DNA from: a virus
DNA length: 64,000 bases
Direction: 5' to 3' (one strand)
IMG/VR virus record: IMGVR_UViG_3300038415_000014
Location: 1 to 64,000 of that record
Shown here: positions 1-64,000 of the stretch, one piece after another
How the letters are laid out: every line of letters begins with the position of its first letter
Numbering within the stretch: the first letter of the stretch is position 1
The notes under the pieces: generated by a model
What the model was told of the DNA's origin: nothing
Seen by the model: only the letters and a program-made list of their open reading frames with translations
The model's database searches: none
Position numbers and translations under genes: made by a program

Positions 1-300
1 TAAAGAGGACAACTCGGAAACCGGCATCTTCCCCCTTGGACCCGTGATCACCCCTCGTTCGATGGGCCAAGACTTCGGAGTCGCGAGAAGATTGATATCA
101 CGCCCGCGAACAAAGGCATCCGCGATGGCCAAGGAGACACCCTTTTGCAGGCCGGTTGCATCTTGGATGCTGTCACCAACCCGCTCCGCCTTATGCTGTT
201 TGGTCTCTTTTGGCTTGTACTTGAACGACATGAGGTCTGAAGACACCGCTTGGTATCTGCTGGATACTCTTCGGATAAGGGCTAGATGATCACCGAGCAT
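1..300 (-). CDS. Unknown small protein, C-terminus cut by window edge; carries the R-x3-R-Y tag
   Basis: The reading frame opens with ATG at 298-300 and stays open to base 1, giving at least 100 residues; the end lies outside the window. The start is two bases after the TGA of the preceding gene (303-305). The N-terminus reads LALIRRVSSRYQAVSSD, an instance of the recurring R-[VI]-x2-R-Y segment found on several neighbours. After it comes a lysine-rich stretch (FKYKPKETKQHKAERVGD) and a short helical region (ATGLQKGVSLAIADAFVRGRD). I recall similar small hypothetical proteins in environmental phages, but no function. No catalytic motif is visible. That it is a real gene is well supported by the packing and the frame; its role is unknown. 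Confidence 0.75.
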   Translation of the reverse strand, partial: MLGDHLALIRRVSSRYQAVSSDLMSFKYKPKETKQHKAERVGDSIQDATGLQKGVSLAIADAFVRGRDINLLATPKSWPIERGVITGPRGKMPVSELSSL

Positions 301-302
301 AC

Positions 303-617
303 TCAGATCACGACCCCTAGTTCTCCGAAGTCCTCAATCACTTTCATCAAGGTGTCAGCATCCTGCACATCAGGTCTGATGATCTGCCTCAGATCTCGGT
401 CGTGAACAACGTTACGCTCAATAACCTTGAAGTCGCGAAGCAAGTCATCTACCCCAGCCAAGTCATCAGATACAGCCTGAAGGAGGTTATCCTTCTCACG
501 CCTCCAAGCTATCAACTTCGACTCGATGTCCTCCGGAAGAGACATCGCGACCTTGTACCTGGAGGCTATTCGACTTACGACCAAGGCGTTTTCAAACTCT
601 TGCAGTAGGTTTGTCAT
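303..617 (-). CDS. Unknown 104-residue protein with N-terminal R-x3-R-Y tag
   Basis: The start ATG overlaps the TGA of the gene upstream (ATGA), typical of translational coupling. Residues 1-26 contain LLQEFENALVVSRIASRYKV, the clearest copy of the terminal tag. The remainder is acidic and predicted helical (DIESKLIAWRREKDNLLQAV, then DDLAGVDDLLRDFKV), with no cysteines, no membrane segment and no known catalytic motif. It lies in a run of small unknown genes downstream of clpX. The tag's QEF-x-[DE]-A pattern is also in the 25-residue gene at 1402-1479, so the two probably share a partner or destination. Function unknown. Confidence 0.8.
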   Translation of the reverse strand: MTNLLQEFENALVVSRIASRYKVAMSLPEDIESKLIAWRREKDNLLQAVSDDLAGVDDLLRDFKVIERNVVHDRDLRQIIRPDVQDADTLMKVIEDFGELGVVI

Positions 618-856
618 CGTTCACTCACAAATCTAGAAGCAATCCTCTGAACCATCAAAGCATTGTAAAATCCGAATATTGGACGAGCTGCCGCTTCCCT
701 TTTAAGGTACTCATCAGTCGGCTTATGACAACTCGGAGATCCAGGGTTCTTGTACTTACAGTAAATACTCCAAGCTGTTGCCCATGCCTGCTCGTCAGAG
801 TAGGTGGGGTTACTGTCTTTCACCTCTCTATAGTACTTATCCACTGGACTGGGCAT
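614..856 (-). CDS. Unknown 80-residue protein with the tag at its C-terminus
   Basis: The ATG at 854-856 is preferred over an upstream start at 880, because AGGAG stands seven bases before it (AGGAGTTAATTATG). The protein begins MPSPVDKYYREVKDSNP and has a tryptophan-rich helix (DEQAWATAWSIYCKYKNPG) followed by SPSCHKPTDEYLKREAAARP. It ends in FYNALMVQRIASRFVSER, a good match to the tag that is N-terminal in most neighbours. A tag that works at either end would fit a docking or sorting peptide better than a processed leader. The gene overlaps the next gene by ATGA, and the LAGLIDADG gene upstream overlaps its start by about 20 bases. The N-terminal part resembles small phage proteins I have seen but cannot name. 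Confidence 0.75.
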   Translation of the reverse strand: MPSPVDKYYREVKDSNPTYSDEQAWATAWSIYCKYKNPGSPSCHKPTDEYLKREAAARPIFGFYNALMVQRIASRFVSER

Positions 857-1352
857 AATTAACTCCTGACCCTGTACCAACTATAAGAGCTTTCTTACGA
901 GCCCTCCACTCCTTCATATACTTACGGAAAGCCACCCGACAAGGTTCACAAGGAGCCTCTTTTCTCTCCCGGTGTCTGGCATAACCAGAATAGGTACCAG
1001 CACCGCATTCTGGGGATGTGGGTAGTCGGTTCTTTACTTTACAATCACGGAGCACGGTTTCAAATTGCTTCAATCTTCGAGGACTTAGCCTAGACTTGAA
1101 TAACTCAAGTAACCTCTCTATATTCCTCCGATCCCCAGATCTCCATCTCCACTTTTTCTTCCAAGTTGGATGGCTCTTAGGTGGGGGAAACGGTCCGTCC
1201 AAACTCCCAAACCCAATAATCTGGTGGAAAGCTCTAACGGGCTCCGGATCGGTCATTGTTATACATGCAAAAGCGTGTTTTCTAGGGTTAAGAAATACAG
1301 ACCCCTCACCCTCAAATAAACCACAAGCCCATGCAATATCCGATTCGGTCAT
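837..1352 (-). CDS. LAGLIDADG-type homing endonuclease with C-terminal Cys module
   Basis: Residues 8-20 read WACGLFEGEGSVF, the first LAGLIDADG helix with the acidic catalytic residue (FEGEG). This is followed by a typical single-domain homing-endonuclease body (IGFGSL, RRNIERLLELFKSRLSPRR). Near residues 115-150 is an extra module with the pattern C-G-A-G-T-Y-S-G-Y-x2-H-x5-A-P-C-E-P-C-R, a zinc-knuckle-like segment. I know this segment best from actinobacterial and actinophage proteins, where it often accompanies WhiB-like or endonuclease domains. The gene is wedged between the 25-residue gene and the next small gene, with a 20-base overlap downstream and no clear ribosome binding site upstream, as is common for free-standing homing endonucleases. 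There is no sign of an intron or intein. Confidence 0.8.
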   Translation of the reverse strand: MTESDIAWACGLFEGEGSVFLNPRKHAFACITMTDPEPVRAFHQIIGFGSLDGPFPPPKSHPTWKKKWRWRSGDRRNIERLLELFKSRLSPRRLKQFETVLRDCKVKNRLPTSPECGAGTYSGYARHRERKEAPCEPCRVAFRKYMKEWRARKKALIVGTGSGVNYAQSSG

Positions 1353-1401
1353 GCTATGGGTGTACTACAAGTAAGTTATTGAGTAGCGCTAACGAGTACA
1401 A

Positions 1402-1479
1402 TCACCTAATGGACTTAGCACGAGCGGCAACCCTTGAGGCAAGTACTGCGTCTTCGAACTCTTGAATAGGATCTCTCAT
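1402..1479 (-). CDS. 25-residue micro-gene consisting only of the recurring tag
   Basis: ATG at 1477-1479 is two bases after the TAG of the upstream gene and is preceded by AGAGGT seven bases away, a good ribosome binding site. The frame runs 25 codons to TGA at 1402-1404. The peptide contains QEFEDAVLASRVAARAKSI, essentially the N-terminal tag of 303-617 (QEFENALVVSRIASRYKV), with Ala in place of the final Tyr. Nothing else is encoded. It may be a translated free tag or competitor, or the remnant of a longer tagged gene cut by the LAGLIDADG insertion immediately downstream. Translation is inferred from the spacing, the ribosome binding site and the protein-level similarity. Confidence 0.6.
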   Translation of the reverse strand: MRDPIQEFEDAVLASRVAARAKSIR

Positions 1480-1481
1480 GG

Positions 1482-2786
1482 CTAACCTCTGTACCTCTTG
1501 ACCACTCGCGAGATGATATCGAGTGAGGCAACCTTCTCAGATCCCTCCCCGTCTTTCTTCTTGACGAACCAGATCTCATCGACTTCGGACAAGTCGACCT
1601 TCACTACATTGCCGTCACCCTCTACAGATCCATCGTCAGAAGGCTCTTCCTCTTCGTCGTCTTCAGAGGGCTCCTCATCAGTAGACCATTCGTCTTCGTC
1701 GTCCTCTTCATCCAAGTAACCTAACGAGCTTTCGAGGGCATCGTCATCGAAGTTATCCAGCTCCTTGGCTACCGAGGCCGTGATGAAGTTTCCAAACACC
1801 TCATCAGTATCTGGGTCACCACCCTCGGACGCTTCCTCGGCGTAACGGAACAACATGACCTGAGCGTTACCAGTTGACGCCAAGTGTGACATCAACCCCT
1901 CAACCCCATGACCAATGTGACCAAGCTCATCTAGAACATGAAGGTGACCCATAGCCCGAGAAACAGCCTTCAAAGCCACGTGACGTGACATTCCTTTGAC
2001 GAGGGCTCCTGCAGCTGCTAGGGGTCCGCTAGATGTGAGGGCGGCTGCCGTGATGCCAATAGCTAGGTGGACTGCAACAGACTTGACAGCCTTCTTCTGC
2101 TCGGAGGTCATCTTATTACCCCGAATAGCAGAAGCTATCCCTTTGCTAGCCGTCTTGTACTCATGAACCTCGTGCTTGACGGTATTAACCACTCCCTTAG
2201 CGAGTTTTTCCGGGGCTTTGACTAAAGCCTCATGGACCCCCATGAGTGTCTTGCGTCGGAACCCTTCATCCTCGATGAATCTCTTGACCTCTTTTGGGGC
2301 CTTTGCTACGAAGTCCTGGGCTTTCTTTCCGAGCCCCTTCAGGCGGTCCGCCCAACTCTTCTTTGGCGGCCCCCCCTCAGCAGGCTTCCCCCCCTTGGGC
2401 TCCTCTCTCTTGCCCTCTGGTGCAGACTCAGCAGGCTTCTCCCCCTTGGGAGCGCCAGACCCCTTCTCTTTTTCTTGGGTCTTGGACATCCACTGATTAA
2501 ACGCCTCGAAGGCCTTGTCTCTAAAGTGGGGGTTCTTGAGGGCAGTGCTGAATGAGACTTGGGGATGACGTTGCCGCGACAGAGGATCGGGATTCGGATT
2601 GGGGACCATCTTCTTCCCGCCATCTTGAGTAGTGTCAAGCCACTCCTTCCAACGAGGCGGGGGTCTCCCAGGGCGTTGCTTCTCTTCAGATTCGTCGCTT
2701 AAAGCAACTTTCTGGAACCGTGTGGCTACACGGAGGCTCAGTACTTGGTCACTGGCCGAGTTCGCGTTGTGGATTCTGTATGACAT
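1482..2786 (-). CDS. Unknown 434-residue low-complexity protein, tagged at both ends
   Basis: The N-terminus holds DQVLSLRVATRFQKVAL (about residues 13-29) and the C-terminus ends SLDIISRVVKRYRG, so the R-[VI]-x2-R-[YF] segment occurs at both ends. Between them lie a proline/lysine/glutamate-rich linker (residues about 95-150, EKEKGSGAPKGEKPAES-type), a helical central region, a small hydrophobic Ala/Gly segment (about 228-262, HLAIGITAAALTSSGPLAAAG) that could insert in a membrane, and a very acidic tail (about 350-410, DEEDDEDEWSTDEEPSEDDEE). No enzyme motif is seen. The mix of basic linker, hydrophobic hairpin and acidic tail might suit a packaged virion protein or host-membrane effector, but this is speculation. 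The gene lies directly downstream of clpX. Confidence 0.75.
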   Translation of the reverse strand: MSYRIHNANSASDQVLSLRVATRFQKVALSDESEEKQRPGRPPPRWKEWLDTTQDGGKKMVPNPNPDPLSRQRHPQVSFSTALKNPHFRDKAFEAFNQWMSKTQEKEKGSGAPKGEKPAESAPEGKREEPKGGKPAEGGPPKKSWADRLKGLGKKAQDFVAKAPKEVKRFIEDEGFRRKTLMGVHEALVKAPEKLAKGVVNTVKHEVHEYKTASKGIASAIRGNKMTSEQKKAVKSVAVHLAIGITAAALTSSGPLAAAGALVKGMSRHVALKAVSRAMGHLHVLDELGHIGHGVEGLMSHLASTGNAQVMLFRYAEEASEGGDPDTDEVFGNFITASVAKELDNFDDDALESSLGYLDEEDDEDEWSTDEEPSEDDEEEEPSDDGSVEGDGNVVKVDLSEVDEIWFVKKKDGEGSEKVASLDIISRVVKRYRG

Positions 2787-2812
2787 CCAGCCATACGCGA
2801 GCTATCAAAGGA

Positions 2813-4066
2813 TCAAGCTGATGCCTGCTCCTCGCGTAGGGTCAGCAACCCAATACCAGTAGTTACAGTTTCTTCAGTGATTGTGATTGCCTCAAGTGAG
2901 GTATTACTAGGTGCGTCGAATGACAGTTGTTTCAAAGCACCTTCCACAATTGACCTCAGCGCCCGCGCTCCGGTTGGGCGCTTCTTGGCTTCCACAGCAA
3001 TTTTTCGCAAAGCTCCCTCAGTGAAGTCCAACCTGAAGTGGTCAATCTCGAATAGACGCTTCACTTGGCGGATGATACTATTCTTGGGTTCTGTTAGAAC
3101 TCGAATCATCTCATCCTCAGTCAATTCCAAGGTACTTGTCAGGATCGGCATACGCCCCAACATCTCTGGGATGATCCCAAATTCAAGAACATCATCCTCA
3201 GTCACTGCCTTATAGGCATCTGTTAGGTTGAACTTCTGTTTGGCCTCAGCACCAAAGCCAATTGATGATAACTTGTTGATACGCCTCTCGACGAGAGGCT
3301 TGATACCATCAAAAGATCCAGCTCCTACAAACAGGATGTTCGTAGTATCAACGAGGTCAATGGCTTGCACCAAACCCCCACCCATCTTGTTGATCCCCCG
3401 CGGGACCCGCGCTCTGGTCCCTTCGAGTAGCTTTAGAAGAGCTTGCTGAACCCCTTCACCGGATACATCACGATAGCCGGCGCGGTCGCGCCCACTACCG
3501 CGAGCGATCTTGTCAATCTCGTCAATGAGACAAATCCCCCATTGAGCCCGATCGACATCACCATCAGCATCGAGTATGAGCCCTTGGATCAAGCTCTCGA
3601 CGTCATCCCCAACATACCCAGCCTGGGTCAGAGTCGTGGCATCCCCAACATGGAAGGGGACCCTCAACATCTTGGCTAACGTGCGGAATATATGGGTCTT
3701 TCCCGTACCAGATGGCCCCAACAACAGGATATTACTCTTGTCTAGTTCGATCTCATCCGGGAAGTCCTCTTTCTTGAGCCCCCTCCTCTTATAGTGGTTG
3801 TAAACCGCCGTAGATATTGCTATCTTGGCTGACTCTTGTCCAATCACATATTCATCGAGATGGGTCTTGATCTCGTGGGGTTTTGGAATTACCTCGGGCT
3901 CTAGCTCTTTGATTACGCCAGCTTCCTTTGCCTCATCAAAGGAGTTGTTGCACCGGTCAGTGCACGCACGACAAATAAAAGGCCCATCATCCGTGGCAGC
4001 TATCAGATGGCCAACGATGTTGGTTGGCTTATCGCAAAAGCTGCAACGGTTAAATTCTGCTGGCAT
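2813..4066 (-). CDS. clpX: ClpX-type AAA+ unfoldase
   Basis: A full-length ClpX homologue of 417 residues, close to the size of bacterial ClpX. The N-terminal zinc-binding domain has C8, C11, C32 and C35. The AAA+ core has Walker A GPSGTGKT (117-124), the pore-1 loop GYVG (150-153), Walker B with D182-E183, the [16 protein letters not shown] pore-2 region, and sensor/C-terminal motifs including [15 protein letters not shown]. The IGF tripeptide (269-271) that docks ClpX onto ClpP is present, so it could use host ClpP. No clpP gene is in the window. ClpX unfolds tagged substrates using ATP; in a phage it could redirect host proteolysis or remodel phage complexes. Its start overlaps the end of the preceding gene by 17 bases. 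Neighbours are tagged small proteins. Confidence 0.95.
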
Positions 4067-4373
4067 AGAGGCGAGATACTACACCAGGGAGAGCCACTAA
4101 ATCAAGGATGGCTCTCAGATCCACAATAAATCTGTGCGCTACTCTGACTTCGATCCCTTGACCTGTCGGTTGAAAAGCCGCACTCTTGTGCTTGAAGTAC
4201 TCAACCTGGCGGAGGCGCTCCTCGGCCTTCTCCTTGGAAGGGTAACACCCGCCATTCCAATCAGGGTTGTCTGGGCTTCGAACGCAATACTCGCCCTTCT
4301 CTTTGCGGATGACCGCAGTCACCTCGTTCGAGAAGATGTAGCGCTCCATTACCCTGAGTACGATTGGGTCCAT
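4050..4373 (-). CDS. Unknown 107-residue protein with the tag at the N-terminus and internally
   Basis: Begins [18 protein letters not shown], a tag-like segment. A second tag-like copy, [17 protein letters not shown], starts near residue 75, and the C-terminus ends [10 protein letters not shown]. Between them is a compact region ([21 protein letters not shown], then [21 protein letters not shown]). The phrase [35 protein letters not shown] resembles a small phage domain I have seen as a stand-alone protein, in which a lysine-rich helix follows a short beta sheet; no function is known to me. The start is one base after the previous stop and the end overlaps clpX. It may act with ClpX, given the 17-base overlap. 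Confidence 0.75.
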
Positions 4374-4374
4374 A

Positions 4375-4647
4375 CTACTTTTTCTGACTTAGGTATTCGT
4401 CACCTGCTGAAGTCCTATGATAAGTAGGGTTACTGTATGTAACGACCTTACTTTGGCTCTCTGCAAAACCAAGCTCTACAAGCTTCTTAATGGGTGCTAG
4501 ATCAGGATTAACCCTAGCTGGTAGCTCTTTTAGGAGAGAAAGTTGTGCTGGAGTTAGTTTAACCCTTGTGGATCCAGTTAGGTACCTATTGACCAGTTCT
4601 TGGCGGAACAAGTACCGGGCAACAACGTTCTTCGTGATTTGGTCCAT
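4375..4647 (-). CDS. Unknown 90-residue protein, tagged, with a winged-helix-like C-terminal half
   Basis: The ATG at 4645-4647 is chosen because GAGG lies eight bases upstream (GAGGTTTGATCATG) and the upstream amidase stops two bases before it; an earlier TTG in frame has no support. Residues 1-20 read MDQITKNVVARYLFRQELVN, with the R-Y tag, and NRYL follows. The second half (KLTPAQLSLLKELPARV, then IKKLVELGFAESQSK, then YHRTSAGDEYLSQK) has the look of a small winged helix: a recognition-type helix, then a wing, then the TSAGDEYL segment common in MarR-like folds. DNA binding is therefore possible but not shown. Function unknown. Confidence 0.7.
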   Translation of the reverse strand: MDQITKNVVARYLFRQELVNRYLTGSTRVKLTPAQLSLLKELPARVNPDLAPIKKLVELGFAESQSKVVTYSNPTYHRTSAGDEYLSQKK

Positions 4648-4649
4648 GA

Positions 4650-5411
4650 TCAAACCTCAGCGTAAACGATGCAGTCCTCGTTCCACTTGAGTCCTTTACA
4701 GTGGACCTTGCCCGTCTTCTCGATGATGCAAACCCCACCTTCACCAAAGTCATTCGGGCATTCATACCCATGTCGGTTGGACACAATGAGGGTAACCTTG
4801 TTGTCCTCAACGAAGTCCATCCAACTGGTAGCTGGGAACCCACTATCACCCCAGTTAGCACTCAGGGCTACGATGTCCGCGTCCCCAGGCTCGTAGAAGC
4901 TAGTCCACTTGTCGTCCTTCTTATCTCTGACATCGCGACAGATGAGAAGCCCCACCCGCTTGTCCTCGAACTGACACTTGATGATCGGTGGGTTGGACAT
5001 CCCATGAGAGGCCCACAGGTAATCGTTACCGAAGAAGTTGATCTTGCGATAACTAGTGTAGTACCCACTGGGCTCAATATAGAGTTGTGCGTTATAGAGC
5101 TTGTTGGTCCCCGTGTCCAACTCAACGAACCCAGCTACGATGCAGACATCAAGCTGGCGTGACAGCGTACTATACACGTAGAGATCTGACTCAGTGTCAA
5201 TCCCATCCATGTCATCCAGCCAATGAGGGCTCTCAGCAAATGGGCGAGCTTCGTCCTCATCCATGAGTGTGTAGCCCACCGAGGCTAGCTCTGGAAGAAC
5301 AATCAGCTTGGCCCCATTGTGAGCCGCCTCAATGACAAGCTTCGCCAACCGCATGAGGTTGTTGCGCTTGTCCTTTAGTACTGGACAGAACTGGACAGCC
5401 GCGACCTTCAT
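4650..5411 (-). CDS. Carbon-nitrogen hydrolase (nitrilase superfamily)
   Basis: A 253-residue protein with the complete catalytic triad of the nitrilase/amidase superfamily: E41 in LPELASVGY, K123 in YRKINFF and C158 in LLICRDVR. The length is a little short of the usual 260-300 residues but the fold appears whole. Family members hydrolyse amides or transfer amide nitrogen (N-carbamoylputrescine amidase, glutaminase domain of NAD synthetase, omega-amidase); the substrate here cannot be told from sequence. The ATG overlaps the preceding stop as TGATG and the gene ends two bases before the next start, so it is part of the local operon. In a phage it may serve NAD, polyamine or nitrogen metabolism. 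No NAD synthetase domain is fused or adjacent. Confidence 0.9.
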   Translation of the reverse strand: MKVAAVQFCPVLKDKRNNLMRLAKLVIEAAHNGAKLIVLPELASVGYTLMDEDEARPFAESPHWLDDMDGIDTESDLYVYSTLSRQLDVCIVAGFVELDTGTNKLYNAQLYIEPSGYYTSYRKINFFGNDYLWASHGMSNPPIIKCQFEDKRVGLLICRDVRDKKDDKWTSFYEPGDADIVALSANWGDSGFPATSWMDFVEDNKVTLIVSNRHGYECPNDFGEGGVCIIEKTGKVHCKGLKWNEDCIVYAEV

Positions 5412-5995
5412 CAGCCGAAAGCTCCTAACTCAATAGGCTTACTACCATCAAAGGGGATCAGAGTATCCTTGAGCCGAAGTCGGTCAGCACCCCACCTACG
5501 AGTGGCAATCTTCACAGCCCCAGTCTTGAGCTTTGACTCGATGGAGTCCGGGATCTTGACAGAGAACTTAGTCTCAATCCAACGAAGCTCTGAGGCTATT
5601 GTGCTCTGAAGGGTTTCGTTAAACCCAGTCACCATTTTCACCATATGATTGGCTAATTTTGGGTCACTATCAGGGTAGGTCTTGTTGTTAACAGGATGCC
5701 AGTTCGGATGAATGATGATACCTTCTGGAGTTGTGTCAGTTGCTGCTCGATAAGCCCTCTTGGCCGGGTTGAAGGGCAGGATGGCGAACGACCACAGGTT
5801 GATTCCCATTAGTGAGCTGTTGAGGGCAATGTTCTTAGGAGGGTCCCACCAACCATTGCGCTTCGGGAACTTGGTCAGCTCTCTATCCAGCACACTAAAC
5901 ACAGACTCGATGTCTGCCTTCTTGGCGTAGGCATACCGATAAGTTACGTTCTGAGTGATCAGAGCGTCTTCATACTCAATCAACAGATCATCCAT
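5411..5995 (-). CDS. Unknown 194-residue protein with N-terminal tag
   Basis: The start is set at ATG 5993-5995, because GAGG precedes it by seven bases; an upstream GTG at 6007 lacks a site. The N-terminus, MDDLLIEYEDALITQNVTYR followed by YAYAKKADIES, matches the tag layout (acidic-aromatic, then E-D-A-L, then R-Y). The rest contains a tryptophan-rich segment (RNGWWDPPKNIALN, then INLWSFAILPFNPAKRAYRA), a glycine-poor beta region and a basic C-terminal part (KIATRRWGADRLRLKD). No cysteine cluster or nucleotide-binding motif is visible. It overlaps the following amidase gene by one base. Function unknown; the tag places it in the same group as its neighbours. Confidence 0.75.
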   Translation of the reverse strand: MDDLLIEYEDALITQNVTYRYAYAKKADIESVFSVLDRELTKFPKRNGWWDPPKNIALNSSLMGINLWSFAILPFNPAKRAYRAATDTTPEGIIIHPNWHPVNNKTYPDSDPKLANHMVKMVTGFNETLQSTIASELRWIETKFSVKIPDSIESKLKTGAVKIATRRWGADRLRLKDTLIPFDGSKPIELGAFG

Positions 5996-6007
5996 GGCAT
6001 ACCTCAC

Positions 6008-7723
6008 CTAAACAATTGAGAACTTGGCAGACAACTCAGACTTCAAGTCAGCCCACATCGAGTTCTGAACCTCTCCGCGCCGACCCATCATCTTCTTTCG
6101 GATGTTACTCAACTGAGTTGGGGCAAGGCTTCGAATCCTACCTTCCTTCCAACGAGTAAAGATGTCCAAACAGAAGTCTTTTTCTAGGCCGTTTTTGCTG
6201 GAGTACAGCTTGAAGGTCGCTTGGACATCAAAGTCCAAGTCCTGACTCATCTTCTCGAAGACACGCATACCACTAGTGGCCCTGACTAAAGCGGCGACCT
6301 CGTCGACCTCTTCTTCAACCAGGGCTAGGACCCTCTTGTCCTTGACAGATACTAGTCTCCCAAACTCGTCTACCGTGTCCTTGCCAAGCAAATCAGAGTC
6401 TAAGATGGAATCATCCGCGGCTCGTAGCATGGATACCTTGACGCCAGCGATGTCCCGTATGGAATTCAACTTGTAAAGTTCTTCAATTATGGTGGGTACC
6501 CTACGAATGTCCCCAGTAGCTACCTGATTTACGAATGCACAGACCTGGGCTGCCGCATGCTGGTCAGCATCATCTGAGTTGGTCAGGTCTGGGTAAAAGT
6601 CTAGGTTCAGAGCATTGGCCAGAGCCGAGGACCCGTCCTGAATCAATTCAATGAAGTGATCACCCTCAAGTGCATCCCGTACAATGGTGACCTGAGAATC
6701 GAAAAATCCCTTCTGCTTCTCGATACCAGTCTCGATGATGCCCCTTAAGTGACGATAGGGGCTTGCTGTCTCAAGCTCAAAACGATAGTCCGCATTGATC
6801 TGAGCTTTGCCAGCGTCACACTTCTTAACTACGATAGCCAATAGGCTATCGCGCTTCTGGGACGCGGACTCCCAAGAACGAGAGATAACCTCCTTGGCTG
6901 GACCAAATTGAGCTACCTTGTTGAGAAGCCCAAGATACTTGTCCAGAACCTTGAACCTATCCTCCGTCTTGCGCTTGGCCATGATGGCCGACACGACTGC
7001 TGCCAAGCCCTTGCCTGCCACCTGCTGCTTTGCCTGGATGGGCTTTAGAAACTTGATGACCTCGTAAATAGCAATGAGGGCTTGCTGAGAGGCTTGGATG
7101 GTGGCGTTCTTCACCCCAAGGTGGCTACAGATATGGAGCACCTCTTTCAAGGATTCCATGTAGTCCTTCGGGTCGAGGTCTGATTCACCACCAGCAATAC
7201 TGGTAATGATCCTTCTAACTTTGCTCTCAGTCTGGAAGACACCCTCAACACTCTCTAGGGTTTCTCCCTCTGATACCTCGCCGCGCTCTTTCTTCTTGAG
7301 GAGATTGAGCTGGGCTACCAGCTTCTTTCTTAGGATCTCAGGCCCTTCGTAGCCATCAATCTGCAAGTAGTTGTAGATACACTCGCTTCCAACCGTTAAT
7401 GGCTTGCCCGTGATTCGATTCTTGATTGGGAAACGATACTTGATAGGAGTCTTGTCACAAAGCTCGCAGGAACCACCCTCACACTTGTAGGGGAGGCCGT
7501 TGTCCTCCCACTCCATCATCGCTTCTTCGATGTCCGGGGACGAGGAGTTCTTTAGGAGGCGCTCTCTGATCTTAGGCCAGTAGGCGCTACTTCGACCCCT
7601 ACTCCCAATCGCTTGCCCGTTGTCTAAGTCCTTTATTGCATCAAGAACCTCAGACTCATCGTCAAGGCCTTCGACGTCGATAGGCGCCTTCCTTCTTTTG
7701 GAAACTGCATAAATCCAAAACAC
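6008..7723 (-). CDS. Large unknown protein with an N-terminal zinc-ribbon
   Basis: Start chosen at GTG 7721-7723 because AAGGAGAG lies five bases upstream; an in-frame TTG at 7780 has no binding site. The product is 571 residues. Near residues 80-115 a cysteine set (C-x4-C-x2-C, then an R-F-P-x-K-N-R segment, then G-S-E-C-I-Y-N-Y) forms a zinc ribbon I have seen in many large-phage proteins of unknown role. The rest is mostly helical with charged stretches (LLKKKERGEVSEG, EEEVDEVAALVRATSG) and a basic C-terminal segment (LSNIRKKMMGRRGEVQ). No ATPase or nuclease motif is seen. It could be a single-strand DNA or RNA binding scaffold. The 74 bases before its start hold only its leader. Confidence 0.8.
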   Translation of the reverse strand: MFWIYAVSKRRKAPIDVEGLDDESEVLDAIKDLDNGQAIGSRGRSSAYWPKIRERLLKNSSSPDIEEAMMEWEDNGLPYKCEGGSCELCDKTPIKYRFPIKNRITGKPLTVGSECIYNYLQIDGYEGPEILRKKLVAQLNLLKKKERGEVSEGETLESVEGVFQTESKVRRIITSIAGGESDLDPKDYMESLKEVLHICSHLGVKNATIQASQQALIAIYEVIKFLKPIQAKQQVAGKGLAAVVSAIMAKRKTEDRFKVLDKYLGLLNKVAQFGPAKEVISRSWESASQKRDSLLAIVVKKCDAGKAQINADYRFELETASPYRHLRGIIETGIEKQKGFFDSQVTIVRDALEGDHFIELIQDGSSALANALNLDFYPDLTNSDDADQHAAAQVCAFVNQVATGDIRRVPTIIEELYKLNSIRDIAGVKVSMLRAADDSILDSDLLGKDTVDEFGRLVSVKDKRVLALVEEEVDEVAALVRATSGMRVFEKMSQDLDFDVQATFKLYSSKNGLEKDFCLDIFTRWKEGRIRSLAPTQLSNIRKKMMGRRGEVQNSMWADLKSELSAKFSIV

Positions 7724-7797
7724 GAGGACTCTCCTTGGACCCGTTACCCCTGACCAGCGAGCGCCAGAGATTACTACCAAGGACAGCCAATAAGAGA

Positions 7798-8151
7798 TTA
7801 CTCAAACTGACGAGCCCAATAGGGATCTTTGTTCCCTCTGAACATCCTCTGTGTTCTTGGCGCAGCTTGCATGAGAGAGATTGGTACCTTGGCGGTCTTA
7901 TTCGGCATTCGAACCAAGAAACCATCTTGATGCTTGCCAACTACGCCACGCCCACTCACGAGTAGTGCATCAAGCAATGGAGAGACATCCTTGTTGATGT
8001 TGAAGCGGCAAAACTCAATAATCCCAAGTTGGAACCTATCGAATACCTCGATATTCGAGAACATGAAGTCAATCAAAGTTGCTACCTCGATGACGTCCTT
8101 GATTAAATAGCGATCAGACTGCCCCTGAGTACCCACTGCGAAGTAGCCCAT
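7798..8151 (-). CDS. Unknown 117-residue protein
   Basis: The start ATG at 8149-8151 lies two bases after the TAA of the upstream gene (GGATAATTATG), a junction type seen repeatedly in this genome; a longer frame to 8238 overlaps that gene and is unlikely. The protein begins MGYFAVGTQGQSDRYLIKDV and is a compact mix of strands and helices (TLIDFMFSNIEVFDRFQLG), ending in a basic region (PISLMQAAPRTQRMFRGNK). There are no cysteine clusters, membrane segments or recognised motifs. It follows a gene whose product ends in the RYERI motif. Function unknown. Confidence 0.7.
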   Translation of the reverse strand: MGYFAVGTQGQSDRYLIKDVIEVATLIDFMFSNIEVFDRFQLGIIEFCRFNINKDVSPLLDALLVSGRGVVGKHQDGFLVRMPNKTAKVPISLMQAAPRTQRMFRGNKDPYWARQFE

Positions 8152-8153
8152 AA

Positions 8154-8588
8154 TTATCCCCGACAGTTGGCCATGATCCGTTCGTACCGGCTTGGTACAT
8201 ATATGGGATCTCGTACCAACGAAGTACCGGAATGCCACTCAAGTGGGATGTCAATGGGGAACATGCCCTTGGCTACAATCTCGGCTCGAATCTCTTCCAC
8301 TGGAACCAATGTAAATAGAGTGTCAAAGTAGCGGTCATCTTCTGAGAAGAAGCACGAGAAGAAGACCTCACCTTGATTTCGAAACCTAGCAGCCCACCCG
8401 GGGCCGCTAGATTCGTGGGTGCAATACTTGGGCTCGTCATACAAGAGCCAGTTGGTGGCCACGCCCTCAAGTAGCTGCTTGGCCATCTGCTCACTAGTAC
8501 CGAGGTCAGGGCAAGACATTATGACCTTCTGGCCCTTGATCGCCAGTTGGATGGCTTCGTGCAGTACTCTGGCTCGGTTCAGGCCCAT
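8154..8588 (-). CDS. Unknown 144-residue protein with C-terminal RYERI motif
   Basis: Starts with ATG two bases after the upstream TAG. The N-terminal half resembles a Rossmann-like alpha/beta unit (RARVLHEAIQLAIKGQKVIM, then SCPDLGTSEQMAKQLLEG), similar in feel to the start of P-loop proteins but without a GKT motif. It ends IYVPSRYERIMANCRG. The RecA-like ATPase at 10809-11462 ends KIPTRYERILRGRD, so the two unrelated proteins share a P-[ST]-R-Y-E-R-I tail, suggesting a common binding partner. No other motif is recognised. Function unknown. Confidence 0.75.
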   Translation of the reverse strand: MGLNRARVLHEAIQLAIKGQKVIMSCPDLGTSEQMAKQLLEGVATNWLLYDEPKYCTHESSGPGWAARFRNQGEVFFSCFFSEDDRYFDTLFTLVPVEEIRAEIVAKGMFPIDIPLEWHSGTSLVRDPIYVPSRYERIMANCRG

Positions 8589-8590
8589 GG

Positions 8591-9067
8591 CTACTTACCC
8601 AATATGGCTGACTTGATTGTGTTTCGGAAGATGTCAGATAGTTCAGGAGGGATGTTGAACCGCTTCTCGTTCAAGGTGATGCTACGAAAGATGTCCCCAT
8701 CCGCGTGACGCTGGGTGGCAGCCCACCAGTCAAAGAGCATCTCAACTAGGTCTACCAAAGTCATCCCCCGGATGCCGTTTTCGAAGTGCTCTGGGTGGTG
8801 AAAATTATAGGAGTAATGATGATCAAGAGCGGGCTTCATCTCAACTAAGTACTGCTTGTATTCCTCGCTCCCGTAGGTGGTTCCTTTGAGCTTAGATGTA
8901 TACTCGGTGAATATTTTTACCTCTTCCTCAGAGAACTTCGACTGGTCATGAACATCACCACGCTTTAGTAGCTCAGTAGCAAACTGTCTAAGAAGCACTC
9001 GAACTAGATTGATGTGCTTCTGAGTCTCGGCGTTGGTCTTTAGCTCTTCGATAGTAAGTTCAGGCAT
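8591..9067 (-). CDS. DUF5662 family protein
   Basis: A 158-residue protein with the conserved layout I know from DUF5662: VHDQSKFSEEE near residue 40, an ALDHHY-x-x-N-x-HHPEH segment near residue 80, then MTLVDLVEMLFDWWAATQRH. The many histidines and acids suggest a metal-binding helical fold akin to HD-type proteins, but no reaction has been assigned to my knowledge. It was probably once directly coupled to thyX, because the thyX stop region carries a near copy of this gene's start sequence; an HNH endonuclease gene now separates them and overlaps its start by eight bases. Such proteins are common in phages. Confidence 0.8.
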   Translation of the reverse strand: MPELTIEELKTNAETQKHINLVRVLLRQFATELLKRGDVHDQSKFSEEEVKIFTEYTSKLKGTTYGSEEYKQYLVEMKPALDHHYSYNFHHPEHFENGIRGMTLVDLVEMLFDWWAATQRHADGDIFRSITLNEKRFNIPPELSDIFRNTIKSAILGK

Positions 9068-9073
9068 GCTTCA
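9060..9073. repeat. Direct repeat flanking an HNH gene, left copy
   Basis: Plus-strand sequence TCAGGCATGCTTCA. It matches TTAGGCATGGTTCA at 9812-9825 at 12 of 14 positions. On the coding strand the left copy spans the end of the HNH gene and the start codon of the DUF5662 gene; the right copy is the end of thyX. The pair brackets the endonuclease gene exactly, which suggests a duplicated gene junction. Confidence 0.5.
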
Positions 9074-9800
9074 ACCTACTGCTTCCCTTTACCCAATTAC
9101 AATTGAAACACATTACTGAATAGCCAGGGGGGTACCCTAACCCCTTCAGATATTCATACAAGCGCCAACCGCTATACGGACAGTTCCTACCTAGCTTACA
9201 CGGTTCAGTGTGATCCAGAGTCAGAACATCCAAGTCCCCTTCACACTTATGGCAGAAAGAGCATGAGGCTCCTCCGTAGTGGTTGAAGGTCTCAAGTTTT
9301 AGGAGCCCCCTACGTTCACGCTCTCGTGCAGCTCTACCACCAACCAAACCCTGTTGGCGACGCCTAACAAACTGATCCCTCATGTTGCAATTGCGGCATA
9401 AAATTCGATAAGTACTCGGAAACCCCTCAGCCACAATAATATTAAAAACACTTCGTCCTGTTTCCCTACGCTGAATGTTACCCCACCCGCCAACATGATC
9501 AATTGTTAGAACATCCAAGTTTGGCTCTCTACAGATACAACAATGGTCCCCGTAAGCTTCAAGTACACGTGTTTTCAACTTTTGCATACTTGCTCTTGTA
9601 GCAAGTTTATGATATTCTGGTTTTTCAGCATAACTACGTGCAGATCTAGCTCTAACCTTATCTGGATTCCTATCCTTCCAAGCGTCACTATTACTACGTT
9701 GTTTGTTTCGATGGGCCTCCGGGTCACGCTTTTTTCTTTCATAGTAGAAGCGTTTGCATTTCTCTCTGTTGTACTCAGAAGTTGAAGAGATATAAGTCAT
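9060..9800 (-). CDS. HNH homing endonuclease with two tandem HNH units
   Basis: A 246-residue protein with a basic N-terminal arm (residues 1-70, rich in Arg, Lys and Asn) and two HNH-like units. The first has C-C-I-C, then LDVLTIDHVGG, then ILCRNCNM. The second has CSFCHKC, then LDVLTLDHTEPC, then VMCFNCNW. Each contains two zinc CxxC pairs and the catalytic D-H. The gene sits between thyX and the DUF5662 gene and overlaps the latter by eight bases. A 14-base imperfect direct repeat (9060-9073 and 9812-9825) brackets it, consistent with insertion at a former stop/start overlap. It is free-standing, with no intron signals. Confidence 0.85.
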   Translation of the reverse strand: MTYISSTSEYNREKCKRFYYERKKRDPEAHRNKQRSNSDAWKDRNPDKVRARSARSYAEKPEYHKLATRASMQKLKTRVLEAYGDHCCICREPNLDVLTIDHVGGWGNIQRRETGRSVFNIIVAEGFPSTYRILCRNCNMRDQFVRRRQQGLVGGRAARERERRGLLKLETFNHYGGASCSFCHKCEGDLDVLTLDHTEPCKLGRNCPYSGWRLYEYLKGLGYPPGYSVMCFNCNWVKGSSRLKHA

Positions 9801-9811
9801 CTTTTACACAC

Positions 9812-9825
9812 TTAGGCATGGTTCA
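9812..9825. repeat. Direct repeat flanking an HNH gene, right copy
   Basis: Plus-strand sequence TTAGGCATGGTTCA, the last codons and stop of thyX. It is a near copy (12 of 14) of 9060-9073, which covers the start of the DUF5662 gene on the other side of the HNH gene. Confidence 0.5.
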
Positions 9826-10822
9826 CATCGATCTTGGGTACGGCGGCTTGCGCGTCTTCTAGGAAGAACTCGAAGGACTTGGGCTCAGGGAGCACAAATG
9901 AGGTCTTCAAGTACTTGCTCTCATCGAAGGACCCGAGTAGCTCATCAGCTTCCCGTTTGGTCATCCCGAACTCGGTTTGCATCTGTTCTACAGATATACC
10001 CGAGGTTATACCATTTGACCCCATCCCAATAGGTGTGATCCCAGTGGTTGTTTTGGTTAACATCTTGCAGAGAACCAGCATCTCTTGCCGGCTGAAGGTG
10101 TGAGCCTTGAAGTCGTAGTCAGCCCAAGCCGAGAACAAGGCTGGCCACCCGCGCTCCAAGATACCGGCGATGACATTGGCGAAGACCCGGATCTCCCACT
10201 GGGCATGGGGGTCGCACCGGAGCGACAAGAAGTGCATCAGGTTGTGTCCGTCGATCTTCCAGCGCCACTGGGTGTACGTCGACAACGGAAGGTCGATTCT
10301 AGCCAGCTCGCGCGCCACATCCTCGGCAATGAGCCACTCATAGGTCTCTTGAACCCGGTCCCGTACATCGCCCCAACGATGTACAGCCTGGCTATGAAGT
10401 GCTAGATCTTCACTTTCAGATCTCCCCTGCTTGTTGCTCTGGGATTGCTTGGAGAAGTGCTCAGCTTCAGGGGTGTGGAAGAGCATCGGAAGGATGCTGT
10501 ATCGGCCACTCACCTCATTGATTGAGGCCGTTCGGTGGCGGACCCACTGGCGCGCGACGAAGATCGGCATAGAACAGTGGAAGTGGAACTCCACGAACTC
10601 GAATGGGCTCGTATGCTTGTGGCGCCGGAGGTACCGAATCAGCCCAGTGTCATTACTGGTAGCCTTGGTCCCATGCCCGTAGCTGGTCCGCGCGCAGGTG
10701 GGGACAGTAGGATCGGTCCCCATGTAGTCCATCAAGGCAACGAACCCGTGGTCAAGAACTGGGAAGTAATCGCCCAAAAGGGCTTCAGCGGTCTCGGAAG
10801 TAGGGCGTTTAGTCTCTGCCAC
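9812..10822 (-). CDS. thyX: Flavin-dependent thymidylate synthase ThyX
   Basis: The 336-residue protein contains the ThyX signature RHRTASINEVSGRY (residues 95-108), matching R-H-R-x2-S-x-N-E-x-S-x-R-Y exactly. ThyX makes dTMP from dUMP using methylenetetrahydrofolate, FAD and NADPH. The start is set at GTG 10820-10822, six bases after AAAGGA; it overlaps the RecA-like gene by 14 bases. A longer frame reading to 10915 lies entirely inside that gene. The protein is longer than many bacterial ThyX (about 220-250), with an extra C-terminal region (about 245-336) containing a helical segment, QMQTEFGMTKREADELLGSF. It supplies dTMP for phage replication, together with the neighbouring nucleotide-metabolism remnant. 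Confidence 0.95.
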   Translation of the reverse strand: MAETKRPTSETAEALLGDYFPVLDHGFVALMDYMGTDPTVPTCARTSYGHGTKATSNDTGLIRYLRRHKHTSPFEFVEFHFHCSMPIFVARQWVRHRTASINEVSGRYSILPMLFHTPEAEHFSKQSQSNKQGRSESEDLALHSQAVHRWGDVRDRVQETYEWLIAEDVARELARIDLPLSTYTQWRWKIDGHNLMHFLSLRCDPHAQWEIRVFANVIAGILERGWPALFSAWADYDFKAHTFSRQEMLVLCKMLTKTTTGITPIGMGSNGITSGISVEQMQTEFGMTKREADELLGSFDESKYLKTSFVLPEPKSFEFFLEDAQAAVPKIDVNHA

Positions 10823-11462
10823 GGAGTATCCTTTCGTATCTGGTTGGGATCTTTGACCTATCATAGTCTTCCATGTCGATAGGTCGTATCTCGCAGGATA
10901 CACCGGGAACTCCATATCTTGACTTGATCAATTCTACTCGATAGCTTTGGTCCAGCTTTGAGATCCCTAGTGCAATGCTAGACCTCTGGTGTGTTGAATC
11001 AGAAGAAGTCAGGCTGGGACCCATCCTCCTTGACTGATAAGTACCCACTACAGCAGTTTGACCGAAGTCCAGTCTGAACATTCCCTCTAACTGGCGCGCT
11101 TGAGCCGCTACCTCATCGCTCCTGAAGTCTGGGGTCATATGAGTTAGAGAGTCTAAGACCAACAAGTCTGTCTTGTCCCGCTTACCAGGGTGCAATAAGT
11201 TCGCAACACGCCTTGTCACATCTTCCAAAGAGGTTACTTCTCGTACAGGGTAATCAGATCTGAACTCCCCCTCTGTGGTGAAGTACACGACCTTGAGCCC
11301 TTTCTTGTGAGCCCTTTCACAGCACTTTCTCAAGACCTGAGTCTTTCCACTACCAGGAGCCCCAGAGAGCAAAGTTAATGCCCCACGTGGGAACCCCCTA
11401 CAATCATGGCCCGAGGCTAGCATACTGTCTAGAACTGGAAACCCAGTGGTTACGAAGGACAT
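10809..11462 (-). CDS. RecA-superfamily ATPase (UvsX/Sak4-like)
   Basis: A 217-residue RecA-fold protein: TTGFPVLDSML near the N-terminus (the RecA core entry), Walker A GAPGSGKT (about 34-41), and Walker B DLLVLDSL near residue 107. It is much smaller than RecA or UvsX and close to Sak4-type single-strand annealing ATPases and KaiC-like cores, so it is probably a recombination mediator for phage DNA repair or replication. The N-terminal oligomerisation and C-terminal domains of RecA are missing. It ends KIPTRYERILRGRD, sharing the tail motif with 8154-8588. The ATG at 11460-11462 overlaps the stop of the nucleotidase frame as TGATG; GTG at 11465 is an alternative. Confidence 0.85.
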   Translation of the reverse strand: MSFVTTGFPVLDSMLASGHDCRGFPRGALTLLSGAPGSGKTQVLRKCCERAHKKGLKVVYFTTEGEFRSDYPVREVTSLEDVTRRVANLLHPGKRDKTDLLVLDSLTHMTPDFRSDEVAAQARQLEGMFRLDFGQTAVVGTYQSRRMGPSLTSSDSTHQRSSIALGISKLDQSYRVELIKSRYGVPGVSCEIRPIDMEDYDRSKIPTRYERILRGRD

Positions 11463-12027
11463 CACAGACCCGACTTGACCCGTTCAATGACTTCACCCCA
11501 TGAGTGAACTCTCAAGTCGTCGTACCCAAAGCCTCTCGTAGCCCTGGTGTTCCACAGCATGGGGTTCATACCGGGATTACCTTCAGACCAGCTCAGAACG
11601 TTGTCCAGGTTGTCATCCAAGAACCACTTACCGGCTACTGCATACTTTGAACTGGCGAAGTGGACATCCCCTTCGGCATTTCAAACTCCCGCTCAAGCCA
11701 AGCGTACCTCTCATCGAACCACCCACTATGGAATGGCCAGGTCACCGCCAACACCTTGACCAAGCCCTGCAGCTCACGAATTGCTTCTTTGGCCCCTGGT
11801 AATACTTGAAGGGATGAGCAGAACCCAGGGGTGCTCAGTATCTGAAAAGCCCGCTTCTTTTGCTCCTCATCCAACACACAGAAGTAATCCCAGACCTTAA
11901 AGTCATCGGGTGTGTACTCTTTCCCAGAGACGTAGTTGATGATGTTCAGGACTTGTGGCCTAAGGTCAGCCAGAACGTCACCTACATCAACAAGGAATCT
12001 CCGATTCACTAGCGGTACCGATGGCAT
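11462..12027 (-). pseudogene. HAD-family 5'(3')-deoxyribonucleotidase, broken by one -1 frameshift
   Basis: The first frame (ATG 12025-12027, 130 codons to TAG at 11635) encodes the HAD nucleophile region FLVDVGDVLADL and the cap and core up to WLEREFEMPKG, then runs into an unrelated tail. In the -1 frame the sequence continues at once as VHFASSKYAVAGKWFLDDNL, then LSWSEGNPGMNPMLWN, ending at TGA 11462-11464. This supplies HAD motif III (Lys in SSK) and motif IV (LDDN-x-DNV). Joined, the protein would be about 185-190 residues, normal for this family. The shift is at the GGGG run 11668-11671. The TGA of the restored frame overlaps the RecA-like start (TGATG), as expected for the ancestral gene. 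It is either a real mutation, a sequencing error, or less likely programmed frameshifting. Confidence 0.85.
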
Positions 12028-12047
12028 TCCCCTCTTACACCGGGAAA

Positions 12048-12293
12048 TCAGTCCCTGTCACGCGCTTCAGCAATATTCTGCATCACTCTGGAGTAACGAT
12101 CCGTTCCGGTCTTCCACCCGTCGATCCGGTGTTCGATGGCCGCTCGAATCTGATCCTGCTCTCCCAAAGTCCGAGCGCGCTTGTAAAGCATGCGGAACCC
12201 ATCCGCCTCTTGCTTGTTGAGTAAACCAGACCTCTCGTAAGCAGAAACCGCGATAACGTAGCTATTCTTCCGTTTCCGAAGGATGCTGCTCAC
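12048..12293 (-). CDS. Unknown small protein, start uncertain
   Basis: The frame is open from 12431, but the first part overlaps the gene at 12262-12543, so a GTG at 12291-12293 is the likely start; ATG at 12191 is a fallback. The plausible coding part reads SYVIAVSAYERSGLLNKQEA, then FRMLYKRARTLGEQDQIRAA, then RIDGWKTGTDRYSRVMQNI and ends AEARDRD. It is a short helical, charged protein of about 81 residues. No motif is recognised. It lies 20 bases before the nucleotidase gene. The start assignment is weak because no strong ribosome binding site is seen. Confidence 0.5.
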   Translation of the reverse strand: MSSILRKRKNSYVIAVSAYERSGLLNKQEADGFRMLYKRARTLGEQDQIRAAIEHRIDGWKTGTDRYSRVMQNIAEARDRD

Positions 12294-12543
12294 TATCCGA
12301 TGGTAGCGTAAGTCCGTAGAGGGGTCCACCCCCAAACATAGCTTGATCCGGAGGAATTGCTTCGAGTTCGTCCAACCGGTGGTACTCAAGGACCTTGACT
12401 TCCAGGCGTTCAAGCTCGCTAAGGAACCCATCTAAGTCGTCAATGACCCTGCTGAAAACATCGGTCCCTTCACCAATGGTCAGTGAGCGCGAGGGGAGGA
12501 TCACCTCATCCTTGGATTGGACTTTGAAAGAAAAAAACGGCAT
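12262..12543 (-). CDS. Unknown 93-residue acidic protein
   Basis: The ATG overlaps the stop of the upstream gene as TGATG, so translation is probably coupled. The sequence starts MPFFSFKVQSKDEVILPSRS and contains an acidic helix (DVFSRVIDDLDGFLSELERL) then EVKVLEYHRLDELEAIPPDQ, ending in a disordered tail (SDSEQHPSETEE). This may be a coiled-coil or dimer-forming adaptor; no enzyme motif is present. Function unknown. Confidence 0.7.
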   Translation of the reverse strand: MPFFSFKVQSKDEVILPSRSLTIGEGTDVFSRVIDDLDGFLSELERLEVKVLEYHRLDELEAIPPDQAMFGGGPLYGLTLPSDSEQHPSETEE

Positions 12544-13715
12544 CAGATCACCTCAACGCTGACTCCGGAAGTGAAATCCCCCGTGATTGGGACAATGTCA
12601 ATGTAATCCCAGCAAGCGTGCAAGATTACCTCTGCGGCCGACTCGACCGTCCACCGGTCGTGTACCTCTCGGTGGTTTGTCCCGATCTTCTCATCATCGA
12701 GTTCCAAGTACCCGGATTGACGGAACAAGTGAATAGCCAAGTTGGATGGGCCAGGAGCCGCGAATACTCGACAACCCTGGTCCAACATAGCTCGCGCGAG
12801 GTTGGGCTCACAGAACCACATCCCACCCACCCCGTGGTCTTCCAGGGCTTCATCCAAGGTCATTGCTGGCCCTGCTGTCTCCCGTGAAGTGGCTTCCTGC
12901 AAGAGGGTGCTGACTATCGACTTAGTCCAAGAAGACGTCACAGCAGCCAATGTGGCAGTCAGATGGTCATACTTTGGGTTGGTCGAGAGCATGTCCGAGA
13001 TCATTCTACGGACTCGGCTCCAGAGGATGATCTTGATGGGAGTGCAAGACTCACTCATTGATCCCCCTACTGGGAAATAACTTAGCAAAGACAGTGACTT
13101 ACCAGCTGAGTTTCTAAAAGCCGAGCCTATCAAGTTTTGGACCGCTTGCGAGATATCCCTTCGACCTACCCTCGACAACACCTGGGTTCTTCGGTCACCA
13201 TCCTCCCGTTGAAGCTCAGTCTGGTTCAGCCGCGCAAGGACCTGATGGCGGACCCTCTTCTCTCGGTCATTCTCAAAGGCCCAGTAGGTCAAGAAGGCCT
13301 CGACATCAGGTCTGATCCTCCATCCTCGCTCGACCAGGCTACCGCTCTCGCGCGGTATGGAGCCGGCTTGGTAAAGGCTATCCTCAGAGATCTTGGCTAT
13401 AGCTTTTCCGGTATCCGTGGATACCAATAAGATTCCGTCACCCAGTTGCTCGAACTCGTCAGCGAGGTATTCAGCCACCTCCCCAATCTCATCGTGTGGG
13501 TAGATCTCGTGGAGTACGCTTTGCAGCCGTTGTCGGTCAACCTTGACTGACCTATCCAACTCGGGTTCCGCCTGGGCATCGAGGAAGACCTGGCGTATCT
13601 GCTCACTATCAGGGATAAGCAGACGAATCGACTTCAGCAAGCTTGAGTCTGGTCTAGCTGAACTAAGAACCTCGACTTCAAGACTTGCTGAATCTGATAG
13701 GACTAGATTGGGCAT
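12543..13715 (-). CDS. Unknown 390-residue protein
   Basis: Begins MPNLVLSDSASLEVEVLSSA, eight bases after the stop of the Ycf46-like ATPase gene. It has a mixed alpha/beta first part, an arginine-rich central region (EKRVRHQVLARLNQTELQRE, then RRTQVLSRVGRRD), a Gly/Ser loop, and a C-terminal part with GVGGMWFCEPNLARAMLDQG and HACWDYIDIVPITGDF. No recognised catalytic motif. It directly follows the Ycf46-like ATPase and precedes small unknown genes, so it may be a partner or substrate of the ATPase; that is inference from position only. Confidence 0.75.
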   Translation of the reverse strand: MPNLVLSDSASLEVEVLSSARPDSSLLKSIRLLIPDSEQIRQVFLDAQAEPELDRSVKVDRQRLQSVLHEIYPHDEIGEVAEYLADEFEQLGDGILLVSTDTGKAIAKISEDSLYQAGSIPRESGSLVERGWRIRPDVEAFLTYWAFENDREKRVRHQVLARLNQTELQREDGDRRTQVLSRVGRRDISQAVQNLIGSAFRNSAGKSLSLLSYFPVGGSMSESCTPIKIILWSRVRRMISDMLSTNPKYDHLTATLAAVTSSWTKSIVSTLLQEATSRETAGPAMTLDEALEDHGVGGMWFCEPNLARAMLDQGCRVFAAPGPSNLAIHLFRQSGYLELDDEKIGTNHREVHDRWTVESAAEVILHACWDYIDIVPITGDFTSGVSVEVI

Positions 13716-13723
13716 GCAGACTA

Positions 13724-15304
13724 CTACACCCGAGCCGCGGTACCCACTACCTTGAATGACTTCCCACGTCGTCTGGGGGCAGCCAACTTGGCCTTGACTC
13801 CGTCATCAGTGTCAGGATCATAACCAACCCACTCGGTTAGCTCGTTGATCTCATCCTTCATGGTAGTGATAATCCTGGACTTGGTCTTGAGCTCGTGATG
13901 TAGGATCTCCTCATCCAACTGTGATTTCTTGGCATTGAAGCTAGAAATCATGGCTGATGCAACAGCCTGTTCGATCTCACGACCAACCAAGCCTATAGCG
14001 GATTTGGCGAGTTCAGCAAGTTGGAACCCTGAGATGTCTTGGTTGAACTCCTCTGTATGGATCTTTAGGATGTCAATGACGGATGCCTCGTCAGGTACAT
14101 CGAAGAAGAAGCGATCAGGTAGTCGGTTGACCATCTCGGGTGGAAGATTACGCAGAGAGTTTGCAGTCAGGATCAGGCTTACCGGTGACTCAAGTTCTTG
14201 AGCCCACGTAGAAAGGATGCCCAACATACGACTTGTGGTACCTGCATCCGATTGCGCCGAAGAAGCGCCACCAGCCAAAGACTTCTCAGCCTCATCGATC
14301 CAGACTGCACAGGGGGAAACCGTCTCGATGATCTTGAGAGCTTGAATCAAGTTGTTCTCGGACCTACCAACCGCCGGGTTCCTAAGTCGACCCAGTTCCA
14401 GTTGGACGAGTGGTAGCCCCCACTCTGTGGCTAGGGCTTTGGCGCTCAATGACTTGCCACACCCATAAACCCCCATCAGCAGAACACCTCGGGGGACCTG
14501 AAGTCCAAACTTCCTACCCTCAGGAGTCCAGCAAGACTTGGTAGCTAGAGCCCATTCCTTGAAGCGCTCAACCCCACCCACAGATTTGAAGGTAAACCTA
14601 TGGGTATCGATGATCTGTACCAGGTCGGTCTTACGTATTTGCTTGCGGCGATACTCTGAAACGAAGTTAGGGTCAATTCGTTTACTTGCGCGCGGGTCAG
14701 CCATCACGGAGACCATGGCCTGGGTAATGACCTGGTCAATCTCGTAGCTTGTGAATCCACGAAATAGGTTGGCATAGTCAGCTGGGGGTTCCATCTTGAA
14801 GTTGGAGCAGCTATCAGTCACGGACTTCAAGAGATCTTCTGGATCCAATCCATGCATCTCGACCACCTCGATGTACCGAGCCAGCTTCGGGGGGATGAAC
14901 CTTGAACTCCCAACGAAGATGAGACACTTGACGATCTGAGGGTCGTTGTGCAATTGGTGGATAATGTTGGTAACCTCGCGTACAGAGAAGTCATCATCCA
15001 AGATAACATCAGGATCCGTGAGGATATAGAAGTGCTCGAACTCACGAGGATCATCAGTGTAGATCCTCTTCAGGGCCGCTGGGATATCGCTACCCTCACG
15101 AGTATGGGTCCTGTTCTGCCAATCATTGACCAGGTCATCAATCTTCAGCATGCCGAAAGCTCGATTGAAGACGAATGTCCTCTCCGTGTACTTTGGCATT
15201 TGCTTACGAAACTCTTGGATGAAGGTGTCCTCTTCCTCTGTTACGACATAGATCACTCTAGTCAATGCCCGCAGGTGATGAACCAACTCTGAACTGAAAG
15301 GCAT
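13724..15304 (-). CDS. Ycf46-like AAA+ ATPase
   Basis: A 526-residue protein with a helical N-terminal domain that ends near residue 235 (FILT/DPD-type strands such as HFYILTDPDVILDDDF), then an AAA+ module. Walker A is GVYGCGKS (278-285), Walker B WIDEAEKS with D337-E338, sensor 1 ILTANSL, and arginine-finger region NRLPDRFFFDVPDE. The domain order matches Ycf46-type ATPases of cyanobacteria and plastids, which resemble the FtsH/Cdc48 AAA clade but lack a protease or transmembrane part. DUF1257- and DUF2997-like genes sit just upstream across a terminator, the same trio known from bacterial and plastid genomes. The cellular role of the trio is unsettled. The start has CGGAG nine bases upstream. 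Confidence 0.88.
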   Translation of the reverse strand: MPFSSELVHHLRALTRVIYVVTEEEDTFIQEFRKQMPKYTERTFVFNRAFGMLKIDDLVNDWQNRTHTREGSDIPAALKRIYTDDPREFEHFYILTDPDVILDDDFSVREVTNIIHQLHNDPQIVKCLIFVGSSRFIPPKLARYIEVVEMHGLDPEDLLKSVTDSCSNFKMEPPADYANLFRGFTSYEIDQVITQAMVSVMADPRASKRIDPNFVSEYRRKQIRKTDLVQIIDTHRFTFKSVGGVERFKEWALATKSCWTPEGRKFGLQVPRGVLLMGVYGCGKSLSAKALATEWGLPLVQLELGRLRNPAVGRSENNLIQALKIIETVSPCAVWIDEAEKSLAGGASSAQSDAGTTSRMLGILSTWAQELESPVSLILTANSLRNLPPEMVNRLPDRFFFDVPDEASVIDILKIHTEEFNQDISGFQLAELAKSAIGLVGREIEQAVASAMISSFNAKKSQLDEEILHHELKTKSRIITTMKDEINELTEWVGYDPDTDDGVKAKLAAPRRRGKSFKVVGTAARV

Positions 15305-15377
15305 ACTTAGTACTCCGATTAACTACGGGTAATGTCAAAACTGAATTCGAGGGATATTACACCGAAGAAACACGAAA

Positions 15378-15405
15378 GCCCACATCTTTTTCAAGAAATG
15401 TGGGC
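15378..15405 (-). terminator. Hairpin terminator after the DUF1257 gene
   Basis: On the minus strand an 8-base perfect stem (GCCCACAT and ATGTGGGC) encloses a 12-base loop and is followed by the T-rich stretch TTTCGTGTTT. It lies 35 bases after the DUF1257 stop and 73 bases before the ATPase start. It could end or attenuate the replication transcript. The region 15305-15377 between it and the ATPase contains TTGACA (15333-15338), but no convincing -10 box at the right spacing, so a promoter there is only possible. Confidence 0.6.
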
Positions 15406-15439
15406 CATTCGTGGCGACGGTCCCAAGGGGTCTTAAAGG

Positions 15440-15787
15440 TCAGGCTTCCTTGGAACAACAAAGAACGACAACCTGCTGATTGCCCTTCATCCTAGTGTAC
15501 TGATTGGTGACCGATGTCCCGACCCGGAAATGCATGTCCAAACGCTCCTCGACGGAGTACATCTGGCGCAATGAGCCAATGGCGGTATCACTGGCAGAAG
15601 CGTTTCGATCAACGTCTGCGCCTGTGACATAGCCGCTCTTGGTGTCGATCACAGTATCCCTGAAGGCTCCGGTCTGGAGGATCAGGCGCTCACCTTCCTC
15701 GCGAAAAGCGATGTTGTTCTTGGCCAACGCCCTCTTGGCGATGTCCTTGTCCTTGATTTGAGTTTCGAACCTAGCTCGGTGTGACAT
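15440..15787 (-). CDS. DUF1257 (Ycf35-like) protein
   Basis: Start ATG 15785-15787 (after AAAGGG at nine bases) gives MSHRARFETQIKDKDIAKRA, the typical MSH-x(4-5)-T-x-I-K-D opening of DUF1257/Ycf35 proteins; a TTG six codons earlier has no support. The 115-residue product has the usual small alpha/beta layout, with the later part (DTAIGSLRQMYSVEERLDMH) where the family ends in a helix. The family is found in cyanobacteria, plastids and some other bacteria, usually near a DUF2997 gene and a Ycf46-like ATPase, both present here. No biochemical role is firmly known to me. Confidence 0.75.
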   Translation of the reverse strand: MSHRARFETQIKDKDIAKRALAKNNIAFREEGERLILQTGAFRDTVIDTKSGYVTGADVDRNASASDTAIGSLRQMYSVEERLDMHFRVGTSVTNQYTRMKGNQQVVVLCCSKEA

Positions 15788-15830
15788 AACGATTAACCCT
15801 TTCAAAGGTCACTATCAAAAAGTAGAAAAA

Positions 15831-16022
15831 TCAGGAGTGAGTCTCGTGGACCTCATCTTTGAAGGCGTCCGGTGATACTGTCTCATCAGCAACCATGTTA
15901 CCCATAGTAGCATACAGGTTATTGGTTGCATCGCACTGTTGGCGTGTAGCACCCTTGATGTGACCTCTCTCCACATGCCCGTCCGGGTAGACTTCTTCTT
16001 CCCATTGCATCTTGTTGGCCAT
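15831..16022 (-). CDS. DUF2997-like small protein
   Basis: A 63-residue protein with the DUF2997 layout: E-E-V-Y-P-D-G-H-V (strand with central PDG), then a G-A-T-x2-Q-C helix start and NNLYATMG. DUF2997 proteins normally read I-x-P-D-G-x(6)-G-x2-G-x2-C, which matches in order and spacing. A strong AGGAG precedes the start (AGGAGTAGTTAAAGATG). It is followed by the DUF1257 gene 43 bases on, then the terminator and the Ycf46-like ATPase. Family assignment rests on pattern recall and on gene neighbours; the length fits. Confidence 0.65.
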   Translation of the reverse strand: MANKMQWEEEVYPDGHVERGHIKGATRQQCDATNNLYATMGNMVADETVSPDAFKDEVHETHS

Positions 16023-16034
16023 CTTTAACTACTC

Positions 16035-16658
16035 CTACTTTGATACACCGGAACCAGATCCGAACCGGACCGTAGCGCCGGCAGTGACAATTACTTCAGA
16101 AGGCGCACTTTGCTCTGGCGCACCCCAGGAGTCAACATTTTTCTTGGTGCTACGAACGGGTACTGATTGCTTCTGCGCCCCAGGTAAGTACTGCTCGATT
16201 ACCACAGGAGTGTTCATTAGCAAAGTATCTCTGGAAATGGAAGTGGTAGATTCATCCGGTTGTGGGTACACCGGAAGTGGCTCGATAATCGCTGGGCTCT
16301 CTTCTGTTACGGCTTTTTGAACCGGTTCAGGAATGAAAGCCATCGGGGGCTCGGGTTCCCCTTCCGTACCCCAACCATGAACGATTAAAGACTCCTGAAC
16401 CGGAGAGAACTCCTGTCCTGCAATACTCTCGAACCGAGGGTCGCCCGGATCCATCCGAGGTACCTTCAAAAAGAGTCGGTCTTCCCATGAGGTAACCCGC
16501 TGGTCAAACTTGGTTTTTCCATGACTACTCCGTGTGCACTCCGGCTGAAGGCATCGAGTGCAGAAAGACTCCGAGAACAGCTCGAAAGTCAGTGGCTCTT
16601 TGACCTTTCCAGCAACTTGTGAGTGACACTCTTTGAGGAAGTCTCGTCGCGTAGACAT
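16035..16658 (-). CDS. Unknown 207-residue protein with N-terminal cysteine knuckle
   Basis: Near residues 32-41 is C-T-R-C-L-Q-P-E-C-T-R, then HGKTKFDQRVTSWEDRLFL, a segment I have seen in hypothetical proteins of large phages. The rest is proline-rich and disordered (EPEPPMAFIPEPVQKAV, LPVYPQPDEST, VVIEQYLPGAQKQ). The ATG overlaps the stop of the polymerase gene (TAATG), so it is coupled with it. A polymerase-associated zinc-binding adaptor is possible, but no functional evidence exists in the sequence. Confidence 0.7.
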   Translation of the reverse strand: MSTRRDFLKECHSQVAGKVKEPLTFELFSESFCTRCLQPECTRSSHGKTKFDQRVTSWEDRLFLKVPRMDPGDPRFESIAGQEFSPVQESLIVHGWGTEGEPEPPMAFIPEPVQKAVTEESPAIIEPLPVYPQPDESTTSISRDTLLMNTPVVIEQYLPGAQKQSVPVRSTKKNVDSWGAPEQSAPSEVIVTAGATVRFGSGSGVSK

Positions 16659-19651
16659 TAGGTGGCCCTCTGAACATACCCCAGGTTGTACAGGTCCATG
16701 TCTCTCTCAAACCACCATTGGTTTACTGTCACCTTCATCTCCGGACCAATGAGAACCTCTCCAGACCCACTATCCACTAGCTGCAAGACTGGACCCGTTG
16801 GGTCAAAGCACTTCTGGCAAAGGCCGGTCACTTCTCTGACTGTTCTTCTGGTCAGGTTGTAACTCATCAGGTAGACCGTAAGCACCTCGGTTTTACCATT
16901 GATTTTCCCATTAGTTGGTGGGACCGACGCGCGAGGGGGTTGGGTACTAGGCTGAGTTTCTTTTTTAGGCTCGACCTTCTGAGTTTCTTTCTGAGGTGGT
17001 TCCTTCTGAGGCTCGACCTTCGGGGGTGGTGGCGGGTCGCCCGCAGGCGGTGACCCCTTGGGTTCATCAGGCTTAGTCCCAGCCTTCATGTAGTCTGGTA
17101 CCAAAATATCCTTAAGCCAAGGGGGTGGCGCTTGATAATACCGGTCACCGACTTTGATGTCAGTTTCCTTGGGCTTCTTACCTGACTCTGGAACATACCC
17201 CTTCATGATCTTGTGGTAGTCATACTTCGGGTCCCAATGAGCATCAATCAGAGGCTCGACCTCTAGCTGTACCTTCCACTTCATCATCCTACCGGGATCA
17301 GTCATAATGCGCTCGATAGCGGGCATGACCTCCATGAGCATCTCGTGTTTGACCTCGAACACAATTTCATCGTGCACGGTCAACATAAAGCGAGCCTTAG
17401 GATCATCTCCTTGAATCCACCCTTGCTTGGAGAATTCCTTGTAGAGCATCACCATGGCCATCTTCATGATGTCTGCGCCACTACCTTGGATCGGGTAGTT
17501 CAGAGAGTAACGCTCGCACGCGGCTACTACAGCCTTGTCAGGTGAGTCTACATCAGGGACGGCCATCCACCGACCAAAGGCTGTGTAGACACCCTTGTGC
17601 TTCCTGACTGAAGCCTTCTGCTTCTTGACCCACTCCGAGAAGACAGGCATAGCCTTGTCGAAGTTGGCTTTCCTTCGAGCGGCTTCCTGCTGGCTACACT
17701 TGGTGGCTCTCATGATCGCCATGGTACCGCCGCCATACACGAGGGAGAAGTTAGCCATCTTGCCCTGTTGGCGCTGCTGCTTCGTGATCTCATTGCCAAA
17801 GAAGGCCTTGGCAGTAATCGTGTGCAGGTCCCCAGAGCCTTCGTTGAACTCCTTGATCCATACCGGTTCACCAGAGAGGTTGGTGACGATGCGAAGCTCC
17901 TCGCCAGCGAAGTCCACCTTGACCATCGTGTAACCCGGTCGAGCTACGAAGGCCTTGCGCAAAGCCGTCGCTACCTTTGGCTTCTTGTCGTCGTAAGTAG
18001 ACGGTATCCCATGGATTGGTATCCCACCATACCCGTGAGCCGGATCCCCCGACGGGGCAGTGAAGCGCCCAGTAGGAGCCCCAGTCTGCTTGAACTGATA
18101 TCGAAGTTCGGAATTAGCATCACAGTTGTTGAGCATCCCTGTTAGGTAGGTTCCGATGACCTTCTCTACCTGACGGAACTTCACAATGGTGATGAGGATT
18201 GGGTTGATGTCTGGGTTGTTCTCGACCAACTTCTCCAGGGTATCAGCGTCGGTCTTGTATTGATTCCTGAGCTCGTTCTTGGTCTTTTCTGGCTTGGGGG
18301 TGATGTTGAGCCCCGCGGGACTAGCAAACAAGAAGTCACTGAGCTGCTGGGTTGATTGAGGATCAAAGTTGTTGAACCCTTTCTGCACAGCTAGAGCGAC
18401 AATCTGAGTGCGGTATTCATCTGCTTCTTTTCTAGCATCATCGAATAGCTTTCGAACGTAGTCATGATCGATCTTGATACGATTGCGCTCCATCCATCGA
18501 AGCACCTGCACGACTTGTTTCTCGATTCGATAGACCCCGGCATACTTTGGGTCCTTGATGGCTGATTGAATGGCTGGGTCCTCACAATGCAAATAGGTGC
18601 AAATAGCATCCGAGCATGCATAGTACCGAGCCTCTTCGGGGTCCAAGGAGGCAAAGTCGATAGGACGACCTCGCATGAACAACTCCTTCAGCTCAATCAT
18701 CTCATAGGCAATTGGAACCCCCGTTGGTGATTCCCTCACGAGCTCATGTTTTGCGTTCTTGGGGTCACGTTCGATGACCCCAAGAACAAGGTTCCCATCC
18801 CGCTTGACGGTTAGCTTCTTGTAGCTCTTGTCCTTGAGCCCAAGGTTCTTGTCATTCGTGTAGATGCAGTAGTAAACAAGCATTCCATCTTCGAATGACT
18901 CAGGATGCCAAAAGTCGATCCCGGTGACTGGTAGCAGGAATTCCTGGTCAAACTTGGCATGCCAGAAGAATAGCTTGACCTTGGCCTTTTCAATCAAAGG
19001 GCTCGCCAGAGGGTCGATAACCATCCCCTCTGGCTTGATGACTGGTTGGGCCGCTTTACACAGCCTCTTGATGATCTTACCAACAGCGATGGGGTCTACA
19101 TTCTTCGAAACTTCATTGTGACGTACTGGGACATAGTATCCAGTATGCCCATCTGGGCTCAAGCAGTAGCCTACGATCTTGTGGACGGTTTGGGCTACCC
19201 TAGCCGGGCGGGGGCCATCCCAGTACTCCTCAATTGGCCCCCGAATGGTACTAGGATCTCTCATGTAGATTCGGTTATCTAGCCCTTGGGTTTCCAAGTC
19301 TAGGGAGCACATGCCAGTCTTGAACGCTTGCTTGACAACCTCTTCGAGTTCCTCAACTGTCTTGATGATCACGAATTCGTGATAGTGCATCCACGCTTTG
19401 AAGATGTCCGTGAGTTGGGGCTCGACGGTAGTCCCCATGCTATCCATGATCGCCTCAGGATCTAGGTACTCCTCCCCATCGTCATTCTCATCAAGGTTGA
19501 ACCTTGTCGTAGGTGCTGCAGGAGATTCGCTCGGTAACTCAGGGGGGGTATCGTCCTCTTCCTCGACGACGGGCTTGGACACAGGCTTAGGTGGTCCTTC
19601 TAGATCAGATAGGATCTCACTTAGATCAAGGTCAGTATCAATGTCTGGCAT
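16658..19651 (-). CDS. polA: Family A DNA polymerase with proofreading exonuclease and C-terminal extension
   Basis: Start ATG 19649-19651 (GCGGAG upstream, two bases after the previous stop) gives 997 residues. The first 75 residues are acidic and disordered. A 3'-5' exonuclease domain follows: ExoI SLDLETQG (D118, E120), ExoII WHAKFDQEFL, ExoIII YACSD. The polymerase domain has motif A KVDFAGEELR, motif B RQQGKMANFSLVYGG and motif C VHDEIVFEV, all catalytic residues intact. There is no 5'-3' exonuclease domain. After about residue 830 comes a Pro/Lys/Glu-rich linker, then a terminal domain of about 80 residues with CQKC (VREVTGLCQKCFDPTG) and a Trp-rich end. It is the replicative polymerase of the phage, close to primase and helicase genes. 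Motif A is DFAGEE rather than the usual DYSQIE. Confidence 0.95.
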   Translation of the reverse strand: MPDIDTDLDLSEILSDLEGPPKPVSKPVVEEEDDTPPELPSESPAAPTTRFNLDENDDGEEYLDPEAIMDSMGTTVEPQLTDIFKAWMHYHEFVIIKTVEELEEVVKQAFKTGMCSLDLETQGLDNRIYMRDPSTIRGPIEEYWDGPRPARVAQTVHKIVGYCLSPDGHTGYYVPVRHNEVSKNVDPIAVGKIIKRLCKAAQPVIKPEGMVIDPLASPLIEKAKVKLFFWHAKFDQEFLLPVTGIDFWHPESFEDGMLVYYCIYTNDKNLGLKDKSYKKLTVKRDGNLVLGVIERDPKNAKHELVRESPTGVPIAYEMIELKELFMRGRPIDFASLDPEEARYYACSDAICTYLHCEDPAIQSAIKDPKYAGVYRIEKQVVQVLRWMERNRIKIDHDYVRKLFDDARKEADEYRTQIVALAVQKGFNNFDPQSTQQLSDFLFASPAGLNITPKPEKTKNELRNQYKTDADTLEKLVENNPDINPILITIVKFRQVEKVIGTYLTGMLNNCDANSELRYQFKQTGAPTGRFTAPSGDPAHGYGGIPIHGIPSTYDDKKPKVATALRKAFVARPGYTMVKVDFAGEELRIVTNLSGEPVWIKEFNEGSGDLHTITAKAFFGNEITKQQRQQGKMANFSLVYGGGTMAIMRATKCSQQEAARRKANFDKAMPVFSEWVKKQKASVRKHKGVYTAFGRWMAVPDVDSPDKAVVAACERYSLNYPIQGSGADIMKMAMVMLYKEFSKQGWIQGDDPKARFMLTVHDEIVFEVKHEMLMEVMPAIERIMTDPGRMMKWKVQLEVEPLIDAHWDPKYDYHKIMKGYVPESGKKPKETDIKVGDRYYQAPPPWLKDILVPDYMKAGTKPDEPKGSPPAGDPPPPPKVEPQKEPPQKETQKVEPKKETQPSTQPPRASVPPTNGKINGKTEVLTVYLMSYNLTRRTVREVTGLCQKCFDPTGPVLQLVDSGSGEVLIGPEMKVTVNQWWFERDMDLYNLGYVQRAT

Positions 19652-19653
19652 AA

Positions 19654-20085
19654 CTACTCCGCCTCTGGGTGAACGACCACAACTAGATACACCCCCTCGC
19701 GCCACATCCGGACGAGCAACCCAGCAAGTCTCCGTGCTTCGAGATCTTCAATACCCGCTGGTTCAAAGCAGATAGGCATCTTCTTTACCAAGGGTAAACA
19801 CTCCTTCTTACGATAGAAGGGACAGATAACTCGCTTGTCGCAAAGGGAGTTAGGTAGCTTTCGCAGAGCCCCCTCAGGAGGGAGTCCCAACGACTTGATG
19901 AAGGGTCGCGTGAGCCCCTTGAGTGCATGATCCATCATCTCCTGGGTAACTACTGTCAACAATGAGGTGATGGTCTCCCCTTGCAGGGGCTTCCATTCCT
20001 CTTCCCACTCACTCCCGTACTGGTAAATCAAGTAAAGTTCTAGGTCACCCATCTCGTGGGTCTTGAGCTTAAGCTGGCGTGACAC
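19654..20085 (-). CDS. Unknown 143-residue cysteine-containing protein
   Basis: Contains a conserved cluster SLCDKRVICPFYRKKECLPL then PICFEP (about residues 80-108), a C-x6-C-P-F-x5-C pattern that may bind zinc or an Fe-S cluster. I recall this CPFY...C-x-P-x(6)-P-x-CFEP pattern in hypothetical proteins encoded near phage polymerases. The GTG start overlaps the primase gene by 17 bases; an ATG 11 codons later is an alternative. It ends two bases before the polymerase start. A replication accessory role is inferred from position only. Confidence 0.7.
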   Translation of the reverse strand: MSRQLKLKTHEMGDLELYLIYQYGSEWEEEWKPLQGETITSLLTVVTQEMMDHALKGLTRPFIKSLGLPPEGALRKLPNSLCDKRVICPFYRKKECLPLVKKMPICFEPAGIEDLEARRLAGLLVRMWREGVYLVVVVHPEAE

Positions 20086-20755
20086 GTACCTTTTCGCCGA
20101 TCTTGTCGAGGATCTTCCTGATTACAGACTTGGCCTCTGAAGCCTTATATTCTTGGCTTCCTGGAAATATGGGCAGCCTTTTCTCGATCCGATAGTACAC
20201 TCGATCTAGGCATTGACACACAATCAAAAAACCATCCAACTTGAAGTATGGCTTAGAGTCATGGATCCGTCGCTCACACACTCCTAGTAAGTCCTGAATT
20301 TCTAGATCTTCCTCTGAGGGGCCGCGAGGTGCTTGGTCGAAATCAAAGTCCTCCACTCTGTAAGGTGGCTCCAGTGACTCCAAACCAAAGGTCTCTTCCA
20401 AACCACGAAGTACCTGACCGAACCTCATCTCTGGGTTACCCTGGAATAGCTTGTAGAGTTCAAAAATGTCCCATCCCTTTCCACCACAAGCAAAGCAATA
20501 GAGGTGGGACGGCCTTCGACTGCTGGCGGGGTACACCTTTGCTGACGGGTTTGAGTCATTGTGAAACGGGCATGGAAACTGCTCTTCCCGATCAGATCCA
20601 CCAAACTTCAGACTAACCCCAAAGTGTCGCAAGACATCATGTGCGCTGACCTTATCAGTCAGCGCTTCTTTTCGCTTGTTTAGCCAATCAAGGACAGCTG
20701 GATTGAGGTTAGTCCCTAGTTTACGAGCACCGGGCGGGTCAGAAGATCTTGGCAT
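20069..20755 (-). CDS. DNA primase zinc-binding (CHC2-type) protein
   Basis: Residues 60-100 form a DnaG-type zinc ribbon: C62-P-F-H65 with the sequence DSNPSAKVY between strands, then C87-x2-C90 and GGKGWDIFELYKL. The 228-residue protein has no TOPRIM catalytic domain, so it is a stand-alone zinc-binding subunit, or the catalytic part is encoded elsewhere (not in this window). After residue 120 it is helical, ending with a basic region. It sits between the helicase and the polymerase, the usual place for phage primase parts. Its start is two bases after the helicase stop. Confidence 0.88.
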   Translation of the reverse strand: MPRSSDPPGARKLGTNLNPAVLDWLNKRKEALTDKVSAHDVLRHFGVSLKFGGSDREEQFPCPFHNDSNPSAKVYPASSRRPSHLYCFACGGKGWDIFELYKLFQGNPEMRFGQVLRGLEETFGLESLEPPYRVEDFDFDQAPRGPSEEDLEIQDLLGVCERRIHDSKPYFKLDGFLIVCQCLDRVYYRIEKRLPIFPGSQEYKASEAKSVIRKILDKIGEKVRVTPA

Positions 20756-20757
20756 AA

Positions 20758-22227
20758 TTACACCTGGAACATTGAATCGGTACCAATACCTTGGGCTAAG
20801 GCTAGGTCATCAATTGAAATACCTTGGTCACTAGCCCCATGGAATGTCTCAAAGTTAGTGATCCGCTTAGTACCCCAATTCACATTTGCCTTGAAAGGTT
20901 GGAATGGTTTGCCATCCCGTCTCTTGAGGCAGTCGAATAGCACGGTTCCTTCCTTCCGATATTCCTCGTTCAAGTACGTAGTGGTCACCACGTCGGCGGA
21001 CCGCTCACACTCGTTGGCATAGCTCAAGGCTCTGAGCTTGTAGCGACCCTCATTCTTGTCCGCATTATCCTTGCCGTCACGGTTGATCTGGAAGAGCACC
21101 AAGACTGGGATCTTCTCCCCATGATTGAAGTGGAGGGCTAGCTTCTTGGTATCTCGCAGGACTGAGTTCAATTCAATTGTGTAGTCCTTGTTGCGCTTCC
21201 TCCGACGAGGTTCCACAAGACCACCGTGGTCAATGATCAAGAGGTGGATCTCCTCGTCTTGATGCTTCAACTCGGCGTATTGTTGAATGTCATCCGTGGT
21301 GACATCTTCTTCTGGGCTCCAGGTAAGGAAGTTCCCATAGGTCTCATTCTCGTTGAAATCCTTGATGACTAGCTGGTAGAAGTCCTCTTCCTCTTTGGTG
21401 AGGTCGCCAGACTTGACCTTGTCATAGTCAAGGGGCTTGTAGCCTTGGGCCTTCCAAATACCATTGGAAGAATGCATCACGTAGATCATCTTCCGGAGTT
21501 GCTCATAAGGCATCTCAAGAGTCACATAGAGAACACTGCTCTTGTACCGAGTAACCAAGTTATAGGCCCAGTTCAGAGCAAAGGTGGTTTTGAGTTCACC
21601 TACGAAAGCAGCGTGAACCCACATCTCACCTTTCTTGATGCCTTTGACTTCTGCGTCGATGCCATTGATACCACTGAACTTGCCCCAGACGTTACCCTTG
21701 TTCATCTTGGCATCGAGGTACTCATCCCAAACCTCTTGCCCATCGTTTCGAATGTCACCATCGATTCTAGAGTTGTGTTCGTAGACTAGCAGACGATGAG
21801 TGTTGCGCGCGAAGTGCAACACTCCGTCTCGAAGCCCGCGCAAGGTCTCTTCCTCGATGATGAGCCCCTTGGTTATGATCTCCTGAGACTCCTTGAGAAT
21901 CGTGATAGCTCGAACCCGGTTCTGCTCTTCAAGGGTCTCGTGAAGCAGGTGAGTGAAGTTCGTGCGGCTGTAGGGAGATACTACCTCATGGTCACTAACT
22001 CGTTCGATACACTCTTGATCCTTGCGGGCCTCAAAGTGGTCAACAATGGTCTGCTTCGAAGGAAGCTCCATCCGTTGGTGGAAGTACTCCCTCAGAAAAG
22101 TGTAGATTCGCTTGTCCGCCGGATGCGGCCACTCAAGACGGGACTGAGTGAGCTTCTGGAAGTTAGCAATCAGGTTTTCCTGAGTGATCCCACCATAATC
22201 GATGACCGATCTGAGTAGGCCCTTCAT
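20758..22227 (-). CDS. DnaB-like replicative helicase with deviant P-loop
   Basis: A 489-residue RecA-fold helicase of the DnaB/gp41 type. A helical N-terminal domain (1-150) is followed by the ATPase domain. The P-loop is AAFVGELKTT (206-215), keeping Lys213 but with Leu where the conserved Gly normally precedes it. Walker B is LLIIDHGGL near residue 330, and the later LVLFQINR, YANECERSADVV and DCLKRRDGKPFQPF match DnaB motifs H3-H4. It unwinds DNA ahead of the fork with the primase protein and polymerase encoded next. The ATG overlaps the previous stop (ATGA), with GAGG nine bases before. Confidence 0.88.
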   Translation of the reverse strand: MKGLLRSVIDYGGITQENLIANFQKLTQSRLEWPHPADKRIYTFLREYFHQRMELPSKQTIVDHFEARKDQECIERVSDHEVVSPYSRTNFTHLLHETLEEQNRVRAITILKESQEIITKGLIIEEETLRGLRDGVLHFARNTHRLLVYEHNSRIDGDIRNDGQEVWDEYLDAKMNKGNVWGKFSGINGIDAEVKGIKKGEMWVHAAFVGELKTTFALNWAYNLVTRYKSSVLYVTLEMPYEQLRKMIYVMHSSNGIWKAQGYKPLDYDKVKSGDLTKEEEDFYQLVIKDFNENETYGNFLTWSPEEDVTTDDIQQYAELKHQDEEIHLLIIDHGGLVEPRRRKRNKDYTIELNSVLRDTKKLALHFNHGEKIPVLVLFQINRDGKDNADKNEGRYKLRALSYANECERSADVVTTTYLNEEYRKEGTVLFDCLKRRDGKPFQPFKANVNWGTKRITNFETFHGASDQGISIDDLALAQGIGTDSMFQV

Positions 22228-23078
22228 CGGAAGTTACCTCTTCCGCGACGTGGACGATTTGAGTCTGTTACTAGGTTCATGTTCACTGATGAGCTTGCAG
22301 TTGCTTGAATAGCTGGCTCTGGCATTACAAATGGTCTAGGATTTCTAGGAGCGGGGGCTTCGTCCAAACTAATCCCCTCCTCTTCTTCTTGTGGAGCCCC
22401 TTCGATCCCTCGGGGGACTATGGGTCGAGTGTCATGTGGATCAATGAGGTCTACGACCTGGTAATGGTCCCGAATCTCCCTTGCTGACTCAGGACTGTAT
22501 GAGAAATGACCCTCACCAAAGATACTGTTGGGCTCCTCTACAATCCAGGTAGGCTTACTTGCCATCCTTCTCAGAACCAAAGATTCAAGAAGGATCCCGG
22601 GCATAGCTCTGTTTCGGTGGCCCAATCCACCCAAACGAATGACCACTAACTCGCGATCTCCACCTATAAAGTCAGCTAATCCATTGTAGGTAGGGATCTC
22701 ATCCCTGCGCTGCCGGCTTCTCGCGTTATACGCCCGAGACCCGACATACACATCCCGTAGCTCAGCATCGTTGGTAACCCGAAACGGAAACATCAGGTTC
22801 TGAAGCATCCGATAGGTCAGAACTAAGAGCAGGTGCGGTGCTAAGTCCCCCCACCTGCTCTTGATGAACAGATTCTCGGTGGTAAGGTCAACCACCACCT
22901 CGCCAGGCTTACCTATGTGAAGTAATGGAGAGGTCAGAATAGGCTCTGCCCCAGCAATATCCGGGGGTAGCCTCTTTTGGCAATCAGCCCTGAAGCTACA
23001 AGCACATTGTCTAGTGCTCCCGTGCTCGTCAGTCTCTATTTTACCGTCAGGGTTATTGCAAATGGAGCAACCGGGCAT
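22224..23078 (-). CDS. Zinc-binding protein next to the helicase, possible helicase loader
   Basis: The 284-residue protein starts with a zinc motif: C-x2-C (CSICNNPDGK) and C-A-C-x5-C near residues 25-33, similar to the N-terminal zinc ribbon of DnaC/IstB-type loaders. The central region has alpha/beta character (HLLLVLTYRMLQNLMFPF, then GDRELVVIRLGGLGHRNRAM, then PTWIVEEPNSIFG). No Walker A motif is present, so if it is a loader it is not a canonical ATPase. The C-terminal 60 residues are disordered. It overlaps the helicase start by four bases, supporting cooperation with it. Confidence 0.65.
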   Translation of the reverse strand: MPGCSICNNPDGKIETDEHGSTRQCACSFRADCQKRLPPDIAGAEPILTSPLLHIGKPGEVVVDLTTENLFIKSRWGDLAPHLLLVLTYRMLQNLMFPFRVTNDAELRDVYVGSRAYNARSRQRRDEIPTYNGLADFIGGDRELVVIRLGGLGHRNRAMPGILLESLVLRRMASKPTWIVEEPNSIFGEGHFSYSPESAREIRDHYQVVDLIDPHDTRPIVPRGIEGAPQEEEEGISLDEAPAPRNPRPFVMPEPAIQATASSSVNMNLVTDSNRPRRGRGNFR

Positions 23079-23103
23079 CGTCCAGGGTACTACACCGCTG
23101 GGG

Positions 23104-24837
23104 TCACTTATTCACACTTTCGCGTAGAGCATTGATTAATTCGCGAACATCATCCTCGTGGCGGTCGAACTTGAGAGCGCCCACGGCTGCCTCACCAATC
23201 ACTTGGTCAATCAAACCCTTCTTTTTTCGTAGTTTTTGAATTACCTTGTGATCAATGGTCTCAGTCTTCTTGCCCTGACCTGGGCGCTTAGCCAGTAAAT
23301 GAATGGCCAAAACGGCTTGGTGCGGGGATCCAATTCGAATCATTCTACCCAGGAGTTGAACATATCTACCCCACGACCACGGGGTATCGAAGAATACCAT
23401 TGCTGCAGCAGCTTGAAGGTTGATGGACTCGCTGCCAGCATCCGTGATGATTATCACCTTGATGTTGCTCTCTGGGTCTTGGAACTTGTCCTGAGCAGCC
23501 TTGCGTGCACTCGCTTTGGTTACATCCCCCGAGATAACTACGCTCTTGACCCCTTCTTTGGTCAAGATTGCTTGTAATCTTGGTATGTGGCTCTTGAACC
23601 TCGTGTAAACAATGACCTTCTCATCATTGAGTTCCTCAGTCAAGAGAGAGACTAAGGCTGTCTCTTTAGAGCTTCGACCCTCCGTGGCAGTCACTGGTTT
23701 ATCGAATGCATCCTCACCAAACTTCACGAGACTGAGGGAGTTGCAGACTTCTTGCATGTAGATCAAGGAGGTCATCTGCTTGGTCTCTTCGTAGTTCTTG
23801 ATCTCTCCGGTACCAAGCTCAAATACCCCGCTAAGAGCCTCAGAATACTTACGGTCTTCAGCACTAGAGAGCTCGCAGATGATCTCTCGTGTTGTCAACG
23901 CTGGAAGTTCATTCGAGACCAGGTGCTTTGGGCGCCCATAGAAAAATGGGTCGATGGTCTCTCGGAAGTGAGCAAGATTCTTGTAGCCTACGATGATTGG
24001 GATCTTCCCGCCACCCTTGACCCTCTGCAGCTCAGTCACACAGTATGTGTTGAGGAATGAGTTCTTCGTCCCGAACGTCTGGGACCGAATGACCTTGTAG
24101 ATCCCGAACCCTTCAATCAGATGATTCTGAAGGAGGGTAGCAGTCAAGCCCCACACTCTCTTGGCGCGGTCAGCCAGAAACTTGCAAGTCTGATGGGTCT
24201 TTGTAGTTGGGTTCTTGCACGCCTGAATCTCATCGAAGATCACTGAGAGCTTGGAGATCTTCGATGTCAACTCGTCAAGGTAGCCTCGGCCGGCGATGAC
24301 CACGGTCCCCTTCTTTGCCCCTGGGGGTGGGTCAGCCTTGGTCACTCCCTGATCCCAATCTCGAACTACCCCATGGTAATTGACTATGAGTACCGAGGGT
24401 CCAACATGTTTGGACCAATTGTTGTAGGCAGCCTTACGTTGGGTGTAGTCCCCTACCGCTTGGAACGTATTAACACCTAGGGCAAACCTGTCGAACTCCG
24501 ATGCCCATTGCCCTATAGAGGACTTCGGGCAGATGACTATGACCTTGACCTCGGGGTCTCGTTCCCAGATGTAGCAGAGGGCTCCAATGGCCTGCAACGT
24601 CTTGCCCAACCCGGTACCGTCACCGAGAACCATCCGGTTCATGGTCAACAGGTGATAGATCCCCTGGACCTGATAATACCGAATCTTCAGGGGTTCCATA
24701 GTTCCATCGAACCCACGGATCTCTTCGCGCAATAGAGCTGTAGGCTTGATCTCGACAGTCGTACTTGCCCTGACCTTCTTCAGGTGCTCATACGTTCTAT
24801 CGTACTTCTCTTTCTCAGCCGTGGACTCTTTGGGCAT
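23104..24837 (-). CDS. SNF2-family DNA-dependent ATPase
   Basis: A 577-residue SWI2/SNF2 protein: motif I GDGTGLGKT (72-80), motif II FDEIQACKN (a DEIQ variant of DExH), motif III GLTATLLQN, and the C-terminal RecA lobe with motif V SESINLQAAAAM and motif VI QLLGRMIRIGS. Such ATPases translocate on double-stranded DNA and remodel protein-DNA complexes; small phage and bacterial forms are common near replication genes. There is no nuclease or other fused domain. It precedes the loader-like and helicase genes on the same strand. Confidence 0.9.
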   Translation of the reverse strand: MPKESTAEKEKYDRTYEHLKKVRASTTVEIKPTALLREEIRGFDGTMEPLKIRYYQVQGIYHLLTMNRMVLGDGTGLGKTLQAIGALCYIWERDPEVKVIVICPKSSIGQWASEFDRFALGVNTFQAVGDYTQRKAAYNNWSKHVGPSVLIVNYHGVVRDWDQGVTKADPPPGAKKGTVVIAGRGYLDELTSKISKLSVIFDEIQACKNPTTKTHQTCKFLADRAKRVWGLTATLLQNHLIEGFGIYKVIRSQTFGTKNSFLNTYCVTELQRVKGGGKIPIIVGYKNLAHFRETIDPFFYGRPKHLVSNELPALTTREIICELSSAEDRKYSEALSGVFELGTGEIKNYEETKQMTSLIYMQEVCNSLSLVKFGEDAFDKPVTATEGRSSKETALVSLLTEELNDEKVIVYTRFKSHIPRLQAILTKEGVKSVVISGDVTKASARKAAQDKFQDPESNIKVIIITDAGSESINLQAAAAMVFFDTPWSWGRYVQLLGRMIRIGSPHQAVLAIHLLAKRPGQGKKTETIDHKVIQKLRKKKGLIDQVIGEAAVGALKFDRHEDDVRELINALRESVNK

Positions 24838-24866
24838 CGATGCTTAGTACACCGGAGTCACACCTA

Positions 24867-25760
24867 TTAGGTGGCCCGAGCAAATAGTGACTTCTGGCCA
24901 GTCCACTTGGCTTGAAGCTTGGCTCGATAGTCACCCCACTTCTTGCCAAATTCAAGATGAAGCTTGAGAAGTTCATCGACTGACTTAGCCATGGTGTTCA
25001 CACACAAGTCTATGTCGACACAGTCTTCAAAACCATCGGGGGCCAGGTCTAGTCCAATAGCATTGTGACGGATCAGATCCGTTAGGTCATGAGATTGCTT
25101 GGAAAACTCCCTCTGAGCTTTAGCATAGGTCTCATACTCGGGAGTTGTGCTGAAGCCACTGGAGAATGGCTCAGCACTGATCCATCCACCGTCACGCACA
25201 TGCGACTCTATTTTGAGGCAATCATCTGCTACTGCCTCACGCCAGTCATCACAGGCGGAACGAACTGCCTCCAGGGAGGGTGCAACTACCCTCGTTATGT
25301 ACTGCTGTACTAGCGCCGGCTTAAGAATCGCCGTTCCAGCCCCTGAGGATCTAAGAGCCTTCGCACCCAAACTGACTAGGACTTTTCCAGCCTTACCCAT
25401 CGGAGTTGACAACTCTTTGACCGCGCAATAGGCTCGCAGAGGGTGACCCTTCTGAGCAACCTTAACCAAGTTGCTGAGCTGAGTATGAAACCCCTTGATC
25501 CCCTTGATGTCCACACCAAAGGCTTCTAGTTTCCCTGGGATCTCAGCAACCGTAGCGGCAAAGTCACTCAAGGCAGACCGAGCCAAAGATGTGCTCCTTG
25601 TGGAAACCGTCTTCAAGCCACCTACGAGGGCATCCGCCGACTTGATTGACTGAATAGCCTCAGGGTATTCGTTTACGTCTGCTTTCCTGGAATGAGAAGC
25701 AAAACGAACTTTGACACGAGCGGCTATGAGCTGATCAAGAGGGCTCAGGTTTGGATCCAT
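24867..25760 (-). CDS. Unknown 297-residue protein with N-terminal tag
   Basis: Start set at ATG 25758-25760; an upstream TTG adds four residues. Residues 4-24 read LSPLDQLIAARVKVRFASHS, another copy of the R-[VI]-x2-R-F tag, followed by RKADVNEYPE. The rest is largely helical with Ala/Gly-rich stretches (SALSDFAATVAEIPGKLEAF, then GAKALRSSGAGTAILKPALV) and EYETYAKAQREFSKQSHDLT. No enzyme motif. It lies far from the other tagged genes, between the lysis pair and the SNF2 gene, which shows the tag is not merely a local duplication. Confidence 0.75.
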   Translation of the reverse strand: MDPNLSPLDQLIAARVKVRFASHSRKADVNEYPEAIQSIKSADALVGGLKTVSTRSTSLARSALSDFAATVAEIPGKLEAFGVDIKGIKGFHTQLSNLVKVAQKGHPLRAYCAVKELSTPMGKAGKVLVSLGAKALRSSGAGTAILKPALVQQYITRVVAPSLEAVRSACDDWREAVADDCLKIESHVRDGGWISAEPFSSGFSTTPEYETYAKAQREFSKQSHDLTDLIRHNAIGLDLAPDGFEDCVDIDLCVNTMAKSVDELLKLHLEFGKKWGDYRAKLQAKWTGQKSLFARAT

Positions 25761-25792
25761 AGCTACATGCAAACCATTAGAACATTATGCAA

Positions 25793-25822
25793 GGGGTAAC
25801 CCAGACTCATCCGAGTTACCCC
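25793..25822 (-). terminator. Hairpin after the lipoprotein gene
   Basis: GGGGTAAC and GTTACCCC form an 8-base perfect inverted repeat with a 14-base spacer, 12 bases after the lipoprotein stop (coding strand) and 30 bases before the next gene. No long U-tract follows on either strand, so it may be a weak terminator or an RNA stability element. Confidence 0.45.
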
Positions 25823-25834
25823 TCACAAGCCAAA

Positions 25835-26242
25835 CTACTTTTTGGCTGGGACGGCTGCCGGAGCCGGTGCTGCTGAAGTTACAGGAGCCGGTGGTGGGGC
25901 AGCCTGGGCTGCCGGTGGGACCACTGCTTCGACTGCCGGAGCCGGTGCTGCAGGAGCCGGAAGCTTAACTGAGGCCATACTCGTAATACGAGACTCGGTC
26001 TTGGCCTTCGCTTGCTCCGTGGGCAAGGACTGGAAGTCATTCACTACAGCCGGGATGGCGCAGATGAGGGACACCACATCACTGATGGCTTGGCCCCAAC
26101 CAGGGACCAGCGCACTGATGATTGGGTCAGCGGTCATTGCCGTGACACAAGCGTCATGGGCTACGTCGGAGGGGGTAGTCGAACCCTTGCAACCATTAAG
26201 CAGCAGGAGGGGGAGGAGTGATAGGGTCAGTAACTTTCTCAT
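25835..26242 (-). CDS. Small Pro/Ala-rich lipoprotein, possible outer-membrane spanin
   Basis: ATG 26240-26242 gives MRKLLTLSLLPLLLLNGCKG, a signal peptide with lipobox L-N-G-C and the lipidated Cys at position 18. A globular part (residues 25-90, including DACVTAMTADPIISALVPGW) is followed by a C-terminal proline/alanine-rich tail. The start lies inside the upstream holin-like gene in another frame (47-base overlap), a layout reminiscent of Rz/Rz1 pairs. It probably acts at cell lysis as an outer-membrane spanin, but the partner lacks a clear coiled coil, so the assignment is tentative. Lipidation implies a diderm host. Confidence 0.65.
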   Translation of the reverse strand: MRKLLTLSLLPLLLLNGCKGSTTPSDVAHDACVTAMTADPIISALVPGWGQAISDVVSLICAIPAVVNDFQSLPTEQAKAKTESRITSMASVKLPAPAAPAPAVEAVVPPAAQAAPPPAPVTSAAPAPAAVPAKK

Positions 26243-26441
26243 CAACTTTCTCTTCTTTCTTAGCCTGTGTGGCTAACTGAGGCAGTGGTTCCTTTGGTAC
26301 ACCGGCAAGGACTGCCCGAACAATAATCCAGAGCCATTTAGTCTGGGGTAGCTTGCGAATTAGCGGGGTCCAAGCCGAGGACACCAACAATGTGATAACA
26401 GAAGCAACATAGGCTTGATGCTGAATAATCCAGGAACCCAT
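26196..26441 (-). CDS. Small membrane protein, putative holin
   Basis: An 81-residue protein starting MGSWIIQHQAYVASVITLLV, with two likely membrane segments (about 8-30 and 37-52, WLWIIVRAVLAG), then a hydrophilic tail (ATQAKKEEKVDEKVTDPI) ending in prolines. Size and topology fit a class II holin or a short inner-membrane spanin partner. GAGGTG precedes the start by six bases. The downstream lipoprotein gene begins within its 3' end in another frame. No endolysin gene is adjacent; a lysozyme-like region lies in the tail protein at 62171-64000. Confidence 0.6.
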   Translation of the reverse strand: MGSWIIQHQAYVASVITLLVSSAWTPLIRKLPQTKWLWIIVRAVLAGVPKEPLPQLATQAKKEEKVDEKVTDPITPPPPAA

Positions 26442-26584
26442 TGGTACACCTCATTAACACCGAGCTGATAAGGTAACTAGCTACCCCTTGTTCCGGCCCC
26501 CTATAGTCAGAACCGACCTAGTGTACGGATGTATACTTCTCACCTACTCCTGTGCACAATAACGCGGTAAGTTCAGTATTCTTG

Positions 26585-26614
26585 TTGAGAATTAGGCCTC
26601 TCAGACGTAATAAT
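26585..26614 (+). promoter_or_regulatory. Sigma-70-like promoter for the RCC1 lipoprotein gene
   Basis: TTGAGA at 26585-26590, a 17-base spacer, then TAATAAT at 26608-26614, close to the bacterial consensus. Transcription would begin near 26620, making an ATG at 26617 untranscribed and leaving AGG six bases before the ATG at 26629. It is the only clear promoter on the plus strand and lies in a 187-base divergent gap (26442-26628) that must also drive the leftward lysis genes. Nothing else was recognised in this gap. Confidence 0.6.
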
Positions 26615-26628
26615 GAATGAGGCAGAAG

Positions 26629-28395
26629 ATGTCCAAAATTAGAACCCTAATCGCATTAGCTCTCGTAGTTACCGCTTGTGGAAGCAACGACAGCGTAACT
26701 CCAGAGACCGCAAGCACTATTGAGACCACGGGTGGCGAGGCGGGTATCCTCATGACCAGCACTACTCAAGTGGTTGGATCGACGGGCGGTTCATCATCAT
26801 TGATGACGATCACCGGCGGATCCTCATCCAATGTAGCTGGAACCACCTCAGTGATTGGTACAAGCGAGACCGGTGGTTCAGCTCCCCAAGGAACCACCTC
26901 GACTGGCGGCTACAGCTCGACCAGCACGACTAAGCCCATGACTACCGGCGGTCACTCGTCAACAGGTGGATCGAACCCGGGTACTGGTGGAAGTGCTCCG
27001 AAGACGACCGGTGGCAGTCCAGGTACCGGAGGCAGCTCTTCAAAAGCAACAGGTGGATCGAACCCAGGTACTGGTGGAAGCGCTCCGAAGGTAACCGGAG
27101 GTAGCCCCTCAACTGGCGGGTCCTCGACCGTGACGACCACAGGCGGCTCTACTCCTATGGTAACCGGAGGTAGCCCCTCAACTGGTGGTTCCTCATCAGT
27201 GTCGGCAACCGGCGGATCAGCTCCTCAAGCCACGGGCGGTAGCCCCTCAACTGGTGGCAGTCCTTCAACAGGCGGTAGCTCAGCTCAGGCCACTGGTGGT
27301 ACCTCTGCTATCAACCCACCAGTTCCAAATCAGGTTTCGGTTGGATCAACTCAGACTTGTGTAGTTGTGAGCGACGGCCACGTCAAATGCTGGGGCTCGA
27401 ACACCTACGGTCAGCTTGGAAACGGTACAACAACCAGCAGCGCGACCCCTGTCCTAGTCAATGGGATCTCGAATGCAATCAAGGTCTCGACACTCCTCAC
27501 TCATACTTGCGCGGTACTGAATGACGGAACTGTAAATTGCTGGGGTACCAATGCTGATGGTGAGCTTGGAAACGGAAAATCCTCCAACGGTTCTCTGAAC
27601 CCACCCAACCCTAACCCGGTTCAATTCCTTGGTGTTTCGAATGCGGTTGATGTCGTAGTTGGGTCACTCTACACCTGCGTCCTTCTTGCCGATCACACCG
27701 TGAAATGTGTCGGCCTCCGAAGGTTCGGAACCTTGGGTGATGGAATCGATGATACTTCAATCATCTACTCAGTAACCCCAGTTCAGGTGGTAGGCATCAG
27801 CAACGCGATAGCCATAGGAGCCAACCCGAACTACGCTTGCGCCTTATTGAGCGACAAGACCATCAAGTGCTGGGGGCGCCCGCTCAATGGGGAGTTCCCA
27901 ACTGGGTCTAGCGGGTCATCAACCCCAGTAATTATCCCGAACGTTTCGAACGCAATTACACTTTCAGTAGGCAGTTACAACATCTGCTACCTTGTGGGTG
28001 ACGGGACCGCCTACTGCTGGGGAACTCAGAATGGTGCTCAGACTCCAACCGGCAGCTACGGAATGGTAGCTTACCAGCAGATCAGCTTGTTCGGTACCGA
28101 GATAGCAATAGGTTCGACTCATGGTTGCGGGGTCTACAGTAGACCAGCACTCACCCCTGACTCAGTAGCTTTCTGCTGGGGCTCGAATGATTCTGGTCAA
28201 CTAGGTGATGGAACAACGACGACCAGCACTGGCGTAGTGGTCCCTGGGATCACAGATGCAATCGATGTTGAAGTTGGCGCCAATGGATCAACCTGCGCCA
28301 TCCAACGCAGTGGTACCATGAAGTGCTGGGGCAAACTGACGGGTAACTCTGGCTCACCCACTAGCTCAAGCCCAGTCACCCCGGACGGGTTCTGA
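26629..28395 (+). CDS. RCC1-type seven-bladed propeller lipoprotein, the only plus-strand gene
   Basis: 588 residues from ATG 26629. Signal peptide with lipobox VTAC (lipidated Cys17), so the protein is exported and anchored. Residues about 30-230 are a Thr/Gly/Ser linker with many S-T-G-G-S and T-G-G-S units. From about 235 to the end are seven RCC1-like repeats, each with the strand pair T-C-x-[VL]-x(2)-D-G-x-V-K-C-W-G (six CWG and one CVG) and the G-Q-L-G-[ND]-G turn. Each repeat has two cysteines, suggesting one disulphide per blade in a closed propeller. This is a cellular-type surface protein. As a separately promoted gene in the opposite strand it looks like a moron: surface alteration, adhesion, or superinfection exclusion are possible roles. 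Conserved RCC1 histidines for nucleotide exchange are not expected. Confidence 0.9.
   Translation: MSKIRTLIALALVVTACGSNDSVTPETASTIETTGGEAGILMTSTTQVVGSTGGSSSLMTITGGSSSNVAGTTSVIGTSETGGSAPQGTTSTGGYSSTSTTKPMTTGGHSSTGGSNPGTGGSAPKTTGGSPGTGGSSSKATGGSNPGTGGSAPKVTGGSPSTGGSSTVTTTGGSTPMVTGGSPSTGGSSSVSATGGSAPQATGGSPSTGGSPSTGGSSAQATGGTSAINPPVPNQVSVGSTQTCVVVSDGHVKCWGSNTYGQLGNGTTTSSATPVLVNGISNAIKVSTLLTHTCAVLNDGTVNCWGTNADGELGNGKSSNGSLNPPNPNPVQFLGVSNAVDVVVGSLYTCVLLADHTVKCVGLRRFGTLGDGIDDTSIIYSVTPVQVVGISNAIAIGANPNYACALLSDKTIKCWGRPLNGEFPTGSSGSSTPVIIPNVSNAITLSVGSYNICYLVGDGTAYCWGTQNGAQTPTGSYGMVAYQQISLFGTEIAIGSTHGCGVYSRPALTPDSVAFCWGSNDSGQLGDGTTTTSTGVVVPGITDAIDVEVGANGSTCAIQRSGTMKCWGKLTGNSGSPTSSSPVTPDGF
26870..27310 (+). 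repeat. Thr-Gly-Gly-Ser coding repeats
   Basis: Degenerate tandem DNA repeats coding for units such as TGGS-SP-STGGS and TGGSNPGTGGSAPK. Some segments of about 60 bases are nearly identical, for example around 26955-27010 and 27045-27100. These form a flexible linker lifting the propeller from the membrane and are a likely site of length variation by recombination. Confidence 0.8.
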
Positions 28396-28415
28396 TAGCT
28401 CTGGGTAGGGAACAC

Positions 28416-28452
28416 CAAGGGGCTCACTGGCGCGCAGCCGATGAGCCCCTTG
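28416..28452. terminator. Bidirectional hairpin between convergent genes
   Basis: CAAGGGGCTCA (28416-28426) pairs perfectly over 11 bases with TGAGCCCCTTG (28442-28452) around a 15-base loop. It lies between the stop of the plus-strand lipoprotein gene and the stop of the leftward tail-fibre gene, so it can end both transcripts. Only short T-runs follow, so efficiency is uncertain. Confidence 0.75.
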
Positions 28453-28456
28453 AGCT

Positions 28457-31400
28457 TTATGGCCTGGTCTGCTTTGAGAACAACCACTTGCCGGTTGAGC
28501 CGATTGCCGAGACATAGATACCTGTCGTACCATCACTGCTGGCAGCTTCGGGCCTGATCCCCACGGTGGCAGTCGTTGACGGACCCGCTGTATATGAGAA
28601 CGGGATCGTTACGATGGTGTCTATAGCTGCATTCATGCTGAAAGAGTACTGGTAGATATCGAGGGTGCTACCATCCTTGAGTATCAGGTAGATGGTTCCG
28701 ACGTTTCCAGTAGATGCAGCTGCTACAACGTGAAAGCAAGCTGAACCTTCAATGATGTCCCCCTCCAAGACCCCAGTGAAGGTGGGGAAGCTGGCCATCA
28801 GAGCAGTCGGAGACGATGCTGTTACTGGGCTCGCTGTGAATGAACTAGTGTCAACAATCCGATTGACAGTTCCGTTTAGGGTAATCACACCCCTGCTATT
28901 GGATGACCTAACATCTCCAAATGAGTTGACATACAGAACGGTGTCAACGCTACCTGGATGAACTGGCGGGTCGTTGCTACTAGTGTCGAGCCCGAGCCCG
29001 CAATTTGTACCTGCCAGCTCGGTATGGGCTATGCCTATACCATTTTCATCGACAATCGCTCGCGGATAACTGTGGTTACCAAGTTGGATCTCAATGACCC
29101 CATTAGATCCACCGCTAGGTCCATGAGCACCTGAGATTAGTATCAGGTTACCACCACTGTGTGATGACCCAGCGGTTTGGTCACCCTTTTGCGCTTGAAC
29201 TTTGAGGTTGCTGCCGTCAGCACCCGTTGCATCTTGCTGAGCTACAAGGGGGGCATTAACTGCAGGGTCAAATACTAGGTCGTTAACATCTACGATAACC
29301 GCTGACTGAGTGATGGTAGCCACAGTCACGGGTGCGGGTGACATCGTGGTACCGGTTTCGACCTGTACAAACACCTGACCACTGCGGTCAAATGACCCCT
29401 TCCCAGTTTTCAGGTAGATGTCACCACCTGGTTTCGGATGGGATACATCACCCGCTGCGTTACCAGCGAACAGAGCTAGATCTGCCCCCTTACCTAAAAA
29501 GGCGGTAGCAATATCAGCAGCCTTAATGGTGAGTGTGTAATCGTAGACGTCACCATTAGTTGCCTTCTGCCCTATCTTGGGAGCGATTACCCTTGAGCTG
29601 AAGACGGAGCTGAAGATATCGAACGCATTCGTGTCACCCACCTCAACAATATTGGTTCCGAAGTATGTGCTCTCAGTGTCAGTACCACTTATTCTAAGGT
29701 TATTACGGAACCCATTGGAAAAACTAAACCCCCCAGCGCCACCAGTACCAAGTCCAATTCCAGTTGTGAAGTATATGCTACCACCAGAATTGTTTGTTGA
29801 TCCAGCACTCTGTGAGCTGATACTGAGGTTGTTGCCGGGGCCGGTACCAGTAGCTTGACTGATTGATGGATTTGTGACCCCAGCCGTGAACTGGATACCA
29901 TAGTTACCGGTACCACTCGTTAAACCAAGAATGAGGTCTACATTATTGAAGCTTGCTACAGTGACAAGGGGCCCTATCTTAACGATTACTGAGCCATTAG
30001 TGACGGTACCAAGCCCTGAGGCTATAGTAACACTACCTCCATTGCCGGAGACACCCGCGGTACCGCCTCGTACAGTGACATTACCACCATTTCCGTTGAA
30101 GGTGGTACCACCTGCTACAATAACATTACCGCCATTACCTGAAGATCCTGTGGATGAACCACCGTTTAGGACCAGGCCACCGGCAGCACCTGAACCACTT
30201 GAGGTACCAGGGGTAACTGTAAGGTTACCCGTGCTAGCAGTTCCAGAACCGTCTCCAGTACTGACAAGCAATGAACTCGTGGTCCCAGAGGATAGATTAG
30301 TGGTACCAATGCGAGTGGCATTGGTGAATGTGAGTGCACTAGATGTGGCTAGTAAGTTTCCAGAAACGCTAGCAGTCCCACTAACAACCAAGTTTCCAAC
30401 GATGTCCAACCCAGTCAGCGTTGGGATGTTTGTCCAGAAGTTGCGAGTCCCGTCACTAGCATAGACTGTGCTGGCTGCACCAATCGGAATGGCTGGCGTG
30501 GGAGAGGGGGCTGTGATCTGAGCGATAGTCTTCCCGAGAGGAAGCTGGATTGTACTAGGGTCCACATCGTAAAAGGTGTGGTTAGTGATGATCGGATGGC
30601 CCTCAATTCGATAGAGGTCAGCCGCTGCATACCCCTCACTCGACCCATTGGTTCCCAACAGGATCATGGCTTCGATGGGGGTTGTCCCAAGCTCCATGAC
30701 CTGGGTGGTGATGGCCATCATCAGCTCGTCACCCCCGGAGACCTCAACGGACCCCGCGGAGGTAGGTGCATTCCGGACTAGGAATGCTCGCCCAACGAGA
30801 ACTCGACTCCCCTTCCCGGAGCCCAATAACCTAGAGTAGGTAGCGAACACCTCACCACCAGGTCGGTCTCCAGAGCCGACGAAGACCGAACCCCCTCGGT
30901 TAACCCTGTAGTTGAGCAGCTGAGTGTAGTCAGCTGGTGACCCGTCTACCATCACCAGAACGTCACCAGGGACGCCAGCAGAGACCGAGGCTGGCATCAT
31001 CAAGGCTTCGGTTTGATCAAGCTCTGAGGTCCTTGCAAGACCTGCTACGCCTGAACCAACACCAGCCGTGTCCAAGTAGACTAGGGGCGATGACAACTCA
31101 TCCGAGAACCTAGACCCGTGGAAGTCCTTGTCTCGGTACAGAGCACCCAAGGGGAGCCTTTCAGTACATCCCAGATACTCAGGATTGGCTTCCAGATCCC
31201 CGTAGTTGGCGAGGCTACCAAGCGCCCCAGACTTGACGAGAGGACGAGGTCCACCACTTGTGTGGGGAGGATAAGGAGCACTCGGGTCTGTAGGATCCTC
31301 GTACCCTACGTTACGAATGTCATAGGCGTTCGCCAGAGAAAAGTCACCAGAGAGACGGCCAGTACCCAATGTGGTGATGAACCCGACGGAAGCCAGAACC

Positions 31401-34400
31401 TCTAGAGGTTTCTGGTTGGGGCGCGTCAGCATGTTGGGGATCAACGAGGTCGAGGCCAACTGATAGGCATCTGCACTCAGCAACGGACCCTGAGTGTGTC
31501 CCTTGTCCGAGAATGATGTCTCGGTCCCCCAAGCATCCCCTTGGTAGGGGGTCCTGCTGTAGTTGATGAGAGCTGTATCCGTAGTGGTGAGGGGTCCTGG
31601 CAGAATAGTGTTAGGCCCATTCACCAGGCTCGAACTAGCCGTAAGGGATATAGCCATCTTGAATGGCTGACTGAGATCAAAAGCTCCCCGGTCAAAACCA
31701 AACACACAAGCTTCAATGATGTAGTTTCCGGAAGCAAATGTAGATATCGGGTTGGGGGACTTAGTTAGATCAATGGTATCCGCGTTCAGGATGAAAGTAC
31801 TATCACCATTGACATCCTTCTCTATCCAGAAAGTCGGACCAATGAAGTCACCGCGCAATAGGTTGGTGGCTCCTGTACCAGTGAAGGTTCGATCCCCTCC
31901 AGCTCCAACGTTGAAAGATGATCCATGAATCTTGTAGTCTTGAGCCTCATAGACCGCAAACAACCTTGCGATACCGTAGTAGGGTGGTAGCTCAAGCCCT
32001 TGCCTCCCCAAACCTCGCGCGGTTGAAAGTGCTCCAATCACCGTTGGGTCATCATTGAATAGCCTCATCCCAGCATAGCTAATGATGAAGCTGTCCCCTG
32101 TCGCGGTATTGTAGGTTAGTGGTAGTGAAGTCTGCAGATTTAGAGTAGAGAAGATAGCACAGGTAAGCTGTCCACCTGCTATCGAGTAGTTGATGTACTC
32201 GGTGTTGAAGAGGGTAGTGTTTGTGGCAACCCTCTCTTGAGACATCAGCATGAAGTTGATGCCCCGATGGAAGTTCCCTCCACTTGTAACCGGAATAATC
32301 GGTACCTCTACAGCACCCCAACCTGGAACTAGATGGCGGGGTAGGAGAGCATATCTTGTGTGATCAAACAAAGCCAGCGGATCAGACCCACTTGGTGTCA
32401 TGATGCTACCAGTGATGGGACTTGGAACGGGGAACTGTATTGCCTGGAACGGGGTAATGGCTACAGTTTTTGACCCAAGATCTGCATAGGATTCTGCTGT
32501 TACTGGCAGAAGACTCTTGTAGGTGTCGCCCCTGAACTTGCTCCAGAGCGCTGTCCAAGCTGTACGAAGTTGGAAGGTATTAGCTTGACTGTACTCCACC
32601 TGATGGAGTAGTTGAGCGTTAGGGTTGAGTAGTGCAATGTTATGAATGGAGTCAGGTCGCCTTGATAGCCCACGACCACTACCATATTGAATATGCGTAG
32701 TAGCATATAGGTTCAATACATTTGCAGGGGATAGAGGAGAATAAGTACCCGCAACTAGAGTAATGACTAGGTTATCAGTTGGACTGGGATTTGGAGGAGT
32801 TACAGTGAAATAGTGCTGTGGTAAAGATGTTGCTTGACCCTCAACGCGGATCTGAACCGCTCCAGTACCTTTCCGAATGACATATGGAGTCAGGGTGGCC
32901 GCAGGAATAGTCGTGGATACCGTCAATACTGTGGTGGTTACCTGAATGATGGTGTACGACCCAGCAGCAATAGGAGAATCATTAACGGTTATGACAAGAG
33001 TATCCCCAATCTCAACTCCGCTAGCTACATAGTCGTTGGTAGCGTCAATGAACTGGTCGGTACCTGAAGAAGTACCTGTCCCTGAGGCTGGCTGGTCATT
33101 GAGGAATCTGATCTGGTCAGCATCAGATACTGAGACTCCGGTCTTGAACTGATCTACCGGGATACTGAGTTGATCCCCTATAGTCCAAATTGCTGTGGTA
33201 GCTTGAGCTACAATGTTTGCATTCACATGCAAACCCCAAGGTTGTACAACCGCAACTGGGAAAGTTGGTGAGGGTCCTGACCAAGTTGTTGGCTTGAAGA
33301 TTACCTCTACGGGTTGTTGAACCGCCGCATCCGAGAAGATCATGCGAATGTGGTCAGGCCCATCAAGCTGAGTGACCCCCAAACTGATTGGTGGGGTCAA
33401 GCTGATCTTGTCTTCGTAGAGAAGATAAATCCCACGCGGGTCAGTTCCGGTTCTCTTCCAGTTGGCTCGTAGTTGCCCCTTGAGCAACTTGTCTAAGTTC
33501 GACCGAAGAGTGCTGTGGTAGTTGAAACCAGCTGGGTTGACTGCATGCCTAAGATCTAGAACGTCAGTCCCAGTGATCTGGTCTGAGTACAGTCCGTCGG
33601 GTCGAGTAGAGACAACCGTGATGGTTGCCCCAGCCTTATGAACAGCGGCCGCTGTACCATTAGCCCCCCTACCAGTAGTCGGGGTGATAGTAAGTATGGT
33701 ACCAGAAATACCAGAATAAGTGATAAGTTCTTCGTCGATCTTAATCGTCACCGACGACGCTGGGGTCAACGGAAGAGGGATATTTGAGGATGAGACCAGA
33801 GTTGCACTGAAAGAAGATGCACTAAGATCAGCGGCGAGAGTTGGTACCGTTGAGAATGTAAGAGTCCCAGTTCGGTCTACCGCGGTTGGATTGCGGTTGA
33901 ACCCACCATTCAGGTTCTGAGATGGCTCGCCTGCCCACAAGATGGCATTGCGACGGAAGACAATACAGATCGGGATTGCGTAGACATAACCATCCACTGT
34001 CCCAAGAACGTTCTGAGTCCCGTCTCCAGCCCTCCAGAGACCGGGGTCGCCCAGGGTCTCACGCATGTTGGCGAAGGTGTACCCGCCGACTGATGGAGGG
34101 GTTGCCTGTGCGCCTTGGGCCTTGACCACTGTTGGATCGAAGCCGTCAGGGTTGGTACTCAGATTGATGAGCCCCTTGACTACTCGAATGCGGTACTGTA
34201 GCTGTACACGCTCGGTGGTCTCTTCCCCGATAGCTGGGTCGAGGATATCATCGGGGAGGTAGCTAAACCCACCTTCGACATTGCCTAACTTAAAAATTGC
34301 GGACCCATTCGGCTTGTTGATGGTCGAGGGGTATGGAGCAATACGAGCTTTCCAGACTTCGAGGAACACGAAATCCGCTCGGGCGTCCCCCGCCGATCCT

Positions 34401-34795
34401 GGAGGAGGTTCGAGGGTAACCTTATTCCAAGTGTCAGTATCATCAGGGCTTCCTGGGGGGTCCCCTGTTTGAGTCCCCGCAACAGGAACTAACCAACCAT
34501 TGACGACCGCCCACATGATGGACTGCTTATCGCCGGAGCGCTGCCTGCCAAACTTGAACCAATTAGACCAAGTTGGGTCGGTTTGATAGTCCTTCGATGG
34601 GTTGATGTCGTTCCCGAACCAACCAGATGGGGTTCCAAGGAGAGACCTCTGGCGATCAAACCCAGCTGCGAGGTCACCAACGAGGTTCCACTCGGAGTCG
34701 AGTGGGCAGAGACCCGCTTGCCAGATTACACTCAGAAATTGAGTGGTCGCTGGATCAAGAACTCTGCTAACGCCTTCTCCTAGGTTATCAGTCAT
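28457..34795 (-). CDS. Very large tail-fibre-like virion protein
   Basis: Start ATG 34793-34795 (GGAG eight bases upstream) gives 2112 residues; a longer frame to 34876 lies inside the HNH gene. The N-terminus (VLDPATTQFLSVIWQAGLCP, then LDSEWNLVGDL) resembles an attachment domain I have seen in other phage fibre proteins. The middle has beta-rich domains, including a 60-residue module (F-x-A-S-G-V-E-I-G-D-T-L-V-I, about residue 585) shared with two other virion proteins. Around 1500-1640 are Gly/Ser/Thr-rich repeats (GNGGNV, GGTTFNGNGGNVTV) typical of beta-helical fibre shafts. The end is a small beta domain. It is probably a receptor-binding or long tail fibre. Confidence 0.8.
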   Translation of the reverse strand: MTDNLGEGVSRVLDPATTQFLSVIWQAGLCPLDSEWNLVGDLAAGFDRQRSLLGTPSGWFGNDINPSKDYQTDPTWSNWFKFGRQRSGDKQSIMWAVVNGWLVPVAGTQTGDPPGSPDDTDTWNKVTLEPPPGSAGDARADFVFLEVWKARIAPYPSTINKPNGSAIFKLGNVEGGFSYLPDDILDPAIGEETTERVQLQYRIRVVKGLINLSTNPDGFDPTVVKAQGAQATPPSVGGYTFANMRETLGDPGLWRAGDGTQNVLGTVDGYVYAIPICIVFRRNAILWAGEPSQNLNGGFNRNPTAVDRTGTLTFSTVPTLAADLSASSFSATLVSSSNIPLPLTPASSVTIKIDEELITYSGISGTILTITPTTGRGANGTAAAVHKAGATITVVSTRPDGLYSDQITGTDVLDLRHAVNPAGFNYHSTLRSNLDKLLKGQLRANWKRTGTDPRGIYLLYEDKISLTPPISLGVTQLDGPDHIRMIFSDAAVQQPVEVIFKPTTWSGPSPTFPVAVVQPWGLHVNANIVAQATTAIWTIGDQLSIPVDQFKTGVSVSDADQIRFLNDQPASGTGTSSGTDQFIDATNDYVASGVEIGDTLVITVNDSPIAAGSYTIIQVTTTVLTVSTTIPAATLTPYVIRKGTGAVQIRVEGQATSLPQHYFTVTPPNPSPTDNLVITLVAGTYSPLSPANVLNLYATTHIQYGSGRGLSRRPDSIHNIALLNPNAQLLHQVEYSQANTFQLRTAWTALWSKFRGDTYKSLLPVTAESYADLGSKTVAITPFQAIQFPVPSPITGSIMTPSGSDPLALFDHTRYALLPRHLVPGWGAVEVPIIPVTSGGNFHRGINFMLMSQERVATNTTLFNTEYINYSIAGGQLTCAIFSTLNLQTSLPLTYNTATGDSFIISYAGMRLFNDDPTVIGALSTARGLGRQGLELPPYYGIARLFAVYEAQDYKIHGSSFNVGAGGDRTFTGTGATNLLRGDFIGPTFWIEKDVNGDSTFILNADTIDLTKSPNPISTFASGNYIIEACVFGFDRGAFDLSQPFKMAISLTASSSLVNGPNTILPGPLTTTDTALINYSRTPYQGDAWGTETSFSDKGHTQGPLLSADAYQLASTSLIPNMLTRPNQKPLEVLASVGFITTLGTGRLSGDFSLANAYDIRNVGYEDPTDPSAPYPPHTSGGPRPLVKSGALGSLANYGDLEANPEYLGCTERLPLGALYRDKDFHGSRFSDELSSPLVYLDTAGVGSGVAGLARTSELDQTEALMMPASVSAGVPGDVLVMVDGSPADYTQLLNYRVNRGGSVFVGSGDRPGGEVFATYSRLLGSGKGSRVLVGRAFLVRNAPTSAGSVEVSGGDELMMAITTQVMELGTTPIEAMILLGTNGSSEGYAAADLYRIEGHPIITNHTFYDVDPSTIQLPLGKTIAQITAPSPTPAIPIGAASTVYASDGTRNFWTNIPTLTGLDIVGNLVVSGTASVSGNLLATSSALTFTNATRIGTTNLSSGTTSSLLVSTGDGSGTASTGNLTVTPGTSSGSGAAGGLVLNGGSSTGSSGNGGNVIVAGGTTFNGNGGNVTVRGGTAGVSGNGGSVTIASGLGTVTNGSVIVKIGPLVTVASFNNVDLILGLTSGTGNYGIQFTAGVTNPSISQATGTGPGNNLSISSQSAGSTNNSGGSIYFTTGIGLGTGGAGGFSFSNGFRNNLRISGTDTESTYFGTNIVEVGDTNAFDIFSSVFSSRVIAPKIGQKATNGDVYDYTLTIKAADIATAFLGKGADLALFAGNAAGDVSHPKPGGDIYLKTGKGSFDRSGQVFVQVETGTTMSPAPVTVATITQSAVIVDVNDLVFDPAVNAPLVAQQDATGADGSNLKVQAQKGDQTAGSSHSGGNLILISGAHGPSGGSNGVIEIQLGNHSYPRAIVDENGIGIAHTELAGTNCGLGLDTSSNDPPVHPGSVDTVLYVNSFGDVRSSNSRGVITLNGTVNRIVDTSSFTASPVTASSPTALMASFPTFTGVLEGDIIEGSACFHVVAAASTGNVGTIYLILKDGSTLDIYQYSFSMNAAIDTIVTIPFSYTAGPSTTATVGIRPEAASSDGTTGIYVSAIGSTGKWLFSKQTRP

Positions 34796-35708
34796 TTGTG
34801 GTCTCCATACAGATCTGCTTCTGCATGGAAGACCTGAAAGAAGGAATACCGACTTTCTTTCGGTAGGTGCACACATTGACAGGTGAGGTACTAAATCTAG
34901 TTGCTACCTCACGATCTGTTAGTTTTCCTGCGAACTTATGCCATGGTCTTATTGCTGGAGTTAGTACCCTACGAGTGGGAGCCCTCACTGAGGTTTGAAC
35001 CTCACCAGAACTGTTTCGCTCCCATACCATAGGGATCTCACTTATACCAGTACGTAGAGCCCCTTTTGCTTGAACCTGAGTTCTCTCTCGATGACAGTTT
35101 GCGCAGACTACCTCACATTTAGCCACTTCAGCAAGAATGGCCTTACAAGACTTCATCTGAGAAACAGATCCAACTTTAACACCACGTACATGGTCAAAAT
35201 CCATCTGACAGTAATGGAATGACCTCCCACAATCAGCACATGGCTTATCCTTGAGCTGAAGGATAAGTTCTCTCCTACTATCTATAACCTTTGGTGGTCT
35301 CCAAGTCCTCATACGATGACAGCGCACACAAACCACATCACATTTAGCTATTTCGCCTAAGATCCTAGCCCAAGGAGCTGTAGTCTTGTTCAGAAGATGA
35401 TTGATCTCATTTTCCTTGCAAGTAGGGTCTCGATGATCAAAATCCATGACATAGGGTGGGTAGGATAGACCGCAATCCTTACATGGAACACTCTTTAACC
35501 TGTCTACCGCTATATGCCGCTCAGCCTTCTTACGACGACAGATCTCAACATTCTTACGTCGATAGTGCTTCCGATTGAACTCTCTGTAGGCTTGAAAATC
35601 AGCCTTCTTCAAGGAATAGCGCTCCCTACCGTAGGCTCGCTCACACTCTCGACACTGGCGATGACCCTTTCGGAAATCACCTGGCCTACTGCACTTAGAA
35701 CAGATCAC
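34788..35708 (-). CDS. HNH homing endonuclease with two HNH units and a C-terminal HTH
   Basis: A 306-residue protein. An N-terminal zinc finger (CSKC, CREC) and a basic helix are followed by two HNH units: CKDCGLSYPPYVMDFDHRDP with VVCVRCHRMRTW, and CADCGRSFHYCQMDFDHVRG with VVCANCHRERT. The last 60 residues contain a helix-turn-helix (LTDREVATRFSTSPVNVCTY). GTG start at 35706-35708. It lies between two virion genes, overlapping the tail-fibre start by eight bases. It is free-standing, without intron signals. Confidence 0.85.
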   Translation of the reverse strand: MICSKCSRPGDFRKGHRQCRECERAYGRERYSLKKADFQAYREFNRKHYRRKNVEICRRKKAERHIAVDRLKSVPCKDCGLSYPPYVMDFDHRDPTCKENEINHLLNKTTAPWARILGEIAKCDVVCVRCHRMRTWRPPKVIDSRRELILQLKDKPCADCGRSFHYCQMDFDHVRGVKVGSVSQMKSCKAILAEVAKCEVVCANCHRERTQVQAKGALRTGISEIPMVWERNSSGEVQTSVRAPTRRVLTPAIRPWHKFAGKLTDREVATRFSTSPVNVCTYRKKVGIPSFRSSMQKQICMETTND

Positions 35709-35729
35709 ACCTTCAATTACACCGACAGG

Positions 35730-36377
35730 TCAAAAAGTCAACCTCCAGACAATAGTTAAGGTCGACGTAGCTGGTTTGGTCTGCACAGCGAAGGTAAGGT
35801 AGTTGGCCATCGTTTCCTTGGTGGTCAGGTCAACCGTCGGGTCATACGGGCCATTTGGAGGAGAAACAGGATTCTTAATAGCTAGGTTAGTAGAAATGGT
35901 ACCACCTAGGATACCCATCTCAACGAGTGGCCCTACTGCCTCTGATTCTGTAAATGTAGTTACGAAGTCAACAACATTTGTAGGAATAGCTGTTGGATTA
36001 CCTAACGAGTCGATGAAAGTCGATGATGCAAAGACCTTGCGCGTCAACTCAGCAAATAGGGCTCGTTGGGTAAGCGTAGGAGCTGGTGGCGCCAGGGGGT
36101 TCCAACCGGTATCACCAGTACCTATAGCGAGGCAGAAACCCCCGTGAAGTCCGGTCTCAGCATTGTTTTTGAAGAGGCGCGCGACTAGTATCGAGGCGTC
36201 ACGGACTACAAGGTTGTCAAAGTGGCGTTGTTCTTGGATCTCCCCGGTCTTGCCATCTCGAAGGGTCATAAAGACCTCACCCTTCTTGATGCAAGTCATC
36301 CGATCCTCATAGCGGTTTACCCAAGCCATGCTGATGGCATCTCTGATTCGATTGAATGTATCGCTAACCTTGAACAT
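35730..36377 (-). CDS. Virion structural protein (tail or baseplate)
   Basis: A 215-residue protein with a conserved-looking core (DNLVVRDASILVARLFKN, then AIGTGDTGWNPLAPPAPT, then QRALFAELTRKVFASSTFID, then VDFVTTFTESEAVGPLVEMG). I recall this pattern in structural proteins beside tail-fibre genes in other large phages; the role may be a fibre attachment or wedge component. GGAGTAG precedes the start. It is followed by the HNH gene and then the giant fibre gene. Confidence 0.7.
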   Translation of the reverse strand: MFKVSDTFNRIRDAISMAWVNRYEDRMTCIKKGEVFMTLRDGKTGEIQEQRHFDNLVVRDASILVARLFKNNAETGLHGGFCLAIGTGDTGWNPLAPPAPTLTQRALFAELTRKVFASSTFIDSLGNPTAIPTNVVDFVTTFTESEAVGPLVEMGILGGTISTNLAIKNPVSPPNGPYDPTVDLTTKETMANYLTFAVQTKPATSTLTIVWRLTF

Positions 36378-36395
36378 TACCTACTCCAATCTATA

Positions 36396-36417
36396 GAAGG
36401 GTCACCGCCTACCCTTC
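36396..36417 (-). other. Short hairpin at the end of the LamG-type gene
   Basis: GAAGGGT and ACCCTTC form a 7-base stem with an 8-base loop overlapping the stop codon of the gene at 36409-40332. No T-run follows on the minus strand, so a terminator role is doubtful; it may slow ribosomes or stabilise mRNA. Confidence 0.3.
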
Positions 36418-39400
36418 GTTAGCTTCCATTCCAGAGTCGCCTGAAAAGGTAATCGATAGGGAGACCACAGGTGGATCAAACACCATCGAGACCTGGTCAT
36501 CCGAGAAGGCAGACAACAAATCAGACTTCCCCGAAGTTTTCTCTATGACTTCGAGTCTATTGTACAGAACACCATCTGGGATGATGAATCTAACTTTGAG
36601 TGATGGGACGTTCCCTAATGGTCCGAACCCAAAGCCATCGACCCCCATGGCTGCCCCACCAAAACCGGTAGCACTGTAGGGTGCAAAGGGCGGTATGGTC
36701 TTCTTGCGAACATCATAGGTCTGAGTAGAAGGAACTAAGGGGGTCCCATCATTCAACTTGGTGAAGGCATGAACATTGGGGTTATTGACGTATGCCTCCC
36801 AAAGATACGGGACCCCAGTTGAAGCCGACGAGTACTGAGTATGGTTGTGCGCCACCCGCCCCAAGAGGTGCTCAGGGGAGCTCATGACGTTACGCTGATT
36901 CGATACTTGGTGCGGGGGGACCGCCTTGACTTCAATTGGAGCCCGAGTGATCCCATACTGCAGGAAGGGCCATGCACTCTGAGACAAGTTGGTTGGGTCA
37001 AACGCTCCCCAGGTGATCGAAGGCAAGCCCCGATTGAATTGATTGGGAAGACCAACAGAACTAGAAGGCAGTGTCGTGTTGTTGTACTCAACCTGGATGA
37101 TAGGGGTCGTACTAGAGTCGACAAACAAGGCTATGAACCCAGCAGGATCTCTAAGTAGCTGGTAGGTATGATTCATCGCCCACTCGAACTGGGCTGGGAT
37201 TCGGTACTCAACTACGGTATGCCCAGGTTGCGGGAGCAAGTTGACAAAGGTGATCGTGTTGGTACTTACAGTGAATACCGAGTAAACCCCTCGATTGTCC
37301 CCGAAATCGATGATGAGGTCATCTCCGATTTGGACCCCAGCACCTATGAAGTCAGCCAACAAGTCTGTGAGTTGGTTGCCTGAGGTACGCGCCTGACCCT
37401 TCGCCTTGAGAGGCAGGTAGTACCCAAGGAGGCTGCTCTGGTCCACACCCTTCCAGATACCAACGTAGTGGCTAACTCCGGAGACCGGTTGAGCCCTCCA
37501 ACCATTTACGTAATGCCAATCAATCACTGAGAGTGCTTGACCGCTGCTGGCCGTCGAAGAGCCAAAGGAGAACGTAGGAACCGAGACTGGTGAAACCGTG
37601 GTAAACCCAGAGTAGGCAAAGGACCCAATGAGAACCCCATCGATGTATAGAATCACCAAGTCAGCTGCAGTATTCTTAGCAACTCGATAGATGTGGGTCT
37701 TTCCATCTGCCCAGTTGAAGGCAAAGGCTTGAAGTACTAGACCATCTGAGTGGAAAGCCACCTGCGGGTTTACAGGATCTCTCCTGAGCATGACCCCAAT
37801 GGTCTTAGTCCCATCATAGACATCCACTGTTGCCCCACAGAAGTAATCAGTTGGGTCAGGAGTCGAGGATACTACCTCACACTTGAACTCGAAGTAATAG
37901 TCGATTGAGACGTAAAAGATCCTGTTGAGCGATGAACTTGACTCAAGATCCTCGATAGCAAAGACACGTCCGTCAGTTAGGCTTGAGTCTTGGATCTGGA
38001 GAATCCGACCCACCATGACCGCAGGTTGGCCCCCAAGAGAGGTCCAAGGGCGAGGGGTGGCTTCTTGAGGCAAGGAGCGCCCTGGGTAGCTGACCTTCGG
38101 TTGTGGAGTGGTGGGGAAGAAGCAGACCTGGACCAGCCGGTTACCATCGTCCACGGCTGCCATGATGGCGTTCGGAGTGATCCCGTGGGTGAGCGTTCGT
38201 AATGTAACCTCAAAGTCCAGTACGGTATTGGTCGATGCACTCAGTAAAGGTTCAATCCTGGTGAACCCCTTGAAGTCACCGCCAACAAGACCCACTTCTT
38301 CCGAAGTCGCTAAGTCAGTCGCTGAAGTCGAATCCAGTACTAGGACCCCACCCACAAGAGTCTCGTTCCCATGATAGCCAACCGGTGTCCAAGGGTTGGT
38401 GGCGTTCTCCGGCAAGACCGTCGGAGTGTAGGACACGAACGAAGACGGAATGCTCTGCTGGGGGTTGGTGGGGAGTACTAGATAGTGAACGAAGTCCCAT
38501 ACACTGGTACTCGTTGCTCCTCTGCTCAAAGATCCAAAGAAAATATTCTGGATCTCGTTGAATGAGTCGTTCAGCTCTTCCAAGAACGGAAGCTGGGCCT
38601 CGGAGATTGATAGGCTAGGTACAACCTCACCATCGACATAGAAGTTGACCGTACCGCTTGTATCTCTGAATAGTCGATAGGAGTGGATCGTAGACCAATC
38701 AAAGTCAAAGGTTGTCCACCCAGAGATCTTGGATGGGTCATCCCCATTGCCTCGTAGGAGGAAGCCGATCTTGCGAGTGCTACCGTCCAACAAGTAACCT
38801 AGGATTACTGCTCGAATACTATCGGACCAGCCCGTGCAAACCCCAGTAAAGACTCCATCAGGGGTCGTGGCGGTTATCTTCAAGCGCCAGGTGGTGGCGT
38901 AGGCATGCGGGAAAGTCAGATCGATCCCACGACTCCAATAGAAGGGCTGACCCTCAGGGAATGGGCCTATCGTGTTACTGGTGATTGTGAGAAGGCCCCC
39001 ACTTACTGTAGCGGTACCAGTACCCTTGCGATCCCAAGGGGTGGTAGGATCCGATTCAGGTAGGGTATTGGCATCATAGGCTACTGATACCTGAGAGATC
39101 TGACGGGAGAGGGGTGGGAATGCAACCCTATTCTTCGGAGTGTTCAGCAACAACGAGGTTGGGTCATTCGAGAGCGAGGTGTAAGCCCTCTCGTAGGCGC
39201 GGTAGAACACCTCGCGTAGAAGAGGCTGAGGCTGAGGGGCTCGAATATCATCAATGGGGATTCTACTGAGAGCTCCATTTGTAGATTGGATTGCATTCCG
39301 ATAGGGGAATACCCTCTCACCAGTGACCCCAGTTGACCGGTTCCACCTATTCGAAACGAACTCTAACGAGTTGAGCCGTCTGAATTCAACCGCTGGGTCA

Positions 39401-40332
39401 TTGATCCACGAATAATCAATCGAGATACTAGAACCAGGCGCCGGAGGGGTTGCAAGAACAATCTGACCCAGTAGCCCTACCACATGATCAACAGCAACAG
39501 GGGTGCTATTAACTCGCACTACTACATCTGATGGGCTATCAGCGATGAACCCAGTGTTGGGGTTGATGATTGCCCAATAGTTAGTGGCGACATTATCAGT
39601 TGGATCGGAGGTGGGTGCTCTGAAACTAGCTTGAACCCTGGCTCGGGTTGGGTTGATGACTGCTAGGATCTTGTAATCACCACCATTTACCGAGTCTACC
39701 AGCACGTTCGAGGCTTTGAGCCTCAGGTACAAACCAACGTGATTTGAACTCAAGCTTGCGCCCGTGAGTACCACATCACTAGTAGTGACGTTTCCGAAGA
39801 ATCTTGTTGGGGTCGTCTGAACCGACCATTGGTTGCCTGTCTGTACGACAGCTTCAGGTTTTACTATCGGACCCTTATTCGTAAAGAGGGACCGATCCGT
39901 ATAGGGGATCTGGGCCAGGAATTGTGCTGTGTTCCCACTAAGCATCAGCGGGTCGAGATCACTAGCATGCACCCCAGTTACTATCACCGTGTAGGTACCA
40001 GCTATTACTCCAGACACATGCAGTGCTACAACCGTTGCATTGACCGTGAACACTTCAAGAACTGTTACAGCAGAGGGGCCAGTGACGGAGTAAGAAGCTG
40101 GGTCGAGGAGAACCGAATCGATCATCAAAGGCTTGTTGAAAGTGACTAGTAGAATGCTACTGCTAAGAAGGAACTCTGCAGAGGCTACTGAAAACCCAGA
40201 GGATATTGAATTAGCGATCAGGGCAGAAGTCCCATTGAACGTTATCGCTAGGTCAACAGCTGCGCTACCAGCCCCCAGTAGGATATTTCCTGGCTGGCTG
40301 TTAGAAGTTCCGAGTATTCCTGTAAAGGCCAT
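36409..40332 (-). CDS. Large virion protein with three LamG-like lectin modules
   Basis: 1307 residues, start after GAGG (GAGGATCTGATG). The N-terminal 350 residues are beta-rich, with two Ig-like units. Then come three repeats opened by the phrase L-P-[EQ]-x(4-5)-P-W-x(3)-G (near residues 424, 644, 757). LamG-like beta-sandwich segments show a Y-R-[LV] strand, then a V-N-F-Y-V-D-G-E or L-Y-I-D-G strand, at about 500-620, 830-930 and 1054-1110. A shared F-I-G-A-G-V-Q-I-G-D-D-L module lies near 990-1047. LamG folds bind sugars, so this is a candidate receptor-binding fibre or baseplate-fibre connector. It ends with a conserved-looking region after the third module. Confidence 0.75.
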   Translation of the reverse strand: MAFTGILGTSNSQPGNILLGAGSAAVDLAITFNGTSALIANSISSGFSVASAEFLLSSSILLVTFNKPLMIDSVLLDPASYSVTGPSAVTVLEVFTVNATVVALHVSGVIAGTYTVIVTGVHASDLDPLMLSGNTAQFLAQIPYTDRSLFTNKGPIVKPEAVVQTGNQWSVQTTPTRFFGNVTTSDVVLTGASLSSNHVGLYLRLKASNVLVDSVNGGDYKILAVINPTRARVQASFRAPTSDPTDNVATNYWAIINPNTGFIADSPSDVVVRVNSTPVAVDHVVGLLGQIVLATPPAPGSSISIDYSWINDPAVEFRRLNSLEFVSNRWNRSTGVTGERVFPYRNAIQSTNGALSRIPIDDIRAPQPQPLLREVFYRAYERAYTSLSNDPTSLLLNTPKNRVAFPPLSRQISQVSVAYDANTLPESDPTTPWDRKGTGTATVSGGLLTITSNTIGPFPEGQPFYWSRGIDLTFPHAYATTWRLKITATTPDGVFTGVCTGWSDSIRAVILGYLLDGSTRKIGFLLRGNGDDPSKISGWTTFDFDWSTIHSYRLFRDTSGTVNFYVDGEVVPSLSISEAQLPFLEELNDSFNEIQNIFFGSLSRGATSTSVWDFVHYLVLPTNPQQSIPSSFVSYTPTVLPENATNPWTPVGYHGNETLVGGVLVLDSTSATDLATSEEVGLVGGDFKGFTRIEPLLSASTNTVLDFEVTLRTLTHGITPNAIMAAVDDGNRLVQVCFFPTTPQPKVSYPGRSLPQEATPRPWTSLGGQPAVMVGRILQIQDSSLTDGRVFAIEDLESSSSLNRIFYVSIDYYFEFKCEVVSSTPDPTDYFCGATVDVYDGTKTIGVMLRRDPVNPQVAFHSDGLVLQAFAFNWADGKTHIYRVAKNTAADLVILYIDGVLIGSFAYSGFTTVSPVSVPTFSFGSSTASSGQALSVIDWHYVNGWRAQPVSGVSHYVGIWKGVDQSSLLGYYLPLKAKGQARTSGNQLTDLLADFIGAGVQIGDDLIIDFGDNRGVYSVFTVSTNTITFVNLLPQPGHTVVEYRIPAQFEWAMNHTYQLLRDPAGFIALFVDSSTTPIIQVEYNNTTLPSSSVGLPNQFNRGLPSITWGAFDPTNLSQSAWPFLQYGITRAPIEVKAVPPHQVSNQRNVMSSPEHLLGRVAHNHTQYSSASTGVPYLWEAYVNNPNVHAFTKLNDGTPLVPSTQTYDVRKKTIPPFAPYSATGFGGAAMGVDGFGFGPLGNVPSLKVRFIIPDGVLYNRLEVIEKTSGKSDLLSAFSDDQVSMVFDPPVVSLSITFSGDSGMEANEG

Positions 40333-40339
40333 CAGATCC

Positions 40340-41152
40340 TCAGAAGTCCCCAGTGTGGTCTTCGCCTATGACAAGTTGATTGACCTTACGACCCATTCGG
40401 TCTTGGTCTAGTAACCCATGCTCATACACCCTGAAGTCCTCGTAGTAGTAACTCGATAGGCTGCTTCTTGATGCATCCAAGATCCCCAACCCACCATTCG
40501 GGTTGTATTGATCCGTGAATATGTACCTGATCTTGAACAGAGTGTGCGCGGGACGTATGATGTTCAGAATTAGACGAACATTAGCCTCAAGAGTGAAGGT
40601 ATCCGTGGGGAACCCAGTCGCTGTATCCGTGACATCTATTTGGAACCCAAACTCATCAGAGATATCGAGCCCTGAGTTGGGCATCCGAGCTTGTAGGAAA
40701 TCCTCAGTGAAGGTCAGGGCTCCTGTAAAGAAGAGCTGAACTCCCTGGATCATTGCCTTTGGAATCGAACCCTCGAAGTAGATCCCAATCACACTGAGGA
40801 GAAATTGTCTGAACTGCTCATCATCATAGTCAGTCGTCGGCAACTGGCCATTCATGAAGACCATGTAGCCAATCAAAGTGTATAGGAAATCAGTGCGAGT
40901 TGTCTCAAAGTCTATGTCGAATTTGACATCTTCGAGTGCTAGCTCCAACCGAGACAACTCCAGAGCCACCGCTTTAATTTCGACTGAATATGCTGGGCCT
41001 TCGATTGTGCTGATATAATTACTCGGGAGTAAGTCAAGTAAGTTCTTGAATATGCTCTGAGTCCTCTGGATCAGGCGTAAGTTGTATTCCTTCCCAGATT
41101 GGGGTATCGTGTGATTCAATCGATCTGGGTCGTTTACGAATCGATCAGCCAT
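40340..41152 (-). CDS. Baseplate protein, probable tail protein I/gp53-like wedge component
   Basis: 270 residues beginning MADRFVNDPDRLNHTIPQSG. Contains a helical N-terminal part (SIFKNLLDLLPSNYISTIEG), a strand-helix core, and the segment NIIRPAHTLFKIRYIF near residue 205, which resembles the R-P-A-H-T hallmark of the P2 gpI/YmfQ-type baseplate family. The position directly downstream of baseplate J also fits gpI. Its first five residues (MADRF) repeat those of the upstream GIY-YIG endonuclease, and its start overlaps that gene by eight bases. Confidence 0.7.
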   Translation of the reverse strand: MADRFVNDPDRLNHTIPQSGKEYNLRLIQRTQSIFKNLLDLLPSNYISTIEGPAYSVEIKAVALELSRLELALEDVKFDIDFETTRTDFLYTLIGYMVFMNGQLPTTDYDDEQFRQFLLSVIGIYFEGSIPKAMIQGVQLFFTGALTFTEDFLQARMPNSGLDISDEFGFQIDVTDTATGFPTDTFTLEANVRLILNIIRPAHTLFKIRYIFTDQYNPNGGLGILDASRSSLSSYYYEDFRVYEHGLLDQDRMGRKVNQLVIGEDHTGDF

Positions 41153-41153
41153 T
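41137..41153. repeat. Direct repeat flanking the GIY-YIG gene, left copy
   Basis: CGAATCGATCAGCCATT, the start of the gpI-like gene read on the plus strand. It matches CGAACCTGTCAGCCATT at 41987-42003 at 14 of 17 positions; both encode Met-Ala-Asp-Arg-Phe at the start of a protein. Confidence 0.5.
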
Positions 41154-42002
41154 GGCCCTTCTCTCCCTGAGTCTAAGGATAATCAAAGAACGAGATATGC
41201 CCAACTCCTTTGCTACTTGTTCTTGAGTCTTACTGCTCAGGAGGTCGAGAATTTGATCTGTTGTAACGCGACTTGGCTTTACAGGCGCCAACGGGTTCCC
41301 GAGTCTTCTTGCTAACTCAACCCTTCTATTTACAAGTCTCACAGAAATTCCCAACTCATCAGCAACCTGAGCTCTAGGTATTCCACTATTTATCCTACTT
41401 AGAATGTAGTCAGTTGAAAGGTCGTGTCTGTAATTAGGGTGCTTGGACCCAGCGAATAAATCCTTACGAGATTCGCTCATTCTTTTCCTAGCCTCAAGTG
41501 ACGGGCGAATCCCCTTATGGCATTCGATGTACTTGAGGATAGTCTCTTGAGAGTGCTTGTAACCCTTGAGCTTAGATGGTCTTCCCTTATTGGCTCTAGA
41601 TATCTTGGAGCGAGATTCTGCACTCACTGCATGACCAGTCATCTTAACACGCATTTTTAGCTTAGTCTCAGGTGATACCTTGTACCCACTTCTACCCCCA
41701 CCACCTTCAACGATATTCGTGAGCAAAGCCCCCTGTTCTCTAGATTCTTGAATCAAACGAACCTCAAGTCGATCAAGCTCCTCGCGAGTATAAGCCTCAC
41801 CTAACTGTCGAACACTAGGTTCCAAGTTTAGACTCAGCAAGATCCGTAACCATCGTGTGACGTATCTTGAATCTTTGAGGTTGTGGGGGTTAAGGTGCGC
41901 CTGAAGTCGAACCTTTAGCATTCTGACGGTTTGACCAATATACCTAAGAGCCCCATCTCTCGGGTCGTATAGTCCGTAAACTATGCCGAACCTGTCAGCC
42001 AT
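41145..42002 (-). CDS. GIY-YIG homing endonuclease
   Basis: 285 residues. The N-terminal GIY-YIG domain reads IVYGLYDPRDGALRYIGQT (catalytic Tyr pair and Arg/Glu regions), with LDRLEVRLIQ later. NUMOD3-like repeats follow (SPETKLKMRVKMTGHAVS, then SAESRSKISRANKGRPS, then SQETILKYIECHKG), then two helix-turn-helix units (RAQVADELGISVRLVNRRV and TQEQVAKELGISRSLIILR), a standard modular homing-endonuclease architecture. The ATG overlaps the baseplate J stop (TAATG). The gene sits exactly between baseplate J and the gpI-like gene. Confidence 0.9.
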   Translation of the reverse strand: MADRFGIVYGLYDPRDGALRYIGQTVRMLKVRLQAHLNPHNLKDSRYVTRWLRILLSLNLEPSVRQLGEAYTREELDRLEVRLIQESREQGALLTNIVEGGGGRSGYKVSPETKLKMRVKMTGHAVSAESRSKISRANKGRPSKLKGYKHSQETILKYIECHKGIRPSLEARKRMSESRKDLFAGSKHPNYRHDLSTDYILSRINSGIPRAQVADELGISVRLVNRRVELARRLGNPLAPVKPSRVTTDQILDLLSSKTQEQVAKELGISRSLIILRLRERRANG

Positions 42003-42003
42003 T
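41987..42003. repeat. Direct repeat flanking the GIY-YIG gene, right copy
   Basis: CGAACCTGTCAGCCATT, the first codons of the GIY-YIG gene and the end of the baseplate J gene. It is a near copy of 41137-41153 at the other end of the endonuclease gene. Confidence 0.5.
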
Positions 42004-45000
42004 ACGAAGCCCCTGCTGCTAGTGAGTAAGTAATCGTGAAGTTGCCCAGGGTGATGAACTCGACGCTCGTCGCCGGGATATCATGGGAGCCGGAGTCCCC
42101 ACGGATAACATAGGACACCGTGTAGGTGTGATCTGTTGGCAGATCTTGGATAATCCCGAATCCAGCAATCGAGATGACAACGTGGTTCGCAGTCCTTCTT
42201 AGGAGTTCTGCTTGTTGTGCTGCTGCGGTAGTAAATCCAGCAGCAACCAAGGTCGCTGTGTCCGTGTAGCCATTGATGACAGCTCCGCCGGAGCCAATGA
42301 TGAAGGCTTGATCAGCAGCTAATGCCACGTTAGCAAGAACACTCACCAAGGCCATGGCCTCATCGTCTTGGAAGACCCCCTTGTGCTCCGTAACCAGCCC
42401 GCCACCATCCGTCGTCGGGAAGGCTAAGGGGTTGGTCAGTAGGTAAGCAACGTTGCTCCCATGGTCCAAAGAACTCAGGTGCAAGTAAGCCGACGTGAGA
42501 GCTTCACGAAGCTTCCTGGACCCATCCGCATAGGCCATCCGAGCCAAAGGAACAACTGGGAAGTCAACACCCTGAGACTCATCAATTGCATGGATGACAT
42601 CACCTTGGGCAAGCCCGCGCCCAATGAGCCTCTGATCAGTTTCGAGGCTGGTATTGGTCCTGATATCAGGATCTGCCTTGTCCTTCGTAGCCCCAGGAAG
42701 AAGCTGTACGGTTGTCTCAAGGACAATTGAGTTCTCAATGGACTGCTTGATGACCACATCGGCTGTCGTGTGGCGCTTGCTATTCACCGTCCGTTGAAGC
42801 TGCTGCAGTAGGTCATTGATGACATAGTTGACCGTGAAGTTCTCGTCGTGCGAATAGTCCACAGATACTGTTGCCCCATTGACAATAGCTGAAGTAGAGG
42901 TACGGATGATCTTGGCTGGCGTAGTTGCCCCACCCTCAACAACCTCATAATCCGGAATAGTCGCATCAGGACCGTTGAACTCAATGGTCCTGTCCTCGCT
43001 GAATACTCGGATGCTCTTAGTGTTGATGCCGATGCTCCCGAGAGGCTCAGGTTGAGCACCAATCAAAACATGAGTTTCGTCGTTGACCTGGATACTAGCA
43101 CCAGAAGGGATACCACCAACTTGATTGATAGATAGGTAATCTGTGGAGATTGTGCTCTCCCCTTCGAGCAAAGGATCCGCCGTCTTGTAAAGGTTGTACC
43201 CAAGAGTGCTATTCAAGGCCCCAGATACCTCACCCACTACAGAGACTACTCGTCGTACAGGTTGGAAAGTGAACGTGAACTGGTTGACGCTGCGGAATCG
43301 ATAGTCAGCTGTCACCACATCATCAAAGTTCGTTACTACCTGACCTGGTAAGCTCGCATTGACTTGGAATGTCTGGTAATCCAGGATAGTCACCCCAGTC
43401 AGCAAGTAGTCCAAGCCCTGAGTGACATTCCGTACACCAAAACCAAGAGTGAGGTTATCCAAAATCTCGGTAATGGGTGTAGTTTGCGTGACCCTGCTGT
43501 CTTCTACTCGGAAGATGAGATTGACTGCATCTAGGATGATGCAGCTAATGTTCTGGGCAATGTCATAGGTGAACGCGAATCTCTCGGATACCTGACGTTC
43601 TTGAGTCCCTTGGATCCAGATATCGACTTTGCCACCAATGTGCTTGTGTCGAACCTCGTCGTAGTCACGCATCATCAAGTCGTCGCCGCTCTTGACGATC
43701 TTGGACTTCACAATTCCAACCTGCTCTGCGGACGTAGAGGCATACCCACCAGCAGTCCCCGTATCTACGGAGTACCCAAGCAAGCAACGAGTAGCCAAGT
43801 CCGAGTTACTCTCACGGTCGGACCCAAAAACTGTAGCATCTCGATTGACTACCTGGAAACCAGAGACACCTTGAACATTGGTGATCTGCCCCGCGGGTCT
43901 GTTGCCATCTGAGCCAACCTGCTCTGCGACGATGTCTACTGTGATCTCGTACTGCTTGGTATCGAAGTTGTAGTAGGTGTCCGCGATAGCGGATTGCATC
44001 ACGTATGATCCACCAACTCTGAACCTTACTGAGGGGATACCAAGAGACGAATCAGCACTTGTAGATACAATCGTCCCACTGGGTACGGGCTTATCGAAGG
44101 ATGGCCGAGCTGTAGTGTAGAATACCTCTTGTCCGAAAGCTGGTCGACCTGGCAAGCGGGTCTTATTGATGTTCCCAGCTAGCTTATCAAAGGCGGCATC
44201 AATGAGGCTCTGAACCGCGTCGTTCGTGGTGTACCCAAGAGCAGCCTTGAGCGCTGTCTTGTATGCGCTTCCGTCTACTGGGTCTGATACTCCGTCTCCG
44301 TTAGCATCATCGATCTGAAGAAGAGTCGGAAAGCTCTGAGTCCTATTGACGAAGTCTACTAGGAAGTATATACGCTCAGCTTCTGAGCTAAATGGATCAA
44401 TCGAGACGTCCCTTGTGGTGGACCCAGGAAGGAGGCCTATCTCAGTGTTAACCCGTTGGATGGCGCTGACATAGTCTGTGACCACCTGAAACTGAGTTCG
44501 ACCAGGCAATGAACGGATTGAGGTGTCAATGATTAGAGGTGAACCGAGAACTTCTTGAGAGAAAGCGCTCTCGACCTCTGAACTTGTCAGAGGATCATAG
44601 TACACTCCAGTCACGACGTAGTAGAGCGGATCAGTATCAGCTACCCCAGCCCATTGGTCATCGTTGATGCTGTCCACGCTACCTGATCGAACATGGTCGA
44701 ACTCGATGAACTCAGTTAGAGAGTAATCCTCGAAGCTAGAGGTGAAGCGGATCTTGTTACTGTAGACCGACGTGTTGTAGGTGCTACTCATCTTAGTCGC
44801 AAGGGTGTTTCCAAACTCATCCTTGCTTACTACGTTAACTTGAAGGAACTCGTCACCCGCATCGAAGATAGTCTGGTCTGCTGCAAACTGAGTGGCATTT
44901 TCCTCGAAGATGGTGGACTTTGCAGAGACTGTGGTAGCGTTGATCTTGTAATACCCAGTTGTACCACCCGCTGCTGTCGAGGCGTAAAAGTTGAACCCTA

Positions 45001-45457
45001 CGAAGTTGGTCGGAAGTGGGACTCCAGCGGTACTGAAGCGTTGAACTGGGAGGGCAGACAGGATTCGAACTGACCCCCGAAGTCTCCTCATTCTGATCCC
45101 AGATGGGGTTTCCACCTGAAGGATATCAGACTGACTGATGAGGGTCACAGAAACCGTTGACGGGACACTAACCCCACCCACGATGTCAATGGTGCGAATC
45201 TGGATTGTGTTAGCACCAGGGCTAAGCGCCAACCCATCTGGGTAGCTGCTCAGATTTGGGATAGTGAAGTTTGGGAGGTTGAAGTCAACGAGAGTCGAGT
45301 CCGAGACAAAGGCAGCACCGTTGATCGACACCTGAATGTCAGAGGTTGAGCTATCAACTGTACCTTGAATCACAATCGATTCTTGGTTTGTCGTGAAAAC
45401 AAGGTTCGTAGTGTAACCAGAACCATCCCTGAGCAAGATCTGTGGTGCGGTAGCCAT
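42002..45457 (-). CDS. Baseplate J-like protein
   Basis: 1151 residues. The N-terminal part (1-120) is a beta domain, followed by fibronectin-like beta strands. From about 480 the baseplate J core is recognisable (TSADSSLGIPSVRFRVGG, then GSDGNRPAGQITNVQG, then ATVFGSDRESNSDLATRCLL, with E-S-N-S-D-L-A-x-R). The J family forms the baseplate wedge (T4 gp6/gp47, P2 J). A D-A-N-G-D-G-V-S-D loop near residue 386 looks like a calcium-binding DxNxDG site. The large size suggests extra domains relative to P2 J. It precedes the GIY-YIG gene with a TAATG overlap. Confidence 0.85.
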   Translation of the reverse strand: MATAPQILLRDGSGYTTNLVFTTNQESIVIQGTVDSSTSDIQVSINGAAFVSDSTLVDFNLPNFTIPNLSSYPDGLALSPGANTIQIRTIDIVGGVSVPSTVSVTLISQSDILQVETPSGIRMRRLRGSVRILSALPVQRFSTAGVPLPTNFVGFNFYASTAAGGTTGYYKINATTVSAKSTIFEENATQFAADQTIFDAGDEFLQVNVVSKDEFGNTLATKMSSTYNTSVYSNKIRFTSSFEDYSLTEFIEFDHVRSGSVDSINDDQWAGVADTDPLYYVVTGVYYDPLTSSEVESAFSQEVLGSPLIIDTSIRSLPGRTQFQVVTDYVSAIQRVNTEIGLLPGSTTRDVSIDPFSSEAERIYFLVDFVNRTQSFPTLLQIDDANGDGVSDPVDGSAYKTALKAALGYTTNDAVQSLIDAAFDKLAGNINKTRLPGRPAFGQEVFYTTARPSFDKPVPSGTIVSTSADSSLGIPSVRFRVGGSYVMQSAIADTYYNFDTKQYEITVDIVAEQVGSDGNRPAGQITNVQGVSGFQVVNRDATVFGSDRESNSDLATRCLLGYSVDTGTAGGYASTSAEQVGIVKSKIVKSGDDLMMRDYDEVRHKHIGGKVDIWIQGTQERQVSERFAFTYDIAQNISCIILDAVNLIFRVEDSRVTQTTPITEILDNLTLGFGVRNVTQGLDYLLTGVTILDYQTFQVNASLPGQVVTNFDDVVTADYRFRSVNQFTFTFQPVRRVVSVVGEVSGALNSTLGYNLYKTADPLLEGESTISTDYLSINQVGGIPSGASIQVNDETHVLIGAQPEPLGSIGINTKSIRVFSEDRTIEFNGPDATIPDYEVVEGGATTPAKIIRTSTSAIVNGATVSVDYSHDENFTVNYVINDLLQQLQRTVNSKRHTTADVVIKQSIENSIVLETTVQLLPGATKDKADPDIRTNTSLETDQRLIGRGLAQGDVIHAIDESQGVDFPVVPLARMAYADGSRKLREALTSAYLHLSSLDHGSNVAYLLTNPLAFPTTDGGGLVTEHKGVFQDDEAMALVSVLANVALAADQAFIIGSGGAVINGYTDTATLVAAGFTTAAAQQAELLRRTANHVVISIAGFGIIQDLPTDHTYTVSYVIRGDSGSHDIPATSVEFITLGNFTITYSLAAGAS

Positions 45458-45465
45458 ACTACGCC

Positions 45466-46602
45466 TTATTGAATCAATGAGTAGTTTTGCAAGTTGCTAA
45501 CGATCTCTTGTTGCTGTGTCGCCCCTAGCAGGTTATTTGGGTATGGGAGCCGCAACCCACGTGTCAATTGAATTGGTTTCAGGGATCTATTTGCAACGGT
45601 AACTGTGATGAATAGAACGGTAGGGTCATTCTGACTCTGCTCCAAGGTCACCCCTTGCAGCTGGAATGGGAACTCCTCATCAGAAACAGCTTGACCTACG
45701 GTCTCTTCCTGCTGCTTCTTGATGGATTGCCATCGCCCAAAGGCAGTGTAGATGTCAGATGTGATCCTATTCTGAAGGATTCCGCCTACTACAAGCTTCT
45801 CTCCAATTTGGTCTATGATTCTAGTACCGTACCAAGTATGAAATGAGTTAGTCCCTGCAACAGTGTAGATGATCTTCTGCACCTCTTGGATCAGAAGGAT
45901 CTCATCTCTGACTTGGATTACCTCACCAGTAACCCCATAGACCCAATCGTTTTCTATGCCAAGACCGCCGCACCTACGACACTCCTCACGGATTGTCGTG
46001 TAGTTAACCTCTAGATAGTTGAGATCGGCCCTGAGGGGCTCATCGAATACAATCTGACGAAGTGGGCGATCTGATAGAGTCCCGGGCTTGTTGACTAATG
46101 CCCATCCAGGGAACACGTTCTTGCCACTAAAGTGGCGGTTGACTGGGATTCCAAGTAGAGTAGCGAGGGTACTGACAGAATCAATGAAGACAGTGGCAGT
46201 TGGGCCCAGCAGATTGCTCCGAAAGAGCATCTTGTTGTTGTCAGTATAGAATTGGACCCCATTCACTCTTGTATTGATCAACAAGGCTAGCTGATCTGGT
46301 TGGATCCGATACCCACTTGGGATCCTGACATCTTGCCAAGGATCATTACCAACTTTTAGCCTCAGCCTGTCATTGACCCCAGTAGTGAGGGTGAACGGGC
46401 CTGAGCGAGATCCACCTGACTGCGCGGGAGTTTGAACCCCATAGGACGGGACCTCTGCAACCCCATTGGCTCGAACTATCACCGAGCTGAGGGATGCTAT
46501 CGGCCGCAAAGGGGTGGCTATCTGCCTGTCCCCTTGCATGAGCAGGTATTCCTCAGCTACCAGGTGAGTACACACTTGTTCTAGCTGACGATCATAACTC
46601 AT
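45466..46602 (-). CDS. Baseplate or tail protein with a CxxCGG motif
   Basis: 378 residues. Starts MSYDRQLEQVCTHLVAEEYL, has a beta-rich middle (GPFTLTTGVNDRLRLKVGND) and the motif ECRRCGGLGIENDW near residue 205, a C-x2-C-G-G knuckle. The region after it (QVRDEILLIQEVQKIIYT, then FHTWYGTRIIDQIG) resembles gp25-like or baseplate wedge proteins of large phages, but the assignment is not firm. The ATG overlaps the upstream stop as ATGA. Confidence 0.7.
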   Translation of the reverse strand: MSYDRQLEQVCTHLVAEEYLLMQGDRQIATPLRPIASLSSVIVRANGVAEVPSYGVQTPAQSGGSRSGPFTLTTGVNDRLRLKVGNDPWQDVRIPSGYRIQPDQLALLINTRVNGVQFYTDNNKMLFRSNLLGPTATVFIDSVSTLATLLGIPVNRHFSGKNVFPGWALVNKPGTLSDRPLRQIVFDEPLRADLNYLEVNYTTIREECRRCGGLGIENDWVYGVTGEVIQVRDEILLIQEVQKIIYTVAGTNSFHTWYGTRIIDQIGEKLVVGGILQNRITSDIYTAFGRWQSIKKQQEETVGQAVSDEEFPFQLQGVTLEQSQNDPTVLFITVTVANRSLKPIQLTRGLRLPYPNNLLGATQQQEIVSNLQNYSLIQ

Positions 46603-47348
46603 GAGCTCGACCCTCCACCTGAAGCGGTATACCCATCCGAGCCACGCTCAATCGCTGGACCATCTTGTGGAGCGCGGGTCCCACCCTGGTCGTACGACGA
46701 CATAGGAGCATAAGTGTACTTACCAAATGGGTCTTGCCCCTTGTCATCAGCGATTGCACGGTAACTAGGATCAATGAACAACTGGTTTACCAATGCTATG
46801 AGATTCTCAAGTGAGCCGTCGACATCGACTGACTTTTTGATGGTCTTGAGTTCGTTGATCTCGTCTTGTAGCTGGTCTGAGTAGTCGATCGCTCGTCGAA
46901 TCTTGCGCTCAAGTTTTTCGAGTCTGTCTAGGTTCCCCTCCGTCCAAGACCTCATCGAACGAACCGCATTCCCCGAGTCACCATCGGATAACCCTGGAAG
47001 CGGTAAGGGCTCACCGTTGGAAAGTATCTTAGAGGTAGCTGTCTCGGAACCCTTCAAGTAGTATACTGGCTGATTGAAGGACCTGACTTGAAGATCGTAG
47101 AATGGGTCCCCCCCTAACACTTCATACGCAGCTACCAATTTGCCTATAAAAGTTATGATTCCAGGTGACCCAGTCGATAGAGAGGTAGGCCTACCACCAG
47201 AGTCGTAATCAAATTTAAGGAATCCAATCCTTTGCTGCTCAATAGTGAGATGCTTGATCCTAGAATCAATATAAACAAGCTGGCTTCTAACATAAGCTAC
47301 GAAGCGAGTGAACTGTGACTTGTTAAATGTACCCAAGAAGTCCATCAT
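46599..47348 (-). CDS. Baseplate/tail structural protein
   Basis: Start taken as ATG 47346-47348, just after the stop of the zinc-array endonuclease; the longer frame to 47477 lies in that gene. The product, about 249 residues, begins MMDFLGTFNKSQFTRFVAYV and has a long coiled-coil-like helix (GNLDRLEKLERKIRRAIDYS, then DQLQDEINELKTIKKSVDV). The C-terminus is Gly/Ser-rich. Position between large tail genes indicates a virion role. Confidence 0.65.
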   Translation of the reverse strand: MMDFLGTFNKSQFTRFVAYVRSQLVYIDSRIKHLTIEQQRIGFLKFDYDSGGRPTSLSTGSPGIITFIGKLVAAYEVLGGDPFYDLQVRSFNQPVYYLKGSETATSKILSNGEPLPLPGLSDGDSGNAVRSMRSWTEGNLDRLEKLERKIRRAIDYSDQLQDEINELKTIKKSVDVDGSLENLIALVNQLFIDPSYRAIADDKGQDPFGKYTYAPMSSYDQGGTRAPQDGPAIERGSDGYTASGGGSSS

Positions 47349-47352
47349 GGTT

Positions 47353-48228
47353 CTAGCCAGCCTTCTTCTTGAGGGTATCGGAGTACTTGAGTAAGTAATT
47401 GACTGCTGAATAAAGGAGATCGGTGGAGTCCCTGAACATCCCAATACCCGCATTACACTTACTACACAAGAAACCACGCGGTTCGTTGGTTACATGGTCA
47501 TGGTCGACTACGGCCCCTCCCTGCCCTACTCGAAGGGGTTCACCGCAAATCTCACAAGGCTTTGCATAGTCAATTACGGTACCGTACTTGTTCTTAGATC
47601 TGTAGCAACTTCTGCATAACCCTGAATTACTAACCCTAGGCTTATCAGGGTGACACACTGAAGGTGGTTGCTCCTCAAAGCGCTTTCTACCGTAGCATGA
47701 CTTACAGACCCCAGACCCAATGACATGTTCAGGTTTATTTGGGTGACACTTCGATGGGTTATGCTTACTCTCTTTTTTAGGAAAGCATGAGAAGCAAATA
47801 CCAGAACCGACTATGTACTCAGGCCTACCAGGATGACACTTTGAAGGGCTTCTTGTCATCCTAACTTGTTCTGAGCGGCACGACTTACACAAACCTGAAC
47901 CGACTATGTACTCAGGTTTGTCAGGGTGGCACTTTGATGGGGAGTGCTTACTTATTCGTTGTGAGTCGCAGCAGGACTTGCATAACCCAGAGCCAACCAC
48001 AAATTCAGGCTTATCGGGGTGACACTTTGATGGCGAGTGGGTAGCTACTCTTTTAGAATCATAGCAAGCAGAACACAAACCAGAACCAATCACAATCTCT
48101 GGCTTATCTGGGTGGCACTTAGATGGAGAATGCTTACTTACTAGCAAGGCATGATAGCAAGAATTACACAAGCCACTAGCCTTCTCAGGTCTATCCGGAT
48201 GGCAAGTAGCCTTCTTTTCCGATTTCAT
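47353..48228 (-). CDS. Endonuclease VII-like HNH homing endonuclease with seven tandem zinc modules
   Basis: 291 residues. Residues 9-212 are seven tandem modules of about 30 residues with the pattern C-H-P-x-[KR]-P-x(3-6)-S-G-[LIV]-C-x2-C, followed by a basic linker with H-S-P-S-K. Each module has the likely zinc ligands C, H, C, C. Residues 225-291 form the nuclease domain: C-E-I-C-G, then VVDHDHVTNEPRGFLCSKCN with the catalytic D-H-D-H, as in T4 endonuclease VII-type HNH proteins. The single CHPD-x-P-x-GLC-x2-C module is common upstream of such nucleases; a seven-fold array is unusual and may give long-site recognition. The gene lies between two tail genes with no intron signals. Confidence 0.88.
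   Translation of the reverse strand: MKSEKKATCHPDRPEKASGLCNSCYHALLVSKHSPSKCHPDKPEIVIGSGLCSACYDSKRVATHSPSKCHPDKPEFVVGSGLCKSCCDSQRISKHSPSKCHPDKPEYIVGSGLCKSCRSEQVRMTRSPSKCHPGRPEYIVGSGICFSCFPKKESKHNPSKCHPNKPEHVIGSGVCKSCYGRKRFEEQPPSVCHPDKPRVSNSGLCRSCYRSKNKYGTVIDYAKPCEICGEPLRVGQGGAVVDHDHVTNEPRGFLCSKCNAGIGMFRDSTDLLYSAVNYLLKYSDTLKKKAG
47593..48204 (-). repeat. Seven coding repeats of a C-x-H...C-x2-C zinc module
   Basis: Seven consecutive units of 29-33 codons; units 2 to 4 are the most alike (each opens CHPDKPE and ends near SPSK). Units 5-7 and unit 1 have diverged. The pattern suggests expansion by tandem duplication followed by divergence. Confidence 0.85.
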
Positions 48229-48255
48229 TTGAATCTCTACACCTTACTAGGTCAA

Positions 48256-50400
48256 TCAAAAGATCAAACTGAAGGCTGACACGAAAGAGCTGACATCAGT
48301 CCCTGCATATGCCAGGGCAACTCCAGCCGAGTACCCACCAGGACCTGAGGGGGGCTTCGTACCTCCAGCACCATCGATGGCTTTGATCCAACCTGGGATA
48401 CCCCCAGTCGTAGTAGGTACATTCAAGAAGTAGAAACCAGCTGTGAAACTATCCAAGAAGTTCAAGATCTCAATCAGGTACTTGATGAATCGTTCCAGGA
48501 CATCAATCTTGCGGGATACTGCATCAATGTAGGCTTTGATCTCGTCGATAGCTGACCTGAAGGCATCGGCGAGAGCATCAATGCGATTGAGTAAGTCATA
48601 GATGAATTGACCACTCCATGGGATGATGTCTCTTAGCAAACTGATGGATACCCAGTCAGGTGGCGTACCACCAAGCGTGAACGACTTGATGAAGTTGACT
48701 GCATCCAATAGATTCAGCCTAACATTCACATTTGTGTAAGCTGCTTCAGTTGTAGCATAGACAGCTGGGTAACAAACCTGGTCACCGGGGAAACCCTCAG
48801 GGATATTGTTGTAGGCCGTTACCATGGCCTCAATGGTTGTGTTGTGGCCATTGAAGTTACCATCTGAGGGGATTGGTCTCGGGATAGCCCCTTGGAACAA
48901 GTCCCGAAGAGGTATCAGCATGGCGCTATTCTCTAGGAGGGAAGATCCAACGGTCTGGGCCAACTGCGCTGATTGAAGCTTCACTGACAGGTAGTTCTGA
49001 GTAACATCCGGATAGTCACCGGTAGTTGGGTCCGCCGAGATGTTCCCTCCAAAGGATAGAGGCTCGATTTGAGATAGGGCGCCACCGATGTTGGTGAGAG
49101 ATCCACAGCCTACCTGGCTCGCGGGGGTACCATTGATGGGGAGCCCATTCTTGTCGAACTGTGAGTCCTTAGCCAACGGCTGTTGAAACCCAAGGGCGAA
49201 AGCCATCCTGAAGGTGTCTTCGAGGACCGTAATCACATCAAAGTCGGGCGGAATATTAGGAAGCCGACAAGTGAGAATTGGACTTGGGCGACCCATGACC
49301 ACAGGGTCGTTTGGGTCAGAGGAGGGCCACCTCTGAATCATCTCTTTGGTAGTGGCATCCACCTCGGGGGCAGGGAAGGTGATTTCATTCTCAGAGTCGA
49401 CATCGAGAGCCCCACTGAAGGCTCGAATGCGGTAGTAGTAGGTTGTGTCCTTGTTGACAGCGCTATCTATGTACCGGAACTTACCGAGTTGAAGCAGGGA
49501 GAATATCGAGGTCGCTGAAGTCGGGTCAAGCACGAAGTACTTCTGGAACTGACGGAAGACGTCCCCTTGCTCGTCCCTTACGACTACTTTGCGACTGATG
49601 GCCTTGCCAGTCTTATCCTCGAAGTTGGTCTGCGAGGTTGTGGTCATCGGGGTTGGACCCCCAGAGAGACTCGTTCTCTCAATGAGCCAACTCTTAGGGA
49701 TCAGTTCACTGGATACACTGGCGACCAAGTCGTTGAAGCCTGGGTCAGGCGGGTACTGATTGGTCGCCAGAGTCCACTCAAGGGCAAACCCCTTCAAAGT
49801 TGCTCCGAAGACTGATGCCACCTGCAGAATCGGGTCAATACTTGGGGTAGCATTGGTCCCGCTAGAAGTCCCGGGCTTGGTCCCCGCCGGAAAGATTCGA
49901 GCATTGGCCGGAGCAACATACTTGGCTGCAGTGATCTCTTTACCGAAGAATCGGAGGAGAATCTTCATCAGGCGCAACAAGGAATAGATGTTCGTAGCAT
50001 CAGCTACAATGAGTACGAACCCACTCTGCATACTCCCCGCGAGAGGCTGAGGTCGATAGGGGTCCTTAGCGTCAAACAGGGAGGCCTTGAAGCGCCCAGT
50101 GAACGCTTGATATCCTCCCTTATAGAGATCGAAGTTTGGGTCCCTCGTCGGATTCGGTATATCGAAGTACCCGTACAACCCTGTCCGCTTCAAGCTCTCG
50201 AATAGCTGCTGAAGGACAGCTAAGAGGGCCGTTACAATAGCTCGGATTGGGTTCCCAAAATCGATGAGGAACAAGCTGATCGTATTGAGAAGAGCCTTGA
50301 TGACCTCCAAGAAGGTAACGAGAACTTCAAGGGTTGAACGAACACTTTCGAGTTCATCCTTACCCGGGATCTTGATTTCTAATGCCTTCCAATCAGACAT
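48256..50400 (-). CDS. Large virion protein with fibronectin-like segment and helical ends
   Basis: 714 residues. The N-terminal 90 residues include hydrophobic helices (RSTLEVLVTFLEVIKALLNT, AIVTALLAVLQQLFESLKR). The middle has a fibronectin-type strand set (YYRIRAFSGALDVDSENE), and the C-terminal part has amphipathic helices (DAFRSAIDEIKAYIDAVSRK) before a Gly-rich end. It probably belongs to the tail or baseplate. The ATG is two bases after the stop of the 52-residue gene. No enzyme motif. Confidence 0.7.
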   Translation of the reverse strand: MSDWKALEIKIPGKDELESVRSTLEVLVTFLEVIKALLNTISLFLIDFGNPIRAIVTALLAVLQQLFESLKRTGLYGYFDIPNPTRDPNFDLYKGGYQAFTGRFKASLFDAKDPYRPQPLAGSMQSGFVLIVADATNIYSLLRLMKILLRFFGKEITAAKYVAPANARIFPAGTKPGTSSGTNATPSIDPILQVASVFGATLKGFALEWTLATNQYPPDPGFNDLVASVSSELIPKSWLIERTSLSGGPTPMTTTSQTNFEDKTGKAISRKVVVRDEQGDVFRQFQKYFVLDPTSATSIFSLLQLGKFRYIDSAVNKDTTYYYRIRAFSGALDVDSENEITFPAPEVDATTKEMIQRWPSSDPNDPVVMGRPSPILTCRLPNIPPDFDVITVLEDTFRMAFALGFQQPLAKDSQFDKNGLPINGTPASQVGCGSLTNIGGALSQIEPLSFGGNISADPTTGDYPDVTQNYLSVKLQSAQLAQTVGSSLLENSAMLIPLRDLFQGAIPRPIPSDGNFNGHNTTIEAMVTAYNNIPEGFPGDQVCYPAVYATTEAAYTNVNVRLNLLDAVNFIKSFTLGGTPPDWVSISLLRDIIPWSGQFIYDLLNRIDALADAFRSAIDEIKAYIDAVSRKIDVLERFIKYLIEILNFLDSFTAGFYFLNVPTTTGGIPGWIKAIDGAGGTKPPSGPGGYSAGVALAYAGTDVSSFVSAFSLIF

Positions 50401-50402
50401 AA

Positions 50403-50561
50403 TCAGCTTCCATAGGTGAGCCGCTCCAACTTTCGCCTCAAATCAGCTAGTTCTTTCTCTGAAGCAACTTGGGTGGCCTTCACGACTTCTCTGAGTTTGG
50501 AGACAATCCCAAACTCTTCCTTGTATTCCCATGCTGGTGGGGTCTGGTTGTCTTCTGGCAT
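50403..50561 (-). CDS. 52-residue coiled-coil-like protein
   Basis: ATG 50559-50561 overlaps the stop of the giant upstream gene as TGATG; the frame runs 52 codons to TGA at 50403-50405, two bases before the next gene. The peptide reads MPEDNQTPPAWEYKEEFGIV, then SKLREVVKATQVASEKELAD, then LRRKLERLTYGS, a short coiled coil. It fills the gap exactly between two virion genes, so it is probably real. Role: perhaps a linker or chaperone for the neighbouring tail proteins. Confidence 0.7.
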   Translation of the reverse strand: MPEDNQTPPAWEYKEEFGIVSKLREVVKATQVASEKELADLRRKLERLTYGS

Positions 50562-53500
50562 CACTGCACCGCCAATAGCTTGATCATTGCGTTGAGGGCG
50601 TCTTGTTGAGCCTTGATCCGATTGGTTACAGCCCGTTGTTGCTGCACGAGGATACCAGTCTGGAAGTTGATTCGTTCGTCAATCCATGCATATCTTGAGT
50701 CATAGAGCTTGTCTGTGTCTGCAAGGACGGACTGAATAAACGAGACGGCATTCGCAACCTGAGTCTGACGAGCAGTATCAAGAGCTGGCCGAGAAGCGAT
50801 TAGTGTTGGATCAAGTTCGTTGGCATACGCTGATATATCTGGGTCCACTGTAACAGAAGAAATAGTATTGTTGTACCAAGTGGCTAAAGGTCCACCAAAG
50901 GTCACGCACTGTTGTAGAATTGTGAAGATCCCTTGAAGGGCTGGTTTTGAAGCTCCAAAGACATGGGCTACCCTAAAACTGATTGACCCAGCACTAGGTG
51001 ACCCATCGACCAACAGGTTATGGGCATTGATCACCTGAGTGACTTGGAAGATCCCCTCACTAGCTTGTGAGATCGGCGCGTAGATATAGTCCCCGACAAT
51101 CACTCCAGAAGCTATAAAGTCCACCGAGTTATCGGTGATGGTGTTCCCTGTCACTGTACCACTAGCTGTTGCCGGGCTGAGTCTATCGGTGAAAACACTG
51201 TCGAAGTAGCTCTGAAGTGATGGAATCTCCAGGTTGTTAACAATATTCCAGAGCCCATATGCAGCATTTTGCAGAGGCCCTAGGTCACTGAAGGTGTTCA
51301 ATGTGTTGCAGATTCTGTATGAACCAGAATCCAAGTCAGCGGTGAAACCAGAGTCCAAGGTAAGTTGGGTTTCAGAATCCACCGACACTATCTGACGTCT
51401 TTGATAGGTCCCACTTGCCTGAACCGCAACTACCGTGTACCCAGGGATCACTCCAGAGGATATGAAGGTAGCTGTTGGATCGATAAGGATAGTCCCAGTC
51501 GTGGATGCTGTTGATCCAGAAACAACGTTATTGGAGGTAGTGATCTCGAAGCTAAAGTTGGTGTCATTAGCTGCAAAAGCTGTTTCAGTAATCAAGTAGT
51601 TCGGGAAGACATACCTGATCACATGGAATCTCGGGTCTACTGAAGGGATACTACCTGTCAGGACCCGAACCAGATCCCCAGGTTGGGGTATGGGGCTCGG
51701 GAATGTCCCAGAGCTCAAGTAAAGAAGGGCATTACTGATGTCAAGGGATCCAATACCGATGAGTGGGTCAGAAACTATAGGAGGGTTGAGAAGCCCCCCG
51801 GACTGCACATAGCTTAGCTCAGTGGTCAAGTAGTCCGAGCTCAATGAGTTGCTCTCACAATTCAACGAAGGGTTGATCAATGGATAGCGTTGATCCCCAC
51901 TATCGTCCAAGGTCTGACCATAGAGCGCTGGGAACTTCTTAGGTGAGGTCGAGATGTTGCCAAAGAAAACCGTCCCCTGAAGCATGTCACCGCCAACAGG
52001 AGCTTGACCAATCACCGGGATAGGAACCACATACAGCAGATACCCATTTGTGGTGTCAAGAGTGACGTTTATTCCGACTCTATAGCTCATTGGAGGATAG
52101 GTTATATCCTGAACGCTCAAGTAAACTGTAGACCCAGCCGGGATGTCCACTGGAAGTGATGACACCCCAAGAGCTGTTGGGGAGACTGAGGTGATCGTTA
52201 GGGGTGAGGCGTCTGAGACATAAACCGTTGTAGGGTCAGCGACATCAACTAGCATCCCAGTTTCGAAGGCTGGTCGAAGCGGCGAGCTCGTAACTTCAGC
52301 CGTATTATCCACAAATAGTACCAGATCCCCTGTCTTGGCATCTTCAATCACCAAGGCCCGCTGAAGTCTCTTGAAGAACGTTGGACTTGACCCTGTGATA
52401 GGCTTGATCCCAAAGTTCATGATGGGATCACCCGTGTGGACCCCCTGTAGAATGACTTGGGCCACCGATGACACGGTCGGGTAAAACCGACTCTGAGTCC
52501 CTGACTGGTAGGCTCGAATAACATCCCCAAAAGCCAGGCTTATGACGTCATCGATCTGGTTGTTGGCTGTACTGATACTGACAGCTGGATTGCCTGTTGT
52601 TCCATCAAACTTGAAGCGCCCATCCCAATCACCTACAACACGCCCATCCATCTCCTGAAGCACATCTTCGAGATGGTTGATAGTATCGTTGTAGAAAAGA
52701 AGAGTAGCCCTCGCGACAATGTCTTCGTTGGCATACTCACCCTCATCGTAGAAGGCCGACTTATTACCTTGCTCGAACAACTGGGGCTGAGATGCATTTG
52801 CTACACGTGGACCACTTGACGGAACTGAAGCCGAGGCATCAGCCTGAAAAGCCGTCGCCATCTGACCTCGGAAGTTGGTCATTGTCTCTACACGAATGTA
52901 AAAGGAATCCGGAATGTAAGTAGACGCCGAGTAGACTAAGACCTGATTCAGGAGCCCATTGTTCTGGGTTGGAACAATCGTATGCGTGTAGGAAGAGAGG
53001 AGAGTACCCGGTTGGACAATCCGATACTTCGTGTAAAGTATTGATATTGCTTCATTTTGTTGTAGCGGTACGACAAGAGTAACCTTCCCAGTTTCGTCGA
53101 TCTTGAAGTCAGCCGGGGAGGAAAGTATCTGCCCAACCTGCCCTGTGACCTTTCGATACAAGAGGACAGTGTCCAATAGCGTGGTTGGTGGGGTCGTGAT
53201 GGGGATCGCCGGTGTCCCACTGGTCTGAAGATTGACCGTGGTTGCCTCATAGACGGGCCTCACGGAACGATACAACGTCGAGGTGGCATACCGGTACTCT
53301 CGGACTGTCGGGACCGTCAGAGTGACCGTGGTGGCATTCGAAGTAGCATCGTAACTCGAACCAGAGACCAAGTAGAACTCGTTTGCCACCCCTCCGGTGA
53401 GATACAAGATCTCGCCGGTGACATAGGTTCCAGAGAGGTCCTCGCCGGGGAAGATCACCTGATTCATCCCGCGCGAGATGTCATTGAAAGCTGAGGACTC

Positions 53501-56176
53501 CAAGACGAAGTAGACCGGTTGCGTCGACGGGATGTTGACCGGCCCTGACGAGATGTAGATCTTCGGGTTCGTCGCCGAGTCGCTGAAAACTTGTGGACTC
53601 AACAAGTTAATGGTGGTGATATCCGTGGTCGGATCGTACGACGGCGTGGCTAGGTAATAGACTGCTTCGGTTTCAATCCTGATCAGATAGTTGGCTGGGA
53701 ACTCCGCCGTCTTGTCACCACGAACCGTGAATAACGAGGACCCCGAGTTGATCTGTACTGGAGTGAGAATCAAATCAGGCTTGAGGATGACAACGGTGTT
53801 CTCCCCACCAAGTGCTTCGTAGGTGTTGTAGTCTATGTATACGTTTTCATTGGGATTTACAACAGGACCGTGAGGGAGAGTATTATCAACCGCATTGAAT
53901 CCTGATGGGGTTGGGAAAACATCCGGGAGGAAAGTGATTGTCGAGTGGGTAGTGTCGATTTGAACCTGAGTGGAGTCCTGCGGGCGACCGCCTCTAAAGA
54001 CTACAGGGGTTGGGTTCGAGGCCACCGTCAAACCGGTTGGGTTGAAGGTCATCAACGGAGTGGTATGGGCTGCAAGCTCTTTCCGATGAAGGAAAGTTCC
54101 ACGCTCATTCGTGAGAATTGGGTTCAGAACTGTGGAGTCTGGATTATCCTGGCTTGACGGATAGGTCAAGTTAATCTGGTCCCCGCTTAACAGGCGGAAC
54201 GTAGTCTGGAACGTTCCCAAACCACCACTCACTATGTAGTCCTTGCCTTGGACCAGTGTCGTCGTGACGTTGTTTCGAACCAGCTGAACCACTACATGAG
54301 GATCGATGAACTGGACCAGTTGGAAGTAGCGGTCAGCTAGAACCTCGGAACCTCGACGGACTTGATAGGCTAGGTTAGTGGGAGACCCAGAGATCTGGGC
54401 ATCTATTGTGAGATGGTGCTGGTCAGTGACTCCCGTGATGTTGTACACACCCTCATGCGCCCCAGTCACAATCACAAGGAGATCTCCAGCTAGTACTGAA
54501 CTGAAGTCTCCTGCGCTATCAAAGAAGACCAGAGGGTTTGGGGCTGCGCCCGTGGTACCGCTAGTGATGACTTCACCATACTGAGTGATGAAGGAGACAA
54601 CACCTGCATTGGAATCAAGAAGGACATCATCCCCAATAACTTGCGGAGTTCCATTCAATGTGAATGAGGCATTCGAGGGATCTATGAAGGGGTCTAGAGT
54701 CAGTGCTCCGGTCGGATGTAGAATTGAGGTGATCTGAGAATTAACTCTAGAGGCAAAAAAGAATTGCTTTTGGTCAAAGTCTAAGGTATAGCCAATACCT
54801 GTTGGGGGCGACGAGACATCCAAGCGTGGGAGCGGTCCGATGAACGACCCTGTTCCCTGCTCGACCAAGAAGGTCATTGGGTGATTGACATCATCCACCG
54901 GTAACACTGGTAGGAAGACCATCGGAGCGCCGATGATGGGGCTCGCCAAGCTTGCATTCGTGATTGAGTAGAATGCGGTAACATCCTTGACGTTAGGGTC
55001 TGATCCATCCAAGTCAACTGGGGATCTGAAGAGACGCAGAGAGATCCCATTCTCGATGAGAAGGTCCCCGAACACAATCTTCAGTGTGTAGCTAGAGTAG
55101 TTCAGGAAGTCAGCTGAGTAGAACCTGATCTGACCCGTATCAGCGGTGATCTGGACTTGGCCCGCCTTGTCTGCAACGAAGTGGGCATTGTCTTGAACCA
55201 GTACAAAGTTAGGGAACTGGTGGACAATGGCCGATCCGTTCATCACAAGGATGGCCAGGTCCTCTCCCGCGAGTGGTATGGGGTTCACATACAAGGTACC
55301 AGAACCAATAGTCGCCCCCGAGCTCCAACTGGAAAGAGCTTGGACTTCAAAAAGGATCCCATCATAGTAGACGGGAAACCCACTATAAGTATTAGAATCA
55401 ATTGAGTTAAAGTTCACTAAGCCCGTGTTTTGCGCCCACTGGAAGCTACCAGATGGTGGGTCAGTGAAACTAGCCTCGTTCGGTACAGGGATAGGGGTCA
55501 GGTAACCGCCGAACCCAAACTTGAGAAGTGGATGTTGGCTCGACCCAGGGATTGGGTTCAAGAGGACCTGGTCAGCCCCAACAAGTCCAATTTTACCGGT
55601 TGATTCCTTCAGTGAGAGGGGGGCCTGCTGTTGGAATAGGACGGTTTGACCTTCGTAGCTGGTAAGATCTCCGGTGTTCCAATTCAAGTTCCCAGTGGAC
55701 AAGCTGACTTCCACGGATCTGCTCGCCGGTGAGCCAAAGGAGGCATCATCTGGGACTGTACCGATTGAGAATGTGATCCCGCTACCAAGATACCCAAGGG
55801 CAATTCGGTAAGGAGCTGATCCCACAGGGATCAAGATCTTCAGCCGAGTAGTGTTGGAGTCAGGCCCAAGGACTCCAACCACCGTCCGCGCGCCACCTGG
55901 TAGCGGCTTGAAGTTCCCCACGGTTCCGTCGTAGTCAAACCTTTGGTTCCCAGTCTCGTTCTTCGTCCACCCGAACTCTGCAACAGGTAGGTTCCCATCT
56001 TGTAGGGCAATGACTAAGTACTCAGTTCGCCCAGGGGTTGTCTCGTTGCCTGGTGGAAAAGCACTATTGAATGCACCAAGGTCAGAGACTAAGTCATCAG
56101 GGCTCGCAGTGAAGGGGCTGTTGGCAGAGCCAACGCGAGGCTTCTCTAGTAAATATCCCTGCAGACTGAATGGCAT
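50561..56176 (-). CDS. Giant 1871-residue tail/baseplate protein
   Basis: Starts MPFSLQGYLLEKPRVGSANS after GAGG (GAGGATCAGATG). The first 380 residues contain a beta repeat with P-[DN]-[DE]-A-S-F ... T-G-x-[LV]-N-[FW]-N, seen three times with variation. A shared 60-residue module (F-x(3)-G-V-x2-G-x-x-[LV]) occurs near residues 530-600, 1560-1630 and 1675-1740. Many Val/Thr/Ser-rich strands fill the rest. The C-terminus has a helical segment (AVSFIQSVLADTDKLYDSRY, then NFQTGILVQQQRAVTNRIKA). It is probably a structural tail or baseplate extension. No enzyme motif. Confidence 0.75.
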   Translation of the reverse strand: MPFSLQGYLLEKPRVGSANSPFTASPDDLVSDLGAFNSAFPPGNETTPGRTEYLVIALQDGNLPVAEFGWTKNETGNQRFDYDGTVGNFKPLPGGARTVVGVLGPDSNTTRLKILIPVGSAPYRIALGYLGSGITFSIGTVPDDASFGSPASRSVEVSLSTGNLNWNTGDLTSYEGQTVLFQQQAPLSLKESTGKIGLVGADQVLLNPIPGSSQHPLLKFGFGGYLTPIPVPNEASFTDPPSGSFQWAQNTGLVNFNSIDSNTYSGFPVYYDGILFEVQALSSWSSGATIGSGTLYVNPIPLAGEDLAILVMNGSAIVHQFPNFVLVQDNAHFVADKAGQVQITADTGQIRFYSADFLNYSSYTLKIVFGDLLIENGISLRLFRSPVDLDGSDPNVKDVTAFYSITNASLASPIIGAPMVFLPVLPVDDVNHPMTFLVEQGTGSFIGPLPRLDVSSPPTGIGYTLDFDQKQFFFASRVNSQITSILHPTGALTLDPFIDPSNASFTLNGTPQVIGDDVLLDSNAGVVSFITQYGEVITSGTTGAAPNPLVFFDSAGDFSSVLAGDLLVIVTGAHEGVYNITGVTDQHHLTIDAQISGSPTNLAYQVRRGSEVLADRYFQLVQFIDPHVVVQLVRNNVTTTLVQGKDYIVSGGLGTFQTTFRLLSGDQINLTYPSSQDNPDSTVLNPILTNERGTFLHRKELAAHTTPLMTFNPTGLTVASNPTPVVFRGGRPQDSTQVQIDTTHSTITFLPDVFPTPSGFNAVDNTLPHGPVVNPNENVYIDYNTYEALGGENTVVILKPDLILTPVQINSGSSLFTVRGDKTAEFPANYLIRIETEAVYYLATPSYDPTTDITTINLLSPQVFSDSATNPKIYISSGPVNIPSTQPVYFVLESSAFNDISRGMNQVIFPGEDLSGTYVTGEILYLTGGVANEFYLVSGSSYDATSNATTVTLTVPTVREYRYATSTLYRSVRPVYEATTVNLQTSGTPAIPITTPPTTLLDTVLLYRKVTGQVGQILSSPADFKIDETGKVTLVVPLQQNEAISILYTKYRIVQPGTLLSSYTHTIVPTQNNGLLNQVLVYSASTYIPDSFYIRVETMTNFRGQMATAFQADASASVPSSGPRVANASQPQLFEQGNKSAFYDEGEYANEDIVARATLLFYNDTINHLEDVLQEMDGRVVGDWDGRFKFDGTTGNPAVSISTANNQIDDVISLAFGDVIRAYQSGTQSRFYPTVSSVAQVILQGVHTGDPIMNFGIKPITGSSPTFFKRLQRALVIEDAKTGDLVLFVDNTAEVTSSPLRPAFETGMLVDVADPTTVYVSDASPLTITSVSPTALGVSSLPVDIPAGSTVYLSVQDITYPPMSYRVGINVTLDTTNGYLLYVVPIPVIGQAPVGGDMLQGTVFFGNISTSPKKFPALYGQTLDDSGDQRYPLINPSLNCESNSLSSDYLTTELSYVQSGGLLNPPIVSDPLIGIGSLDISNALLYLSSGTFPSPIPQPGDLVRVLTGSIPSVDPRFHVIRYVFPNYLITETAFAANDTNFSFEITTSNNVVSGSTASTTGTILIDPTATFISSGVIPGYTVVAVQASGTYQRRQIVSVDSETQLTLDSGFTADLDSGSYRICNTLNTFSDLGPLQNAAYGLWNIVNNLEIPSLQSYFDSVFTDRLSPATASGTVTGNTITDNSVDFIASGVIVGDYIYAPISQASEGIFQVTQVINAHNLLVDGSPSAGSISFRVAHVFGASKPALQGIFTILQQCVTFGGPLATWYNNTISSVTVDPDISAYANELDPTLIASRPALDTARQTQVANAVSFIQSVLADTDKLYDSRYAWIDERINFQTGILVQQQRAVTNRIKAQQDALNAMIKLLAVQ

Positions 56177-56194
56177 CTGATCCTCATCTGAAAT

Positions 56195-56764
56195 CTAGAT
56201 TATCGAGCCGAAGCCTTTACCCGATGAGGGGGATGGGCCTCCTGCTCCTACAATGACAACTGGCAAAACAAGAGTCTGAAGAACCACCATGAGTGCAGAG
56301 GAGATCGCATTTGCCTTGGCAGAAGCCCCCTGGCCCGTGATACCAACGCTGGAAAACCCTTGCATAATCGAGGATACTGCGGGTGGTCCGCTGATCCTGG
56401 CTATCGCTCCTCCAGCCCCTACCGAAGGGTGAGTGGTATTCAAGATCCCTTGAGCCAAACCAATCGTGATCCCATTGGCTAACCCAACAGCCTCCAATGG
56501 AGCCATTGGCCCCAAGTGACCGTTAGCGGCATAGGCCACTAGAAGAGCCCCCATCAGAATCGGTTGAGGGACTAGGAACGGGAATAAGCCCTTACCAGTA
56601 CCAACAGCCCCGGTATCGACTGTAGATACCTTCAGTTTTTTGACCCAAAGAGTAAGCCCAAGACCTAACCCAGATGCTAACTTGGGCGTCGCCAGACCTA
56701 ACATCCCGCTACCGAGGAGAGCGGTTGTAATCGTGGCGCTGAGGACTGGGGCGACCAACGGCAT
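56195..56764 (-). CDS. Small hydrophobic Gly/Ala-rich virion protein
   Basis: 189 residues, starting MPLVAPVLSATITTALLGSG. Long Gly/Ala/Leu-rich stretches (GMLGLATPKLASGLGLGLTL, then AYAANGHLGPMAPLEAVGLA) and a C-terminal SALMVVLQTLVLPVVIVGAG. It is encoded between the spike and the giant tail gene, one base after the spike stop, which suggests a spike-tip or tail-associated part. A PAAR-like fold is conceivable but not shown. It could be a small membrane-active tail component. Confidence 0.6.
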   Translation of the reverse strand: MPLVAPVLSATITTALLGSGMLGLATPKLASGLGLGLTLWVKKLKVSTVDTGAVGTGKGLFPFLVPQPILMGALLVAYAANGHLGPMAPLEAVGLANGITIGLAQGILNTTHPSVGAGGAIARISGPPAVSSIMQGFSSVGITGQGASAKANAISSALMVVLQTLVLPVVIVGAGGPSPSSGKGFGSII

Positions 56765-56765
56765 G

Positions 56766-58958
56766 TCAATTCGACCCCACCATCAAGGCTCCTTGGAGCG
56801 GCAAACCAGTGATCCAGTCCAGGGATGGGGATCCTGGCGGCATCATCGGCGTTCCACGTGAAACACCGAGGACTGCCGTTGGTCCCCCAATCTGGACCCG
56901 AGGAGCAGTCAGCATGATGATGGTCGATGCTGTCAAGTTCATCGCCAACCCGGCTGTAATCGCAACCGCTCCGAGTCCGGCCGTCATCGAGATGGCGCCT
57001 GCGCCGGTGGAAAGGGTCACAGCTCCAACCCCAGTGGTAACAGAAATGGCGCCAGTACCAACCGTGACTGAGTATGCTCCCGCGGGACAGTTTACGGCTA
57101 TGGCTCCGGCGGCTACCGTAGTGGTCTTTGCGCCCGCGACGATGTTCTCGATATGGCCGCCCGCGAGGATCGTACAGAGCTTTCCGCCTAAGGCCACCGT
57201 CTCTTGGTAGATGAGGGCATAGTAGTTCTGAGTCTTCCCCGAGATAGTGGCGTTCCACCCGCCCACATTGACATTCAGACCGTTCAACCCGTGGAGGTTG
57301 ATGGTACTTGCCTTGGTCGTGTGACTACCATCTACGGTCTTCTGGTAGCTCCCCTGGACCACCTGGATGTCGGTTCCCGAGATGTTGACCTCGTTGTTCC
57401 CCTGGACGTCGACACTGTGGGCGACATCATCAACAGAGTTCGATCCCCCTCGGAAGATGTTCTTGATGGCCCCTCGATAGTTCGTCGTAATGCATTGGCC
57501 ATTGGCATCGGACCCGACGTCGAGGAAGATCCCACCGTCGCAGGTGAGATGAATCGAGTACTTCTCCGGTGTGTTGGCGCCTATCCGAGCCTTGAGGCAG
57601 CCTTCTAGGTTGGCCTCAACCGAGATGTTCTTCGACGAGTAGTTCTCGTTGGAAGAAGCCGGGATGTTTGCGAACAACTTCCCCTGCTTCGAGACCGCAA
57701 TCGCGAATGGGCTCCTTGATACGCCCCTCGGGGGAGAGATCTTGAATAGGTAGGCCGCAGCCATCGTCAGGGCCTCGTCCACCGTGGTGCTCGGCGGGCG
57801 GAGACACTCCTCCATCACGAACCCGGCCCCTGGAACGCCTATCTGGTCAAAGGACTCAAAGATCTTTGGTTTCAGGACCTTACCGTACTGGCGCTGACCC
57901 AGCGTAGAGAACGGGTCATTCCCAACTACGGTCCCAAGGACATACTCGATGTACGCGCGAGGGCGGTCCATGCCGAACCCATCGATCTCCTCAAGCACCT
58001 CTTGAGTCAGGTCCGTGTCGTGTCGAACCTCTATCCGGCGCTCAGTAAAAGCCCTGAGAGATCCACCGTTTAGTGGGTCCTCAAAGTTGATAGCCGCGTT
58101 GCCTGAGGCATAGAAGACTTGGCGCCCATTGGAGAAGGTCAGTGACGGGAACTCGGTCTCGTCATTGATACGGTCGAGAGCCTTGTGGGTAGTCGGGTCG
58201 ACGAAGGTTGACCCAGTAACACCAGCCGCAGACAGATCATCTCGACCAAAGTATCGAGAGTCTTGTCCTCGAACTACGTTGGTGATCGCCCCGTTGGCAT
58301 CCGTCTGGAAGATCTCCAGGGGCAGGTTCATGGCCCCTCGCCGGACAGCCCCAGAGAACATGTAGGCAGCCGAGTCTGACTCCGCTCGATGAAGGGCCTG
58401 AGTGACTAGGGTTCGGTCAACATCCCGCAGCTCGAAGCTGTCACCCCCACGGTTGAAGAAGCGAACATCCTGGGACAGCTGCATCTCGGCCCCGTCCGAC
58501 GACATCCCAATGATGTCCCCAGAGCGCCCCTTGATGCGCTTGTACCTGGTGGTCGGGCCGTAGACCTTGGTAACATCGTCCACGTCCTCAGCATCAAGCT
58601 CACCAGGAGGGACCGGGGCAAAGGGGTCGAACTTCAGTCCAAGCTTGTTCCCTACCGGGATATACCCAAGAATTACTGCATCATAGAGCTGCTTGGTGCG
58701 CCGCCGATATCCGATGATGACCACAGAACCGACTTCAGGAATCCCACCAAGGAAGCTACGCGGGCCTGCCATGGGTTGGGTCAAGTCCAACTCGAAGCGG
58801 TTCCCGGACCCGGTGATGATCTTAACGTCAGCTTTGAGGTTCAGCTCATCTACTCGCGTGATGATCCCAACCTTCAGCGTGGCATGAGGGTTGTCATTGC
58901 TGGCAAAGTCACTGTTCGGGACTTTGCCATAGGGGATGTTGGGACCTAGATGGGGCAT
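56766..58958 (-). CDS. Baseplate spike protein (gp5/VgrG-like)
   Basis: 730 residues. An N-terminal OB-fold-like domain (LKVGIITRVDELNLKADVKI, IPEVGSVVIIGYRRRTKQLY) is followed by a mixed domain and a C-terminal triple-beta-helix. The helix has repeating 8-residue units such as GTGAISVT-TGVGAVTL-STGAGAIS-MTAGLGAV near residues 610-680. This is the needle that punctures the cell envelope. No lysozyme domain is fused here. It lies directly after the hub gene and before the small hydrophobic tip gene. Confidence 0.85.
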   Translation of the reverse strand: MPHLGPNIPYGKVPNSDFASNDNPHATLKVGIITRVDELNLKADVKIITGSGNRFELDLTQPMAGPRSFLGGIPEVGSVVIIGYRRRTKQLYDAVILGYIPVGNKLGLKFDPFAPVPPGELDAEDVDDVTKVYGPTTRYKRIKGRSGDIIGMSSDGAEMQLSQDVRFFNRGGDSFELRDVDRTLVTQALHRAESDSAAYMFSGAVRRGAMNLPLEIFQTDANGAITNVVRGQDSRYFGRDDLSAAGVTGSTFVDPTTHKALDRINDETEFPSLTFSNGRQVFYASGNAAINFEDPLNGGSLRAFTERRIEVRHDTDLTQEVLEEIDGFGMDRPRAYIEYVLGTVVGNDPFSTLGQRQYGKVLKPKIFESFDQIGVPGAGFVMEECLRPPSTTVDEALTMAAAYLFKISPPRGVSRSPFAIAVSKQGKLFANIPASSNENYSSKNISVEANLEGCLKARIGANTPEKYSIHLTCDGGIFLDVGSDANGQCITTNYRGAIKNIFRGGSNSVDDVAHSVDVQGNNEVNISGTDIQVVQGSYQKTVDGSHTTKASTINLHGLNGLNVNVGGWNATISGKTQNYYALIYQETVALGGKLCTILAGGHIENIVAGAKTTTVAAGAIAVNCPAGAYSVTVGTGAISVTTGVGAVTLSTGAGAISMTAGLGAVAITAGLAMNLTASTIIMLTAPRVQIGGPTAVLGVSRGTPMMPPGSPSLDWITGLPLQGALMVGSN

Positions 58959-58960
58959 GA

Positions 58961-61900
58961 TTATCCAAGCTGATTCAATTGAAGCTGTAGATTGGCTATG
59001 GTCTGAGGATCACCCTTGTTGGCTTGTAGGTTGGCTATCTGCTGAGATAACTGAGCTTTCTTTTGGTTCTTCTGTAGGTTGGACCCAAAACTTGAGAACG
59101 CCTGTGACAGGTTGTTTCTAGATGACACCGCCTGTTGAGCTGTAGCTACAGGATCCCCCAAGGCTGCTCTATTAGGAGAAGAGAACGGTGGTGCAAAGTT
59201 CCCGTATGCTTGATCCTGAGCAGAGGTAGTGAACAGGTCAGGTTGTTTTCGAACATCTGGGGTTACCCCAGATGGGTCACCTCGTAGGGAGTTCTCCAGT
59301 TGCTGGTGAGGACCATCCAAAGCCTTGTAGAGAGTAGCCAAGTACTGTTCGACTCTTTGAAACACATCACTGGACTTGGCTATTGAGGGCAGGGGCTGGG
59401 TAAGATCTTCTTCAGCCAGTAGCGAGAACGAGGTGCTAGAGCCACCTGCCGTACTACTACCTTGAAGTGACTCACCAGCTGCTGAGGATGACTGGCTGAT
59501 AGAGCTAACTTGATAGCCCACATTGATGAAGGCCAAGTCGTCCCGTCCTGTTTGACAGCTACACTGAGGATCGCCAGGTACTAGGTCAGAACGAATCGTC
59601 ATCTCAGCCAGAGTTAGGGCGCGCGAGAGGGTCGAGGCCTCTACACTTGCGGGTACCCCTTGAGCTTCAGGAGACCCAAGAGGGGCGATGTCCACGAAGT
59701 TGTTCGAGGTTGATGTGAACTGAGGAGTCTTCAAACCATCCTGCCCAGTAACCAGGGCTGCAGCTGTCTGCACATCATCGGGAGTGAGCCGAGCTACGGT
59801 GTCAGCTGGGTTGGTATAGGCAGTCGTGACCGCCGTAATGCCCTGGGATTGAGCATTGAGCGTGGACAAGAGGTCACCCGCGAGAGCCAACTGAACCCCC
59901 ACTTGCACAGAAGTGTTCTTGCCCCCTGGGTTGTAAATCAGAGACCCGTCACTTAGAGAGACTCCACGTCCGTACCTAAAGTGTCCGATAACCTCAAAAC
60001 CCCTCTCGTCAGAAACTGGACGAACCATGGTATTCGGGTTGTCGAGCTTAATCGTGGTATCCTTGAACGTAACGTTCGAAGTGTCCCCTGATACCGTGAT
60101 GTTCTTTGATGGCATCAAGGCAAACTGAGTGACGGACTTGTTCACATCATAGGCATAGACGTAGACACCTGCAGAATTGAGGCCATATGAGTACCTGTTG
60201 TGAGAATACTTGTTCTGGATGTTGGCCCACTTGTCTAGTGAAACTCTAACTTCGTCCAAGGCTTGTTGCTGTTCTTGTCGTTGCGCTACCTTGCTCTTGT
60301 TGGACTTACTCACTACGGTGTTGGTACCAGGATTCTTTTGACCGGCGACATTGGTATATGCTGAACGAGGGTCATAGGGTCTGGAGTAGACCATCACCAC
60401 ATTGGGGTACCCGACGATCTTGCCCGTTTTTGGGTGACGAAGAATCAGTGGTTGGTAGGGGTCAAGCGTCTTCGGGTCATCCGGATTGACATTGATAGGC
60501 GGCAAGGTTGCCGCATCCCCTAGATCCAACTTGAAGGAGGTTTGAGCTAGCTGACGGGTGGTGAGGGGCGATGTGGTAGCATCAGTCTGGGTAGTCACTA
60601 CCTTGGAATTCTGGTTGGTAGCAGACTTGGACTTAAGGGCCCCAGTGTTCAACGTGGAAATCCCTTTGGGTGCAACGAACTTCTGCCTACGCGCAGTGAG
60701 GGATAGTGATGTTGTTGTCCTACCCCCAAATTGAATGTTGTGGTTTAACCCACGGATGTACCAGATCTCGTCGAGAGGGGCGATGTAGACTGGGAACCCA
60801 AGACGAAGCTCAGGTCGATGAGGGATAGTGATAGTAGCCTGGTTGCGCTTGCTATTGATCCTATCGAGGATGTCCAACCCATGGTAGAACATCCGCATGG
60901 TATCGCCCATGAACTCAGACGGATAGGTGTGAGATCTCCAACCATACTTTCTAAGCAGGTGGTAGTCCGTGACGCTGGTGAACGGGGTGACCTCAGCTCC
61001 TAACCCATAGTCGATGCTACCTCCGAAGTTACCTTCGATGGTCAGCTGAGTGACTACCTCGGACTCAGAGTCCGTAAAGTCCCAATCGAGAATATCGATG
61101 TCCTGAATCCAAGAGATTGGCTTGTTGGATAGGATATCCAGATTGTAGAAGGGGGGCTTAAAGACGATGTCCCCAGTGACATCCATGTAGAACTCGAACC
61201 CTACTGCCTCCTTGCAGAGATTAGCAATTTCAAGCTTGGTCTGGTACTCTGACTGCCAGAAGTTGACCTCACCTGCTGAAGGAAATTGGGTCCTAAATGC
61301 AGTAACTCCTGGGTCAGTCGGGTCGAAGATCAGCTGAGCTGCCGCGGCCCCTCCGTTAGCATTTCTAACTGCATTGGCAATTGTTTGCTGTCCAGGAGTG
61401 GCCTTTCCTGACTTGTAGGCATGCGCAAGAGAGTCACCTCGGATGGCAATCCCATTGACCCCATAGAGCAGCAGGTTGGAGCGGATCTTAGTGAACCTGC
61501 TCTCCCAATACTGCATAATGTCGCCCATCGCCGCCCTGAAAGTGGCCTTCTGAGCTTGCTCCTTGGTCAAGCTTGTGAGCGACCCTGTGGCGACGATGGC
61601 ATCACCAAAAGCCATGTTGGACAGTGAGAAGATCGTATCATAGACGTTGGTCCCGTAGAGCGTGTTTCCAAAGATAGATCGGCCCAACTGAGGGTTGGCC
61701 CCGGTAAATGCCGGGTTGATATTCATCCTGCAGAGTTCCCACCACTTCAGGATGTCCGCACATTGAATGGTTACTGTATGCTCTCCGCCGGAGAAACTAC
61801 TCCCGACTTCGGTTACTAAACCCCAGAATAAGGGGTAATACTGGGGTAACCCCTCCAGTGTGTAGTAGCCTTTGGAGTAAATCTCGACCTCCATCATCGT

Positions 61901-62167
61901 CGTGATGACGGGGTTACCGTTGAAATAGAAGTCATCGAGCGTGTGGCGAGGAACACTCAGGCTGATGCTGGCGCTACCAGGGACGCTATCAATGTCGAGG
62001 TTCACCTGGATGCTCGTGATGTACTTGCCTAGGTCGAATTTTCTTTTACAGCTCGGGCAGCCAATTAGATCGGTCTCTCCATTGATGAAGACCATAGCAT
62101 CTGGCGCAATGGCTATTGTAGGCCTCAGATTAGGCTGGTAATTACCTTGGAATGGTCCGCGCGGCAT
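58961..62167 (-). CDS. Baseplate hub protein (gp27/gpD-like) with extended C-terminus
   Basis: 1068 residues. The N-terminal part has a C37-P-S-C40 knuckle, then hub-like strands (DIDSVPGSASISLSVPRHTL, then YYPLFWGLVTEVGSSFSGGE, HTVTIQCADILKWWELCRM) typical of late control protein D/gp27 families. The later C-terminal 500 residues are extra: Gln/Asn-rich and Ala/Ser-rich segments and a coiled-coil end (KNQKKAQLSQQIANLQANKG). The spike gene follows after two bases. The protein forms the central baseplate ring on which the spike sits. Confidence 0.8.
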   Translation of the reverse strand: MPRGPFQGNYQPNLRPTIAIAPDAMVFINGETDLIGCPSCKRKFDLGKYITSIQVNLDIDSVPGSASISLSVPRHTLDDFYFNGNPVITTMMEVEIYSKGYYTLEGLPQYYPLFWGLVTEVGSSFSGGEHTVTIQCADILKWWELCRMNINPAFTGANPQLGRSIFGNTLYGTNVYDTIFSLSNMAFGDAIVATGSLTSLTKEQAQKATFRAAMGDIMQYWESRFTKIRSNLLLYGVNGIAIRGDSLAHAYKSGKATPGQQTIANAVRNANGGAAAAQLIFDPTDPGVTAFRTQFPSAGEVNFWQSEYQTKLEIANLCKEAVGFEFYMDVTGDIVFKPPFYNLDILSNKPISWIQDIDILDWDFTDSESEVVTQLTIEGNFGGSIDYGLGAEVTPFTSVTDYHLLRKYGWRSHTYPSEFMGDTMRMFYHGLDILDRINSKRNQATITIPHRPELRLGFPVYIAPLDEIWYIRGLNHNIQFGGRTTTSLSLTARRQKFVAPKGISTLNTGALKSKSATNQNSKVVTTQTDATTSPLTTRQLAQTSFKLDLGDAATLPPINVNPDDPKTLDPYQPLILRHPKTGKIVGYPNVVMVYSRPYDPRSAYTNVAGQKNPGTNTVVSKSNKSKVAQRQEQQQALDEVRVSLDKWANIQNKYSHNRYSYGLNSAGVYVYAYDVNKSVTQFALMPSKNITVSGDTSNVTFKDTTIKLDNPNTMVRPVSDERGFEVIGHFRYGRGVSLSDGSLIYNPGGKNTSVQVGVQLALAGDLLSTLNAQSQGITAVTTAYTNPADTVARLTPDDVQTAAALVTGQDGLKTPQFTSTSNNFVDIAPLGSPEAQGVPASVEASTLSRALTLAEMTIRSDLVPGDPQCSCQTGRDDLAFINVGYQVSSISQSSSAAGESLQGSSTAGGSSTSFSLLAEEDLTQPLPSIAKSSDVFQRVEQYLATLYKALDGPHQQLENSLRGDPSGVTPDVRKQPDLFTTSAQDQAYGNFAPPFSSPNRAALGDPVATAQQAVSSRNNLSQAFSSFGSNLQKNQKKAQLSQQIANLQANKGDPQTIANLQLQLNQLG

Positions 62168-62170
62168 GAG

Positions 62171-64000
62171 TTAGGTACCACCTGTTGAGGGGTTACGAGC
62201 ATCGAAGCTTGCAGCTTCAGTAGCATTGAGGGAGGCGTAGACCGAAGGATCTAGCCCTGGTGGTAGAGCTACTTGACCCCCTCCAGTGTTTGAAACCAAA
62301 CTCTGATTGGAAGTTGTCGGTAGTGGCTGCACATTCTGCGCCGACTTGAGGACATTGAAGTCAGTTTCTGTAGGCCCATCCAGAAGGAATGTAGCCCTTA
62401 CAGTGAATTCAATGTTGTATTCCAACGAGTATGGGGTAGTGTCCGCCTCGGTGACATTGAAACTATCAAACGATCCAATGTACAAGGTGTTGTCATAGTA
62501 GATGTAGATCGACCCAACGAGTGACAATCTTGCCAGTAGGTTGTTCTTGATGGTTGTATCGTTGAAGGTGTTCACGAACAACCCACCGTTGTTCCTATAA
62601 AGTAGGTACAAGCTCAAGAAGTTCTGGTAACTAGCTGAGTACTGACGAGCCACGCGCGTTAGACCAGGGCCACCACCTAGATTGTTTGGGTCCTTGCTAG
62701 GTTGTGAGTCGATGGCAAAGAAGGCCGCGATCTTGCCCGAGAGGCTCATCTTGTCTTGTTGCTCACCCCAGTGTTCAATGATAGGGCCTTCTCGCGTGAA
62801 GTTCCCATCCGAGACAACCCTCTCAGAGCTGATCTTGAAGCTAGCTGGGTTGACTAGGAGACGCAACGGAGGTGTAGTCCGCATGATGTCCAGGGCCAGA
62901 GCAGTCATAGCCGCTTCAGCTTTCTGGGCATTCTGATATTGTTGACCGAGCTCGGTCTTGTTCAGGTCAACCCTATCGGCGGTCTTGTCGTCATTCTTCC
63001 GAGCTGCACTCGCGTTAGGTGAACCGTCGGTGTTCCAATCCCCATTGGAACCATCTTGAGGTTGGACCGCCTGGGCTAGCAATGGACAGTTAGCCCCATA
63101 GACAGAGCCAGAGTTGAACCGGTATTTATTCTGTGGAGTTAGACCCCTTCCACCATTGGTGCTAGACCCTGGAGACGTCATATCCATGTACTGAAACTGA
63201 GTCTGATTAAAGGCGCAACAATCAGGAGCACCTTTTGGGATGCCACTAGCATCACTTAGACTTACCCCTGTACCTTTCATACCATTCGCAACCTGGGACA
63301 AGTTAGCAGGGAACCCATCGTAATAACCCCTAACAGAAGCGGTGAAATACCCTGCTTGAGCCAAAGAGGTGATATACCCAAGGGCGTCCCCACTCTGAGC
63401 TGCAGTTACTGTATTTGGGCTATTAGTTACATGCCTGATGAAGGCCTGTGCTCCAGCTTGTGTGTTATCAAACGCCTTGTAGTAGTTGCCATCGGATGCC
63501 AAGTAACTAGGAGTGTTTGCTGGTGGGGTATTCCCATAATTGACCATATTCCCGAAGTTATTACTGTATGAGTTACCACTAGTCTCCCTGAGACACTGAG
63601 CAGTATAGAACTGAATCTCAGTTGGGGTAGGCTCAGTACCAGTCACAGCTCGATAAGCATCAGTCATAGTGCTGTAGAGTTGGGGTACAGAGAAGTGCGT
63701 CAGTCGGGCATCAGTGCTCTTAGGGTCTATAGGCGCTCCTGCTGGTGACTTGATACCCCCATTCAAGGCCCCAGATCCTTGATCTATTGAGTATCCAGCT
63801 GAAGTAATATATGGCCCACCTGCTGAACCACCAGGCCCCAAAGTCCCTCCAGCTGCTGTAGACTTGGGACCATTGAAGTCCAACTCCTGAGTTGGATACC
63901 CCTGAGTCGCGCCTATCGAGGCCGACCTGTCCAAAGTCTTTCCAGTGATATTCGCTGTAGGAGGGATGAGCCCAACCACGAATAGCTTTGGATTAGCTTT
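62171..64000 (-). CDS. Tail protein with lysozyme-like region, cut by the window's right edge
   Basis: The frame stays open to base 64000 (KANPKLF before an internal GTG at 63977-63979, which lacks a ribosome binding site), so the true start is probably outside. A region about 95-240 residues after that GTG contains TPTEIQFYTAQCLRETSGNS, then NNFGNMVNYGN and AFDNTQAGAQAFIRHVTNS, consistent with a lytic transglycosylase or lysozyme-like fold with a catalytic Glu. The C-terminal half (LLVNPASFKISSERVVSDGN, then ITEADTTPYSLEYNIEFTVR-like strands) resembles LysM-type baseplate adaptors next to the hub. It is a tail-associated peptidoglycan hydrolase candidate, possibly the wall-opening enzyme. 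Confidence 0.75.
   Translation of the reverse strand, partial: KANPKLFVVGLIPPTANITGKTLDRSASIGATQGYPTQELDFNGPKSTAAGGTLGPGGSAGGPYITSAGYSIDQGSGALNGGIKSPAGAPIDPKSTDARLTHFSVPQLYSTMTDAYRAVTGTEPTPTEIQFYTAQCLRETSGNSYSNNFGNMVNYGNTPPANTPSYLASDGNYYKAFDNTQAGAQAFIRHVTNSPNTVTAAQSGDALGYITSLAQAGYFTASVRGYYDGFPANLSQVANGMKGTGVSLSDASGIPKGAPDCCAFNQTQFQYMDMTSPGSSTNGGRGLTPQNKYRFNSGSVYGANCPLLAQAVQPQDGSNGDWNTDGSPNASAARKNDDKTADRVDLNKTELGQQYQNAQKAEAAMTALALDIMRTTPPLRLLVNPASFKISSERVVSDGNFTREGPIIEHWGEQQDKMSLSGKIAAFFAIDSQPSKDPNNLGGGPGLTRVARQYSASYQNFLSLYLLYRNNGGLFVNTFNDTTIKNNLLARLSLVGSIYIYYDNTLYIGSFDSFNVTEADTTPYSLEYNIEFTVRATFLLDGPTETDFNVLKSAQNVQPLPTTSNQSLVSNTGGGQVALPPGLDPSVYASLNATEAASFDARNPSTGGT

Follow-up and report, generated by a model that had tools for sequence, protein, structure and literature searches.

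A probable phage homing endonuclease with seven tandem putative zinc modules between conserved tail-region genes

Why would a phage nuclease carry seven copies of a small cysteine- and histidine-containing module, and what does its gene do at the site where it lies? We address these questions for a 291-aa protein encoded in the window, the whole 64,000-nt stretch of viral DNA that was analysed. The gene is quite probably a free-standing homing endonuclease gene (HEG) of the DHHRN, or F-CphI-like, type, which lies between conserved tail-region genes and uses its array of modules to target DNA. How the array would contribute to targeting is a separate matter, on which several readings compete.

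The ORF list of the window gives the gene an ATG start and the same limits as the initial annotation, and the encoded protein consists of seven putative zinc modules at the N-terminus followed by a C-terminal EndoVII domain (Table 1). The layout first described, seven modules of about 30 residues ahead of an EndoVII-like domain, is confirmed: the module motif occurs seven times, compared with twice at most (in 2 shuffles) among 20,000 shuffled versions of the array protein, and Endonuclease_7 (PF02945, 3.1e-14) is the only Pfam match. The modules start at residues 9, 38, 69, 100, 131, 161 and 192, giving periods of 29, 31, 31, 31, 30 and 31 aa. They follow the consensus C-H-P-x-[K/R]-P-x(4-7)-S-G-[L/I/V]-C-x2-C, after which come ~10 variable residues and, in modules 1-6, a linker resembling x-S-P-S-K. 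Of the ligands initially proposed, the C-x2-C pair stands, while the C-x-H pair gives way to an adjacent C-H-P. Relatives vary at this point, with C-x-H-P in L023 and C-x2-H-P in L029, and these spacings indicate that the first cysteine shifts while the H-P stays fixed. A histidine adjoining the cysteine would be an unusual ligand geometry, and it counts against the explanation favoured here.

Table 1. Features of the array nuclease gene and its surroundings, in window coordinates
Feature	Coordinates	Strand	Match or sequence
Putative free-standing EndoVII-type (DHHRN) homing endonuclease gene, 291 aa	47353..48228	-	
Upstream flanking gene, 714 aa, kept in relatives; left border of insertion site	48256..50400	-	
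Downstream flanking gene, 249 aa, kept in relatives; right border of insertion site	46599..47348	-	
Baseplate wedge protein	42002..45457	-	phrog_6
Endonuclease VII nuclease domain, residues 222-280	47389..47565	-	PF02945 E=3.1e-14
Predicted zinc module 1, core	48157..48204	-	CHPDRPEKASGLCNSC
Predicted zinc module 2, core	48064..48117	-	CHPDKPEIVIGSGLCSAC
Predicted zinc module 3, core	47971..48024	-	CHPDKPEFVVGSGLCKSC
Predicted zinc module 4, core	47878..47931	-	CHPDKPEYIVGSGLCKSC
Predicted zinc module 5, core	47785..47838	-	CHPGRPEYIVGSGICFSC
Predicted zinc module 6, core	47695..47748	-	CHPNKPEHVIGSGVCKSC
Predicted zinc module 7, core	47605..47655	-	CHPDKPRVSNSGLCRSC

The nuclease domain is intact, retaining C225, C228, D242, H243, H245, R251, C255, C258 and N259. 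The closest solved sequence is Hpy99I (3fc3, E=5.6e-7), a restriction enzyme without a CHP array whose match covers the C-terminal domain only; T4 endonuclease VII is matched weakly. The DHHRN family of homing endonucleases, which have an EndoVII motif, was founded on F-CphI of cyanophage S-PM2 (PMC6083498). All residues of this family are present in the array nuclease at the published spacing, with C225/D242/H243/R251/N259 spaced identically to C84/D101/H102/R110/N118 of F-CphI (PMC6083498). Most proteins of the endonuclease clade carry the EndoVII motif at the C-terminus, and most of the resolvase clade at the N-terminus (PMC6083498). The motif of the array nuclease, at residues 222-280 of 291, has the endonuclease-type arrangement, and the protein lacks the T5orf172/GIY-YIG nuclease domain of other phage HEGs. 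The likeness to F-CphI covers the catalytic motif, the residue spacing, the C-terminal position of the motif and a free-standing gene between conserved genes (PMC6083498). F-CphI differs in being 177 aa long, too short for seven modules, and the array nuclease was not seen linked to an intron.

The insertion site was surveyed at 27 loci around relatives of the 249-aa gene, some of them near-duplicates (L057-L083). The 714/249 junction is closed, at 17-79 nt, in 16 of the 27 (L059, L061-L071, L074, L075, L079 and L081); two hold a remnant of the array gene, eight hold other nucleases and one (L078) is ambiguous. An optional gene between two conserved genes, with the site empty in relatives, is the arrangement expected of a free-standing HEG. 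The baseplate wedge protein (phrog_6) encoded nearby places the insertion in the tail/baseplate module. Published work finds phage HEGs next to essential and structural genes (PMC10448857), and the position of this junction fits that placement.

The remnant is a 58-aa ORF, identical in L057 (same contig as L049) and L058, at L049:8154-8330. It begins MKTEKKATCHPSTGAIRGILCSSCNRMIGFAKDSP... and is an in-frame fusion of MKTEKKATCHP to STGAIRGILCSSCN...; its start matches that of the array nuclease (MKSEKKATCHP), and the remainder matches the end of the nuclease domain. The ORF is an internally deleted, in-frame form of the array nuclease that has lost the array and the active-site D-H. The fusion point falls at C-H-P codons, which makes it plausible that the deletion ran through a short repeat common to a module and the ancestral D-H-C-H-P motif.

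The genes that occupy the junction elsewhere are diverse. In L060 (same contig as L050) the gene encodes a weak HTH-like segment at the N-terminus, one zinc module and an EndoVII domain (PF02945, 9.7e-17), and in L072 and L073 it encodes two HTH-like segments (HTH_23, 5.9e-7), a zinc module and an EndoVII domain (4.7e-19). By sequence, HTH domains take the place of the zinc array in these close relatives. L080 has a gene with GIY-YIG and NUMOD3 domains, tandem HNH proteins are encoded in L082 and L083, and L076 and L077, where the gap is larger, hold GIY-YIG and/or HNH genes. With only 21-26% identity of the 714-aa homologue, orthology in L076-L083 is judged from synteny. EndoVII, GIY-YIG or tandem-HNH genes thus occupy one junction in a wide range of large phages, which makes it a recurrent nuclease hotspot, read here as a homing hotspot. 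Such a site is a natural experiment: EndoVII enzymes with HTH domains or a zinc array, GIY-YIG enzymes and tandem-HNH enzymes share one junction, and target choice by different DNA-binding parts could be directly compared at a single locus. Sliding identity against L049 and L050 showed no peak beside the insertion of the kind that co-conversion would leave. The initial call of a homing endonuclease is well supported by the empty sites, the decayed remnant, the different nucleases at the junction and the family residues at the right spacing.

The same survey bears on another role for the protein, whose catalytic fold is that of T4 endonuclease VII: it could be the Holliday-junction resolvase of the phage, similar to T4 gp49, with zinc modules added for junction binding. 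We consider this very improbable. The gene is absent, decayed or replaced at the site in close relatives, which by itself disfavours a resolvase role, and another EndoVII gene lies at 121840-122076 of the phage record. With its EndoVII motif at the C-terminus, the protein differs from most of the resolvase clade, in which the motif is N-terminal, and from the T4 gp49 type, a conserved phage gene with an N-terminal motif.

If the protein is a homing endonuclease, its C-terminal beta-beta-alpha-metal domain would cut the DNA of co-infecting relatives that are without the gene, at or near the 714/249 junction or within a flanking gene. Repair from the carrier would then copy the gene across, a form of intronless homing. 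Each module is predicted to form a small zinc site from a C-H-P loop and a C-x2-C that starts a helix, and the seven modules, with their conserved xSPSK linker, would most likely lie along the DNA, giving affinity and target choice. The HTH domains of the site-mate nucleases probably play the same role. The sequences show the domain layout, the intact active-site residues, the optional presence and decay of the gene, the hotspot and the HTH domains in the place of the array; zinc binding and DNA binding by the modules, like cleavage and gene conversion, are what we infer.

An AlphaFold2 model of modules 2-3, built with ten related module pairs, has a pLDDT of 86.6 and a single helix per module, beginning at C-x2-C. 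The full-length prediction is poor, with low confidence (mean pLDDT 54.7). A search of the PDB with the two-module fold returned chance-level matches only (best E=8.4, ribosomal S14). Among Pfam and NCBIfam families none covers the module: only weak GATA, A20 and RING-like matches were obtained, the array has no zf-C2H2 match, and it has no Pfam match to CapR/DUF723/DUF4379-type families. As the module has no counterpart among solved structures or in Pfam and NCBIfam, DNA binding by it is proposed by analogy.

Membership of no characterised family also leaves room for modules that bind protein or RNA, for example in regulation or in protecting the phage's own DNA, instead of target DNA. This seems to us very unlikely. 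In the collected loci the modules are almost only attached to nucleases; phrog_20467, a PHROG annotated as HNH endonuclease, matches 7 of the 11 module pairs, up to 6e-6; and HTH domains hold the equivalent position in the site-mates.

Assuming that the modules contact DNA, do they read it? In the predicted-helix columns (positions 16 and 19-26) 83% of module pairs differ, compared with 32% elsewhere, and 0 of 20,000 permutations were as extreme. A fixed scaffold and linker combined with variable helices fits modular DNA recognition; the variability may also have other causes, as surface helices may drift. The modules are not classical C2H2 fingers (C-x2-4-C-x12-H-x3-5-H), their ligands being C-H...C-x2-C, although they may still work like a classical C2H2 array. 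We assign a low probability to the tentative suggestion that the array represents a new class of zinc modules and serves as a natural, modular reader of DNA, the variable helix of each unit contacting a few bases. If true, the enzyme would be a phage's equivalent of an engineered zinc-finger nuclease, and its specificity would change as modules are gained, lost or exchanged. More generally, modules that read DNA would form an uncharacterised class of ~30-aa zinc units working in tandem, and a possible programmable reader besides C2H2 fingers and TAL repeats.

A homing endonuclease could instead use its array as a ruler or non-specific DNA clamp that sets distance and affinity, while specificity, as in Hpy99I, comes from the nuclease domain, perhaps with the help of one module. 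The zinc finger of I-TevI acts mainly as a distance determinant for cutting (PMC2988022), which makes this a real rival, albeit one that we think rather unlikely. Specific DNA binding by F-CphI depends in part on residues in its active-site region (PMC6083498), the computed charge of the array is strongly basic (net +20, pI 9.2), and most of the collected EndoVII relatives manage with 0-1 modules. One would not, however, expect a mere spacer to retain seven zinc sites and a linker as its helices diverge, though drift may occur in any helix on the surface.

The age of the repeats can be judged from their synonymous sites. Between modules, pS is 0.56-0.99 by Nei-Gojobori counts, with many pairs past correction, and dN is below dS in every pair with a finite estimate. 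Near-saturated synonymous positions together with dN<dS indicate that the array is old and has been maintained as protein sequence. The recent duplication of repeats 2-4 that was initially proposed is contradicted by this divergence, pS being 0.72 for modules 2 and 3, 0.79 for 2 and 4, and 0.91 for 3 and 4.

Related arrays are short wherever they were found. DNA patterns for two adjacent modules, with both His codons, were run over 2.9 million viral contigs and matched 28 distinct loci. On inspection nine of these proved to be real arrays of the nuclease type, none with more than two or three modules side by side; the matches L021 and L025 are low-complexity ORFs. A scan allowing longer linkers added one array, L147, with two modules. 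Among 66 distinct EndoVII-type cores, a crude count from a biased sample in which the regular expression misses some arrays (e.g. L034, three modules), 24 have no module, 31 have one, eight have two and two have three; only the array nuclease of the window has more than three. In no other phage sequence examined was a seven-module string found before an EndoVII-type nuclease. The pattern scan of genome contigs gave five matches, all in Haloparvum sedimenti and none an array nuclease, and a tblastn comparison of isolated phages with the array by itself gave one chance-level match (E=1), in a search whose low-complexity filter probably masked the array.

In cultured phages a related C-x4-C...C-x2-[H/C] module does occur in short arrays, such as the three copies in Gordonia phage Yvonnetastic gp162. 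EndoVII nucleases with one to three modules (Dulcita gp78, Yvonnetastic gp162, L034, L043, L023, L029 and L147) share a homologous module and the same nuclease domain with the array nuclease, and differ in having three modules at most versus seven. Tandem zinc fingers on phage HEGs are already known from another nuclease fold. HEGs of the T5orf172 (GIY-YIG) type have repeated zinc fingers of the CapR/DUF723/DUF4379 types, one in phage Helene has six repeats, and deletions through repeats occur in such HEGs (PMC10448857). They resemble the array nuclease in joining tandem zinc-finger repeats to a phage homing nuclease; the array nuclease differs in nuclease fold, in number and in module type, CapR being CxxC...CxC versus C-H-P...C-x2-C. 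The view that such arrays are unusual therefore holds within the EndoVII-type family, where seven modules are seen only here in a biased sample of 66 cores; for phage HEGs at large, tandem zinc fingers have been described before (T5orf172, PMC10448857).

CHP modules also occur in three copies, two of them adjacent, on a different HNH-type domain in L037, L044, L047 and L024. This domain, L...EHxNGxG...LLCWNCN, is clear in L037, L044 and L047, and its association with CHP modules suggests that the modules travel between nuclease types.

Several other genes of the phage deserve mention. An RCC1-like repeat protein, whose PHROG matches are regulator of chromosome condensation, is encoded at window positions 26617-28395 (+); nearly all the other large genes in the window run the opposite way. 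The second EndoVII-type gene of the record (L085, G000:C1:121840-122076) encodes 159 aa with one zinc module and sits between 359-aa and 249-aa ORFs. At a further locus of the same phage (L086, G000:C1:155059-158229), a 229-aa ORF that by eye resembles the C-terminus of ribonucleotide reductase precedes a probable nuclease of 170 aa and then a 113-aa HNH ORF; the latter two are likely further homing endonucleases of this phage.
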